A DNA stretch of 38,067 nt, taken from positions 1-38,067 of the IMG/VR virus record IMGVR_UViG_3300046780_000204; one strand, written 5' to 3'. Each line of letters begins with the position of its first letter. Positions within the stretch are counted from its first letter, which is position 1. This document shows positions 1-38,067 of this stretch, piece after piece. Origin of the DNA: a virus. The position numbers and the translations under genes are program-made. The notes under the pieces are model-generated. The model had not been told where the DNA came from, did no database searches, and saw nothing but the letters and a program-made list of their open reading frames with translations.

Positions 1-561
1 TTCGGCTACAACGACTACAGCAACAACGGCAACGTGTCCTCGATCACTGCCTTCTCCGATCAAGGCAACGGCGGCCGCAACACGCTGGCCGACAACACCT
101 TCGCCACCGGCTACACCGTCGGCGCGGGCAGTCCGTTCCTGGCTTTCCTGTTGCTCAACGGCGACACCAGCCTCGGCTTTAGCATCGGCGTCGATGTCAA
201 CGATACCAATCAGGCGCAGACGTTGAACTCGTTTTTCTTCCTCGACTTCACCACGCATACCGTGCTGGCGTCCTTTACCGGCGGCACCACCGGCAACGTG
301 CCGTCGAAGAACAACGGCACCGGCTTCCCGGACTACTCCATCACCGGGGCGCTGCTGAACCTCAACGATGTTCATGTGGGCGATACGATCGGTTTCGTGG
401 CTCTCATGAGTGGCCTCAACGATGGACCGGACTCGTTCTTCATCGAGGCGGCGCCGGCGGCGGCGCAGACCCCGCTGCCGGCCTCGGCCTTCCTGTTCGG
501 CATCGGCCTCGTCGGCCTCGCCGGGCTGGTGCGTAAGCGTCAGTCCAACAGACTTGCGTAG
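1..561 (+). CDS. PEP-CTERM/VPLPA-type sorted exported protein, 3' part
   Basis: The frame is open from base 1, so the true start and signal peptide lie upstream; 186 codons are visible. The body is Gly/Asn/Thr/Phe-rich and looks like a secreted beta-sandwich. The last ~26 residues form the tripartite PEP-CTERM signal: a TPLPAS motif, a hydrophobic segment (FLFGIGLVGLAGLV) and a basic tail (RKRQ). In known systems this tail is recognised by an exosortase in the inner membrane of exopolysaccharide-producing bacteria. No exosortase gene is in the window, so processing would depend on the host. A hairpin follows the stop and phage genes follow that. It may be host DNA, a phage-carried extra gene, or an assembly junction. 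The family call is good; its membership of the phage genome is unresolved. Confidence 0.75.
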   Translation, partial: FGYNDYSNNGNVSSITAFSDQGNGGRNTLADNTFATGYTVGAGSPFLAFLLLNGDTSLGFSIGVDVNDTNQAQTLNSFFFLDFTTHTVLASFTGGTTGNVPSKNNGTGFPDYSITGALLNLNDVHVGDTIGFVALMSGLNDGPDSFFIEAAPAAAQTPLPASAFLFGIGLVGLAGLVRKRQSNRLA

Positions 562-567
562 GCAACA

Positions 568-614
568 GCCCGCCGGGTTGCCACCATCCATTCGATCCCG
601 CTTCCCGGCGGGCC
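568..614 (+). terminator. Long-loop hairpin after the PEP-CTERM gene
   Basis: GCCCGCCGGG (568-577) is exactly complementary to CCCGGCGGGC (605-614), with a 27-nt loop. It begins 7 nt after the stop codon of the upstream gene. There is no clear T-run, so it could be a weak terminator or an RNA-processing hairpin. It separates the exported-protein gene from the phage early genes. Confidence 0.4.
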
Positions 615-697
615 ACCGTTCCTTCACAGCGAGGCCAGGCATGAGCACAGACCACGCCCGCAAGGTTCTCATGGCGTTTTACGGGGAGGATGGAGAA

Positions 698-1018
698 ATG
701 AACACGGCAGACGAAATCGCCGAGGTCCCGATCGAGAAGCTGCGGGACGCCGTCAACGACGTGTCCATACAGCTCGAGGAACTGCGCGAGCGCATGGCGG
801 CCGTCATCAACGAGATGGCCTCGGATATCGCCGAGATCGCCGGGACGCGGCCGTTCCAGGACTACCAGGGCGTGGACATAGTGGGCGCCATCGAGGCGCT
901 CCTCGACGAGGCCGTCCTCATGCCCGGCACCCAGCGGCCGACGCTGCCGGACACGCCCGGCGCCCGCAAGGCCCTCCTCGCCCTCTACGACGCCGTGGGA
1001 CGCGACAAGCCAGAATGA
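698..1018 (+). CDS. Small acidic helical protein, unknown function
   Basis: This encodes 106 residues, rich in Glu, Asp and Ala, with a predicted coiled-coil stretch at roughly residues 10-45. The ATG at 698 was chosen because GGGGAGG lies about 8 nt upstream. An in-frame ATG at 641 would add 19 residues but has a poorer ribosome site. The stop overlaps the region carrying the AGGAGG of the next gene, so it is probably co-translated with the DUF1376 gene. No family was recognised. Its position at the head of the visible rightward early operon suggests an early accessory protein. Confidence 0.6.
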   Translation: MNTADEIAEVPIEKLRDAVNDVSIQLEELRERMAAVINEMASDIAEIAGTRPFQDYQGVDIVGAIEALLDEAVLMPGTQRPTLPDTPGARKALLALYDAVGRDKPE

Positions 1019-1029
1019 GGAGGCAAGCG

Positions 1030-1719
1030 ATGTCGCTCGATTGGTATCCTTGGTATGCGGCGCATTACCGCCGCGACACCCTCCACCTGACGCTTGCCGA
1101 AGATGGCGCCTACCGTCGCCTGATTGACGAGTACATGGCCCGCGGAGGGCCGCTCCCGGACGACGACACGGCCTTGGCGCGCATCCTGGGGACAACTATC
1201 CAGGAATGGCTTTCGGTTGCTCCTAAAATCAGGCCGTTTTTTCGCAAATCCGGGGATGTTTTGAAAAACCCAAGATGCGACAAGGAATTACATGCAAGAG
1301 CAATGCATGTGCATAGCAAACGCATCAACGCCAGGAAGGCTGCGGCCTCCCGATGGGAAAAACAAAATGAAACCAACGAACTAGATGCAAGTGCATTGCA
1401 GACGCAAAGCCCAAGCAATGCAGATGCAATGCAAAACGATGCCACACTACACTACAATACAAATCAACAGCCTTTCTTTGCTGAGCCGCGCGAGGAGTTA
1501 TCCACACCCCGCCCCAGCCAAAACCGCGCCGCTTCCCCAGCACTCGAAGCCGCCATCAAAAAAAAAGGCTGGAGCCCCCCTGACAAAGAAAGCGGACTTC
1601 CGAGGAAGGAAGGAAGGCAAGCAAACGGCCTCGGCGACGGTCGCAGCCTTGAGCAAATCGTCCGCGACAAAGGCTGGACTGCCGAAGAGCCACCCATCAC
1701 ATCGAAGCTGCTCGCATGA
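1030..1719 (+). CDS. DUF1376 (YdaU-like) phage protein
   Basis: The 229-residue product begins with a DUF1376 domain (residues ~3-100), recognisable from WYPWYAAHYRRDT, LAEDGAYRRLIDEY and the PLPDDDTALARILG segment. The C-terminal half is a low-complexity Gln/Asn/Ser linker. ATG 1030 is preceded by AGGAGG (1018-1023) at ideal spacing; the in-frame ATG at 1015 lies inside this ribosome site and is unlikely. DUF1376 proteins occur in the replication-initiation slot of many lambdoid phages, but their biochemistry is not established. The linker-coding DNA carries the candidate origin described separately, recalling ori within lambda gene O. The stop overlaps the methyltransferase start (ATGA). 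Confidence 0.85.
   Translation: MSLDWYPWYAAHYRRDTLHLTLAEDGAYRRLIDEYMARGGPLPDDDTALARILGTTIQEWLSVAPKIRPFFRKSGDVLKNPRCDKELHARAMHVHSKRINARKAAASRWEKQNETNELDASALQTQSPSNADAMQNDATLHYNTNQQPFFAEPREELSTPRPSQNRAASPALEAAIKKKGWSPPDKESGLPRKEGRQANGLGDGRSLEQIVRDKGWTAEEPPITSKLLA
1292..1506 (+). other. Candidate phage replication origin (iterons plus DnaA box)
   Basis: The octamer GCAATGCA occurs at 1300-1307, 1415-1422 and 1426-1433, and as its complement TGCATTGC at 1392-1399. Two copies sit in longer near-identical 16-mers (1292-1307 and 1385-1400; two mismatches). An AT-richer stretch follows at about 1434-1480, then a perfect consensus DnaA box, TTATCCACA, at 1498-1506. All of this lies within the DUF1376 reading frame. 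Iterons, an AT-rich segment and a DnaA box inside an initiator-position gene is the layout of lambda ori. The repeats are seen directly; origin function is inferred. Confidence 0.45.
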
Positions 1720-2543
1720 AGCCGCTGGCCATCGATCTCTTCTGCGGCCTCGGCGGCTGGACCGAGGCCTTGCTGGCCGAGGGCTACACCGTAGTGGGCT
1801 TCGACATCGAGCGGCACCAGTACGGCGACCACCGCTACCCGGCCCAGCTCGTCATCCAGGACGTGCTGACGCTGCACGGCAGCCAGTTCCGCGACGCCGC
1901 GCTCATCGTCGCCAGTCCCCCCTGCCAGGCCTACAGCTACCGCGCCATGCCCTGGAAGCGCGCCAAGGCGCTGCCGCCGCCCGACAACACGCTGTTCGAG
2001 GCGTGCTTCCGCATCCAGCGCGAGGCGAGCGCGGCGGCCGGGCGGCATGTCCCGCTGGTGGTCGAGAACGTGCGCGGGGCGCAGAAATGGGTCGGGCGGG
2101 CGCGCTGGAACTTCGGCTCGTTCTACCTGTGGGGCGACGTGCCGGCGCTGATGCCGGTGACGTTCAAAGGTGTGAAAAATCCGGGCGGTGGCTCGTTTGA
2201 TCGAAGCCGCCCCAGTTCATGGCATGAAAATCGACGCGAAAATGGCGGTGGCGATTGGTTTGTTGCTATCAAGAACACCGGCGGCTCCTGGTTCGCCATC
2301 GCCCACAACACGACCAGCGGCAAGGGGCGCAACCCGGATGGGCGGAAGACCGCGAAGGATGGCCTGGGCGGGTATGCTGGCAACTTCGGCTGGGACGACA
2401 CGCCGTTGCGTCGCGGCAATTCCAAGTCTCCCGCCCGCAAGATGGCCTCAGCCATGATCGCCAAGATACCGCAGCCGCTCGCCCGCCATATCGCGCGGAC
2501 ATTCGTGCCTCTCGTCGAAGTCCCTCGCATAGCCGTCGAATAG
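1716..2543 (+). CDS. DNA (cytosine-5-)-methyltransferase
   Basis: The 275-residue product has the landmarks of a Dcm-family phage methyltransferase. Motif I is DLFCGLGGWTEALLAEGY (residues 7-24), which binds S-adenosylmethionine. Motif IV is ASPPCQAYSYR with catalytic Cys70. Motif VI is ENV at 117-119. The C-terminal third (from ~160) is Gly/Asn-rich and probably carries the target-recognition part; a canonical QxRxR motif VIII is not obvious. The start overlaps the DUF1376 stop (ATGA). No restriction partner is nearby, so it is an orphan enzyme, most likely shielding phage DNA from host nucleases or altering expression. The recognition sequence cannot be read from the protein. Confidence 0.88.
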   Translation: MKPLAIDLFCGLGGWTEALLAEGYTVVGFDIERHQYGDHRYPAQLVIQDVLTLHGSQFRDAALIVASPPCQAYSYRAMPWKRAKALPPPDNTLFEACFRIQREASAAAGRHVPLVVENVRGAQKWVGRARWNFGSFYLWGDVPALMPVTFKGVKNPGGGSFDRSRPSSWHENRRENGGGDWFVAIKNTGGSWFAIAHNTTSGKGRNPDGRKTAKDGLGGYAGNFGWDDTPLRRGNSKSPARKMASAMIAKIPQPLARHIARTFVPLVEVPRIAVE

Positions 2544-2575
2544 GTAAGTACCACTGCCGAAAGCAGTCGAATTTC

Positions 2576-3103
2576 ATGTCCCGAGCCGGCCGAAAGCGCA
2601 CGCAACGCGGATATTTGTCCCGCGAAGTCAAGGACTTGTCTGGCCGTATCGCCACCAGCGAGCAGCCGCACCGGCGGACGCTTCCGGCCAGCCTGCGACT
2701 CTCCGAGAAGGCCGCAACGCCGCTCGGCCGGGTCAATCTGGTCGGCCTGATCACCGACGAGCAGCACGAGGCGGGGCAGCGCTTTCAGGTGACGGTGGGC
2801 GAGTATCGGGCGAGCATCGGGGCGCCCGGCAATGGCGCGCACGGCGGCGGCTATGCGTGTGCGCCGCGGTGGGACGCCGAACTCGGGAGCATGGTCTGCC
2901 TGGCGGCCGCTTGCGAGTGCCAGCGGCGCTGGGAGGCGTTTGACGGCGCGGCGCGGGCGCTGTGGAGCGCAGGCGCTGCGGCATCGACCATGGTGCGGTG
3001 GGTGGCGGTGCTGGGCGAGGAGCCGGGGCCAATGGTGAGTTGGCTGCGGGCCGGGCTGACGGCGCTGGTGGGCTTCTACGGGCTCGATCGGAGGAAAGCA
3101 TGA
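2576..3103 (+). CDS. Conserved-looking phage protein, unknown function
   Basis: This encodes 175 residues: a basic N-terminus (MSRAGRKRTQRGYLSREVKD), then a mixed region with several Trp and Cys residues. The start at 2576 is the first ATG after the methyltransferase stop, 32 nt away; its ribosome site is weak (AAAGCAG). The stop overlaps the ATG of a following small reading frame. No catalytic motif was recognised. The basic N-terminus and location among early genes are compatible with a nucleic-acid-associated role, but this is only inference. Confidence 0.65.
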   Translation: MSRAGRKRTQRGYLSREVKDLSGRIATSEQPHRRTLPASLRLSEKAATPLGRVNLVGLITDEQHEAGQRFQVTVGEYRASIGAPGNGAHGGGYACAPRWDAELGSMVCLAAACECQRRWEAFDGAARALWSAGAAASTMVRWVAVLGEEPGPMVSWLRAGLTALVGFYGLDRRKA

Positions 3104-3333
3104 GCGAGGAGACGCTTGACGAACCGCGAAAACAGGTATCCTGTGTGAAATATAAAATTGTTGTGTTGCGCCCTGTCAGCACAGACGGGCGGTTTATCCT
3201 CACCCCCCCAGCCCTCAGCCCACTGAACCGCCCGTTTCTTTTCCCGGCCGGCAGCACGCCGCCGGACCTAGGGTGTGGCCGCTTTAGCGGACGGCCCCAC
3301 TCCCTCACCCCATGGATGGCTTCATGTCAGTAG
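3100..3333 (+). CDS. Small doubtful reading frame
   Basis: The ATG at 3100 overlaps the previous stop (ATGA) and has an excellent ribosome site, GGAGGAAAGC, directly upstream. The first ~30 codons look natural (MSEETLDEPRKQVSCVKYKI). After that the frame becomes Pro/Ser/Arg-rich, crosses a terminator-like hairpin and runs into the next gene. It may be a short real peptide, a decayed gene, or a leader. A promoter-like TTGACG (3116-3121) and TATCCT (3137-3142), 15 bp apart, also lie inside it. Confidence 0.3.
   Translation: MSEETLDEPRKQVSCVKYKIVVLRPVSTDGRFILTPPALSPLNRPFLFPAGSTPPDLGCGRFSGRPHSLTPWMASCQ
3185..3243 (+). terminator. Hairpin with U-rich tail
   Basis: ACGGGCGGTT (3185-3194) pairs exactly with AACCGCCCGT (3226-3235) across a 31-nt loop, followed by TTTCTTTTCCC. 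This 10-bp stem with a T-rich tail resembles an intrinsic terminator or attenuator between the early genes and the pre-packaging genes. The long loop lowers confidence. Confidence 0.4.
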
Positions 3334-4049
3334 GGCATTTGAAGCACGCGGCGAAAACAACCGAAGAGCTGTACCTCGTTTTAGGTGAGGCCGACACCTC
3401 GAGGCACTACGCCAAGCCGGTGAAGCTCGATACCTCGTGCGACATCCCGTATGCGGGCGGCGTGTCGGTCGACAGCCGCATGGTCTACATCGATCGGCGG
3501 CTTTACGACGATGTGCGAGCCGGCAAGGTCTGCGTCCGCGGCATGGGTTGGAAACAGATCATCAACTGCTTTGTCGAGCACGAGCACACCGAGAAGTCGG
3601 TCGACGACGGCGACAATCCCGTTGATGTCTACCAGGCGGCGCACGGCATGGCGACCGCCAAGGAATACGAGGCTGCCGAGGCGATCCTCGGCAAGGGCAA
3701 AGCCGATCGTTACGAGGATGCGCTCGAGCCGGCCCTGGCGGCCTGCGCCAGGCGCGATCCGGTCAAGGTGCCGAAGGATCTATGGGTCGGCCCCTATCTC
3801 GACGAGCCGACGGCGCGCGACAAGGAATTACTGCGGATATTCCGCGCCAAGGGCGTCACCGACGCATTCAAGCTGGCGAAGGGCGATCCGACCGTGATGT
3901 ACCGCATGGCGGGGCGCAAGTGTGCCGACTGCGCCATGTACGAGCATCCGGGCAAGGACTTGTCGACGTGCGAGCTGGTGTGCGGGCTGGTGCGGAACAA
4001 CCGACAGTGTGAGCGATACGTTTCCCGTGAAACAAAAGGCAGGCGCTGA
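3312..4049 (+). CDS. HEH-motif protein with C-terminal HiPIP-like cysteine cluster
   Basis: The 245-residue product has two parts. The middle carries a possible metal-binding motif, VEHEHTEK (His90, Glu91, His92), followed by AHGMATAKEYEA (His111, Glu118), suggestive of a zincin-like site. The C-terminus has Cys204, 207, 220, 224 and 233 in a CxxC-x12-C-x12-C frame ending in CERYV, which resembles the 4Fe-4S ligand spacing of high-potential iron-sulfur proteins. No function is established. ATG 3324 is an alternative start; neither has a strong ribosome site. The stop and next start share one base (TGATG). It lies at the head of the genes leading to the terminase, so an early or virion-associated role is possible. 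Confidence 0.7.
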   Translation: MDGFMSVGHLKHAAKTTEELYLVLGEADTSRHYAKPVKLDTSCDIPYAGGVSVDSRMVYIDRRLYDDVRAGKVCVRGMGWKQIINCFVEHEHTEKSVDDGDNPVDVYQAAHGMATAKEYEAAEAILGKGKADRYEDALEPALAACARRDPVKVPKDLWVGPYLDEPTARDKELLRIFRAKGVTDAFKLAKGDPTVMYRMAGRKCADCAMYEHPGKDLSTCELVCGLVRNNRQCERYVSRETKGRR

Positions 4050-4261
4050 TGCCGAGCGTAAGCCAATCCCAATCACGCCTGATGGCGGCCGCGGCGCACA
4101 CGCCCGGCGGCTATGGCGGCGTGCCGCAATCGGTCGGCAAGGACTTCAACGAGGCCGACACCGGCAAGAAGCGCTCGGCGCTGCCGGTGCGCGTCAAGAA
4201 GCTCAAGAAGCGCGGCCTGATATCCGATCGGGCGCTGGACAAGGCAAGGAGCCGGACATGA
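4049..4261 (+). CDS. Small basic phage protein (PSVSQSQSRLMAAAAH type)
   Basis: This encodes 70 residues. The N-terminus (SVSQSQSRLMAAAAHTPGGY) and the VPQSVGKDFNEADTGKK segment match a small protein seen just before terminase genes in many tailed phages; its function is unknown. The C-terminus is strongly basic (RVKKLKKRGLI). The start overlaps the upstream stop by one base and the stop overlaps the downstream ATG (ATGA), so translation is coupled on both sides. Confidence 0.75.
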   Translation: MPSVSQSQSRLMAAAAHTPGGYGGVPQSVGKDFNEADTGKKRSALPVRVKKLKKRGLISDRALDKARSRT

Positions 4262-4530
4262 GCAAGAAGCAGGACAAGTACGAGGACAAGTACGCCGAGC
4301 ACGAGGACGCGCCGTTGGCCGAGGGCGACCTCACGCCGGCGCAGCAAGCCGAGCTAGATGAGCGGGCCAAGCCGTGGCTGGAGCGGTTCAAGGCGGCGGT
4401 GGACGATGTAGCCGCTCGTCACGCACAGGGCACGGCGCCGTCGCCGGCCGTGGTGGCCGAGTTGCGGGCGCTCTACGCCGAGATGGACCCGAATGCGGCC
4501 ACCGAGCCCACCGAGCCGGAACCGAAGTAG
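4258..4530 (+). CDS. Small acidic helical protein, unknown function
   Basis: This encodes 90 residues, rich in Glu, Lys and Ala, ending in a Thr-Glu-Pro tail (TEPTEPEPK). The start overlaps the previous stop (ATGA). The N-terminus is highly charged (KKQDKYEDKYAEHEDA) and the middle is predicted helical. No family was recognised. Membership of the coupled 3312-5010 gene string is the main support for it being real. Confidence 0.6.
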   Translation: MSKKQDKYEDKYAEHEDAPLAEGDLTPAQQAELDERAKPWLERFKAAVDDVAARHAQGTAPSPAVVAELRALYAEMDPNAATEPTEPEPK

Positions 4531-4539
4531 GAGGCGATC

Positions 4540-5010
4540 ATGGCAGAGAGCATGAGGGCACTGGCGCGGCGCGGGTTGGTGTCGTCCAGGGGCGTGCAGA
4601 ACGCCATCAACAACTCCACCAAGGTGCAGAAGTCCAAGATGGCGCCGTTTCATGGCCGCCAGAAGGACGAGGGCGAGGCGCACGGCCTCGGCCACGCCAT
4701 TGCCAGGGTCGATGAAATCAATGCCAAGGCCACGCAGGCCGACCGCGCCAGGTCGGCGCCGAGCACCAAGGGGCGCTCAAGCGCACCGCAGGGCGGGCAT
4801 GTCGGGGCGAGCCAGACGCCGACGCGCTACCAGATCGACAAGTTCCCGCGCGGCCAGGGCAAGACATTTCCGGCCGGCGGCAAGGTGAGCGCCAAGGGCA
4901 AGAAGAGCGTCGGCGTCAAGGGTCCGGCGGCCAAGCGCACCGGCGGCCCTGCGGGCAGCGGCCGAAACTACTATGGCGGCGGCAACCGCAACCCACCCGA
5001 AGGCGGGTGA
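4540..5010 (+). CDS. Basic Gly/Lys-rich phage protein, unknown function
   Basis: This encodes 156 residues. The ATG is preceded by AGGAGG at good spacing. The N-terminal third is helical; the C-terminal half is disordered and rich in Gly, Lys, Ser and Pro (KVSAKGKKSVGVKG). The high charge suggests nucleic-acid contact, but there is no recognised domain. Its stop abuts the stop of the opposing HNH gene (TGATCA). A short perfect hairpin, CACCCG-AAGG-CGGGTG (4994-5009), overlaps the 3' end. Confidence 0.6.
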   Translation: MAESMRALARRGLVSSRGVQNAINNSTKVQKSKMAPFHGRQKDEGEAHGLGHAIARVDEINAKATQADRARSAPSTKGRSSAPQGGHVGASQTPTRYQIDKFPRGQGKTFPAGGKVSAKGKKSVGVKGPAAKRTGGPAGSGRNYYGGGNRNPPEGG

Positions 5011-5316
5011 TCACCCGGTATCCTTCTCGTCATCGTCGAGCTCAAACTCGTACTGGTCGAGGTCGAAGTTGTCGTTGGCGGCCGGGTGATGGGCGATCAG
5101 GTGATGCCATTTGCAGAGGTGCTGCAGGTCCGAGGCGCGCTCGCGGCGGCCAACCGGATAGACGAGGTGGTGGAATTGCTCGGCGAGGTGCTTGCATCCG
5201 TCGATCTCGCAGATGCCGAGCGATCGGTGCCTGACTTCCTGGCAGACCAGCCGATACCATCGCGGGTAGGGATAGACGATCGTAGCGCGGCGTGAACGAT
5301 AGACCTTGTTGGACAT
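5011..5316 (-). CDS. HNH endonuclease
   Basis: This encodes 101 residues. The HNH fold is visible as a Cys pair CEIDGC (36-41), the HHLVYP catalytic His pair (49-50), Asp63, then LCKWHH (Cys68, His71-72). Start 5316 was chosen because AAGGA lies about 10 nt upstream; longer upstream extensions read through the divergent promoter region. The C-terminus is acidic. It is the only minus-strand gene in the packaging-region block and is divergent from the AT-rich gene at 5419. HNH proteins near terminases either assist packaging or act as free-standing homing enzymes; the opposite orientation favours the latter. Confidence 0.8.
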   Translation of the reverse strand: MSNKVYRSRRATIVYPYPRWYRLVCQEVRHRSLGICEIDGCKHLAEQFHHLVYPVGRRERASDLQHLCKWHHLIAHHPAANDNFDLDQYEFELDDDEKDTG

Positions 5317-5366
5317 CGTGCGATCCTTTGTTAGGAACGCCCCGATAAAAACTGGAGAGTTGGAAG

Positions 5367-5397
5367 TTGTCGAGAATATCAAAGATATCTTTGATAT
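5367..5397 (+). promoter_or_regulatory. Promoter overlapped by a perfect 22-bp palindrome
   Basis: At 5376-5397, ATATCAAAGAT is followed directly by its exact reverse complement ATCTTTGATAT. It contains phased GATATC/TATC words. A promoter-like TTGTCG (5367-5372) and TTTGAT (5390-5395), 17 bp apart, point to the gene at 5419, so the palindrome covers the spacer and -10. On the other strand TCGACA and TTTTAT, 17 bp apart, point to the HNH gene. The site could therefore control both divergent genes. The palindrome is certain; operator function is inferred. Confidence 0.6.
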
Positions 5398-5418
5398 CCT
5401 GAGGCGAGGAGGGCCAAA

Positions 5419-5790
5419 ATGGCCAAGAAGCCTAAAAGGGAATTTCAAGTTAATTCGAAATTTTCATTGAATTTCGGACAAAGACTTCGTGATGCTGCCG
5501 ATAGATGGAATATGGACGGAAAAGTTGGGCGTCTTGTTACGTACATAATAGAAAAAGATCATCCATTAGCTCGTAGAGGACTTAAGATACGCGACGAACT
5601 CATAGAGAAGAATAACATTCTAATAGAAAAACAGAACAAAATCATAGAGGAACAGAAAAAACTTTTGAAGAATTCATACGACGATGGCGTTGTGCGTGGC
5701 ATTATATGGGCTGTTGCCCAACCTAAGGAGGCCGTATTACTTGTCGAACGATGGAGAGTAATCCATGGCCAACGCGCTGCGACGGGCTGA
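5419..5790 (+). CDS. Ribbon-helix-helix-like protein with coiled coil, AT-rich gene
   Basis: The 123-residue product starts with a basic strand (KREFQVNSKFSLNF), then two helices (QRLRDAADRWN and GKVGRLVTYIIEKDH), the pattern of Arc/MetJ-type DNA-binding domains. Residues ~58-90 form a Lys/Glu/Ile/Asn coiled coil (LIEKNNILIEKQNKIIEEQ). The ribosome site GAGGAGGG is strong. The gene is conspicuously AT-rich beside its GC-rich neighbours, which suggests recent acquisition. It is preceded by a perfect 22-bp palindrome, so autoregulation is likely. It overlaps the next gene by 26 nt. DNA binding is inferred from the fold pattern, not from a close match. Confidence 0.65.
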   Translation: MAKKPKREFQVNSKFSLNFGQRLRDAADRWNMDGKVGRLVTYIIEKDHPLARRGLKIRDELIEKNNILIEKQNKIIEEQKKLLKNSYDDGVVRGIIWAVAQPKEAVLLVERWRVIHGQRAATG

Positions 5791-6064
5791 TCGGATGAAG
5801 GTCGAGACGATCGGCGGCGAGCAGTTCACGGACGCGGCCGAGGCCGTTGATGCCGTGCCGACCACGCTCTCGGTCGACCCGCAGACCGCCAAGCTTGAGA
5901 AGGTCAAGGCCATCCGGGCGCAGGCGCAGGCGTTCAAGGCATTGCTGCGGGAGCTCGGCTCCAACCGATCGTTCTCGATCTCCCGGCAGCGGATAGAGGA
6001 GGCCGTCCACTGGGCGGTCGATGGGATCATCAATGAGCGGACCACTGAAAGACACCCGACGTGA
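5765..6064 (+). CDS. Acb2-like hairpin-domain protein, candidate anti-CBASS
   Basis: This encodes 99 residues. The C-terminal half (about 48-90) reads as two antiparallel helices, FKALLRELGSNRSFSISRQR followed by IEEAVHWAVDGI. This matches the consensus feel of the Acb2/Tad1 hairpin domain, whose hallmark is R..S(I/L)....(L/I)EEA..WA...I. Known Acb2 proteins form hexamers that sequester cyclic oligonucleotide signals of CBASS and block host defence. The first ~45 residues are variable. GGAGAG precedes the ATG. It is the gene directly before the small terminase and overlaps it by 32 nt. The domain call is by pattern memory only; ligand-binding residues were not verified. Confidence 0.5.
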   Translation: MANALRRADRMKVETIGGEQFTDAAEAVDAVPTTLSVDPQTAKLEKVKAIRAQAQAFKALLRELGSNRSFSISRQRIEEAVHWAVDGIINERTTERHPT

Positions 6065-6503
6065 GTTGCTGGCCCAGGCGCTGGCATCCGGCAAGAGCAT
6101 GGTGGAGGCCAATGAACTCGCCGGCTATGCGAAAGGTAAGCCCTGCACCGGCACGAACGGCCATCGCCTCGCGCACCATCCCGCGGTGAGGGCGCGCATT
6201 GACGAAATCCAGGCCACCGCCATGGCCCGCACCCTGAAGCTCCAGGCCATCGCCGCGGTGCGCTCCGCGACCACCGTAGCCTCGCTGATCGCCGAGGCCG
6301 AGGAGGCCCGTGTCCTGGCGATGAAGATCAAAAATCCCGCCGCAGCCGTCGCCGCCATCAAGGAGAAGGGCATTCTCTCGGGCATGCGGATCGAGAAGAG
6401 CGAGCATCTGAACCGCAATGTTGAACAGCTCACCGACGACGAGCTTGCCGCCTATCTCACCACAGACGGCGGCGCGCCAGCTCCTGAAACGACGACGCAT
6501 TAG
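6033..6503 (+). CDS. Terminase small subunit
   Basis: This encodes 156 residues. An N-terminal helix-turn-helix-like part (ELLAQALASGKSMVEANELA) is followed by HHPAVRARIDEIQA and a long Ala/Glu helical region for oligomerisation. The end is disordered (GGAPAPETTTH). This is the DNA-recognition subunit that brings the packaging motor to the pac site. ATG 6033 was preferred over 6021 because the protein then begins MSGPLKDTRRELL, like related proteins. It overlaps the preceding gene by 32 nt and the large subunit start by 86 nt. The pac site itself could not be identified. Confidence 0.75.
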   Translation: MSGPLKDTRRELLAQALASGKSMVEANELAGYAKGKPCTGTNGHRLAHHPAVRARIDEIQATAMARTLKLQAIAAVRSATTVASLIAEAEEARVLAMKIKNPAAAVAAIKEKGILSGMRIEKSEHLNRNVEQLTDDELAAYLTTDGGAPAPETTTH

Positions 6504-7908
6504 GGCTTCGCTGGTAGCCTGGGCGCGCCACTGCGGCTATGAGCCGGCGCGGCACCATCGGTTGCTGATCGAGAAGCTGACGCAGGTTGCCAATGGCGAA
6601 ATCGATCGTCTGGCTGTCTTTATGCCGCCCGGCTCGGCCAAGTCGACTTACGGCTCGATACTGTTTCCGCCGTGGTTCATGGCTCGCTCGCCTGGCCGCT
6701 CGATCATTGCGGCCTCGCACACCACCGAGCTTGCGCAGAAATGGGGCCGCAAGGTCCGCAATCTGATCGCCGAGCATGGCCCGACGCTGGCGGCGGTTCT
6801 TTCGCAAGACAGCCAAGCAGCGGGACGCTGGGCGCTTGCGTCGGGTGGCGAATACTATGCGGCAGGCGTTGGAACAGGCATCACCGGCTTCCGCGCCGAT
6901 GGCGCCATCATCGACGACCCGATCCGGTCGCGCGAGGACGCGGACTCCGAGACGGTGAGGGAGCGAACCTGGGAGTGGTACAAATCGGACCTGCTGACGC
7001 GGCTGCGCCCAGGTGGCTTCGTGGTGCTCATTCAGACCAGATGGCACGAAGTGGACCTCGCCGGCATGGTGCTCGAGGAGATGGAGCGCGGTGGCGACCG
7101 CTGGAGCGTGCTGTCGCTGCCGGCGGAGGCCGAGGAGAACGACCCGCTGGGCCGCGCGCCCGGCGAATGGCTGTGGGATGATGCCTACGGCTATGCCAGG
7201 TTCCTGGCGCGGGAGAAGGCCACCCAGATACCGCGCAACTGGTCGGCGCTCTACCAGCAGCGCCCGACGCCTGAGACCGGAGACTACTTCAAGGAGGAGT
7301 GGCTGCGGCCGTATACGAAGGCGCCGGCGCGCGCCACGCTCAACGTCTATGGCGCGAGCGACTACGCGGTAACGAGCGACGGCGGCGACTACACGGTGCA
7401 TGTGATCGTGGGCGTCGATCCCGATGGCAAGATGTGGCTGCTCGACCTGTGGCGCAAGCAGGCATCGTCCGATGTCTGGGTCGAGGGCGTCTGCGACCTC
7501 GTCCTGGAATGGAAGCCGTGGCTGTGGGCCGAGGAGCAGGGCCAGATCAAGTCCGGCATCGGGCCGTTCCTCGATCAAAGGCTGATCGAGCGCAAGGCCT
7601 GGATCGGTCGCGAGCAGTTTCCGACCCGCGGCGATAAGGCGGTGCGGGCGCAGTCCATCCGCGGCCGCATGGCGCTGCAGGGGCTGCACGTCCCGACCGC
7701 GGCGCCCTGGTATGCGGCATTCCGCTCCGAGCTCCTGAGCTTCCCGGCCGGCAAGCACGACGACCAGGTGGACGCGCTGGGGCTGCTGGGGCAGCTCCTC
7801 GACCAGGTGTCGAGCGGGCGCAAGCCCAAGGCGCCGATCCTCGAGGAAGAGGTCGGCTACAAGCCGTTCGAGAACGAGCCCGTCACCGATAGCTTCCTGG
7901 CAATGTAG
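6418..7908 (+). CDS. Terminase large subunit
   Basis: The 496-residue product is the ATPase-nuclease of the packaging motor. Walker A is MPPGSAKST (69-77) and Walker B is AIIDD (163-167). A coupling motif is VLIQTRWH (203-210). The RNase-H-like nuclease has acidic residues in ASDYAVTSDGGD (Asp315), AEEQGQ (372-373) and GKHDDQVDAL (Asp448-449, 452). The start at 6418 keeps the conserved N-terminal AARQLLKRRRIRASL but overlaps the small subunit by 86 nt and lacks a strong ribosome site. With the P22-like portal, headful packaging is likely. Confidence 0.93.
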   Translation: MLNSSPTTSLPPISPQTAARQLLKRRRIRASLVAWARHCGYEPARHHRLLIEKLTQVANGEIDRLAVFMPPGSAKSTYGSILFPPWFMARSPGRSIIAASHTTELAQKWGRKVRNLIAEHGPTLAAVLSQDSQAAGRWALASGGEYYAAGVGTGITGFRADGAIIDDPIRSREDADSETVRERTWEWYKSDLLTRLRPGGFVVLIQTRWHEVDLAGMVLEEMERGGDRWSVLSLPAEAEENDPLGRAPGEWLWDDAYGYARFLAREKATQIPRNWSALYQQRPTPETGDYFKEEWLRPYTKAPARATLNVYGASDYAVTSDGGDYTVHVIVGVDPDGKMWLLDLWRKQASSDVWVEGVCDLVLEWKPWLWAEEQGQIKSGIGPFLDQRLIERKAWIGREQFPTRGDKAVRAQSIRGRMALQGLHVPTAAPWYAAFRSELLSFPAGKHDDQVDALGLLGQLLDQVSSGRKPKAPILEEEVGYKPFENEPVTDSFLAM

Positions 7909-7917
7909 AGGCACATA

Positions 7918-10029
7918 ATGGCATTCGGCGGCCTTCCGGCACGATCGCAGAGCAATCCGGGCGATCAGCTCCCGAGGCGCAATATTCTCTCGGGCGTCGG
8001 CGTGCTCGGCGGGCGGCAATTCGGCGGCGATACCATGGGGCGCAACGCCGCGCGCAATAACTCCGGCTTCAAGTCGCAGACCGGGACAGTGGGCAACTGG
8101 GGCACCGAGGCGCCCGACGAATACGACTTCTCGGGCGACGAGGACGGCTATTTCCCGGTCACGCGACTACGGCAACAATATACCGACTATCTGGCAACGA
8201 AGGTGCTGGAATATGAGGAGCAGAAAGTCTCGCGCCACTACTATCACGGCGCGCACTGGACGGCCGAGGAAATCCGCATCCTCCGGCAGCGCAAGCAGCC
8301 GATCATCACATTCAACCGGATCAACCGAAAGGTTGACGGCATCACAGCGCTTGTGCAGCGACTTCGCCAAGACCCAAAGGCTTTTCCCCGATCGCCTAAG
8401 AATGCCGGCGGCGCCGAGCTCGCCACGCAATGCATCCGCGCCGCGCTCGACGGGATGGATTTCAAATATCTCGACTTCGAATGCACCAAGCAGGCCGCCA
8501 TCGACGGCATCGGCGGAATCGAGCTCAAGCTGATCGAAGGCGACCATGGCGACCCGGATATTGGCGGTGATTTTATTTTCGGCGATGATTTTTTCTACGA
8601 TCCTCGTTCTTACAAGCCTGATTTTAGTGACGCCCGTTATATGGGTATTGCTAAATGGTTGGACGTGGAGGCGGCAATCGAGCTTTTCCCCGACAAGGAG
8701 GAAGAGCTTAGAACCCTCATGGTCGACACGGGCTTCGATCTCACGACACATTCGGATCGCGAGTTCAAGTGGGTCTACGTCAACGAGCAAAGACTTCGAC
8801 TGATCGAGCACTGGTACAAGCACAAAGGCAAATGGTACTGGGCGTTCTATTGCAGCTTCATTTTGCTTGATCAGGGCGTGTCGCCGTTCCTCGACGAGCG
8901 CAACCGCCCGATGAACCGGTATGTCATGTTCTCTGCCGCGGTCGACCACGATGGAGACAGATATGGTTTCGTCCGCAACCTCAAAGGCCCGCAAGACGAA
9001 GTCAACCAGCGACGGTCCAAGGCGCTCTTTATCTCGAACGTTACGCGCACTTTCGCGCAGAAAGGCTCGGTTGACGATGTGGAAACAGCTCGCCGAGAAA
9101 GCTCGCGCCCCGACGGATGGGTAGAATACAACAAGGGCTTCGAGAAGCCGATGCCGGACGATCGGCAGGCCGACCTGGCGGCGCAACTGCAACTCATGCA
9201 GACAGCGACGAGCGAAATCGATGGGTTTGCCAACATACGACCCGACGCCATCGGAGCGGATGACAGCACGTTTCATTCAGGGGTGGCGATTAATTACCTT
9301 CAAAAGGCCGGGATCGCCGAACTCGGTTCGTTCATACTGGCATATCGAGCGTGGAAACTGCGTGTTTATCGTACCGTGTGGAATATCGTCAAACGCACCT
9401 GGAACCAGGAGCGGTTCATCCGGGTCGGCACCGACGACACCCAAAAGCTGATTCAGATCAACGGTTTCGGCAAAGACCAATTCGGCCGTCCCGGCTTCAT
9501 CAATGCGATCGGCGACATCGAGGTCGAGATCGTGCTGGACGAGGGGCCGGATAACGCCAACCTGATGCAGGACGCCTACGAGGTGCTGGCGCAACAGCCG
9601 CCGGGGACGATCCCGCCGCAAGTCCTGATCCAGATGATGCCGATCGCGGACAGCATCAAGAAGCAGCTCGTGCAGATGATGAGCCAGCAAGACCCGATGG
9701 CGCAGCAGGCCAAGCAATTGACCAACCAACGGCTCGGCGCCGAGGTGGACGAGAAGAAGGCCGGCACCATTCACCGCTATGCGCAGGCCGCCAAGGCGGC
9801 GTCCGAGGCGCACACCAACGTCACGGCGCTGGTGCATCAAGCCATGGGCATCACGCAGGCGGGCGTGCTGGATGCCAATACACCGGACCAGCCTGGGCAG
9901 GGTGGCCAGCAGCCGCCATCTGGACTGCCGCCGCCCGTGCAGCAACCACAGCCCATGCGCGTCCAGCCGTTCGCCCGGCCAGCAGCGCCTCGGCGTTTCG
10001 CACCAGCCCCGATGCGGCGGCCAGCTTAA
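7918..10029 (+). CDS. Portal protein, P22-like
   Basis: This encodes 703 residues, about the size of P22 gp1. Typical segments are YYHGAHWTAEEIRILRQRKQ, ITFNRINRKVDGITALVQRL and the acidic FIFGDDFFYDP stretch near 215-225. The C-terminus is Gln/Pro-rich and probably makes the barrel and flexible tail. Twelve copies form the dodecameric ring at the unique vertex through which DNA enters and leaves. The start follows the large-terminase stop by 9 nt. The middle of the gene (about 8550-9400) is locally less GC-rich than its ends, which may reflect mosaic ancestry. Confidence 0.9.
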   Translation: MAFGGLPARSQSNPGDQLPRRNILSGVGVLGGRQFGGDTMGRNAARNNSGFKSQTGTVGNWGTEAPDEYDFSGDEDGYFPVTRLRQQYTDYLATKVLEYEEQKVSRHYYHGAHWTAEEIRILRQRKQPIITFNRINRKVDGITALVQRLRQDPKAFPRSPKNAGGAELATQCIRAALDGMDFKYLDFECTKQAAIDGIGGIELKLIEGDHGDPDIGGDFIFGDDFFYDPRSYKPDFSDARYMGIAKWLDVEAAIELFPDKEEELRTLMVDTGFDLTTHSDREFKWVYVNEQRLRLIEHWYKHKGKWYWAFYCSFILLDQGVSPFLDERNRPMNRYVMFSAAVDHDGDRYGFVRNLKGPQDEVNQRRSKALFISNVTRTFAQKGSVDDVETARRESSRPDGWVEYNKGFEKPMPDDRQADLAAQLQLMQTATSEIDGFANIRPDAIGADDSTFHSGVAINYLQKAGIAELGSFILAYRAWKLRVYRTVWNIVKRTWNQERFIRVGTDDTQKLIQINGFGKDQFGRPGFINAIGDIEVEIVLDEGPDNANLMQDAYEVLAQQPPGTIPPQVLIQMMPIADSIKKQLVQMMSQQDPMAQQAKQLTNQRLGAEVDEKKAGTIHRYAQAAKAASEAHTNVTALVHQAMGITQAGVLDANTPDQPGQGGQQPPSGLPPPVQQPQPMRVQPFARPAAPRRFAPAPMRRPA

Positions 10030-10039
10030 GAGGTTCCCC

Positions 10040-10444
10040 ATGCTCAGATTGCTTCTCGCCGCGCTGGCAACAGCGTGGTGCTCGGCCGCGTTTGCGCAGT
10101 CGGCGCCGCTCAAATACGACAGCCTCGCCTCCACCAACTCGACCCTGGTCGTTTCCGGCGCCGTGCAGCTTCGCGTGCTCGGCCTGTTCAATACCACGAC
10201 CTCGATCTATTGGCTGAAGCTTTACGATCTTGCCGTGGCGCCGACCTGCGGCACCTCGGTCGTGAAGTGGAAGGTGCCGATCCCGTTCGCGGCCTCGAAT
10301 GCCGGCGGCGGCGCCGTCATGCCGATCTCCGATGGCTTGGCATTCGCCAATGGCCTCGGCTTCTGCCTCACCGGACTGCAGGCCGACAGCGACACCACGG
10401 TGGCGGCGACCGGCCTGGCGCTCAATTTCGGCATCAAACAATGA
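10040..10444 (+). CDS. Signal-peptide-bearing decoration-type protein
   Basis: This encodes 134 residues. The N-terminus MLRLLLAALATAWCSAAFAQ is a textbook Sec signal peptide with an Ala-x-Ala cleavage site. The mature part (LVVSGAVQLRVLGLFNTTTS, YWLKLYDLAVAPTCG, then a VPIPFAAS-type segment) resembles small beta-rich phage surface/decoration domains (LKLYN..AP.xG...IPIPA). It starts 10 nt after the portal stop, and its own stop overlaps the next start (ATGA). A signal peptide is odd on a protein expected to join a cytoplasmically assembled virion. Role: virion decoration or an exported product, unresolved. Confidence 0.75.
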   Translation: MLRLLLAALATAWCSAAFAQSAPLKYDSLASTNSTLVVSGAVQLRVLGLFNTTTSIYWLKLYDLAVAPTCGTSVVKWKVPIPFAASNAGGGAVMPISDGLAFANGLGFCLTGLQADSDTTVAATGLALNFGIKQ

Positions 10445-10626
10445 GAATGCTCATAACGGCGCTTCTCATCGCCCTGGCATCGTCGGCGCCGGCGCAACTG
10501 CTGACCACGGAATATGGCTCAGGTGGCTTTAGCACCGTCGTGGTCGCCCCCTGCGGCACTGGCACGATCGATGTCAGCGGGACAAATCTGTGCATCCTTC
10601 CCTTAATGTTGGGGTTAGCGCGATGA
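10441..10626 (+). CDS. Tiny exported protein
   Basis: This encodes 61 residues, the first ~19 of which are a signal peptide (MRMLITALLIALASSAPAQ). The mature ~42 residues have two Cys (CGTGTIDVSGTNLC) that could form a disulfide in the periplasm. The start overlaps the previous stop (ATGA) and the stop overlaps the next start (ATGA), so three exported-protein genes are coupled in series. No family was recognised. Confidence 0.65.
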   Translation: MRMLITALLIALASSAPAQLLTTEYGSGGFSTVVVAPCGTGTIDVSGTNLCILPLMLGLAR

Positions 10627-11804
10627 GAAAATGGCTTCTGCGCATAGTCTATGCGGCGATCGTGCTGGCCCCTCCGGTGGCGCTGGCGGATTATCTGGCC
10701 ACGGCAGGCGGCGCCACCACGGTGTTTGCCTTCGTCTGCTCGGCCACCAAGGTCTGCCCGGCATTCGTGCTGATCGACTCGACCAACGTCGAGAAGGCGA
10801 CCGCCGGCAACCCGCTGCGGGTCGATCCCACCGGCACTACGCCACAGCCGGTCAATGCAACGCAGACAGGCACCTGGACGGTCCAACCCGGCAACACCGC
10901 TAACACGACCGCCTGGAAGGTGGACGGCTCGGCCGTCACGCAACCGGTGAGCCCGACCACTGCGGCGAACTGGGGCATCGGCACCACGACCTACAACAGT
11001 GCGCTTGTCGCCAATGGGCAGGTCGCGCTCGGGCAGTTCTTGACCGCCCCCGGCACCCTGACCACCACCAACATGGCGCCGTTCCAGCTTGACGCGAACG
11101 GCAACCTCCGCGTCAACGTAATGGTAGGCGGCGGGGGCGGCGGCGGCCTCTCCGTTATGGACACCGCGGCATTCACGGCCGGCTCTTCCAACTTCACCCC
11201 TGGCGGCGGCGTGTTCAACGATGCCGCCACACTGACCACCGGTCAGCAGGGCACCTTCCGCATGACCACCAAGCGTGCGCAGGTCATCGACGTGGACACG
11301 ACCGGCAATCAGTTGCACGCCGACATGATCGCACCCATTCCGGCCTGCGCGGCGAGTCCTTGCGTCACCACCATCGGGCGGATCGGCATCGATCACACCA
11401 CGCCGGGAACAACCGATGGGATCACTATTTTTCCCGATAGCTCCGCCGGTACTTCCGGCACCACGGCGGTCGCCGGAACGACAGCCTCCAGCGTGGTGGC
11501 CAAGGCATCGGCCGGCAATTTGCAGAACGCCTACGTGACCAGCTCGGCGGCCGGCTGGGTCTTCATCATCAACGCGGCTTCGCTTCCGGCCAATGCCACG
11601 CTCACGATCGGGACCGCCTCAGGAAACTTGCAAGGATGCTTCGAGCTCCAGAAGGGCGTCACCGATTGGGGCGCAAGCATCAACTACAATCCTGGTCCAT
11701 GGGAGCACTTCTCGACCGGCATCGTGGTGGCCATCTCCTCGACCGACTGCCCGGTGCTGACGGCAGCCTCGACTGGCAAGTTCCTGCACTCTCAGGCGAA
11801 CTGA
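10623..11804 (+). CDS. Signal-peptide-bearing Thr/Gly-rich structural-type protein
   Basis: This encodes 393 residues. The signal peptide is about residues 1-22 (MRKWLLRIVYAAIVLAPPVA, site after ALA). The mature part is Thr/Gly/Ala-rich and beta-prone: a repetitive TGTWTVQPGNTANTTAWKV region, a Gly-run linker (VGGGGGGGLSVMD, near 178-190), then a C-terminal beta domain with paired Cys (CAASPC) resembling phage fibre/decoration modules. ATG 10623 overlaps the upstream stop; the in-frame ATG at 10590 would bury the signal peptide and is rejected. Its role is unknown; virion fibre or secreted protein are both possible. Confidence 0.75.
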   Translation: MRKWLLRIVYAAIVLAPPVALADYLATAGGATTVFAFVCSATKVCPAFVLIDSTNVEKATAGNPLRVDPTGTTPQPVNATQTGTWTVQPGNTANTTAWKVDGSAVTQPVSPTTAANWGIGTTTYNSALVANGQVALGQFLTAPGTLTTTNMAPFQLDANGNLRVNVMVGGGGGGGLSVMDTAAFTAGSSNFTPGGGVFNDAATLTTGQQGTFRMTTKRAQVIDVDTTGNQLHADMIAPIPACAASPCVTTIGRIGIDHTTPGTTDGITIFPDSSAGTSGTTAVAGTTASSVVAKASAGNLQNAYVTSSAAGWVFIINAASLPANATLTIGTASGNLQGCFELQKGVTDWGASINYNPGPWEHFSTGIVVAISSTDCPVLTAASTGKFLHSQAN

Positions 11805-11805
11805 C

Positions 11806-12768
11806 ATGCAGGCGCGTTTTCTCACGGCGCTAATTCTGCTGATCGGCATCGTCTGGCTTGCGCAGCAGCCGGCCTCGCGCGCGCAGCTTGGCGTGCTCGG
11901 TTGCGGGCAGGTGGGGCAGCGGACGTTGCTGTTCCAGCCGTGCGCGGTAGCAGGCGGCGGTGGCGGCTACGTCGGCCCCGGCAATGTCGTCTCGGGCGCC
12001 AAGGCCTGGTGGGGGTCGAGCGGCTACACCTCGACCGACACCGGCAACGCCATGGAAGTCTGCGAGCCGACCAACACGACGTGTGTTAATTGGGCAATCG
12101 GCGCTAGCGGCTACGTGACCCCGGCATTAGTAGGCGGAGCCGATTGCACCATGGTGACCTGCACGATACGAACTTTCTATGACCGAAGCGGGAGCAATAG
12201 CTGTGGTGGAGCGCCTTGCAATGTGGTGGAGACTTCCGCAACCAATCGCGCGATTGTAGCATTTAACGCAATCATCAGCACAATACCTTGCGCATTCCAG
12301 CCTGGAAATTCGGGGAACGGCTATTCCATCGCCACCGGTTTCAACCAATCCCAGCCGACGACTGTACTGGCTGTCACGGAGAGGAACTCTCATTTCACCA
12401 CACAGGGCGTCTACCTCCAGTCCAACACACTGTACCCGCTCCTGCAAAGCAGCAGCGCGAATACGGTGACCACCTACGGCGGAACGCTGGTGACCGCGAC
12501 GGCGAGCGACAGCGCGTTCCATTCCATCCAGGCCGTTGACCGCACGCCAAACTCGGACTTCCAGGTTGACAGCACGCAAACGCTCGGCGCCGCCGACCCT
12601 GGCGGTGGATCGATGTCCGTCGGTGGCGGCGTGAACGTGCTGTTTGACGGGGGCACGAGTGCTTCGCAAGGGTATATGTGCGATCTCGGGATATGGGGCG
12701 TGGCATTCTCCGGCGCCAACCTGACGGCTATGAACGCCAACCGCCATGCAGCCTATGGTGTTTGGTAA
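11806..12768 (+). CDS. Exported lectin/arabinofuranosidase-fold-like protein
   Basis: This encodes 320 residues. A signal peptide (MQARFLTALILLIGIVWLAQ, then PASRAQ) precedes a beta-rich domain. AKAWWGSSGYTSTDTGNAME and CTIRTFYDRSGSNSC recall the jelly-roll domain of arabinofuranosidase-B-like and LamG-type carbohydrate-binding phage appendages (compare the CTV..WYDQSG pattern). Eight or more Cys occur in the mature part, unusual for a cytoplasmic virion protein but reasonable for an exported one. Only one base separates it from the upstream stop; its stop shares a base with the next ATG (TAATG). Catalytic residues were not identified. Confidence 0.65.
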   Translation: MQARFLTALILLIGIVWLAQQPASRAQLGVLGCGQVGQRTLLFQPCAVAGGGGGYVGPGNVVSGAKAWWGSSGYTSTDTGNAMEVCEPTNTTCVNWAIGASGYVTPALVGGADCTMVTCTIRTFYDRSGSNSCGGAPCNVVETSATNRAIVAFNAIISTIPCAFQPGNSGNGYSIATGFNQSQPTTVLAVTERNSHFTTQGVYLQSNTLYPLLQSSSANTVTTYGGTLVTATASDSAFHSIQAVDRTPNSDFQVDSTQTLGAADPGGGSMSVGGGVNVLFDGGTSASQGYMCDLGIWGVAFSGANLTAMNANRHAAYGVW

Positions 12769-15700
12769 TGCGGATCATAGCGGCGTTCCTGGTCCTGTTT
12801 GGGCTTTGTGTCTCCGCAGGAGCTTGGCCGCGGCACGGCGCACCCACCGGCGGCGGTGCGGTAGCCCCTGGCCTCGTGCTCGGCACCTACGGCTCCACCA
12901 CCGCCTCGGGCTGGACCACCATCGGCCCCAGCAACGGCACTCTGCCCAGCGGGATGTTCACCAACATCATCTATGTCTCCGACTCCATGGGCAGCGACAG
13001 CCGCGACGGCTCGACGCCTACCTTCATCGATGACGGCAATACTGAACAATTTGAACTGAGTACGGCTCAGAACGTGTTTCTTAATGATGTCTACGCGGCC
13101 CCGAACGGTACACATTTCACAGTCGCGGTCACCAATTCATTCGCGATCAGCGGCGCTGATGTCACGCTCGTTCAGATGAAAAACCGCACCGGCACCCCGG
13201 ATGCCAGCGGTACGCTGACCTGCTTTGGATCATGCACCGGCCCAATGACGATGGGCTACAACTCCGCCGTCCCCGGCATCCACGGGCCGGTCAAGACCCT
13301 CATAAAGGCCATCGGTGGCGCCGGTCCTGGCGTATATGATCCTGACGATACCAAACCATTCGGCCTCCTCAACGGCGACGGAACCGGCCTCGGCACTAAG
13401 GGCAACTGGAGAACAGCTGGCAGCATTGCTTCCAGCTTTGCGCTGCGCAGCGGTGCTCCGGATTGGGTTCTGTTGCGCATGGGCGATACCTGGGTTGGAC
13501 AGGCGTTAGAGACGGCATTCACAGGCGGAATAGGTGGAAACACGGATAATTTCGGCAAGAGAGGATTTTCCGAGCAGGAGCCGATGGTCATCTCGGCCTA
13601 TGACGAGGACGTTCCGGTCACGTCCCCTAATCTCCCCTCCGGGATGCGTGCTCGTCCGATCATCGAGGTCCCAAGCGCAACTGCTGCCTACGCGGCGATG
13701 CAAGGCGCTGGGCACTATGCTGAATTTGCCAACCGTGCTGGAATTCAGCCGCAAGGCGCAGGTGGGGCCGGCGATTATCTCGTTATCATGGGAATTGACT
13801 TCTACGCAGCGCAACGCAACCCCACCGACCCGGCATATGTCCTAGAGGCCAATGTTGCAGACAATACGGCTGTGAATATTAGAGGGGGACAAGTAGGGAT
13901 TCTGATTGAGGACAGCCGCGCCAGATGGTTCTGGAACGGATTCATCTTCACAAATGGCGGAGCCGGGTCGACTGCCGATGTGAATGTCCGACGCAATCAG
14001 GTCGACCATTGCTGGGGTACTCTCCCGGCCGAAAACCACACCATCGGAATGGCGATTGATGACATCGTCGCAGTCGGTGGCGCCATCTCCCCAGGGTTTA
14101 ACTTCGAGGAGAACGTGGGCGATTTGTGTGGGTGGTTCGGCGCCAATTTTGCGTTTGGAGATGACTTAAGCCGCAACTTCTACATTCAATGGAACTCCGT
14201 GTTCGGCAATCGGCGTGGCAACACCAGTACACGAAGCGGGTCGGAGGATTTCCAATTCCGGTCAGGTGGCATCATAACCGACAATTTTACCTTCGAGGGC
14301 AGCTACGGGTTCGACGTAGGGCATCCAGAGGGATTTCCCGCACTCACCAGCAGCACGGTTGTGACCAACAACGTGATCCAAGCTCCGGTTTCGCCCGAAG
14401 GAAAGTCCCCCGTTGGGATCAACTTCTACAATAACGACAATATCTCTCCTACCGGAAACATCATTTACAATGCGGATATGACCATTAGCACTTCCTACAA
14501 ATACGCAGCAACCGACGCTTACTCTGGAACTATTTGGCTATACAATCTGGCAAACCCAGGGACCGGTGGAACACCAGGATCGTACTCCATAAGCGCTGGT
14601 GGGCCGGGTTGCTTTGGGGGCTCAAATTTCACCGGGGGAACTGGGACCTCCCCGTCCCCATTTGCCATAACGGTCGGCGGTGGTGGATCGATCACAAGCC
14701 TGCAATTCGTGGAACCGGGAGCCAACGACACATACGAGGACGGCCAACTTCTGACGCCGGTGGCGAACAACCCAAGCCTCAGTACGACGGGCGTATCGTT
14801 CACTGCTGTCGGGACCGGGGGCACGTTGGGGGATTACGGCACCAATTTTGGCGCTCCGTTCTTCGGGCATTGCCCGCGCAATCCCGCTATCCCGCAGATC
14901 GGGGATGCCAGCTTTGGCGTCGCGTTGACCAATTTCTCCGGCAGCATGGCCGGATCGGGCGCGCTGGCGACGTTCATGATCAACTCCTTCACCGGCATGA
15001 CGCGTGCTCTTAACGGTGGCACAGGATTCTATGACGTAACCGGCACTCTCACCAACGGCACCACCATCCTTGGCAATGCCGATCGTCCCATCGTTGGGGA
15101 TACGATTACGGTCACTGGCGTCACGCCTTCTGCCTACAATGGTACTTGGACGCTTACGTCGGTCATTGATGCAGTCACCTGGGTGTGGTCACTGGGAACT
15201 GCTGTAGACCCCGGCCCGGTGACCGTGCAGGGGAAAGCCAACGCCATCCAGATCATCTCGACCGGATTGAGTTATCAGGTTGGAGACATTCTAACGGCCG
15301 CGTCAACCGATGTTGGCGGCCAAACCGGAATTCGGATCAGGGTCAATTCCGTGGGAAACTTAAGTGGGTGGACGGTTAATGTCGGCCGCATATTCAGCAA
15401 CGGTGTCCACAATTTGGATTTTGGTGGCAACATCATATTCAACTGGTGGGACCTGAGCCAGTCCCCTCCTAATCCAGCGACTGACGAGGGCGGTGTCAAT
15501 GACTCGCCTGGAGGCGTCCATGGGAGTGGAGCGGCTAATATCTGGACTCCAATCGTCGCTTGCACTGGGGCACAGTTCACTGGGGTGATCACGGCACCAA
15601 ACAATCTTGCGACCAGCGGTCTCATCAATGGTCCGATCGCCATTGGGCAGAATCTCACCGGTCCCGGCGTCACTGCCAGCACCACGATCACCGGCGGCTC

Positions 15701-15950
15701 AGGAACAAGCTGGACCGTCTCGCCTAATCAAACCGCCTCCAGTACCACGATGTACTCCTACACCTGCTCTCCGACCACGGTGTACACCGCTCCGTACAGG
15801 ACCGTGCAGACCTATGCGGGATCGCTTGGGCTAACCGCAACCATCGACGGCTATATGAATGCCGCGCTCGCCAATGCGAAGTGGAACTGGAACCCTGCGC
15901 TGACCGCCAACAACGGCCTCAACCCCTATATCCGCTTGGGATTTCAGTGA
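12768..15950 (+). CDS. Large exported beta-helix protein
   Basis: This encodes 1060 residues, the largest protein of the window. The signal peptide is about 1-19 (MRIIAAFLVLFGLCVSAGA). Residues ~370-590 contain repeating Asn/Gly-rich turns (IEDSRARWFWNGFIF, VNVRRNQVDHCWG, FEENVGDLCGWFG) typical of right-handed parallel beta-helices such as pectate-lyase and tailspike folds. Gly/Thr-rich Ig-like segments follow (e.g. NLTGPGVTASTTITGG near 970). ATG 12768 overlaps the upstream stop; an earlier in-frame ATG at 12678 lies in the upstream gene. Likely role: polysaccharide binding or cleavage, on the virion or outside the cell. Codon composition is somewhat less GC-rich than the terminase. Confidence 0.7.
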   Translation: MRIIAAFLVLFGLCVSAGAWPRHGAPTGGGAVAPGLVLGTYGSTTASGWTTIGPSNGTLPSGMFTNIIYVSDSMGSDSRDGSTPTFIDDGNTEQFELSTAQNVFLNDVYAAPNGTHFTVAVTNSFAISGADVTLVQMKNRTGTPDASGTLTCFGSCTGPMTMGYNSAVPGIHGPVKTLIKAIGGAGPGVYDPDDTKPFGLLNGDGTGLGTKGNWRTAGSIASSFALRSGAPDWVLLRMGDTWVGQALETAFTGGIGGNTDNFGKRGFSEQEPMVISAYDEDVPVTSPNLPSGMRARPIIEVPSATAAYAAMQGAGHYAEFANRAGIQPQGAGGAGDYLVIMGIDFYAAQRNPTDPAYVLEANVADNTAVNIRGGQVGILIEDSRARWFWNGFIFTNGGAGSTADVNVRRNQVDHCWGTLPAENHTIGMAIDDIVAVGGAISPGFNFEENVGDLCGWFGANFAFGDDLSRNFYIQWNSVFGNRRGNTSTRSGSEDFQFRSGGIITDNFTFEGSYGFDVGHPEGFPALTSSTVVTNNVIQAPVSPEGKSPVGINFYNNDNISPTGNIIYNADMTISTSYKYAATDAYSGTIWLYNLANPGTGGTPGSYSISAGGPGCFGGSNFTGGTGTSPSPFAITVGGGGSITSLQFVEPGANDTYEDGQLLTPVANNPSLSTTGVSFTAVGTGGTLGDYGTNFGAPFFGHCPRNPAIPQIGDASFGVALTNFSGSMAGSGALATFMINSFTGMTRALNGGTGFYDVTGTLTNGTTILGNADRPIVGDTITVTGVTPSAYNGTWTLTSVIDAVTWVWSLGTAVDPGPVTVQGKANAIQIISTGLSYQVGDILTAASTDVGGQTGIRIRVNSVGNLSGWTVNVGRIFSNGVHNLDFGGNIIFNWWDLSQSPPNPATDEGGVNDSPGGVHGSGAANIWTPIVACTGAQFTGVITAPNNLATSGLINGPIAIGQNLTGPGVTASTTITGGSGTSWTVSPNQTASSTTMYSYTCSPTTVYTAPYRTVQTYAGSLGLTATIDGYMNAALANAKWNWNPALTANNGLNPYIRLGFQ

Positions 15951-16138
15951 CCTACAACGCGCAATTCGCCCACATGGCCGCGCTCGACCGCTGGCCGAAG
16001 CGATGGCGCGAGCTCGCCTACGAATACGGCTTCAAGATCGTCAAGGAAATGCGCGACGAGGGCGGCGGCTACCACGCCGTCAAGACCGACCTGGAAACAT
16101 GGCGTGAACGCCGCCAGGACGAACTGTTGAGGAATTAA
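15947..16138 (+). CDS. Small helical protein before scaffold, GTG start
   Basis: This encodes 63 residues, Arg/Glu-rich and mostly helical (RWPKRWRELAYEYGFKIVKE). GTG 15947 overlaps the upstream stop (GTGA), matching the coupling seen in this operon; ATG 15974 is an alternative. It ends 4 nt before the scaffold start. No family was recognised. Location and size suggest an assembly factor. Confidence 0.6.
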   Translation: MTYNAQFAHMAALDRWPKRWRELAYEYGFKIVKEMRDEGGGYHAVKTDLETWRERRQDELLRN

Positions 16139-16142
16139 AGCA

Positions 16143-17135
16143 ATGGCACCGAGAACACAGCACCCGCCGGCGCAGGATGCGGATGACGAAAGCCTCCTGG
16201 TCGCCGCCATGGCCAATACCGAGAGCGAAATCTTCACCGAAGCGATGGGTGACGACGAGGACGAAAATGACGGCGATAATTCGCTCGAGCAGATGGAAGA
16301 CCCGGTCGGCGACGACGAGGAGGACGCCGGCGAGGAGGAGGGTGACGAGGAAGGCCAGGAGGAGACCGGTGACGAGCCGGGGACTAGTCCCCAGGAAGGC
16401 GCCCGCGAGCCCGAGGCCCCCCCGCAAGAGCGCCCGAGTTACCGCCTGCCGCCAGTCGATCCGCGCGACCAGGCGATCGCCGAACTGCGCGAGCGCCTCG
16501 CCCGCATGGAGGGAGCGCAACAGGCGCCCCAGCAGCAGGTGCCCCCACAGGCGCGGCCGGATCCCGTCCTCGACCCTGACGGCTATACGTCTGCCCTTGA
16601 AAATCGATTCCAACAGCGATTGGAGGCGGCCCTTGTAAGGTCGAGGTTTGAAAATAATATGAACCACATGCATGCGGCTTATCAGCGTGAAAATCGCGCT
16701 GATGAATTTCAATTGGCATTTAGTCAATTGAACGAGCTTTCAAACCGTGGCACGACGGACCCCAATGCTGCGGCTACGGTACGCGGCATCGTGAATGCCC
16801 CCGATCCTGGCCACGCGCTGATGGAATGGGCCGAGGACAACCTCGATCTGAATAGCTTTCGCCAGGAAGCGGCTGATAGAAAAGAGCAGCAAGCCGAACA
16901 ACTACGATTGGAGGCAGCACGCCTCCGAGGAGAAGACCCAGGGCGTCCACCAGAGGCCCAACAACGGCGCGGCGGTCAACAGGACCGCGCGCCCGCACAA
17001 CGCGGCAGGGGGACCCGGCTTCCCTCATTGAACTCAGCGGGCGGCGTCGGACGCGAGGGCGGCAATAGCCGCAACCTCGACCCGCGCGGCTTCGACGGTT
17101 CCGAGGAAAGCATCTTCCGAGACGCATTCAACTAG
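16143..17135 (+). CDS. Scaffolding protein
   Basis: The 330-residue product has the composition of a podovirus scaffold: a very acidic N-terminus (DDEDENDGDNSLEQMEDP and further Glu/Asp runs to about 80), a Pro/Gln-rich middle, a helical part (ALENRFQQRLEAALVRSRFE and after) and a basic C-terminus rich in Arg/Gln/Gly. Scaffolds form the transient core on which coat protein assembles; the basic end usually binds coat. It lies just before the major capsid gene, as in P22. A less GC-rich patch (about 16640-16750) covers the central helices. Confidence 0.8.
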   Translation: MAPRTQHPPAQDADDESLLVAAMANTESEIFTEAMGDDEDENDGDNSLEQMEDPVGDDEEDAGEEEGDEEGQEETGDEPGTSPQEGAREPEAPPQERPSYRLPPVDPRDQAIAELRERLARMEGAQQAPQQQVPPQARPDPVLDPDGYTSALENRFQQRLEAALVRSRFENNMNHMHAAYQRENRADEFQLAFSQLNELSNRGTTDPNAAATVRGIVNAPDPGHALMEWAEDNLDLNSFRQEAADRKEQQAEQLRLEAARLRGEDPGRPPEAQQRRGGQQDRAPAQRGRGTRLPSLNSAGGVGREGGNSRNLDPRGFDGSEESIFRDAFN

Positions 17136-17209
17136 CTACGCTTCGCGCTTCCCGGCCTAGCCGGTTCGGCGCGCTCCGCTAAGAAGTCCGTAGCCAACCC
17201 TTGAAGGGG
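17135..17209 (+). promoter_or_regulatory. Structured leader before the capsid gene
   Basis: GCTACG (17135-17140) pairs with CGTAGC (17189-17194), enclosing the perfect stem CCGGC-CTA-GCCGG (17152-17164). A second hairpin, CCCTT-GA-AGGGG (about 17198-17209), covers the AAGGGG that serves as ribosome site for the capsid ATG at 17217. The fold may protect a processed mRNA end or tune coat versus scaffold yield. Pairing is seen; function is inferred. Confidence 0.35.
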
Positions 17210-17216
17210 TCTGGCC

Positions 17217-18365
17217 ATGGCCATCACTACCGTACAAGCCCAAAATAAACTCATCGTCTTCCGCAAGGAAGTCACACGAGAATACATCCGGCAGAACCTG
17301 TTCTCCCCCTACGTGGGAACGGAACTCACCGCGATCATCCGCGTCATCAATGACCTGAAAAAAGGCGGCGAGCAGATCAATATCCCGCTGGTCGCAAGGC
17401 TTAAGGCCAACGCGATCTCGACCGGAACGCTCGTCGGCAACGAAGAGAACATTGATAATTTCGGCGATCGGATGTGGATCGACTGGGCGAGAAACGCCGT
17501 CCGCATCCCGAAGTCCGAAGAGCAGAAGTCGAGCATCGACCTATTCGGCCAGGCGCGTCCGCTGCTCGAAGACTGGGGCAAGGAGCTCCAGCGCAACGAG
17601 ATCGTGGACACGTTCAACACGATCCCGATCCAGAACACACAGCCCGCCGGTCTCGGCTCTGCCGGCGGCCAGCGCGTCAACGGCGCGTTTTTCGACGCGG
17701 CAACCCCAGCACAACGCAACACATTCACCACCGACAACAACGATCGCATCCTGTTTGGTGGCAGCCAAGGCAACCTGTCGCCCGGCAACTGGGCAACCTC
17801 GGCCGCTAATGTCACGTCCGGCATGACCTTCAGCGCCGCCGCGGCAAACAAGATGAAGCGGCTGGCCAAAAAAGCCAACCCGAGGATCAGACCCTACAAG
17901 CTGAAAAACGGCCGGGAATATTTTGTGGTCTTCGTGGGGTCTAATTGCTTCCGCGACATCCAGCTCGACACCACGATCATCAACGCCAATACCCAGGCGC
18001 GTCCGCGTGAAGGCGACGGGCTCGACAAGAACCCGCTCTTCCAAGACGGCGACCTGCTCTACAACGGCATGATCTTCCGCGAAATCCCGGAGCTGGATAT
18101 CCGACTGCCCACCACCTACACCACCGCGGGCGCCGGCGGCATCCAGATCGCGCCCGTGTTCATGTGCGGACAATCCGCCATGGCCTGGGCGTGGGGCAGA
18201 ATGCCTCGCCCGACGTTCTTGAAAGAGGACGACTACCAGTTCTTCCGCGGCGTCGGCGTCGAAATGGCCTATGGCCTCAAGACCATCGCCAAGGCAACCC
18301 CGGCCGGAAACTACAAGAGTTGGGGCATCTTCTACGGGTATTTCGCCTCGGCGAATGACACATAA
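17217..18365 (+). CDS. Major capsid (coat) protein, N4 gp56-like
   Basis: This encodes 382 residues. VTREYIRQNLFSPYVGTEL, the INIPLVARLKANAISTGTLV segment, then GNEENIDNFGDRMWIDWARN with AVRIPKSEEQKSSIDLFGQA match the N4 gp56/DUF4043 coat family with the HK97-type fold. The conserved (G/N)EE...D...I..AR.AV pattern is clear. The C-terminal part is well ordered and ends in FGYFASAND-like residues typical of the family. It follows the scaffold directly. A strong hairpin lies immediately after the stop. Confidence 0.87.
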   Translation: MAITTVQAQNKLIVFRKEVTREYIRQNLFSPYVGTELTAIIRVINDLKKGGEQINIPLVARLKANAISTGTLVGNEENIDNFGDRMWIDWARNAVRIPKSEEQKSSIDLFGQARPLLEDWGKELQRNEIVDTFNTIPIQNTQPAGLGSAGGQRVNGAFFDAATPAQRNTFTTDNNDRILFGGSQGNLSPGNWATSAANVTSGMTFSAAAANKMKRLAKKANPRIRPYKLKNGREYFVVFVGSNCFRDIQLDTTIINANTQARPREGDGLDKNPLFQDGDLLYNGMIFREIPELDIRLPTTYTTAGAGGIQIAPVFMCGQSAMAWAWGRMPRPTFLKEDDYQFFRGVGVEMAYGLKTIAKATPAGNYKSWGIFYGYFASANDT

Positions 18366-18389
18366 GAGCCGCGGCTGCCCTCGCGGTTC
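18366..18389 (+). terminator. Hairpin after the capsid gene
   Basis: GAGCCGCG (18366-18373) pairs with CGCGGTTC (18382-18389), one G-U pair, with an 8-nt loop. It begins at the base after the capsid stop. There is no T-run, so it is more likely a partial terminator or an mRNA-stabilising 3' hairpin. The rest of 18390-18469 shows nothing clear. Confidence 0.45.
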
Positions 18390-18469
18390 TATCGGCCCGG
18401 CGCTGCTGCTCGTCAGGAGACGGCAGCGTCGGTTCCGCCGTTCCATCCACATCAACGAAAGCCAATCCC

Positions 18470-19048
18470 ATGAAGAACTTGATCTCGCGGGTGAGCGGCG
18501 GATTACTTGCCGGCCTCGCCATTGCGTTGTTTCTCGTCGGCTCCGGGCTCTACGTCTCGGCGCAGAACATCATTCCGTCCAGGTTGTTCCCGACCCAGCA
18601 GCTCGCCTATACGCGGTTCACGGTCAATTTCAATTCGTGCGCCTACGTGACGTTGACCTGCTCGTTCCGGGTCGCCAATCTCCCGTACAACGCCTATGTG
18701 ATGCGGGTTAATTCCCAGGTCACGACGGCATGGAACGCCGGCACCTCGGCGGCGATTGCGCTCGGCACGGCGTCCGGCGGCGGTCAATTGGTCGCCTCGG
18801 CCGTCACCGGCCCCGGCACCGGCGGCGGCACCGCCTCGACCGTGGTTGCGGGCGCGATCGGCACTGCAGTTACCGGCAACGGCATCGCGCAGACCGGGCA
18901 GAATGGCGGCTTCGACGTGTGGGCCACCATCCTGGTCGTCGGCGCGCTGCCGACCACGGGACAGACCAACTACGTCATGGAATGGGCGCAGCCGAACGAC
19001 GGTCAATGCACCCAGGTCGGGCTCGGCGCCACCGCTCCCGGCTGTTGA
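18470..19048 (+). CDS. Signal-peptide-bearing capsid-adjacent surface protein
   Basis: This encodes 192 residues. An N-terminal signal peptide or anchor (GGLLAGLAIALFLVGSGLYV, then SAQ) precedes a beta-rich Gly/Thr/Ala body (NSQVTTAWNAGTSAAIALGT and FDVWATILVVGALPTTGQT) like the small structural proteins that follow coat genes in many podoviruses. Two Cys near residues 57 and 64 and a C-terminal Cys192 could be disulfide-bonded after export. The signal peptide repeats the theme of the 10040-15950 cassette. Probable head decoration or exported variant of one. Confidence 0.7.
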   Translation: MKNLISRVSGGLLAGLAIALFLVGSGLYVSAQNIIPSRLFPTQQLAYTRFTVNFNSCAYVTLTCSFRVANLPYNAYVMRVNSQVTTAWNAGTSAAIALGTASGGGQLVASAVTGPGTGGGTASTVVAGAIGTAVTGNGIAQTGQNGGFDVWATILVVGALPTTGQTNYVMEWAQPNDGQCTQVGLGATAPGC

Positions 19049-19055
19049 GGCCCAC

Positions 19056-19080
19056 GGGGCGGGGTCTCCCGCCCCTTCCT
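19056..19080 (+). terminator. GC-rich hairpin with short pyrimidine tail
   Basis: GGGGCGGG (19056-19063) pairs perfectly with CCCGCCCC (19068-19075) over a 4-nt loop, followed by TTCCT. It lies between two late genes, 8 nt after the upstream stop. It is probably an attenuator or partial terminator limiting expression of the genes beyond. Confidence 0.6.
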
Positions 19081-19097
19081 CATGAAAGGATAGATCC

Positions 19098-19484
19098 ATG
19101 AGCCTAGCCAATAACGCGCTCCTTAACTCATTGTCGCTCGCTGGCACGGTGCTGGACGACAACCAGACCGCCGGCGGCGCCACCGGCGTCACCGTCCAGG
19201 CCGGCGCCACCTCGATCGTCGGCGAGGGTATCCGCGTGCTGCGCGGCGGCGCCGGCACCAGCGTCATTCTCAAGAGCGTGCTCTCGGGTGACGCCGGCCC
19301 CTTGGTGTGGATCGTCAACGACGGCCCCAACTCGATCAACGCCTTCCCGGCCGCCGGCGAGTTCAACAATGGCGGCGCCAATCAGGTATTGGCAGTTCCG
19401 GCTGGTCAAGGTGCCATTTTCGTCCGGGTGCCGAATAATTTGGCTGGGTCCAGCAGTGGCTGGAGATCGGCCGTCATACCGTAG
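19098..19484 (+). CDS. Head decoration-type protein
   Basis: This encodes 128 residues. The pattern LVWIVNDGPNSINAFPAAGE, then NQVLAVPAGQGAIFV, matches a widespread beta-rich phage decoration module (V.N.G..A..VFPA.G..IN...AN....L.AG..A.F). AAAGGA precedes the ATG. It has no signal peptide, unlike the gene before it. Likely sits on the capsid surface. Confidence 0.65.
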   Translation: MSLANNALLNSLSLAGTVLDDNQTAGGATGVTVQAGATSIVGEGIRVLRGGAGTSVILKSVLSGDAGPLVWIVNDGPNSINAFPAAGEFNNGGANQVLAVPAGQGAIFVRVPNNLAGSSSGWRSAVIP

Positions 19485-19492
19485 AGGTAAAA

Positions 19493-20071
19493 ATGAACAG
19501 CACCGCAGAACTGACCCGCGCCAAGACCGCCGAACCGAAGGCCGAGATCAAGGTCACGTTCCATCCCGGCCCCGAGGACAAGTCGCAGGCGACCGTGAAC
19601 GGGGTTCTTTTTGTCGCCAACAAGCCTGTCGTGATGTCACGAAAAAACAAGCGGCATTACTTCGAGGACGACATGCCCCAACACCATGTCGCGGCCGACG
19701 GAACCCATACCACGCGCACCGTGAGGACACTCACCTTCATGCCGGATCGGCTGAAGGACAATCCGTTCTTCGAGGTCGAAGGGTTCCCGCGATTCATCAA
19801 ACCGATCGCGCACGGCCGCAAGCCGCAAACCGCGGAAGAATACCGTTCCTGGGCGCAAGCCTGGTTCGCGGCGGCGGGGACCGATGGCAGCGACGAGCAG
19901 ACCCCGCGGGAAATGGTCAATCGCTGGGACGACGAGAAGTTGCTGCGCGAGCGGATCGGCGTCGGCGAGGAGGATATTGCGATGCTGCGGCCGTTCTTCG
20001 ACATGAAGGTCGAGCAGATGAACAGCAACCTCGGCATCAAGCACGCCAGCAATGACGGCGGCGATATGTGA
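19493..20071 (+). CDS. Phage structural-region protein, unknown function
   Basis: This encodes 192 residues of mixed charge, with no signal peptide. The first half looks beta-rich (VTFHPGPEDKSQATVNGVLF and onward); the C-terminal half is helical (EKLLRERIGVGEEDIAMLRP). It lies between decoration and connector genes, the usual place for a head-completion or capsid-associated protein, but no family was recognised. It begins 9 nt after the upstream stop. Confidence 0.6.
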   Translation: MNSTAELTRAKTAEPKAEIKVTFHPGPEDKSQATVNGVLFVANKPVVMSRKNKRHYFEDDMPQHHVAADGTHTTRTVRTLTFMPDRLKDNPFFEVEGFPRFIKPIAHGRKPQTAEEYRSWAQAWFAAAGTDGSDEQTPREMVNRWDDEKLLRERIGVGEEDIAMLRPFFDMKVEQMNSNLGIKHASNDGGDM

Positions 20072-20095
20072 ACTTCAACATGAAAGGACAATCAG

Positions 20096-20395
20096 ATGGC
20101 CAATACCACCCAAGCAGAACAAGACCGGCTCAATGATCCAGAACGGTACGCCTCCGAAGATCGCAAGGCATTTCTGCGCACGAGCGGCGCGCAAATAACC
20201 GGTGACACAGGTATCTTCATTCAGGTGACCGGGAACCACCACAACAAGAGCAATCCGCACGACATCAATCAATTGTTGCGGGTGTTCGTGGACGATCTAA
20301 AGGCCAAGGGCCATAACGTCAAAACGGCTATCATGTTCCACGCGGACCATGAGGACATGCTGCATCCTTCCGGGACAACCCGATCCCCGAGGTAA
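20096..20395 (+). CDS. Small structural-region protein, unknown function
   Basis: This encodes 99 residues, hydrophilic and rich in His, Asp and Asn (VTGNHHNKSNPHDINQLLRV and FHADHEDMLH). AAAGGA precedes the ATG. The His/Asp clusters could bind metal, but no motif is diagnostic. It ends 4 nt before the gp4-like gene. Confidence 0.55.
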   Translation: MANTTQAEQDRLNDPERYASEDRKAFLRTSGAQITGDTGIFIQVTGNHHNKSNPHDINQLLRVFVDDLKAKGHNVKTAIMFHADHEDMLHPSGTTRSPR

Positions 20396-20398
20396 CCC

Positions 20399-20809
20399 AT
20401 GGCTCCCTACGCTGGCCAGTACCGCACGCTCAACGATCTGATCTCCGAGGTGCTGGCACATCTGGGCATTCTGTCGGCCGGCCAGCCCGTCGACCCCGAG
20501 GACTATAACTATGTCTTCTCGGCCTATGACGGCATCCTGCGCAAGCTTGCCGGCTTGGAGATCGTCACGCTGTCGAGCTACGACACGACCTCCATTCCCG
20601 GCGCCTGGTTCATGGACCTCGCAGCGATCATCGCCGGCGAGGTGTGCGCGAAATTCAGCTACACCGGGCAGGACCGCACCGAAATGATGAATGCCGGCCT
20701 CGGCGATGGCGTGACAGTCGAGGTCGGCGGCGGCGCGGCCGCGAAGTCGCTCAAGCAAATGACCAGGCTCAAGCCCACGCTCGAGCCGCTCAAGGTTGAC
20801 TATTTCTGA
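20399..20809 (+). CDS. P22 gp4-like tail accessory / head-tail connector protein
   Basis: This encodes 136 residues, mostly helical. RTLNDLISEVLAHLGILSAG, the DPEDYNYVFSAYDGILRKLA segment and PGAWFMDLAAIIAGEVCAKF resemble the gp4/adaptor family that binds below the portal after DNA packaging and starts tail assembly. Position directly before the gp10-like gene matches P22 order (gp4, gp10). The stop overlaps the next ATG by one base. Confidence 0.75.
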   Translation: MAPYAGQYRTLNDLISEVLAHLGILSAGQPVDPEDYNYVFSAYDGILRKLAGLEIVTLSSYDTTSIPGAWFMDLAAIIAGEVCAKFSYTGQDRTEMMNAGLGDGVTVEVGGGAAAKSLKQMTRLKPTLEPLKVDYF

Positions 20810-22548
20810 TGCCGAATACCCCGCACGTCCCGATCCCATGGCCGTTGAGCTCGTTCCCTGGATCGAATCTGCATCCCGGCGACAATACGCAGGAGAGCGC
20901 GGGCCGGGTCATCAATCGCTATGCGGAGGCGTTAGGCGAGGCGCAGCATCCGACCGGACCATCGGCCCAGGTCTGGCGACGATCGCCTGGGCTGACACGC
21001 CACGCCGTCACGTCCCAAACCGGCTATCGCGGTGGCCTGATCGTCAACAATCTGTCCTATGAGGTGTGGAACAACAACCTCTCGACGGTCGACGCCGGCG
21101 GCGGTGTGACCTCGCTCGGCAGCATACCGGGGACGGCTCCTATCAGCATCGCGCGCGATCTGGCCGTCACCGTCGATGTCGTGATCGTCAGCCCCGGAGA
21201 TGGAGCATTCTCATCGACCGGAGGAGCAGCCCCGGTCGCCTACAACGGCGGCGGCGTGCTGCCGCAGCCCAACAGCGTGGCGTTCCAGGATGGCGTGTTT
21301 CACTTCACGATCGCGGACGGCCGCGTCTTTGCTTCGGGGATCAATGCGCTGACGCAGAACGCGCTCACCTTCGTCAAGCTGCAATCGAAGTCGGATGTCG
21401 TCCTGCTCCGCGGCATTGCCTTCAACGGCATGATGTACTTTTTCACCACGGGCGGCTGCGAGGTCTGGCAGGACACCGCGGCTCCGACGCCGGCCTATCC
21501 CTATACAAGATTCATGACGCTGCCGTATGGTTTAGTGCAGCAGAGCGCAATCGCGGGATGGGAAACCGGCTTCGATGACCTGATCTGGGTGGCGCAGGAC
21601 TTCAACGTCTATCATCTGCCATACAACACGCTGCAACCAGGCCCGGCGATCTCGCCGCCCGCGCTCAATACGTTAATCGAGTTTGCGGTCAAGACCAACG
21701 ACACGATCAAGGCCGGAGTCCACATCTCGGCCGGGCGCAAGTTTTGGACGCTCACGTCATCCACCTGGACCTGGCAGTTCAACCTCTCGACGCAGAAGTG
21801 GAACGAGCGGCAGAGCCTCAATGCCTTGACCGGGCTTTACGGCCCGTGGCGCGGCGTCGGCGGTCACAACGCCTTCGGCAAATGGCTTATGGGCGATACG
21901 CAGTCGGGAAACCTGATCTTCGCCGACAGCCAGAACTTCACCGAGGACGGAGCACCGCTACGCTCGCGGATCGAGAGCGGACCAGTAAGTGCATTCCCCG
22001 GCCAGACCAGGATCGCGCGCGCGGATTTCAATTTCGTGTTCGGCGTCGGCGAGAATGTCGCCAGTTTCGTTACCAATGTGGTCGGGACGGCGGCCTCGCC
22101 CTCGCATCTGGTCCGGCTGCAAGTCATCTCGAGCTCGGGCATGAAGAACAACGATCAGGTCAACGTCAATGGCGTCGGCGGCACGACTGAGGCAAACGGG
22201 ACTTGGCCGGCAACCATAGTCGATCCGATGCACATCGATCTGCAGGGCTCGTTGTGGGCCAATGCATGGACCTCGGGCGGAACGGTGACCGATGTCACGG
22301 CGCCGCCGAATATGATCGCGCCTGTGTGCGCCATCTCGTGCTCGAAGGACGGCGGCATTACCTGGGACTATCCCGCAATCCGGCAGATCGGGACGCAGCA
22401 GCACGTCAAGGGCGTGCGCGCCTCGGTGAAGTCGCGCGGCATGTCGGGCATCCAGGGCGTGCGCTGGCGGGTCGATTGCAGCGATCCTGTCTATGACGGA
22501 TTCCTCGGCGGTACGATGTCGAGCAATCCGCTGGAGCCGCCGCCATGA
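20809..22548 (+). CDS. P22 gp10-like packaged-DNA stabilisation / tail hub protein
   Basis: This encodes 579 residues, beta-rich throughout. The N-terminal SAGRVINRYAEALGE, central FNGMMYFFTTGGCEVWQDTA, PAYPYTRFMTLPYGLVQQS and C-terminal CSKDGGITWDYPAIRQIG segments match the gp10 tail-factor family (a beta-propeller-like plug that closes the portal and holds tailspikes). The size is slightly above P22 gp10. An inserted Ig-like stretch near 455-500 (VNVNGVGGTTEANGTWPATI) looks like a surface module. The stop overlaps the following start (ATGA). Confidence 0.8.
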   Translation: MPNTPHVPIPWPLSSFPGSNLHPGDNTQESAGRVINRYAEALGEAQHPTGPSAQVWRRSPGLTRHAVTSQTGYRGGLIVNNLSYEVWNNNLSTVDAGGGVTSLGSIPGTAPISIARDLAVTVDVVIVSPGDGAFSSTGGAAPVAYNGGGVLPQPNSVAFQDGVFHFTIADGRVFASGINALTQNALTFVKLQSKSDVVLLRGIAFNGMMYFFTTGGCEVWQDTAAPTPAYPYTRFMTLPYGLVQQSAIAGWETGFDDLIWVAQDFNVYHLPYNTLQPGPAISPPALNTLIEFAVKTNDTIKAGVHISAGRKFWTLTSSTWTWQFNLSTQKWNERQSLNALTGLYGPWRGVGGHNAFGKWLMGDTQSGNLIFADSQNFTEDGAPLRSRIESGPVSAFPGQTRIARADFNFVFGVGENVASFVTNVVGTAASPSHLVRLQVISSSGMKNNDQVNVNGVGGTTEANGTWPATIVDPMHIDLQGSLWANAWTSGGTVTDVTAPPNMIAPVCAISCSKDGGITWDYPAIRQIGTQQHVKGVRASVKSRGMSGIQGVRWRVDCSDPVYDGFLGGTMSSNPLEPPP

Positions 22549-22769
22549 CGGCAGGAGCAAAGCCACTCGGCCCGGCCGGCATGTCGGTCGTGCATCAGAA
22601 TGGCGTCCCGACCACCGAATTCGGGGCGTGGCTCGATTACGTCAATCGCTTCATCGCGGCACCGGGGCCGCTCGTGAGCGCGGCCAATGACGCCGCCGCC
22701 GCGGCGGCCGGGGTGCCAATCGGAGGCCTCTATAGGGTCGGCAACGCCGTGCAGGTACGGCTGGTCTAG
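22545..22769 (+). CDS. Small tail-region protein
   Basis: This encodes 74 residues, Ala/Gly/Val-rich, containing one helix (FGAWLDYVNRFIA) and a short C-terminal beta segment (GGLYRVGNAVQVRLV) of the kind seen in phage fibre proteins. The ATG overlaps the gp10-like stop (ATGA). It occupies the position of the tail needle in P22 but is far too short to be a needle by itself. Function unknown. Confidence 0.6.
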   Translation: MTAGAKPLGPAGMSVVHQNGVPTTEFGAWLDYVNRFIAAPGPLVSAANDAAAAAAGVPIGGLYRVGNAVQVRLV

Positions 22770-22782
22770 AGGAGTACGTGTC

Positions 22783-23637
22783 ATCGGCCTCTTCGACTAC
22801 TTTAGCGGGCAGGACGCGCAGAACGCTGCGGATGCGCAGAAAGCCGGCATTCAACAGGGCTACGCCAATCTAACGCCGTTTTTCAGCCAGGGCCGCGATG
22901 CGCTCACGGGCGCGCTCGGCACCGGCACCGGCGCGCTGAATACCGCGCTGGGCAACGCGACGAATGCTTATGGTTCAGGCCTGACCGGCGCGACCGGCGC
23001 GCTCGGGCAATCGCTCGCCAACTCGACGGCGCCGTTCCAGACCAATTTGCAGCAGGCACAGGCCGGGCAAGCGCAGTACGGGAATGCGCTCGGTCTTGGC
23101 GGCGCAGCCGGTAATGCTCAGGCGCTCTCGGGGTTTCAGAACAACCCCGGCTACCAGTTCCAGATGGATCAGATGATGCAGAACCTGCTGCGCAATCAGC
23201 AGGCGACAGGACAGGCCAATTCGGGTGCGACGAATGTCGACACCTTGCAACAGGCTTCCGGCCTCGCCAATCAGGGCTGGCAAAGCTACCTGCAAAATCT
23301 GCAGCCGTATATCGGCGCTTCAAATGCAGCGGCGCAGGGTATCGCCGGCGCCAATCAGAACTACGGCAATCAGGTTGCGGGCGCCAATCTCGGCACCGCC
23401 TCGGGCCTCGCCGGAAGCAACGTCAATGTCGGGCAGCTCCTTGCCGCGCTCAATCAGGGCACCGGCAGTCAACTGAACCAGAGCCTGCAGGGCCAGGGCA
23501 ATGCGGCTTATGGCGCGGCCACGGGCATCGGCAACGCCCAGGCCAACGCGGACCTCGCTCAATACACCGCGTCCGGCAACTTGTGGAATACGCTCCTCGG
23601 CGGCGCCAATGCCGCCGCCAAAATTGCTGCGGCGTAA
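22783..23637 (+). CDS. Probable DNA-ejection (pilot) protein, apparent ATC start
   Basis: This encodes 284 residues if translation begins at ATC 22783, which lies 8 nt after GGAG (22771-22774). No ATG, GTG or TTG lies in frame between there and the distant ATG 22687, which is inside the upstream gene. The N-terminus would read (M)GLFDYFSGQDAQ. The body is Ala/Gly/Gln/Asn-rich and helical, with repeats such as LGNATNAYGSGLTGATGALG, like P22-type ejection proteins that form a trans-periplasmic channel. It is followed by two more long candidates of this class. The start codon is the uncertain point. Confidence 0.65.
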   Translation: MGLFDYFSGQDAQNAADAQKAGIQQGYANLTPFFSQGRDALTGALGTGTGALNTALGNATNAYGSGLTGATGALGQSLANSTAPFQTNLQQAQAGQAQYGNALGLGGAAGNAQALSGFQNNPGYQFQMDQMMQNLLRNQQATGQANSGATNVDTLQQASGLANQGWQSYLQNLQPYIGASNAAAQGIAGANQNYGNQVAGANLGTASGLAGSNVNVGQLLAALNQGTGSQLNQSLQGQGNAAYGAATGIGNAQANADLAQYTASGNLWNTLLGGANAAAKIAAA

Positions 23638-23648
23638 AGGACTGATCG

Positions 23649-25253
23649 ATGGCCGGTCCCCAAGACTATCTGACGGTGAAAGGACCGGAAGGCGCCAGCT
23701 ATTCGCTGCCGAAATTCGACCTCGGCTCACAGATCGCGTCGCTCCCGACTTCGTATCAGGAGGGCCAGCAGTACGGCGTCAAGCGCGCCCTGCAGACGGC
23801 GTTCAAGGACGGGTTTCCTACCGATCAGCAGGGAAATCCCGATTACAATGCAATGGCAACCCGCTTGCTGGCGATCGGCGGCCCTGAAGCCGCGCAGCCA
23901 TATTTCCAAATGGGCTTGCAGCAGGGCAATGCAGCCGGCAATCAGGCAGTTCTCGGCGGCCAGCCGGCGCCGCAAGGTGGCCAAGGCAATCCGCCGCAGA
24001 CATTCACGCCGATGGCGCCGAATGCAGCGACCGGCCCCAGCGGCATCACGGGCGAGCACCCGAGCACGGGCGGCGGCTCGATCTTCCCGTACAAGCCGGG
24101 AACGTCGCCGCCGCAGATCATGAGCGGCGGCCCGCAAGGTGGCGCCGGCCTTGGCGGCCAGCCAGCGCCGTTTGCCGGCAATCGCGATCAGCAGGGTGCG
24201 CCTCCTGGTCCAGTAGGTGGCGGCACGATCACCCAGGACGGCACCACCGGCCAGCCTGCGGTACCTACATCATCGCGCGAGACGGCAAATAATGGCCAGC
24301 AGGACCGGCGCATTGTGGCAGCCGATCGTCTCGACGCGCATGCCGCACTAATTCTGCAGCAGGCATCGCGCTATGGTCAATCGCCGGCCGCCGTGAAGAC
24401 GTTGCAGGACCGCGCGCAACAACTCACGGACCAGGCCAAGCAGTATCGCGAGGCGGCGCTAAAGGACACGGAGGCCACGCCTGAGCAAAAGAACCTTACT
24501 TCGGGCGCCTCCGAAAAAACCGCGATCCAAAAGCAGGAGATCGATCAATCCGGGAAACTCTATCAAAGCCTTGTTGGCCAAGGTCGCACCGGTAGCACGA
24601 TGGTGCATGACGCCCAAGAGGCGCGCTCTCTCCTGCAACATCCTGATATGTTTACAGGCCTTGGGGCTGAAACGGCAGGGAAGACGGTTCAACTCGCCAA
24701 GTTGATCGGCCTTCCGGCAACCAGCAAGTTACCTGATTTGCAGGCCGAATTGCTGAAAAGCACATCGAACTCCGTTCTCAATCAAATGTCGCTCCTGAAG
24801 GCATCTTCGGAGGAAGGCGGGGCCGGATCGGCGGGCCGGATATTCGCCCCCGAAGTCGAGCAGATGATCAAATCCTCGGCCAGTATAGAAAACCCGACGG
24901 CGGCAAATCTTTACTTGACTACGCTCAAGGAGCGTACCGGCTCGTTTCTCAGTCAGATTGGTCAAATGGCTATCAAATACAAAAAAGAACATGGCGGCAT
25001 CCTCGATGCTGGCTTTGATCAGGAACTATCAGACAAACTCGGAAGCCACCACGCCATGACGGACCAGGAGAGACAGGACCCGACATTGCTTTCCAGTCGG
25101 GAGTTTAGTTCGCCGCAAGAGGCAATGAAGGCCAAGGTGCAGCCTGGGGAAACAATTCGAGTCCGTACCGGTCCCGGTATGCTGGACTTCAAGTATCTCC
25201 ACTATGGCGGCGTAAGTAAGGGCGGCGTAAGTAAGAGGCCTATGAACCTATGA
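23649..25253 (+). CDS. Probable DNA-ejection protein
   Basis: This encodes 534 residues. The N-terminal third is Gly/Pro/Gln-rich and disordered. From ~200 it is strongly helical (DRLDAHAALILQQASRYGQS and onward), with a long central coiled part and a beta-rich C-terminus (VQPGETIRVRTGPGMLDFKY). Gene order after the gp10-like hub and its length fit a gp16/gp20-like injected protein. AAAGGA precedes the ATG and the stop overlaps the next start. No peptidoglycan-hydrolase motif was found. The C-terminal segment is less GC-rich. Confidence 0.6.
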   Translation: MAGPQDYLTVKGPEGASYSLPKFDLGSQIASLPTSYQEGQQYGVKRALQTAFKDGFPTDQQGNPDYNAMATRLLAIGGPEAAQPYFQMGLQQGNAAGNQAVLGGQPAPQGGQGNPPQTFTPMAPNAATGPSGITGEHPSTGGGSIFPYKPGTSPPQIMSGGPQGGAGLGGQPAPFAGNRDQQGAPPGPVGGGTITQDGTTGQPAVPTSSRETANNGQQDRRIVAADRLDAHAALILQQASRYGQSPAAVKTLQDRAQQLTDQAKQYREAALKDTEATPEQKNLTSGASEKTAIQKQEIDQSGKLYQSLVGQGRTGSTMVHDAQEARSLLQHPDMFTGLGAETAGKTVQLAKLIGLPATSKLPDLQAELLKSTSNSVLNQMSLLKASSEEGGAGSAGRIFAPEVEQMIKSSASIENPTAANLYLTTLKERTGSFLSQIGQMAIKYKKEHGGILDAGFDQELSDKLGSHHAMTDQERQDPTLLSSREFSSPQEAMKAKVQPGETIRVRTGPGMLDFKYLHYGGVSKGGVSKRPMNL

Positions 25254-26848
25254 CTGACGCTGTCACCGTATCGCCAGATGAATGGTCGGGGGCTGGCTTC
25301 AGGGAACTTCCGCAGCCTTCAGCGCCGCCGGCCACCGGAGACCCTTGGGCGGCGGCCGGGTTCACAGACATAGCGAACTCCGCTCCGCCCAAGCCAGGCG
25401 GCCTCGCTGGCGCATGGGATGAGATCAAGAACCGTTTCAATAACGAGTCCGGCGGCGGACTGATCGGCATGATTGGCCACGCCTATCACTTGGGGTCAAA
25501 ACTCGGGTCCGGCGAGATTGATCCGTCCACACCGGAGGGCGCGCTGGCCGGCGCTGATGCAGCCCTTACCTTCGGGCCGCCGACGCCTGGAGCGCTTGGA
25601 AAGCTCCTTCCGAACGCTGGCCGCGCCACCACCCAGGCTTTGTCTCCGGGCCAGCAGGCCGCGGCCACCGCGGAGCGCCTTGGCGCGCCACTCCCAAGGG
25701 GCGTGGCGAGTGATAGCCGTGCCCTGCAATCGACGACATCGGCAGCGGCTTCCGTTCCGATCATCGGATCGCGCATCCGCAATGCGGTGGACGCCACGCG
25801 GGAAGCTGCTGGCGAGGCTGTCGGGCAATCTGGCGTCGATGATGCGATTGCCGCCAACAAGCAGCGCATCAATGACCTCTATGACGGCGTGCGCGGTCAA
25901 ATCGATCCTGACCGGCCCATGCCGATGCTTCGCACCGGAGCGGTGCTCGATCGCGTCAAGGCGCAGCGCACAGCCGCCGGGTGGCAAAATCCCAGCCAGG
26001 GGCTCGAGCAATTCGAGAACCTGGCGACTGATGGAGCAAGTTTCAACGGGGCGCAGAGGGCGCGGGTGGATGCGCGGGAGGCCGGCAACTCGCTAACTCC
26101 AAATCCCGGCTTCAACGCTGCCGACTACAACGCGATCAGCCGGGCTATGACGGCAGACATCCGAAACAACCTTGAAGTTCAGGGCGGCCAGCGTGCGCTA
26201 TCCGGCTTCGACCGCGCGGAACAAAGCTTCGGCCCGATCTCGGAAGCGAACGCAGTGCTTTCCCGAATTTCCCGGCAGCGTGGCCCAGGAGCTGGCCTGG
26301 ACGAGCTTGGATTCAACCCGGCGACTGGGCAATTCAGCCTCGATAAGTTCGTGACCTCATGGAACAAGATCAAGCCGGAGTCACGACCGTTCGTTCCGGC
26401 ACCGCAGCATGCCAGCAATATCCAGGATATTTTTCAGATGGGCTCGCACATCAAATCGTCGATGCGCGAGCAGAACACCTCGCACACATCAACGCCGCTG
26501 ATCATGATGGATCTGGCGCGGGATGCGATTCTGGGAGGCGTGGCGATCGGAACCGGAGCAGTAGGGGCCGGTTCGGCTCTTGGCGGCGCCGCAATGGCGG
26601 CCCCTGCTATTATGCTCATGCGCTGGCTGTCGAATCCGGCCAAGGCATCGGCGATGGCAAAATTCGGACGCGCGAACTACGCCTACACGTCAGCCCCAAC
26701 TACCGCCCGGCAGGCGGCGCTGAACATCGCCACTCGGAATCTCGCAAGCAATCTCGGCGTTCCGGTCGCTAACATAGTAAAACGTATGTCGGCGAGCCCG
26801 AACGCAAATGCCGTCCCACTCCAGCCCGCCGGCAATGCCAAGGAATAG
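25250..26848 (+). CDS. Probable DNA-ejection protein
   Basis: This encodes 532 residues. After an acidic N-terminus it is largely helical, with Ala/Arg-rich coiled segments. A hydrophobic Gly/Ala stretch near 425-455 (AILGGVAIGTGAVGAGSALG, then MAAPAIMLM) could insert in a membrane. This pairing of long helices with a late hydrophobic segment is common in podovirus injection proteins. The start overlaps the previous stop (ATGA). A 127-nt gap follows on this strand before the tail-fibre gene. Confidence 0.6.
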   Translation: MTDAVTVSPDEWSGAGFRELPQPSAPPATGDPWAAAGFTDIANSAPPKPGGLAGAWDEIKNRFNNESGGGLIGMIGHAYHLGSKLGSGEIDPSTPEGALAGADAALTFGPPTPGALGKLLPNAGRATTQALSPGQQAAATAERLGAPLPRGVASDSRALQSTTSAAASVPIIGSRIRNAVDATREAAGEAVGQSGVDDAIAANKQRINDLYDGVRGQIDPDRPMPMLRTGAVLDRVKAQRTAAGWQNPSQGLEQFENLATDGASFNGAQRARVDAREAGNSLTPNPGFNAADYNAISRAMTADIRNNLEVQGGQRALSGFDRAEQSFGPISEANAVLSRISRQRGPGAGLDELGFNPATGQFSLDKFVTSWNKIKPESRPFVPAPQHASNIQDIFQMGSHIKSSMREQNTSHTSTPLIMMDLARDAILGGVAIGTGAVGAGSALGGAAMAAPAIMLMRWLSNPAKASAMAKFGRANYAYTSAPTTARQAALNIATRNLASNLGVPVANIVKRMSASPNANAVPLQPAGNAKE

Positions 26849-27007
26849 GGCGGCCGTCCAGCCTGGGCCAACGCTCAGAACTACCATCCATAGGCAAACC
26901 CAAATGATCATGTGCCAGTGCTTGCCAGGTGCCTTCCGCTCGATCCAAAGCGCGAGCGGGAAGATCGCCAACCATATGAAAATCCAGATGATCGGGTTCC
27001 TCAGCAT
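26690..27007 (-). CDS. Possible small antisense membrane protein
   Basis: This minus-strand frame (105 residues from ATG 27007) opens with two strongly hydrophobic segments, NPIIWIFIWLAIFPLALWIE and HMIIWVCLWMVVLSVG, joined by the basic loop RKAPGKHW. The first 60 codons span the only gap (26849-26975) in the plus-strand late genes, plus the signal peptide of the next gene. The C-terminal part overlaps the upstream ejection gene and looks less natural. The ribosome site is weak. It could be a real holin-like gene or an accident of antisense composition. Confidence 0.3.
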   Translation of the reverse strand: MLRNPIIWIFIWLAIFPLALWIERKAPGKHWHMIIWVCLWMVVLSVGPGWTAALFLGIAGGLEWDGICVRARRHTFYYVSDRNAEIACEIPSGDVQRRLPGGSWG

Positions 27008-28145
27008 CCTCGCGGTGCTCCTCGGTGCGCAGCCTGCATCGGCCCAGGGCTCGCTGCCGATCGCGCTGCAGCAAGTCTCCGACCAGAACGGCAAGCCGAT
27101 CGTCGGGGCATTGCTGTATTTCTATCAGGTCGGCACGGTCGCGACCCGGCAGGACAGTTTCCAGGATACGGGCCTCACCAACGCAAATCAATGGCCGCTC
27201 CCGAGCGATGCCTACGGCCGGATCCCGATGTTCTACGTGGCCTCGGGCTCGATCCATGTGCGGCTGACCGATCCGGGCGGCCTGGTCATCTTCGACTATC
27301 CGAACATGCTGGTCATCGGGCCGGCCGGCGCCGGCGGCGGCGGCGGCTCGGTCGATCCGACCTCGATCGCGTCAACAGGGGACGTGAAATTTCGGATATC
27401 CGCCGAGACATTGACCGGTTGGGTACGCATGAACGGCAATACGATCGGCAACGCCGTGAGCGGGGCAACCGAGCGCGCCAACACCGACACACAGGCATTG
27501 TTCATCTATCTTTGGAATCTTGGCCCATTCCCTGTGTCGGGTGGTCGTGGCGCATCGGGATTGGCCGATTTCAACGCCAATAAAACAATAACGACGATTG
27601 ATATGCGTGGTCTTGCGCCACATGGCCTTGACACCATGGGAGCAGCGGCGCCTGCGGGGCGTTTGACTGGGGCTCTCTTTGGGCCACCATATAACGGGAA
27701 CTCCAACACATTCGCTTCGACCGGCGGCGAGGCCAGTCATACGATCACGCAGGCGCAATTGCCGGCAGTGAGTCAGACGTGGACACAAACTGGCGGCAGC
27801 GGCACTGCAAATTGGACCCAGACCGGTACCGGCACGGCAGTATTCCACGGAAATGCCGGTTCAGGCCCTTTGACTGATAATGCCGGGACGACAATCAATA
27901 ATCCGCTCGCGCAAAATCAATTTATTGCATTCGGCATCACTATCGGTGGACCTATCAATGCAGGTCAGGCCAGCGGAGGAAAAGTAACTATAACGCCCAC
28001 CGGCAGTGTAGACACTGTCTCGGTCGCGGGGACTGTGGGCATTACCGGGGTCACGGTAACCGGTACGGTAAGCGGTTTTGGCTCTGGCGCCGCAATGAAT
28101 GTCATGAACCCGTTCATCCTCGGCACGTACTACATTAAGCTGTGA
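26976..28145 (+). CDS. Signal-peptide-bearing tail fibre / collar-type protein
   Basis: This encodes 389 residues. The signal peptide is MKIQMIGFLSILAVLLGAQP then ASAQ. A beta-sandwich domain follows (GKPIVGALLYFYQVGTVATR, then HVRLTDPGG), then a tail-collar-like region (LTGWVRMNGNTIGNAVSGAT and ALFIYLWN; compare the GW...G...YP.LF pattern). The Thr/Gly-rich C-terminus (AVFHGNAGSGPLTDNAGTT) has the repeat-like character of fibre tips. ATG 26976 was chosen so that the signal peptide is N-terminal; the ribosome site is weak, and the in-frame ATG 26808 lies within the upstream gene. Confidence 0.65.
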   Translation: MKIQMIGFLSILAVLLGAQPASAQGSLPIALQQVSDQNGKPIVGALLYFYQVGTVATRQDSFQDTGLTNANQWPLPSDAYGRIPMFYVASGSIHVRLTDPGGLVIFDYPNMLVIGPAGAGGGGGSVDPTSIASTGDVKFRISAETLTGWVRMNGNTIGNAVSGATERANTDTQALFIYLWNLGPFPVSGGRGASGLADFNANKTITTIDMRGLAPHGLDTMGAAAPAGRLTGALFGPPYNGNSNTFASTGGEASHTITQAQLPAVSQTWTQTGGSGTANWTQTGTGTAVFHGNAGSGPLTDNAGTTINNPLAQNQFIAFGITIGGPINAGQASGGKVTITPTGSVDTVSVAGTVGITGVTVTGTVSGFGSGAAMNVMNPFILGTYYIKL

Positions 28146-28151
28146 GGCGCG

Positions 28152-28574
28152 ATGTATTCCGACCGCACACTTCTCCCGCCGGTTTCGAACCGGGAAGACC
28201 TCTATCTTCCACTCTCGGTATTCGATGACGATACCGGCCAGCCCATCGACATGGTGGCGCTCGGCTGGACGTTTCAGTTCGAGATCCGGCGCGGCGGCCC
28301 GAAGAACACCGGCTCGGGCTATATCCCCTTTTACGACTGGGGCACGCCCGACGACCTCGGCCCGTTGATCTCGGCCAAGCTCAACGCGCCGGCAGGAGCT
28401 GGCACGATCATCATCGATGACGTGGGCTTCATGCACGTCATGATCCCGGAGACGCTGATGCGGACGCTTTCCTCAAGCACCTATCAGGCCGCCATGACGG
28501 CAACCGATGGGTTCAATACACGGCAGTTGTTCCTCGCAAGGCTACCGGTGCTATTCGGTGGAGTTACCACATGA
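28152..28574 (+). CDS. Tail-fibre-associated small beta protein
   Basis: This encodes 140 residues, beta-rich (YLPLSVFDDDTGQPIDMVAL, FQFEIRRGG, and a C-terminal TRQLFLARLPVLFGGV). It resembles the short baseplate/fibre-linker proteins that precede receptor-binding proteins in other phages, where they make a module joining fibre to tail. GAGG lies upstream of the ATG, and its stop overlaps the tailspike start (ATGA), favouring a shared structure. Confidence 0.6.
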   Translation: MYSDRTLLPPVSNREDLYLPLSVFDDDTGQPIDMVALGWTFQFEIRRGGPKNTGSGYIPFYDWGTPDDLGPLISAKLNAPAGAGTIIIDDVGFMHVMIPETLMRTLSSSTYQAAMTATDGFNTRQLFLARLPVLFGGVTT

Positions 28575-30439
28575 GCAATATGCCGGCGAACGTCCGCATC
28601 AGCGCCCAATTTCCATTCCCCGCCGGGGTTGCTGGCGCGACGCCGATCGCCATCACCAAGACCAACGGGATCTGGGCGGTGGCGCTGCCGCTCGGTGCGC
28701 TCGCAACGCAATTGCCGGCCGGCGGCAGCCTGACGACAGATTATCTGCTGGTCTGGGACTCGCTCTCGGGCACATATTTCAAGATGCCGGTCTCGAATAT
28801 CCCGACCGGCCCGGCTGGCCCGGCGGGTCCGGCCGGTCCCACAGGACCAGCCGGCGGAATAGCGGATGCACCGTCAGACGGCGTGACCTATGGCCGTAAG
28901 AATGCCGCCTGGAACAATCTCGACGTCATCTACGCACCGGCAAATTTCATCCAGGCGGGTGTTGGTGCCGTAACGCGCAGCATACAGAGCAAGGCGCGCG
29001 AGCAGATCAGCGCCCTCGACTTTGGTGCAATGGGGGATGGAGTAACGGACGACACTGCGCCAATTCAGGCCGCGATCAATACTATCGCAGCCACCGGCAA
29101 CGGTGCGCTCTATCTTCCGGGCGGCTACAGCTACAAGGCATCAGGACTCACGTGGGGCGGGGCGGGTCGCCTTAAAATTTACGGCGATGGACCGGGTACG
29201 TTTTTAATAATGGGGACCACGACGGGCATCCTGTTTACGGCGACAGCGGGTTACGTCGATATTGAGGGGATGTCGGTTTTTCATCCCGTGCAAGGCGCTT
29301 CGACCGCCGGCTATTTCTTCAAATTTTCCAATACCCTGGCAATTATCCGCAATGTTCAATTCTTCAACGGGTTCAACGTTGCTCGCTGGGAGGACGGTTG
29401 CTTTCAAGGTGGCGCGGCCAATATCACGGCTCGCGGCTTGAAAAATGACTTGTTCCAAGTCGATGTGTCGCCTTTGGCCGGGCCAATAGGCGGAAACATG
29501 ATCTTCGAAAGGATAAACTCACAGGCTGATTCCACCAATATAGGGACCGGCTTGCGCCTGGTGTCCGGCGATGGAATTCACGTTATAAATAGTGCAATCC
29601 TGGGATTCTTTAACGGTATTTCTGCAATTCCATCCGCGAGCCGAAATTATCTTGCCAACCTGTATTTTACCGATGTTGTTGTTGACGGCGCTGGCGGCCC
29701 GGCCGGGCAGGGACCGGGTTGGTTCTTCGACGGCACGAGCGGGCCGCTCTTGCGTGTGTTCATGTCCAATTGCTGGGCGGGTGCGATTGCCGGCGGCAAT
29801 GGAGTGGAGATAAAGAACACCAAGGTATTCTCGTGGGTGTTGGGTATGATCATCGACTGCGGGCAGAGTGGAATTGTAGTTGATGTCGGGAGCCGGGAGG
29901 TTTCACTTGAGGGCATTGTCGTCACCGGTAATTCTGCTCTGTCTTCCTCCACCTATCACGGCATCGTGGTATTCACCGGCTCGGATCGAGTCAGCGTCAA
30001 GAATTGCCGATCGGGAGCGACCTACAACGGCACGGACGGAACGACGCAAACCAATACCCAGGGGTACGGCCTCATCGTTGCCGATCCGGGCACCACCAAT
30101 TACCAACTGATCGGCAATGACGTTTCCGGCAATCTCACTGCTGGTCTGCTGGACAACGGCGGCGCGGGCGGACGCAGGATTGTAAGGGACAATCCCGGCT
30201 ACAATCCGATCGGGATAAGCAACATCACATTGGGGGCATCGCCGGCAACCTATACCGCCAAGGCGACACCGGAGACAGTCTACATTGCCGGCGGGACGGT
30301 ATCCAACATAACAATCGGAGGCATCACGGTGGCGGTTTCCGTGGGCACTATCCCGGTCGTCCTTGCGCTGAATCCAAATCAATCAATGGTGGTGACATAT
30401 ACCGCCGCGCCGACGATTACGACCACGAACAAACAATAG
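28571..30439 (+). CDS. Tailspike with collagen-like linker and pectate-lyase-fold domain
   Basis: This encodes 622 residues. Residues 1-78 form a virion-anchoring domain, 79-96 a collagen-like (Gly-Pro-Ala)n stalk, and 135-170 carry the hallmark SALDFGAMGDGVTDDTAPIQ of the pectate-lyase superfamily spike head. Residues ~170-540 are a right-handed beta-helix with repeated short strands (VEIKNTKVFSWVLGMIIDCG). The last ~90 residues are a beta cap. Such spikes bind and often cleave host surface polysaccharide, fixing host range. Catalytic residues cannot be assigned by eye. Confidence 0.85.
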   Translation: MSNMPANVRISAQFPFPAGVAGATPIAITKTNGIWAVALPLGALATQLPAGGSLTTDYLLVWDSLSGTYFKMPVSNIPTGPAGPAGPAGPTGPAGGIADAPSDGVTYGRKNAAWNNLDVIYAPANFIQAGVGAVTRSIQSKAREQISALDFGAMGDGVTDDTAPIQAAINTIAATGNGALYLPGGYSYKASGLTWGGAGRLKIYGDGPGTFLIMGTTTGILFTATAGYVDIEGMSVFHPVQGASTAGYFFKFSNTLAIIRNVQFFNGFNVARWEDGCFQGGAANITARGLKNDLFQVDVSPLAGPIGGNMIFERINSQADSTNIGTGLRLVSGDGIHVINSAILGFFNGISAIPSASRNYLANLYFTDVVVDGAGGPAGQGPGWFFDGTSGPLLRVFMSNCWAGAIAGGNGVEIKNTKVFSWVLGMIIDCGQSGIVVDVGSREVSLEGIVVTGNSALSSSTYHGIVVFTGSDRVSVKNCRSGATYNGTDGTTQTNTQGYGLIVADPGTTNYQLIGNDVSGNLTAGLLDNGGAGGRRIVRDNPGYNPIGISNITLGASPATYTAKATPETVYIAGGTVSNITIGGITVAVSVGTIPVVLALNPNQSMVVTYTAAPTITTTNKQ

Positions 30440-30448
30440 GGCGCTGCG

Positions 30449-30670
30449 ATGAATTTCACCGAGGAAAGCGCCAAGGTCGCAACCGGTGCGATCGACGCCA
30501 TGAAGAGCACGCCGCTCGCGATCGCATTGCTGGTCGTAAATGTCGTCTTCCTCGCCTTCGCCACCTATGTGCTGGGCGAGGTCGCGTCCAACGCGCAAGA
30601 GCGCGACAAGACGCAGAGCGATCTGATCACCAAGCTGGTGACCGAATGCCGCCAGACGGGGCCGACGTGA
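30449..30670 (+). CDS. Small single-pass membrane protein (lysis region)
   Basis: This encodes 73 residues. One membrane segment, STPLAIALLVVNVVFLAFAT (about 20-40), lies between an amphipathic N-terminus (FTEESAKVATGAIDAMK) and a charged C-terminus. It starts 9 nt after the tailspike stop. Size, topology and location next to another membrane protein are consistent with a holin or holin accessory, but function is not shown. Confidence 0.65.
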   Translation: MNFTEESAKVATGAIDAMKSTPLAIALLVVNVVFLAFATYVLGEVASNAQERDKTQSDLITKLVTECRQTGPT

Positions 30671-30694
30671 GGCATCAACCCATAGGAGAACGCC

Positions 30695-30895
30695 ATGATC
30701 GCGCTGTTGGTTTATCTCGTGATCATCGTGATCGTGGTCATATTCTTGTGGTGGTTGATGCAGCAAGTACCGCTGCCGCCGCCGCTGCAAAAGATCGCAA
30801 CCATTGTGCTGGTGGCAATCGGCGTCATTGTCCTGATCGGACTGCTGCTGCAATTCAGCGGCGGCGGCTCGCTGCACATGCCGCGGCTGCAATGA
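30695..30895 (+). CDS. Small two-pass membrane protein, holin-like
   Basis: This encodes 66 residues. Two hydrophobic segments (MIALLVYLVIIVIVVIFLWW and IATIVLVAIGVIVLIGLLLQ) flank the loop QQVPLPPPLQK. This matches the small Thivi_2564-type membrane proteins found in phages and plasmids of proteobacteria. GGAG precedes the ATG. Two-pass topology would suit a class II holin. The stop is immediately followed by the stop of a converging minus-strand gene. Confidence 0.65.
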   Translation: MIALLVYLVIIVIVVIFLWWLMQQVPLPPPLQKIATIVLVAIGVIVLIGLLLQFSGGGSLHMPRLQ

Positions 30896-31039
30896 TTAGG
30901 GAAACATCGCCTCCAGCACGTGCGCCAGCCAAATGCCGGCGGCGATCGTCAGCACGACGGCGATGGTGGCGATGACGCCCCCATGCCGGTGGCGCGCCAA
31001 CCGGTCGCAGACGGCGTCATAGGCTCTTAGCAGTCTCAT
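30896..31039 (-). CDS. Small membrane protein coupled to the GcrA-like gene
   Basis: This encodes 47 residues: a basic N-terminus (MRLLRAYDAVCDRLARHRHG) and one membrane segment (GVIATIAVVLTIAAGIWLAH). GGAGG lies 7 nt upstream of the ATG at 31039. The start overlaps the last 23 nt of the GcrA-like gene, so the two form a minus-strand pair converging on the lysis genes. It is new to this reading because of its short length. Function unknown; a membrane-active lysogenic gene is one possibility. Confidence 0.55.
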   Translation of the reverse strand: MRLLRAYDAVCDRLARHRHGGVIATIAVVLTIAAGIWLAHVLEAMFP

Positions 31040-31487
31040 CCGGCGACCTCCGGCCATCCCAGGAATTCCCGCGCGCGGACGAATGCCCGACCGCGATCGC
31101 GGTGTGCTCCCGGCAATAGGGCACGGTGGCCGGCTTGGTGGTGCCGCAGAAGCGGAACGGCGCCCGCTCGCCGAATGGCCACCGGCAGGTGAAGGCGGTG
31201 AGCTCCATGATGCCGATCGGCCCGTTGGCAGGGGCGACCTCGGGCACCACGGGCGAGGGCAGGGGCCTTGGAAGTATCATCTTGATCCTCTTGCGCGGTT
31301 TCTTGACGGCGGCAGGCTTCCTGACCGTAAGGAGCTGGAGTCCCATGCGGTGGATCTTGCCGATGGCGGCGCTGCGGGTGACGCCGAGCGCGGCGCCGAT
31401 CTGGCGGGCGCTGTAGCCCTGCGCCACCAGGGCGACGAGCCTGGCGGTGCGCTCCTGCGGCCACAGATTGTCGCAATGTGCAGGCAT
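31017..31487 (-). CDS. GcrA-family transcription regulator
   Basis: This encodes 156 residues. The N-terminal helix-turn-helix contains LWPQERTARLVALVAQGYSA, then GVTRSAAIGKIHRMGL. The C-terminus has the family hallmark LTAFTCRWPFGE, FCG and YCREHTAIA, with Cys/His residues. GcrA in Caulobacter and relatives binds sigma-70-RNA polymerase and methylated GANTC promoters to control the cell cycle; phage copies are known in this class. The linker is Lys/Arg/Pro-rich. ATG 31487 was preferred, with GTG 31490 as alternative. It lies beside attP and its upstream region overlaps a proposed integrase arm site. It may be expressed from the prophage. Confidence 0.82.
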   Translation of the reverse strand: MPAHCDNLWPQERTARLVALVAQGYSARQIGAALGVTRSAAIGKIHRMGLQLLTVRKPAAVKKPRKRIKMILPRPLPSPVVPEVAPANGPIGIMELTAFTCRWPFGERAPFRFCGTTKPATVPYCREHTAIAVGHSSARGNSWDGRRSPDETAKSL

Positions 31488-31490
31488 CAC

Positions 31491-31508
31491 CTGTGCCGGT
31501 TTCTGTGC
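31491..31508 (+). repeat. Arm-type repeat, left of att core
   Basis: CTGTGCCGGTTTCTGTGC matches 17 of 18 bases with the copy at 31804-31821 on the far side of the core. A weaker overlapping relative (TGTGCGTCCGTTTGTGC) starts at 31504. Such direct repeats flanking a core are typical integrase arm-binding sites. It sits in the upstream region of the GcrA-like gene. Confidence 0.5.
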
Positions 31509-31714
31509 GTCCGTTTGTGCGCGGTTTGTCCGTCTGGTCCGGTATGTCCGACCAGATAAAATACCGAAAACTCAATAACTTGAGTGGCTGGGGGACTAGG
31601 ATTCGAACCTAGATTGACGGAGTCAGAGAAACCTGTCCCAAAGTGGGTTGCGTCATCCATGATGCTGTTCTGGCGAAAGAATTTCAATTTCTTCTGACGT
31701 AATCCGCGTGTCCA

Positions 31715-31731
31715 TGTGCCTGGTTTTGTGC
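31715..31731 (+). repeat. Arm-type repeat, right of att core
   Basis: TGTGCCTGGTTTTGTGC differs at two positions from the matching 17 bases of the 31804-31821 copy. It lies in the intergenic DNA between core and integrase stop, same orientation as the other copies. Confidence 0.4.
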
Positions 31732-31783
31732 GGCTCCGCTTCTAGACGGGAAATTCTGGCTGGTGGTAGGGGTCGGCGGTGGT

Positions 31784-32833
31784 TCATCTTGCCACCTTGT
31801 GGTCTGTGCCGGTTTTTGTGCCGCCGAGAGACTCGGCAAGCGCCTGTTCATTCACGAAAGCATAGTGCTTTTCCGTCACTGAAACCGACGAGTGCCCCAG
31901 CAGAACAGAAACATCGTGGATGGTCTTCCCATCACACTGCAACCATCGGCATCCGGCCGTCCGGCGCAAGTCGTGCCAGCGGACAGCGGCGGTGCCACTG
32001 CGACGCCTTGCTGCCTCCAGGCCCTTACTCATGTGAACATACCGGGTTCCGGTATCAGGATTCACCAGGACGTAGCGCGTGTCCAGGCGACGCGGTATCG
32101 CATTCAGGATGAGGCGGCTTCTCTGCGTCAGTGGGACGTGCCGCGCCCGCCCGCTTTTGGTCTTGGTGGTGGTGGCAATGATGCCCCGCGCAAAGTCGAT
32201 TTGCGGCCATTGCAGCCCGAATAGCTCGCTCAACCGTAGCCCTGTGTCGATTGCCAGTGTGATCGCATCGCGCACCGCCGGGCTTGCATGAGCCAGTAGG
32301 GCGGCTTCCTCGGTCTCGGTCAGGTAGCGAGTGCGGGGAGGAGCCTCTTTGAGACCGCGCTTGGCCCTCCGACGCAAATAAGCCGGGATAGGGTTGCCGC
32401 CCTCCTCGATCCATTCCCAATCTTCGGCCGATGTAAGCATCGAGGATAAACAGGCGAAATCGCGCCGGATCGTCCCTGCTGCGACCCCGTCGCTGCGCCG
32501 TTTGGTTTCGAAATCTGAAAGGGTGGAGCGGGTGATCCGGTCGAGGGTGAGGCCAGCGAAATGTGGCGCCAGGTTCTTCAAGCTGACGCCATAACGCTTC
32601 GCGCCGCCCGGCTTGAGCGTCGTCAGGTGCTCCCGGATAAATCGCTCGGCCGCCTCCTCGAATGTGCGCCGCGGCTTGTCGCCCCACGCGACCGCGTCGA
32701 GCTCGTCGAGCCATGCCCTAAGACGTCGACCAGCAATCGCTCGATCCGCTGTTTTGAGGCTTCGGCGGTACTCTCGGCCTTGACGCTGGGCACGACCCCA
32801 GTAGACGCCGCCCCTTCGGTATAGCCCGGCCAT
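31784..32833 (-). CDS. int: Tyrosine-recombinase integrase
   Basis: This encodes 349 residues. The N-terminal arm-binding region (MAGLYRRGGVYWGRAQRQGR) and core-binding domain (~55-150) precede the catalytic domain. The catalytic set is complete: Arg200 (DTGLRLSEL), Lys226 (KTKSGRARHVPL), His287 and Arg290 (HDLRR), His314 (LGHSS) and nucleophile Tyr324 (EKHYAF). ATG 32833 was chosen because the family starts MAGLY; the frame continues upstream as an unnatural Arg/Pro-rich extension. It points toward the tRNA-Gln core 155 nt beyond its stop. Its start lies inside the upstream excisionase gene. It should insert the phage at the host tRNA-Gln gene. Confidence 0.92.
   Translation of the reverse strand: MAGLYRRGGVYWGRAQRQGREYRRSLKTADRAIAGRRLRAWLDELDAVAWGDKPRRTFEEAAERFIREHLTTLKPGGAKRYGVSLKNLAPHFAGLTLDRITRSTLSDFETKRRSDGVAAGTIRRDFACLSSMLTSAEDWEWIEEGGNPIPAYLRRRAKRGLKEAPPRTRYLTETEEAALLAHASPAVRDAITLAIDTGLRLSELFGLQWPQIDFARGIIATTTKTKSGRARHVPLTQRSRLILNAIPRRLDTRYVLVNPDTGTRYVHMSKGLEAARRRSGTAAVRWHDLRRTAGCRWLQCDGKTIHDVSVLLGHSSVSVTEKHYAFVNEQALAESLGGTKTGTDHKVAR
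31804..31821 (+). repeat. Arm-type repeat inside the integrase 3' end
   Basis: CTGTGCCGGTTTTTGTGC is the partner of 31491-31508 (17 of 18 identical). It is embedded in the last codons of the integrase gene. Together the copies flank the core on both sides, which is expected for an intact attP but not for attL or attR alone. Confidence 0.5.
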
Positions 32834-33024
32834 GCCGATACCTCGCGTTGCGTTGATCGCCACCATGCCACGAATGCTTGGCGGTCGAAAAGCCATCCGC
32901 CGCCGTGTCCACTGGGCTGATGGGCGCCGGGGATGCGGCCCGCGGTGGCAAGCCGTGTCCAATGCCGCGCCGTGAAACCGTAATCGCGGGCGAGTTCTGA
33001 TGCGCGAAGCTGGGTCATGCTCAC
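32623..33024 (-). CDS. Excisionase-like helix-turn-helix protein
   Basis: This encodes 133 residues from GTG 33024, which overlaps the upstream stop (GTGA); ATG 33018 gives MTQLRASELA. Residues 5-60 look like a winged-helix/MerR-type excisionase: ASELARDYGFTARHWTRLAT, then GRIPGAHQPSG and GGWLFDRQAFVAWW. The C-terminal ~70 residues overlap the first 211 nt of the integrase in another frame and are Ser/Arg/Gly-rich. The overlap couples production of the two recombination proteins. Likely a directionality factor for excision. Confidence 0.6.
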   Translation of the reverse strand: MSMTQLRASELARDYGFTARHWTRLATAGRIPGAHQPSGHGGGWLFDRQAFVAWWRSTQREVSAWPGYTEGAASTGVVPSVKAESTAEASKQRIERLLVDVLGHGSTSSTRSRGATSRGAHSRRRPSDLSGST

Positions 33025-33452
33025 TTGCGCTTTTCCCGTTCAGCAAAGACCACGGCCCGCATTGCGCCAAGGCTCGGCGAGGCCGCGTAGAGCTGCTGGC
33101 AGATCGGCAAAGGGTCGAGCCCGAGGTCGCGCCAGAATGGCACCTCCCCGACGATATGCTGCGCTCCGGGCCCGTCCGTGTGGCAGGTTCGGCATAGCGG
33201 CAGCGTCCAGTGATCGCCCGGCTTAAGGCCGGCGCCGGTGATCGGCTTGCCGGTGCGCGTCATGCGAACATGCGCCGCGACGCCGGCCGGGTCGGTATCG
33301 CATCCCAAACAGGGGCAGCGGCGCACGAGCGCGAGATACTTCGCGTCATTCTGGGAGACACCCTGCACGAAAGCGCGGCCCTTGGGCGGCTTGCCGGTGC
33401 TTTTGAAAAGCGTCCCCGGCTTGGCGACCGGCGACACGCGCCCCACTCTCAT
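33021..33452 (-). CDS. DUF968-like zinc-binding / HNH-type phage protein
   Basis: This encodes 143 residues. Paired ligands CPCLGC and PLCRTCH, with an intervening AAHVRMTRTGK segment and the tail GEVPFWRDLGLDP, follow the pattern of DUF968/HNH-like proteins that occur beside recombination genes in lambdoid phages. The strong ribosome site GGAGGAG precedes the ATG, which overlaps the upstream stop; its own stop overlaps the excisionase start. A DNA-junction or nuclease role is possible from the fold, not demonstrated. Confidence 0.65.
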   Translation of the reverse strand: MRVGRVSPVAKPGTLFKSTGKPPKGRAFVQGVSQNDAKYLALVRRCPCLGCDTDPAGVAAHVRMTRTGKPITGAGLKPGDHWTLPLCRTCHTDGPGAQHIVGEVPFWRDLGLDPLPICQQLYAASPSLGAMRAVVFAEREKRK

Positions 33453-33913
33453 GCGCTCCTCCTATCGACTGCGTGATCTCCGTCACACATCAGGATCAGC
33501 TCCCTGCGAACATCTTCCGGCGTGACGCCAGCGTGCATCCATCTGTTTGCTATAACGTCGATAGCCGCATCGAAGAACCGGTTGAACTCAGTCTGGTCGC
33601 ACGCTGCCCACGATATTGATCGGCAGACATAGAACGTCTGGCAAGTGTCTGCGTCGACGAAGCGCCGCACCCACCCGGTCGCCAGTTTCACGGCGTCCTT
33701 GATTTCATCGATTGAGGCATCGCTGAATAGCTCGCAATGCATCTTGACGAAGTGAAACAGCGCGAAGGCCAATCTGTGCTGCCGGACGTTCCTTGAGGCT
33801 GTCACATCGACCAGCACGTCGCGGCCGTCCTTGAGCCGCGCAAGCACCTCGATGCCCTCGTCATCGACGGGCGTTAGGGACTTGCCATTCTTGCGGCAGG
33901 CGATCTTGGTCAC
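33449..33913 (-). CDS. DUF1367-like phage recombination-region protein
   Basis: This encodes 154 residues from GTG 33913, with GGAGGG just upstream. ASRNVRQHRLAFALFHFVKM, followed by a helical TGWVRRFVDADTCQTFYV region, resembles the DUF1367 family of lambdoid phages, which sits beside Nin-type and recombination genes. Biochemical function is unknown. The upstream gene stops one base before the GTG and the downstream gene overlaps its stop, so it is fully coupled in the early-left operon. Confidence 0.6.
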   Translation of the reverse strand: MTKIACRKNGKSLTPVDDEGIEVLARLKDGRDVLVDVTASRNVRQHRLAFALFHFVKMHCELFSDASIDEIKDAVKLATGWVRRFVDADTCQTFYVCRSISWAACDQTEFNRFFDAAIDVIANRWMHAGVTPEDVRRELILMCDGDHAVDRRSA

Positions 33914-33914
33914 G

Positions 33915-35135
33915 TTACCCTCCCTCCAGGCCGCCCTGCGGGTCTATGGCATCCAGCCGCTCGCGGTACATTTTCACGGCCATCCGCCATTGATCCGGCG
34001 AAAGCTTGTCCTTCTGCGGGATCAGCATGCGGTCCTTGACCTGGGCCAATTGCAGCGGCGTCTCGGCGCCCGACAATGCTCCAGCCAGATCGCCGGCAAG
34101 CCATGTCTCGGCATCGAATACCGGATTAGCCGTCAGCCATTGCACCCGCTCGCGGAATATCTTCACGGCCTCAAGCCATGTGGCGGGCGATACCTTGCGC
34201 TGCTGCGCCGGGCTCATGTGCTTGACCTGCAGGTCCATCATGGTCTGCGTGTCAGGCGCCGCAGCGACCACCGACCTGAGCAGATCGAGCCACAAGGCCT
34301 CCTGCTTGGGCGTCAGGCGCTTGAGCGGCTCGGGGATATCGAGCGGGTCAGGGACCAGTCGCTCGGGGACATCCGCCGCGGTCGCCGGGCGCTCGCCGTC
34401 CTCCTCCCAAATTACTTGGTCGGCGAAGATCTCGCCGGTTTCGGCATTGACCGTTTCGGCTGCCCCGCGCTCCTCGTTCTGCAGCTGAACAATTTTATCT
34501 TGCGCGCGAAGTCGCAAAATGTCCTGCCAGTCCTCCGGCAGCGTCTTGATACTCTCGGCGTTGTCATTCATCCAAGCTTTGAATGCGGCCCGGTTGCTCG
34601 CCTCATCGATCTCTTTCTGCAGTCGAGCGTAGATGTCCTTGGCGTTTTTCTTCGGCAGCGTGGTGGGTTGCGGGATGTCCTCGATCTCAGTCTCGTCCAG
34701 GAAACCCAGGCCGCATACGGAGAGCGTGGCGCGGCGCTTCGCCTTGGTTTCTGCCTTCATTAGCGCGTTCGCAAGGGCTTCGCCCTTGAGGCCCTGAACG
34801 CTGACGGCGCCCTTGGCCGCGTCCATGCGGCCTTTGCCGTTCACGACCTTGGCGGTCACTATAAAAACGCCATCGCGCTCGCTCTCGATCAGGTCCGTGA
34901 CTGATACCTCGTGGATGGCCCTGAGCTGGTCGGTGGCGTCCTTGCGTGCGTACAACGTGAGACGGCCGTTGAGCGTTATATATTCGAAAGGCCGCGTCAT
35001 CGGGTTGAGCCCGACCGATTGGCAGACCGTCGAATAGTATTTCGCGCGCTCTTCCGGCGTGAGAGCCGCAATGTCGCCGCGCGCAATAACGGCCTCGATG
35101 ATCTCGCCGGCTTTGATAGGTGTGAGGTTGGTCAC
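33915..35135 (-). CDS. Putative single-strand annealing recombinase (RecT/Bet-like)
   Basis: This encodes 406 residues from GTG 35135, which overlaps the upstream stop (GTGA). The N-terminal domain (1-~160) has the outline of RecT/Bet-type annealases: EERAKYYSTVCQSVGLNPMT, RLTLYARKDATDQLRAIHEV, and KAETKAKRRATLSVCGLGFL. The remaining ~240 residues are helical with an apparent internal duplication: two similar blocks (SPATWLEAVKIFRERVQWLT and SPDQWRMAVKMYRERLDAID). No exonuclease partner is in the window. Annealases pair complementary strands during phage recombination and circularisation. Family placement is by pattern only. Confidence 0.6.
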   Translation of the reverse strand: MTNLTPIKAGEIIEAVIARGDIAALTPEERAKYYSTVCQSVGLNPMTRPFEYITLNGRLTLYARKDATDQLRAIHEVSVTDLIESERDGVFIVTAKVVNGKGRMDAAKGAVSVQGLKGEALANALMKAETKAKRRATLSVCGLGFLDETEIEDIPQPTTLPKKNAKDIYARLQKEIDEASNRAAFKAWMNDNAESIKTLPEDWQDILRLRAQDKIVQLQNEERGAAETVNAETGEIFADQVIWEEDGERPATAADVPERLVPDPLDIPEPLKRLTPKQEALWLDLLRSVVAAAPDTQTMMDLQVKHMSPAQQRKVSPATWLEAVKIFRERVQWLTANPVFDAETWLAGDLAGALSGAETPLQLAQVKDRMLIPQKDKLSPDQWRMAVKMYRERLDAIDPQGGLEGG

Positions 35136-35347
35136 GATCTGCCCCTTAAGTCGTATATGAGTGAGAAATACAGGTCGGCAATTGCCGTTCGCTGAATGAC
35201 CCGATGCCGGACAGCTTCCTTCCAAGCGGCGGCCGAAACTTCGGGAAAGTCGCCCACCCGGATGATCAGTCGCCGCAGAGCAATGTCCTCCATCACGCGC
35301 AAGCGCCTCCGGGCGATCAGGCGTTGGATGGCGATGTCCATGATCAC
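35132..35347 (-). CDS. Small protein with a tandem 17-residue repeat
   Basis: This encodes 71 residues from GTG 35347, which overlaps the upstream stop; ATG 35341 is the alternative. The N-terminus has two related blocks, MDIAIQRLIARRRLRV and MEDIALRRLIIRVGD, forming basic amphipathic helices, then FPEVSAAAWKEAV. The 17-residue period matches a 51-bp DNA repeat. The stop overlaps the annealase start (GTGA). Function unknown; a small accessory of the recombinase is possible from coupling. Confidence 0.55.
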   Translation of the reverse strand: MIMDIAIQRLIARRRLRVMEDIALRRLIIRVGDFPEVSAAAWKEAVRHRVIQRTAIADLYFSLIYDLRGRS

Positions 35348-35382
35348 GCGAATGCGCCTGCGAGCGCGAGGACGGCGATGAT
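35281..35382 (-). repeat. Imperfect 51-bp tandem duplication
   Basis: Unit 35281-35331 and unit 35332-35382 align without gaps over most of their length (for example AATGTCC versus GATGTCC and ATCACGCG in both). The second unit begins in the region just upstream of the annotated start, so the duplication created or extended the gene's N-terminus. Confidence 0.5.
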
Positions 35383-35424
35383 GAATGCCGAGAGGACGAC
35401 GGCTTCGAGCGCGGCGGCGATCAT
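35344..35424 (-). CDS. 26-residue membrane peptide
   Basis: This encodes MIAAALEAVVLSAFIIAVLA followed by LAGAFA, essentially one membrane helix. The ATG overlaps the upstream stop (ATGA) and the stop overlaps the next GTG (GTGA). These exact overlaps on both sides, like those joining all other genes of this operon, are the main argument that this very short gene is translated. Function unknown. Confidence 0.45.
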   Translation of the reverse strand: MIAAALEAVVLSAFIIAVLALAGAFA

Positions 35425-35738
35425 CGGTCGCGCTCCATTGCATCGTCGCGTCGGCGATCGAGTTCGGCATCCGGGTCTTGGCATTGGCCGCAGGCCCAAG
35501 TCTCGATCCCGTGGTACCAGACGCGCGACAGTGGCCGGCGCTTGCCGCAGCAGTCGCACTCCCGCGCATCCCGCGCATCGCGCTCGTCGTCGGGCGACAT
35601 CAGTTTCCAGGCGTCATATCCTCGGATGGTCATTTGATTTACTCCACTTTTTCGCGGTGAGGCTAAGTAGTCCCAAATACAACATCCGGCGCTGGTAATA
35701 AAAACGATGGCCCATGCGGTAATCACATCAAAGCTCAT
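35421..35738 (-). CDS. Membrane-anchored zinc-ribbon protein
   Basis: This encodes 105 residues. An N-terminal hydrophobic segment (DVITAWAIVFITSAGCCIWD) is followed by a zinc ribbon, CDCCGKRRPLSRVWYHGIET, ending in ACGQC. ATG 35738 overlaps the upstream stop (ATGA), which favours it; an internal ATG at 35633 with GGAG nearby could make a soluble form starting MTIRGYDAW. Zinc-ribbon proteins of this type are common, uncharacterised phage early genes. Two products from one frame are possible. Confidence 0.6.
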   Translation of the reverse strand: MSFDVITAWAIVFITSAGCCIWDYLASPRKSGVNQMTIRGYDAWKLMSPDDERDARDARECDCCGKRRPLSRVWYHGIETWACGQCQDPDAELDRRRDDAMERDR

Positions 35739-35899
35739 GATCGGTCCTCGATCTTCTGCTTGAGGTCTTCGATGGCCTCCTGCTCGGTCGCTCCGAGCCC
35801 GATCGGGCTGTCGTAGTCATAGGTGTCGTCGTCGATCGCGATCCAGTCGAAGCCTTGAACAGGAATTGGGGGCGGGTCGTAGTAGGTGCGGATTTTCAT
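35735..35899 (-). CDS. Small acidic early protein
   Basis: This encodes 54 residues. MKIRTYYDPPPIPVQGFDWI, then IDDDTYDYDSPIGLGAT, ends in a helix (EQEAIEDLKQKIED). It is a typical short phage early protein: a beta strand, an acidic loop and a C-terminal helix. It overlaps its neighbours at both ends (ATGA). The long upstream extension in this frame is Arg/Pro/His-rich and rejected. Function unknown. Confidence 0.6.
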   Translation of the reverse strand: MKIRTYYDPPPIPVQGFDWIAIDDDTYDYDSPIGLGATEQEAIEDLKQKIEDRS

Positions 35900-36210
35900 G
35901 TCCGCCTCCGATGCATGACGCCGCGCGGAAGGCCGTCGTAGCGATCCTCCAGCAGCCGCTCGGCCACCTGGTTGAGCGTTCCCGCAACGTCGCCCGCCAG
36001 GTCTGACAGGTGCGCGTCGATGGTGGCGACCAGATCGGCATGCTGCATGATGGCGGTGGGATCGTTCTCGGCCGCCTCCCGCACGATCTTGGTCAAGACT
36101 TCGCGGGCGCCGGACAGGACCAGCTCGGCCATCGTGGCGCGGCGGGTGAAGTCCTCCGGGCTCGGGTACACGGGGATGGGCGGGAGGGCGTCGGTGGGCT
36201 GGGCGGTCAT
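35896..36210 (-). CDS. Small helical early protein
   Basis: This encodes 104 residues: a Pro-rich N-terminus (DALPPIPVYPSPEDF), then long helices (RRATMAELVLSGAREVLTKI and onward) to a basic end (MHRRRT). ATG 36210 was chosen because upstream codons read as an unnatural sequence. The stop overlaps the next ATG. No family was recognised. Confidence 0.55.
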   Translation of the reverse strand: MTAQPTDALPPIPVYPSPEDFTRRATMAELVLSGAREVLTKIVREAAENDPTAIMQHADLVATIDAHLSDLAGDVAGTLNQVAERLLEDRYDGLPRGVMHRRRT

Positions 36211-36215
36211 GTCGC

Positions 36216-36386
36216 TCACCCCACCACTCGCAGGCCGCGCTCGGCGCACCAATTGCGGGCCTCTGCAATGCTCCAAAACGCGCGCGGCTCGGGGCGGGTG
36301 AAGTTACCGTGCGGCATATACCGCACGGTGACGATCAGCTTGCCGTCGTTCGTGGTTTCGGTGAAGCGGGCGGTGCCTTGGGTCAT
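36216..36386 (-). CDS. First gene of the early-left operon
   Basis: This encodes 56 residues (MTQGTARFTETTNDGKLIVT and onward), a small beta/alpha protein ending in EARNWCAERGLRVVG. GGAGAG precedes the ATG. It is the first gene after the proposed leftward promoter at 36413-36442. Five bases separate its stop from the next start. Function unknown. Confidence 0.55.
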   Translation of the reverse strand: MTQGTARFTETTNDGKLIVTVRYMPHGNFTRPEPRAFWSIAEARNWCAERGLRVVG

Positions 36387-36412
36387 GGCGTCTCTCCGTT
36401 GTCGATGGAGAG

Positions 36413-36442
36413 ACTGTACGCCCGGTGTACAGCACACGTCAA
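36413..36442 (-). promoter_or_regulatory. Early-left promoter (pL-like)
   Basis: On the minus strand, TTGACG (36442-36437) and TACAGT (36418-36413) are 18 bp apart, reading toward the operon that ends in integrase. Operator-like sites overlap the spacer/-10 (36415-36431) and lie just upstream of the -35 (36449-36465), the layout of a repressible pL. Confidence 0.5.
36415..36431. promoter_or_regulatory. 17-bp operator-like site OL1
   Basis: TGTACGCCCGGTGTACA is a near-perfect inverted repeat (7 of 8 pairs around a central base). It matches 14 of 17 positions with each of the sites at 36449-36465 and 36852-36868. It lies over the proposed leftward -10. Confidence 0.6.
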
Positions 36443-36448
36443 CAGAAA

Positions 36449-36465
36449 TGTGCGCCATGTGTACA
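36449..36465. promoter_or_regulatory. 17-bp operator-like site OL2
   Basis: TGTGCGCCATGTGTACA shares 14 of 17 bases with OL1, and the same conserved outer half-sites TGT and ACA. It is 17 bp from OL1, upstream of the leftward -35. Confidence 0.55.
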
Positions 36466-36479
36466 ATTATTTTTTGGGA

Positions 36480-36782
36480 CTATTTTTGGATGGCTACCGC
36501 GCGGTGCCCGCGGATTGCTTTGTGCGGTGCAATATCAAGGTGGCCCGGCGGGCGCTCGTTCAGTAGTCTATTGATATCCGTGCGATATAGGACCGCCAGG
36601 GCCTCGATCATCTCGATCGTGGGCATTTGCCGCCCGCGCTCGATGCGCCCGAGTGAGGCGTGGGTGGTGGTGATATGATAACGCTCCAGGGCCTCGGCCG
36701 CCTGCTCAAGAGTATAGTCCCGGTATTCCCGCCAAAAGCGAATGCAGGTTCTGCGCCAGCGGAGTGGTTCATTTTGAGCCAT
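36480..36782 (-). CDS. XRE-family repressor (CI-like)
   Basis: The 100-residue product is a single helix-turn-helix protein: YRDYTLEQAAEALERYHITT, then HASLGRIERGRQMPTIEMIE and ALAVLYRTDINRLLNE follow the XRE/Cro-CI helix pattern. There is no C-terminal protease/dimerisation domain, so SOS cleavage like lambda CI is unlikely. It is divergent from a Cro-like gene and lies between three related operators, so it is the probable immunity repressor. ATG 36782 was chosen; upstream codons cross the promoter region. A TGTACA half-site touches its start codon. Confidence 0.8.
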   Translation of the reverse strand: MAQNEPLRWRRTCIRFWREYRDYTLEQAAEALERYHITTTHASLGRIERGRQMPTIEMIEALAVLYRTDINRLLNERPPGHLDIAPHKAIRGHRAVAIQK

Positions 36783-36827
36783 GTACAGATTATGAACCGG
36801 GCATAAAGCGCGGTCCACGTCATAGCA

Positions 36828-36868
36828 TGTACAAAAGCTCTTGACAACAATTGTGCGCCGGGTGCACA
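36828..36868. promoter_or_regulatory. Divergent repressor/Cro promoters with operator OR
   Basis: TTGACA (36841-36846) reads toward the Cro-like gene; its complement TTGTCA (36847-36842) reads toward the repressor and has TATGAC 17 bp further on. The two -35 boxes therefore coincide. Operator TGTGCGCCGGGTGCACA (36852-36868) covers the rightward -10 region (14 of 17 bases as OL1). A half-site TGTACA lies at 36828-36833 in the repressor promoter. The rightward start point would fall within a few bases of ATG 36876, suggesting a leaderless mRNA. Confidence 0.55.
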
Positions 36869-36875
36869 TAGCGAC

Positions 36876-37121
36876 ATGCACCTCGCCGACTACATGGCCG
36901 ACAAAAACCTCTCCGACGAGGAGGTGTCGGCGGCGCTTGGCCGATCGCGCGTCAGTGTCAGCCGATGGCGTCGCCGCCTTGTGCGCCCGAAATGGCAAGT
37001 GATCTCTAAAATCGAAATTTTTTCGGGCGGCATGGTCCGTCCTTCCGATTGGAAGGAAATCGACAGGGCGCCCGACACCGCTCGTAAGCACACAGTTCGT
37101 AAGCACGAAGCCGCCGAATAA
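36876..37121 (+). CDS. Cro-like helix-turn-helix regulator
   Basis: This encodes 81 residues. LADYMADKNLSDEEVSAALG, then RSRVSVSRWRRRLVRPKWQV form a clear helix-turn-helix; the C-terminus is basic and disordered. It is the first rightward gene, divergent from the repressor, like lambda cro. There is no ribosome site upstream and the promoter lies unusually close, so translation may start from a leaderless transcript. It probably competes with the repressor for the shared 17-bp sites. Confidence 0.75.
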   Translation: MHLADYMADKNLSDEEVSAALGRSRVSVSRWRRRLVRPKWQVISKIEIFSGGMVRPSDWKEIDRAPDTARKHTVRKHEAAE

Positions 37122-37160
37122 TTCAGTTCGACGTTGCGTCCGCGTAGCGTTGCGTGAGTA

Positions 37161-37186
37161 GCGCCTCTCCCATCCGGGGGAGGCGC
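37161..37186 (+). terminator. Strong hairpin after the Cro-like gene
   Basis: GCGCCTCTCCC (37161-37171) pairs with GGGGGAGGCGC (37176-37186): 11 bp with one G-U pair and a 4-nt loop. AAAGGAGG, the ribosome site of the next gene, follows at once. With no T-run it may be an attenuator or an antitermination target rather than a full terminator. Confidence 0.5.
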
Positions 37187-37198
37187 AAAGGAGGCCGC

Positions 37199-37546
37199 AT
37201 GAGCGCGCCGGTCGCCATCATCACTGGTCTTGCGCTGGCCTCGATCCTGGTGGCGGCCGTGAGCGTGCGGCAAGGTCCCCGCGCAGGCGGGGAGGCGCGG
37301 CCGTCGAAGCCCGCAGTCGAGGCGCGGCAGGTGGACATGCCGGTGCCACCCAAGGCCGATCGCCTGCCGCTGCCGGCGATCGCTGCCCCGGAGCCGCCGG
37401 CACCCGCGGTCGAGCCACTGCCTTTCCTGAGAGCGCAGCTCGAGCCGCCCGCGCCCAAGCCGCACTCAGATCCGGTCTGCGGCCCGCGCGGGCGTGTCTG
37501 GTACACGAAAGACAACGGCTGGCGATATTGGAGGTGTGTGAGATGA
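37199..37546 (+). CDS. Membrane-anchored Pro-rich early protein
   Basis: This encodes 115 residues. An N-terminal membrane segment (SAPVAIITGLALASILVAAV) is followed by a Pro/Ala-rich stretch (KADRLPLPAIAAPEPPAPAV) and a compact C-terminus, CGPRGRVWYTKDNGWRYWRC. AAAGGAGG precedes the ATG; the in-frame ATG 37154 would read through the hairpin. Likely an early periplasmic or envelope protein, conceivably involved in exclusion, but no family was recognised. Confidence 0.6.
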   Translation: MSAPVAIITGLALASILVAAVSVRQGPRAGGEARPSKPAVEARQVDMPVPPKADRLPLPAIAAPEPPAPAVEPLPFLRAQLEPPAPKPHSDPVCGPRGRVWYTKDNGWRYWRCVR

Positions 37547-37758
37547 CAGGCTCGAACCCATGGATCGTTGATCGTCACGGCGGGCGCTATTCTGATACGC
37601 GCAAGGTTCGCGCCACAGGGCCTGACGAAGCGTCAGTGAGGCCAGTATTTGAAACGATCAAGCACGACTTGCGACAGGGAGAAGTTAGGCTGCTCGACCC
37701 GACCGGAAAGATAGTCGATCGGTGTTGGGCGCCGCGCGCCAGAATTCATTTGGGTTGA
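37543..37758 (+). CDS. Small early protein, unknown function
   Basis: This encodes 71 residues (MTGSNPWIVDRHGGRYSDTR and onward) with a conserved-looking end, GEVRLLDPTGKIVDRCWAPR. The start overlaps the previous stop (ATGA). It is a beta-rich small protein typical of early rightward phage genes; function unknown. Confidence 0.6.
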   Translation: MTGSNPWIVDRHGGRYSDTRKVRATGPDEASVRPVFETIKHDLRQGEVRLLDPTGKIVDRCWAPRARIHLG

Positions 37759-37765
37759 ATGCCAA

Positions 37766-38067
37766 ATGACATGCAGGCACCCGCACTGGGAATCCGAGGC
37801 AGCGGTCGCAGACGGAATGTGCCCAATCTGCTTGGCGGCGGAGATCGAGCGGTGGCAGGCCGTCGCCTCGCAGGGCATCGCTATTGAGCGGGAGATTCGC
37901 ATCGAGATCGAACGGCTGCGAGCCGAACGCGATGACCTGATGAATGCCAACGCGCTATTGCACGCGCTTATCGGCAACCGCGAGGCCGAGATCGAGCGGC
38001 TGCGGGCGGCGCTCAAACAGATCACGTCGGGAGGTTTGGGCTTATTCGGATCAAAAGAGGTTGCCCG
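37766..38067 (+). CDS. Small Cys/His protein with coiled coil, truncated by the window end
   Basis: At least 100 residues are visible; the frame runs off the right edge. The start MTCRHPHWES and GMCPICLAAEIERW hold Cys/His pairs that could bind zinc. Residues ~45-90 are a Glu/Arg/Leu coiled coil (REIRIEIERLRAERDDLMNA). The pattern recalls small zinc-finger/coiled-coil phage early proteins. The ATG is 7 nt after the previous stop. Confidence 0.6.
   Translation, partial: MTCRHPHWESEAAVADGMCPICLAAEIERWQAVASQGIAIEREIRIEIERLRAERDDLMNANALLHALIGNREAEIERLRAALKQITSGGLGLFGSKEVA

Follow-up and report, generated by a model that had tools for sequence, protein, structure and literature searches.

The DUF1376 gene at positions 1015-1719 of the window very probably encodes a replication initiator and carries its own origin of replication within its coding sequence. 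The window, that is, the whole stretch of DNA analysed here, is a virus record of 38,067 bases from a temperate phage with an integrase, a P22-like portal protein, and a terminase. In the best reading of our results, DUF1376 is a winged-helix origin-binding domain, and the proteins bearing it are initiators of the lambda O or RepA_N kind with an intragenic origin. The N-terminal DUF1376 domain would bind short iterons, with the core GCAWTGC in the window, within the linker-coding DNA. With the iterons one helical turn apart, the bound copies would all face the same side of the DNA and could unwind the AT-rich stretch immediately 3' of the iterons. The protein's C-terminal part may recruit a DnaB-type helicase or a loader, often the product of the next gene, or the equivalent host protein where the phage encodes none. 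Intragenic origins are known from lambda O and from RepA_N plasmids, and database annotations already suggest that some DUF1376 proteins act in replication; the family-wide generalisation to DUF1376 appears to be new. The accessible text of open-access papers naming DUF1376 describes neither an origin nor iterons.

Repeats in the DUF1376 gene of the window

The open reading frame has a product of 234 amino acids, with the ATG at 1030 as the second possible start, and its protein scores 69.4 bits against PF07120, above the gathering cut-off of 30.1. The sequence-only reading of the window had placed four octamers on two strands within a 134-bp stretch inside this gene, and a genome-wide count of GCAATGCA bears this out. 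Seven copies were found in total: four at 1300(+), 1392(-), 1415(+), and 1426(+), all inside the DUF1376 ORF around and after the end of the domain, and only three isolated copies in the rest of the 38 kb (8427, 23926, and 33734). Dinucleotide shuffles of the whole window held 2.58 copies on average and never attained seven. When one mismatch was allowed, the quasi-palindromic core GCAWTGC occurred at 1300/1311 and at 1393/1404/1415/1426, in an exact 11-bp register inside each array (Table 1).

Table 1. Features in and around the DUF1376 gene, in positions of the window
Feature	Position	Strand	Basis
DUF1376 gene, proposed origin-binding initiator	1015..1719	+	Pfam PF07120 3.5e-19; PHROG 'primosomal protein' 9.1e-23
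Segment swapped for unrelated DNA in otherwise near-identical phages; domain and putative origin linker	1019..~1571	+	phage comparison
DUF1376 domain, proposed winged-helix origin-binding domain	1042..1290	+	AF2 model; structural matches are plasmid initiator N-terminal domains
Putative iteron GCAATGC, first array	1300..1306	+	GCAATGCA / core match
Putative degenerate iteron GCATAGC, 11 bp past the 1300 copy	1311..1317	+	core with at most one mismatch
Putative iteron (GCATTGC on the + strand), second array, 11-bp register	1393..1399	-	GCAATGCA / core match
Putative degenerate iteron GCAAAGC, second array, 11-bp register	1404..1410	+	core with at most one mismatch
Putative iteron GCAATGC, second array, 11-bp register	1415..1421	+	GCAATGCA / core match
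Putative iteron GCAATGC, second array, 11-bp register	1426..1432	+	GCAATGCA / core match
AT-rich stretch, proposed unwinding element, directly 3' of the last iteron	1433..1462	+	63% AT vs 38% window mean; position of the family-wide AT peak
Perfect DnaA box TTATCCACA, role doubtful	1498..1506	+	0.11 expected from composition; boxes not enriched in the family
C-terminal tail (...RSLEQIVRDKGWTAEEPPITSKLLA), also in phages with other N-terminal domains	1572..1716	+	phage comparison

In 2000 synonymous-codon shuffles of the window gene, the pairs at lag 11 gave p=0.0035 and the exact cores p=0.001, both for a motif picked post hoc. The unbiased statistics for this gene alone were modest, with p=0.01 for the maximum number of copies of any 7-mer and p=0.09 for any 7-mer at lag 11 or 22. 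Because the motif was chosen post hoc and the unbiased values are modest, the window gene by itself is only suggestive, and the conclusion is borne by the family-wide test described below.

The AT-richer stretch was likewise found as described, the GC content falling to 44-50% in 1201-1500 against 62% window-wide. The perfect DnaA box, also counted as part of the origin in the sequence-only reading, is present in the window; as a feature of the family it did not hold up, with three boxes in 121 kb of DUF1376 sequence against eight in 312 kb of controls. We therefore regard it as no more than a possible, lineage-specific component of the origin. GC skew, suggested as a check, did not mark the site: the minimum of the window lies at 28952, and two circular DUF1376 phages have theirs 3 and 12 kb away from the gene. 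We therefore regard GC skew as uninformative here and rejected it as an origin marker.

Linker repeats across the DUF1376 family

The search for iterons in other DUF1376 genes, likewise proposed from the window sequence, was strongly positive, far above both neighbouring genes and synonymous shuffles. We gathered 366 loci, drawing on viral contigs, genomes, and named phages, and from these a test set of 157 non-redundant DUF1376 genes (<60% identity) in phages of many bacteria was compared with 407 neighbouring ORFs as controls. An exact 7-mer repeat at lag 11 was present in 52.9% of the DUF1376 genes as opposed to 3.9% of the neighbouring ORFs; the corresponding values were 33% and 5.4% at lag 22, and 42% and 14% at lag 12. 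Most other lags that are not multiples of three stayed close to or at background, with 7, 14, 23, 34, and 35 as the main exceptions. No 7-mer repeat at lags 11, 12, 22, or 23 was found in 33 of the 157 genes.

The signal is concentrated just 3' of the domain, where a large share of the 157 genes have repeats spaced by 11 bp (or 12). Within a linker window of 170 bp starting just before the end of the DUF1376 domain, the lag-11 repeat occurred in 45.2% of the genes but in only 0.5% of random windows in neighbouring genes, whereas lags 10, 13, 20, and 25 gave no signal (7.0% vs 5.2% in controls). Synonymous shuffling reduced the lag-11/22 matches from 3.46 to 0.30 per DUF1376 gene and left the controls unchanged (0.11 and 0.12). 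As 11 is not a multiple of three, consecutive copies fall in different reading frames; among the 71 genes with an 11-bp linker array, every one translates its iteron in two or three frames. The loss on shuffling together with the frame rotation indicates selection on the DNA and not on the peptide. Because similar arrays with 11-base spacing occupy the same place in so many DUF1376 genes, the family most likely encodes initiators carrying their own origin.

The linkers have a common anatomy across the 157 genes, in which the domain is followed by the iterons and these by AT-rich DNA. The iterons lie 0-100 bp past the end of the domain, with a median of +49. The 60 bp that follow the last iteron on its 3' side have an AT excess of 8-10 points over the locus mean, with little elsewhere, and 7-bp tandem repeats are concentrated in the same 60 bp. 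GCAWTGC is the commonest iteron, with 6.63 copies per kb in linkers against 0.28 per kb in controls (about 24-fold), and at least two copies occur in 61 of the 157 linkers. In one group of viral relatives, the exact copies number four to nine, and in L017 as many as eight follow one another 11 bp apart. Other DUF1376 genes use different iteron words, such as GTTCGCA, ATGCTCC, GTTCAAC, and AACGGGC. A second iteron cluster, 60-140 bp before the end of the domain, is found in 24 of the 83 genes with linker iterons; the domain-coding part holds 1.19 iteron copies per gene compared with 0.20 after shuffling.

In the linkers of three loci (L028, L125, and L014), AT-richer tandem repeats of 6-7 bp follow right after the iterons, for example four copies of CAAGAAC and seven of GATAACGA. 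These are possibly the zone of opening, and the 7-bp repeats, too, run out of frame.

Domain fold, neighbouring genes, and cassette exchange

The AF2 model of the domain has a pLDDT of 92-98 across most of residues 11-110. Its best VIA-align matches are the N-terminal domains of RepA_N initiators (4pql, 4pt7, 4pta, and 5kbj; Z 6.9-5.8 over 78-80 residues), followed somewhat lower by the N-terminal domain of DnaD (Z 5.8); all Z scores stay under 8, below the level that proves kinship, and unrelated winged-helix proteins score nearly as high. Foldseek with the same model returned no match at E<=0.001, the top matches being MarR-type regulators, and a profile search of PDB sequences returned no initiator. 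RepA_N (PF06970) is not among the Pfam matches listed at E<=1 for 90 DUF1376 members. The window protein has no sequence match to Phage_rep_O, DUF1376 being its only Pfam match.

The genes directly 3' of DUF1376 point to replication. DnaB-type helicases account for 17 of 102, and the rest include genes of IstB/DnaC-type, DnaA-type, helicase, and lambda-P-like proteins. DUF1376 is followed by DnaB in named phages of Vibrio, Acinetobacter, and Leptolyngbya, and by a DnaC-like gene in Rac-type phages. PHROGs labels relatives as primosomal proteins; the C-terminal part of YdaU matches the PHROG 'replication initiation O-like' at 2e-24, and that of the L017 protein matches 'replication initiation protein'. 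No helicase or loader gene was found adjoining the DUF1376 gene of the window, where the next gene encodes a C5 methylase.

In the window and in its relative L002, the end of the DUF1376 gene is overlapped by this C5 cytosine methylase gene (1716-2543), which the other close relatives lack; in Vibrio phage 1.003.O, a C5 methylase likewise comes after the replication genes. On the other side, positions 34-561 encode a phage-borne protein ending in a PEP-CTERM/VPLPA-CTERM-like sorting signal, which scores slightly below the curated cut-offs and is unusual on a phage protein; the DNA of 34-561 is 86-95% identical in L002 and L006.

Comparison of near-identical phages showed that the domain and the linker were replaced together. 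L005 matches the window at 98.2% identity across 78-1018 and at 99.7% across 5749-7296, and L006 and L007 are 95-96% identical to it just upstream of the exchanged segment. All three have unrelated DNA in place of the segment from about 1019 to about 1572, while they have the C-terminal tail and the subsequent genes in common with the window. Exchange of the domain and the linker as a unit is expected if the two recognise each other. Only weak repeats are seen in the swapped cassettes of L003 and L005. We propose that the tail contacts a helicase, a loader, or a host factor.

The N-terminal domain of the replacing cassette in L006 (1948-2589) and L007 (3575-4216) is not DUF1376; it has a weak 'replisome organizer' match and no Pfam hit, and the linker DNA of this cassette holds three imperfect 12-bp tandem units, CTGTCGCAGCAC, CTGCCGCAACAC, and GTGCCGCGACAG. 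Among short DUF1376 proteins, those of different phages share a similar C-terminal peptide (SLEQIVRDKGWTAEE... in the window, SLDEIVRAKGWVP in L144, and DLASIIKQKGWA in L123), which is a short candidate contact motif for a helicase, a loader, or a host factor.

Known initiators and alternative explanations

The layout likened to lambda ori from the window sequence, with DUF1376 proteins as initiators, gains support from the repeats, the AT-rich stretch, the replication neighbours, the O-like C-terminus of YdaU, and the cassette exchange. In lambda O, the iterons and the AT-rich tract after them lie midway through the initiator gene (PMC7466680; annotated in NC_001416), and our analysis of the O gene recovered repeats at lags 20, 23, 44, and 67 with a 68% AT tract past the iterons. 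Relatives of lambda O served as a positive control; these were near-identical and told us little more than lambda itself did. DUF1376 genes share with lambda O an N-terminal DNA-binding domain (a predicted one in DUF1376), the order of iterons and AT-rich tract inside the gene, and, often among the relatives, although none was found in the window, a helicase-loader gene directly 3'. They differ in the lack of a sequence match to Phage_rep_O and in the iterons themselves, which are inverted repeats of about 18-19 bp spaced by 20-24 bp in lambda and cores of about 7-10 bp spaced by 11 or 12 bp in DUF1376 genes.

Similarly, the N-terminal domain of pSK41 Rep binds four Rep boxes, which sit at the centre of the rep gene and encode a dispensable linker (PMC5703833), whereas the iterons of PLE RepA lie in a non-coding region, NCR3 (PMC7145576). 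The DUF1376 model comes structurally closest to such RepA_N domains (pSK41 Rep and PLE RepA), although with Z<8. Unlike RepA_N proteins, DUF1376 proteins show no sequence match to that family, have different C-terminal parts, and are encoded by phages, mostly of Proteobacteria, and not by plasmids.

The E. coli Rac prophage has an active origin, oriJ (PMC3945230); the available text of the papers mentioning oriJ does not give its exact mapped position. The Rac gene ydaU is a DUF1376 gene and adjoins the DnaC-like ydaV. Its linker contains the 10-mer TGTTCAAACA three times, two direct and one inverted, and then an A/T-rich stretch. YdaU thus shares with the window gene the Pfam domain, the linker repeats, and the A/T-rich stretch after them, and differs in the sequence of the iteron.

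We weighed three other explanations of the arrays. DUF1376 could be a transcriptional regulator that binds within its own gene to control an early operon, with no origin involved, as would fit the predicted winged-helix fold and the MarR-type regulators that head the Foldseek matches. We consider this improbable, because the AT-rich stretch lies on the 3' side of the repeats, the neighbours encode helicases, loaders, and DnaA-like proteins, and the C-terminal half of YdaU is O-like. Operators, moreover, usually lie at promoters and not in linker-coding DNA. Still less probable is that the gene contains, by coincidence, another cis element of the phage, such as a partition site, a pac site, or a recombination hot spot. 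Recombination at the borders of the exchanged segment would suit a hot spot, and the P22-like portal makes headful packaging plausible. The small terminase gene, which is a usual location of pac, is found more than 4 kb away at 6021-6503, however, and the array follows DUF1376 beside replication genes in phages of unrelated build, including those with contractile tails.

That the repeats merely reflect the peptide, with codon bias in low-complexity Asn/Ala/Met/Gln linkers producing them without any selection on DNA, seems to us extremely unlikely. The linkers are of low complexity, and the 12-bp class is in frame (for example, the APSN repeats of L315), but an 11-bp period is incompatible with an in-frame peptide repeat, and more than 90% of the signal is lost on synonymous shuffling while neighbouring genes stay at background. 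The shuffles and the frame rotation largely rule out this explanation for the family.

The preferred reading of DUF1376 proteins as initiators with an intragenic origin extends to a broader proposal, which we regard as about evenly balanced between true and false. DUF1376 would be a widespread, unrecognised class of initiators in which the domain and the origin form one exchangeable cassette on varied C-termini. Iterons spaced by 11 bp would stack the subunits on one face of the DNA beside an opening zone that would in many cases consist of 7-bp tandem repeats, an arrangement unlike that of lambda, and oriJ of Rac would be the linker of ydaU. A large family of 'unknown function' would thereby gain a specific, testable function, and the origins of many phages and prophages, including Rac of E. 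coli K-12, could be read from the gene. DUF1376 genes would also offer a wide natural range of initiator/iteron pairs in which to examine origin recognition and its exchange among phages, as well as short, self-contained origins for vectors in bacteria that have few such tools.
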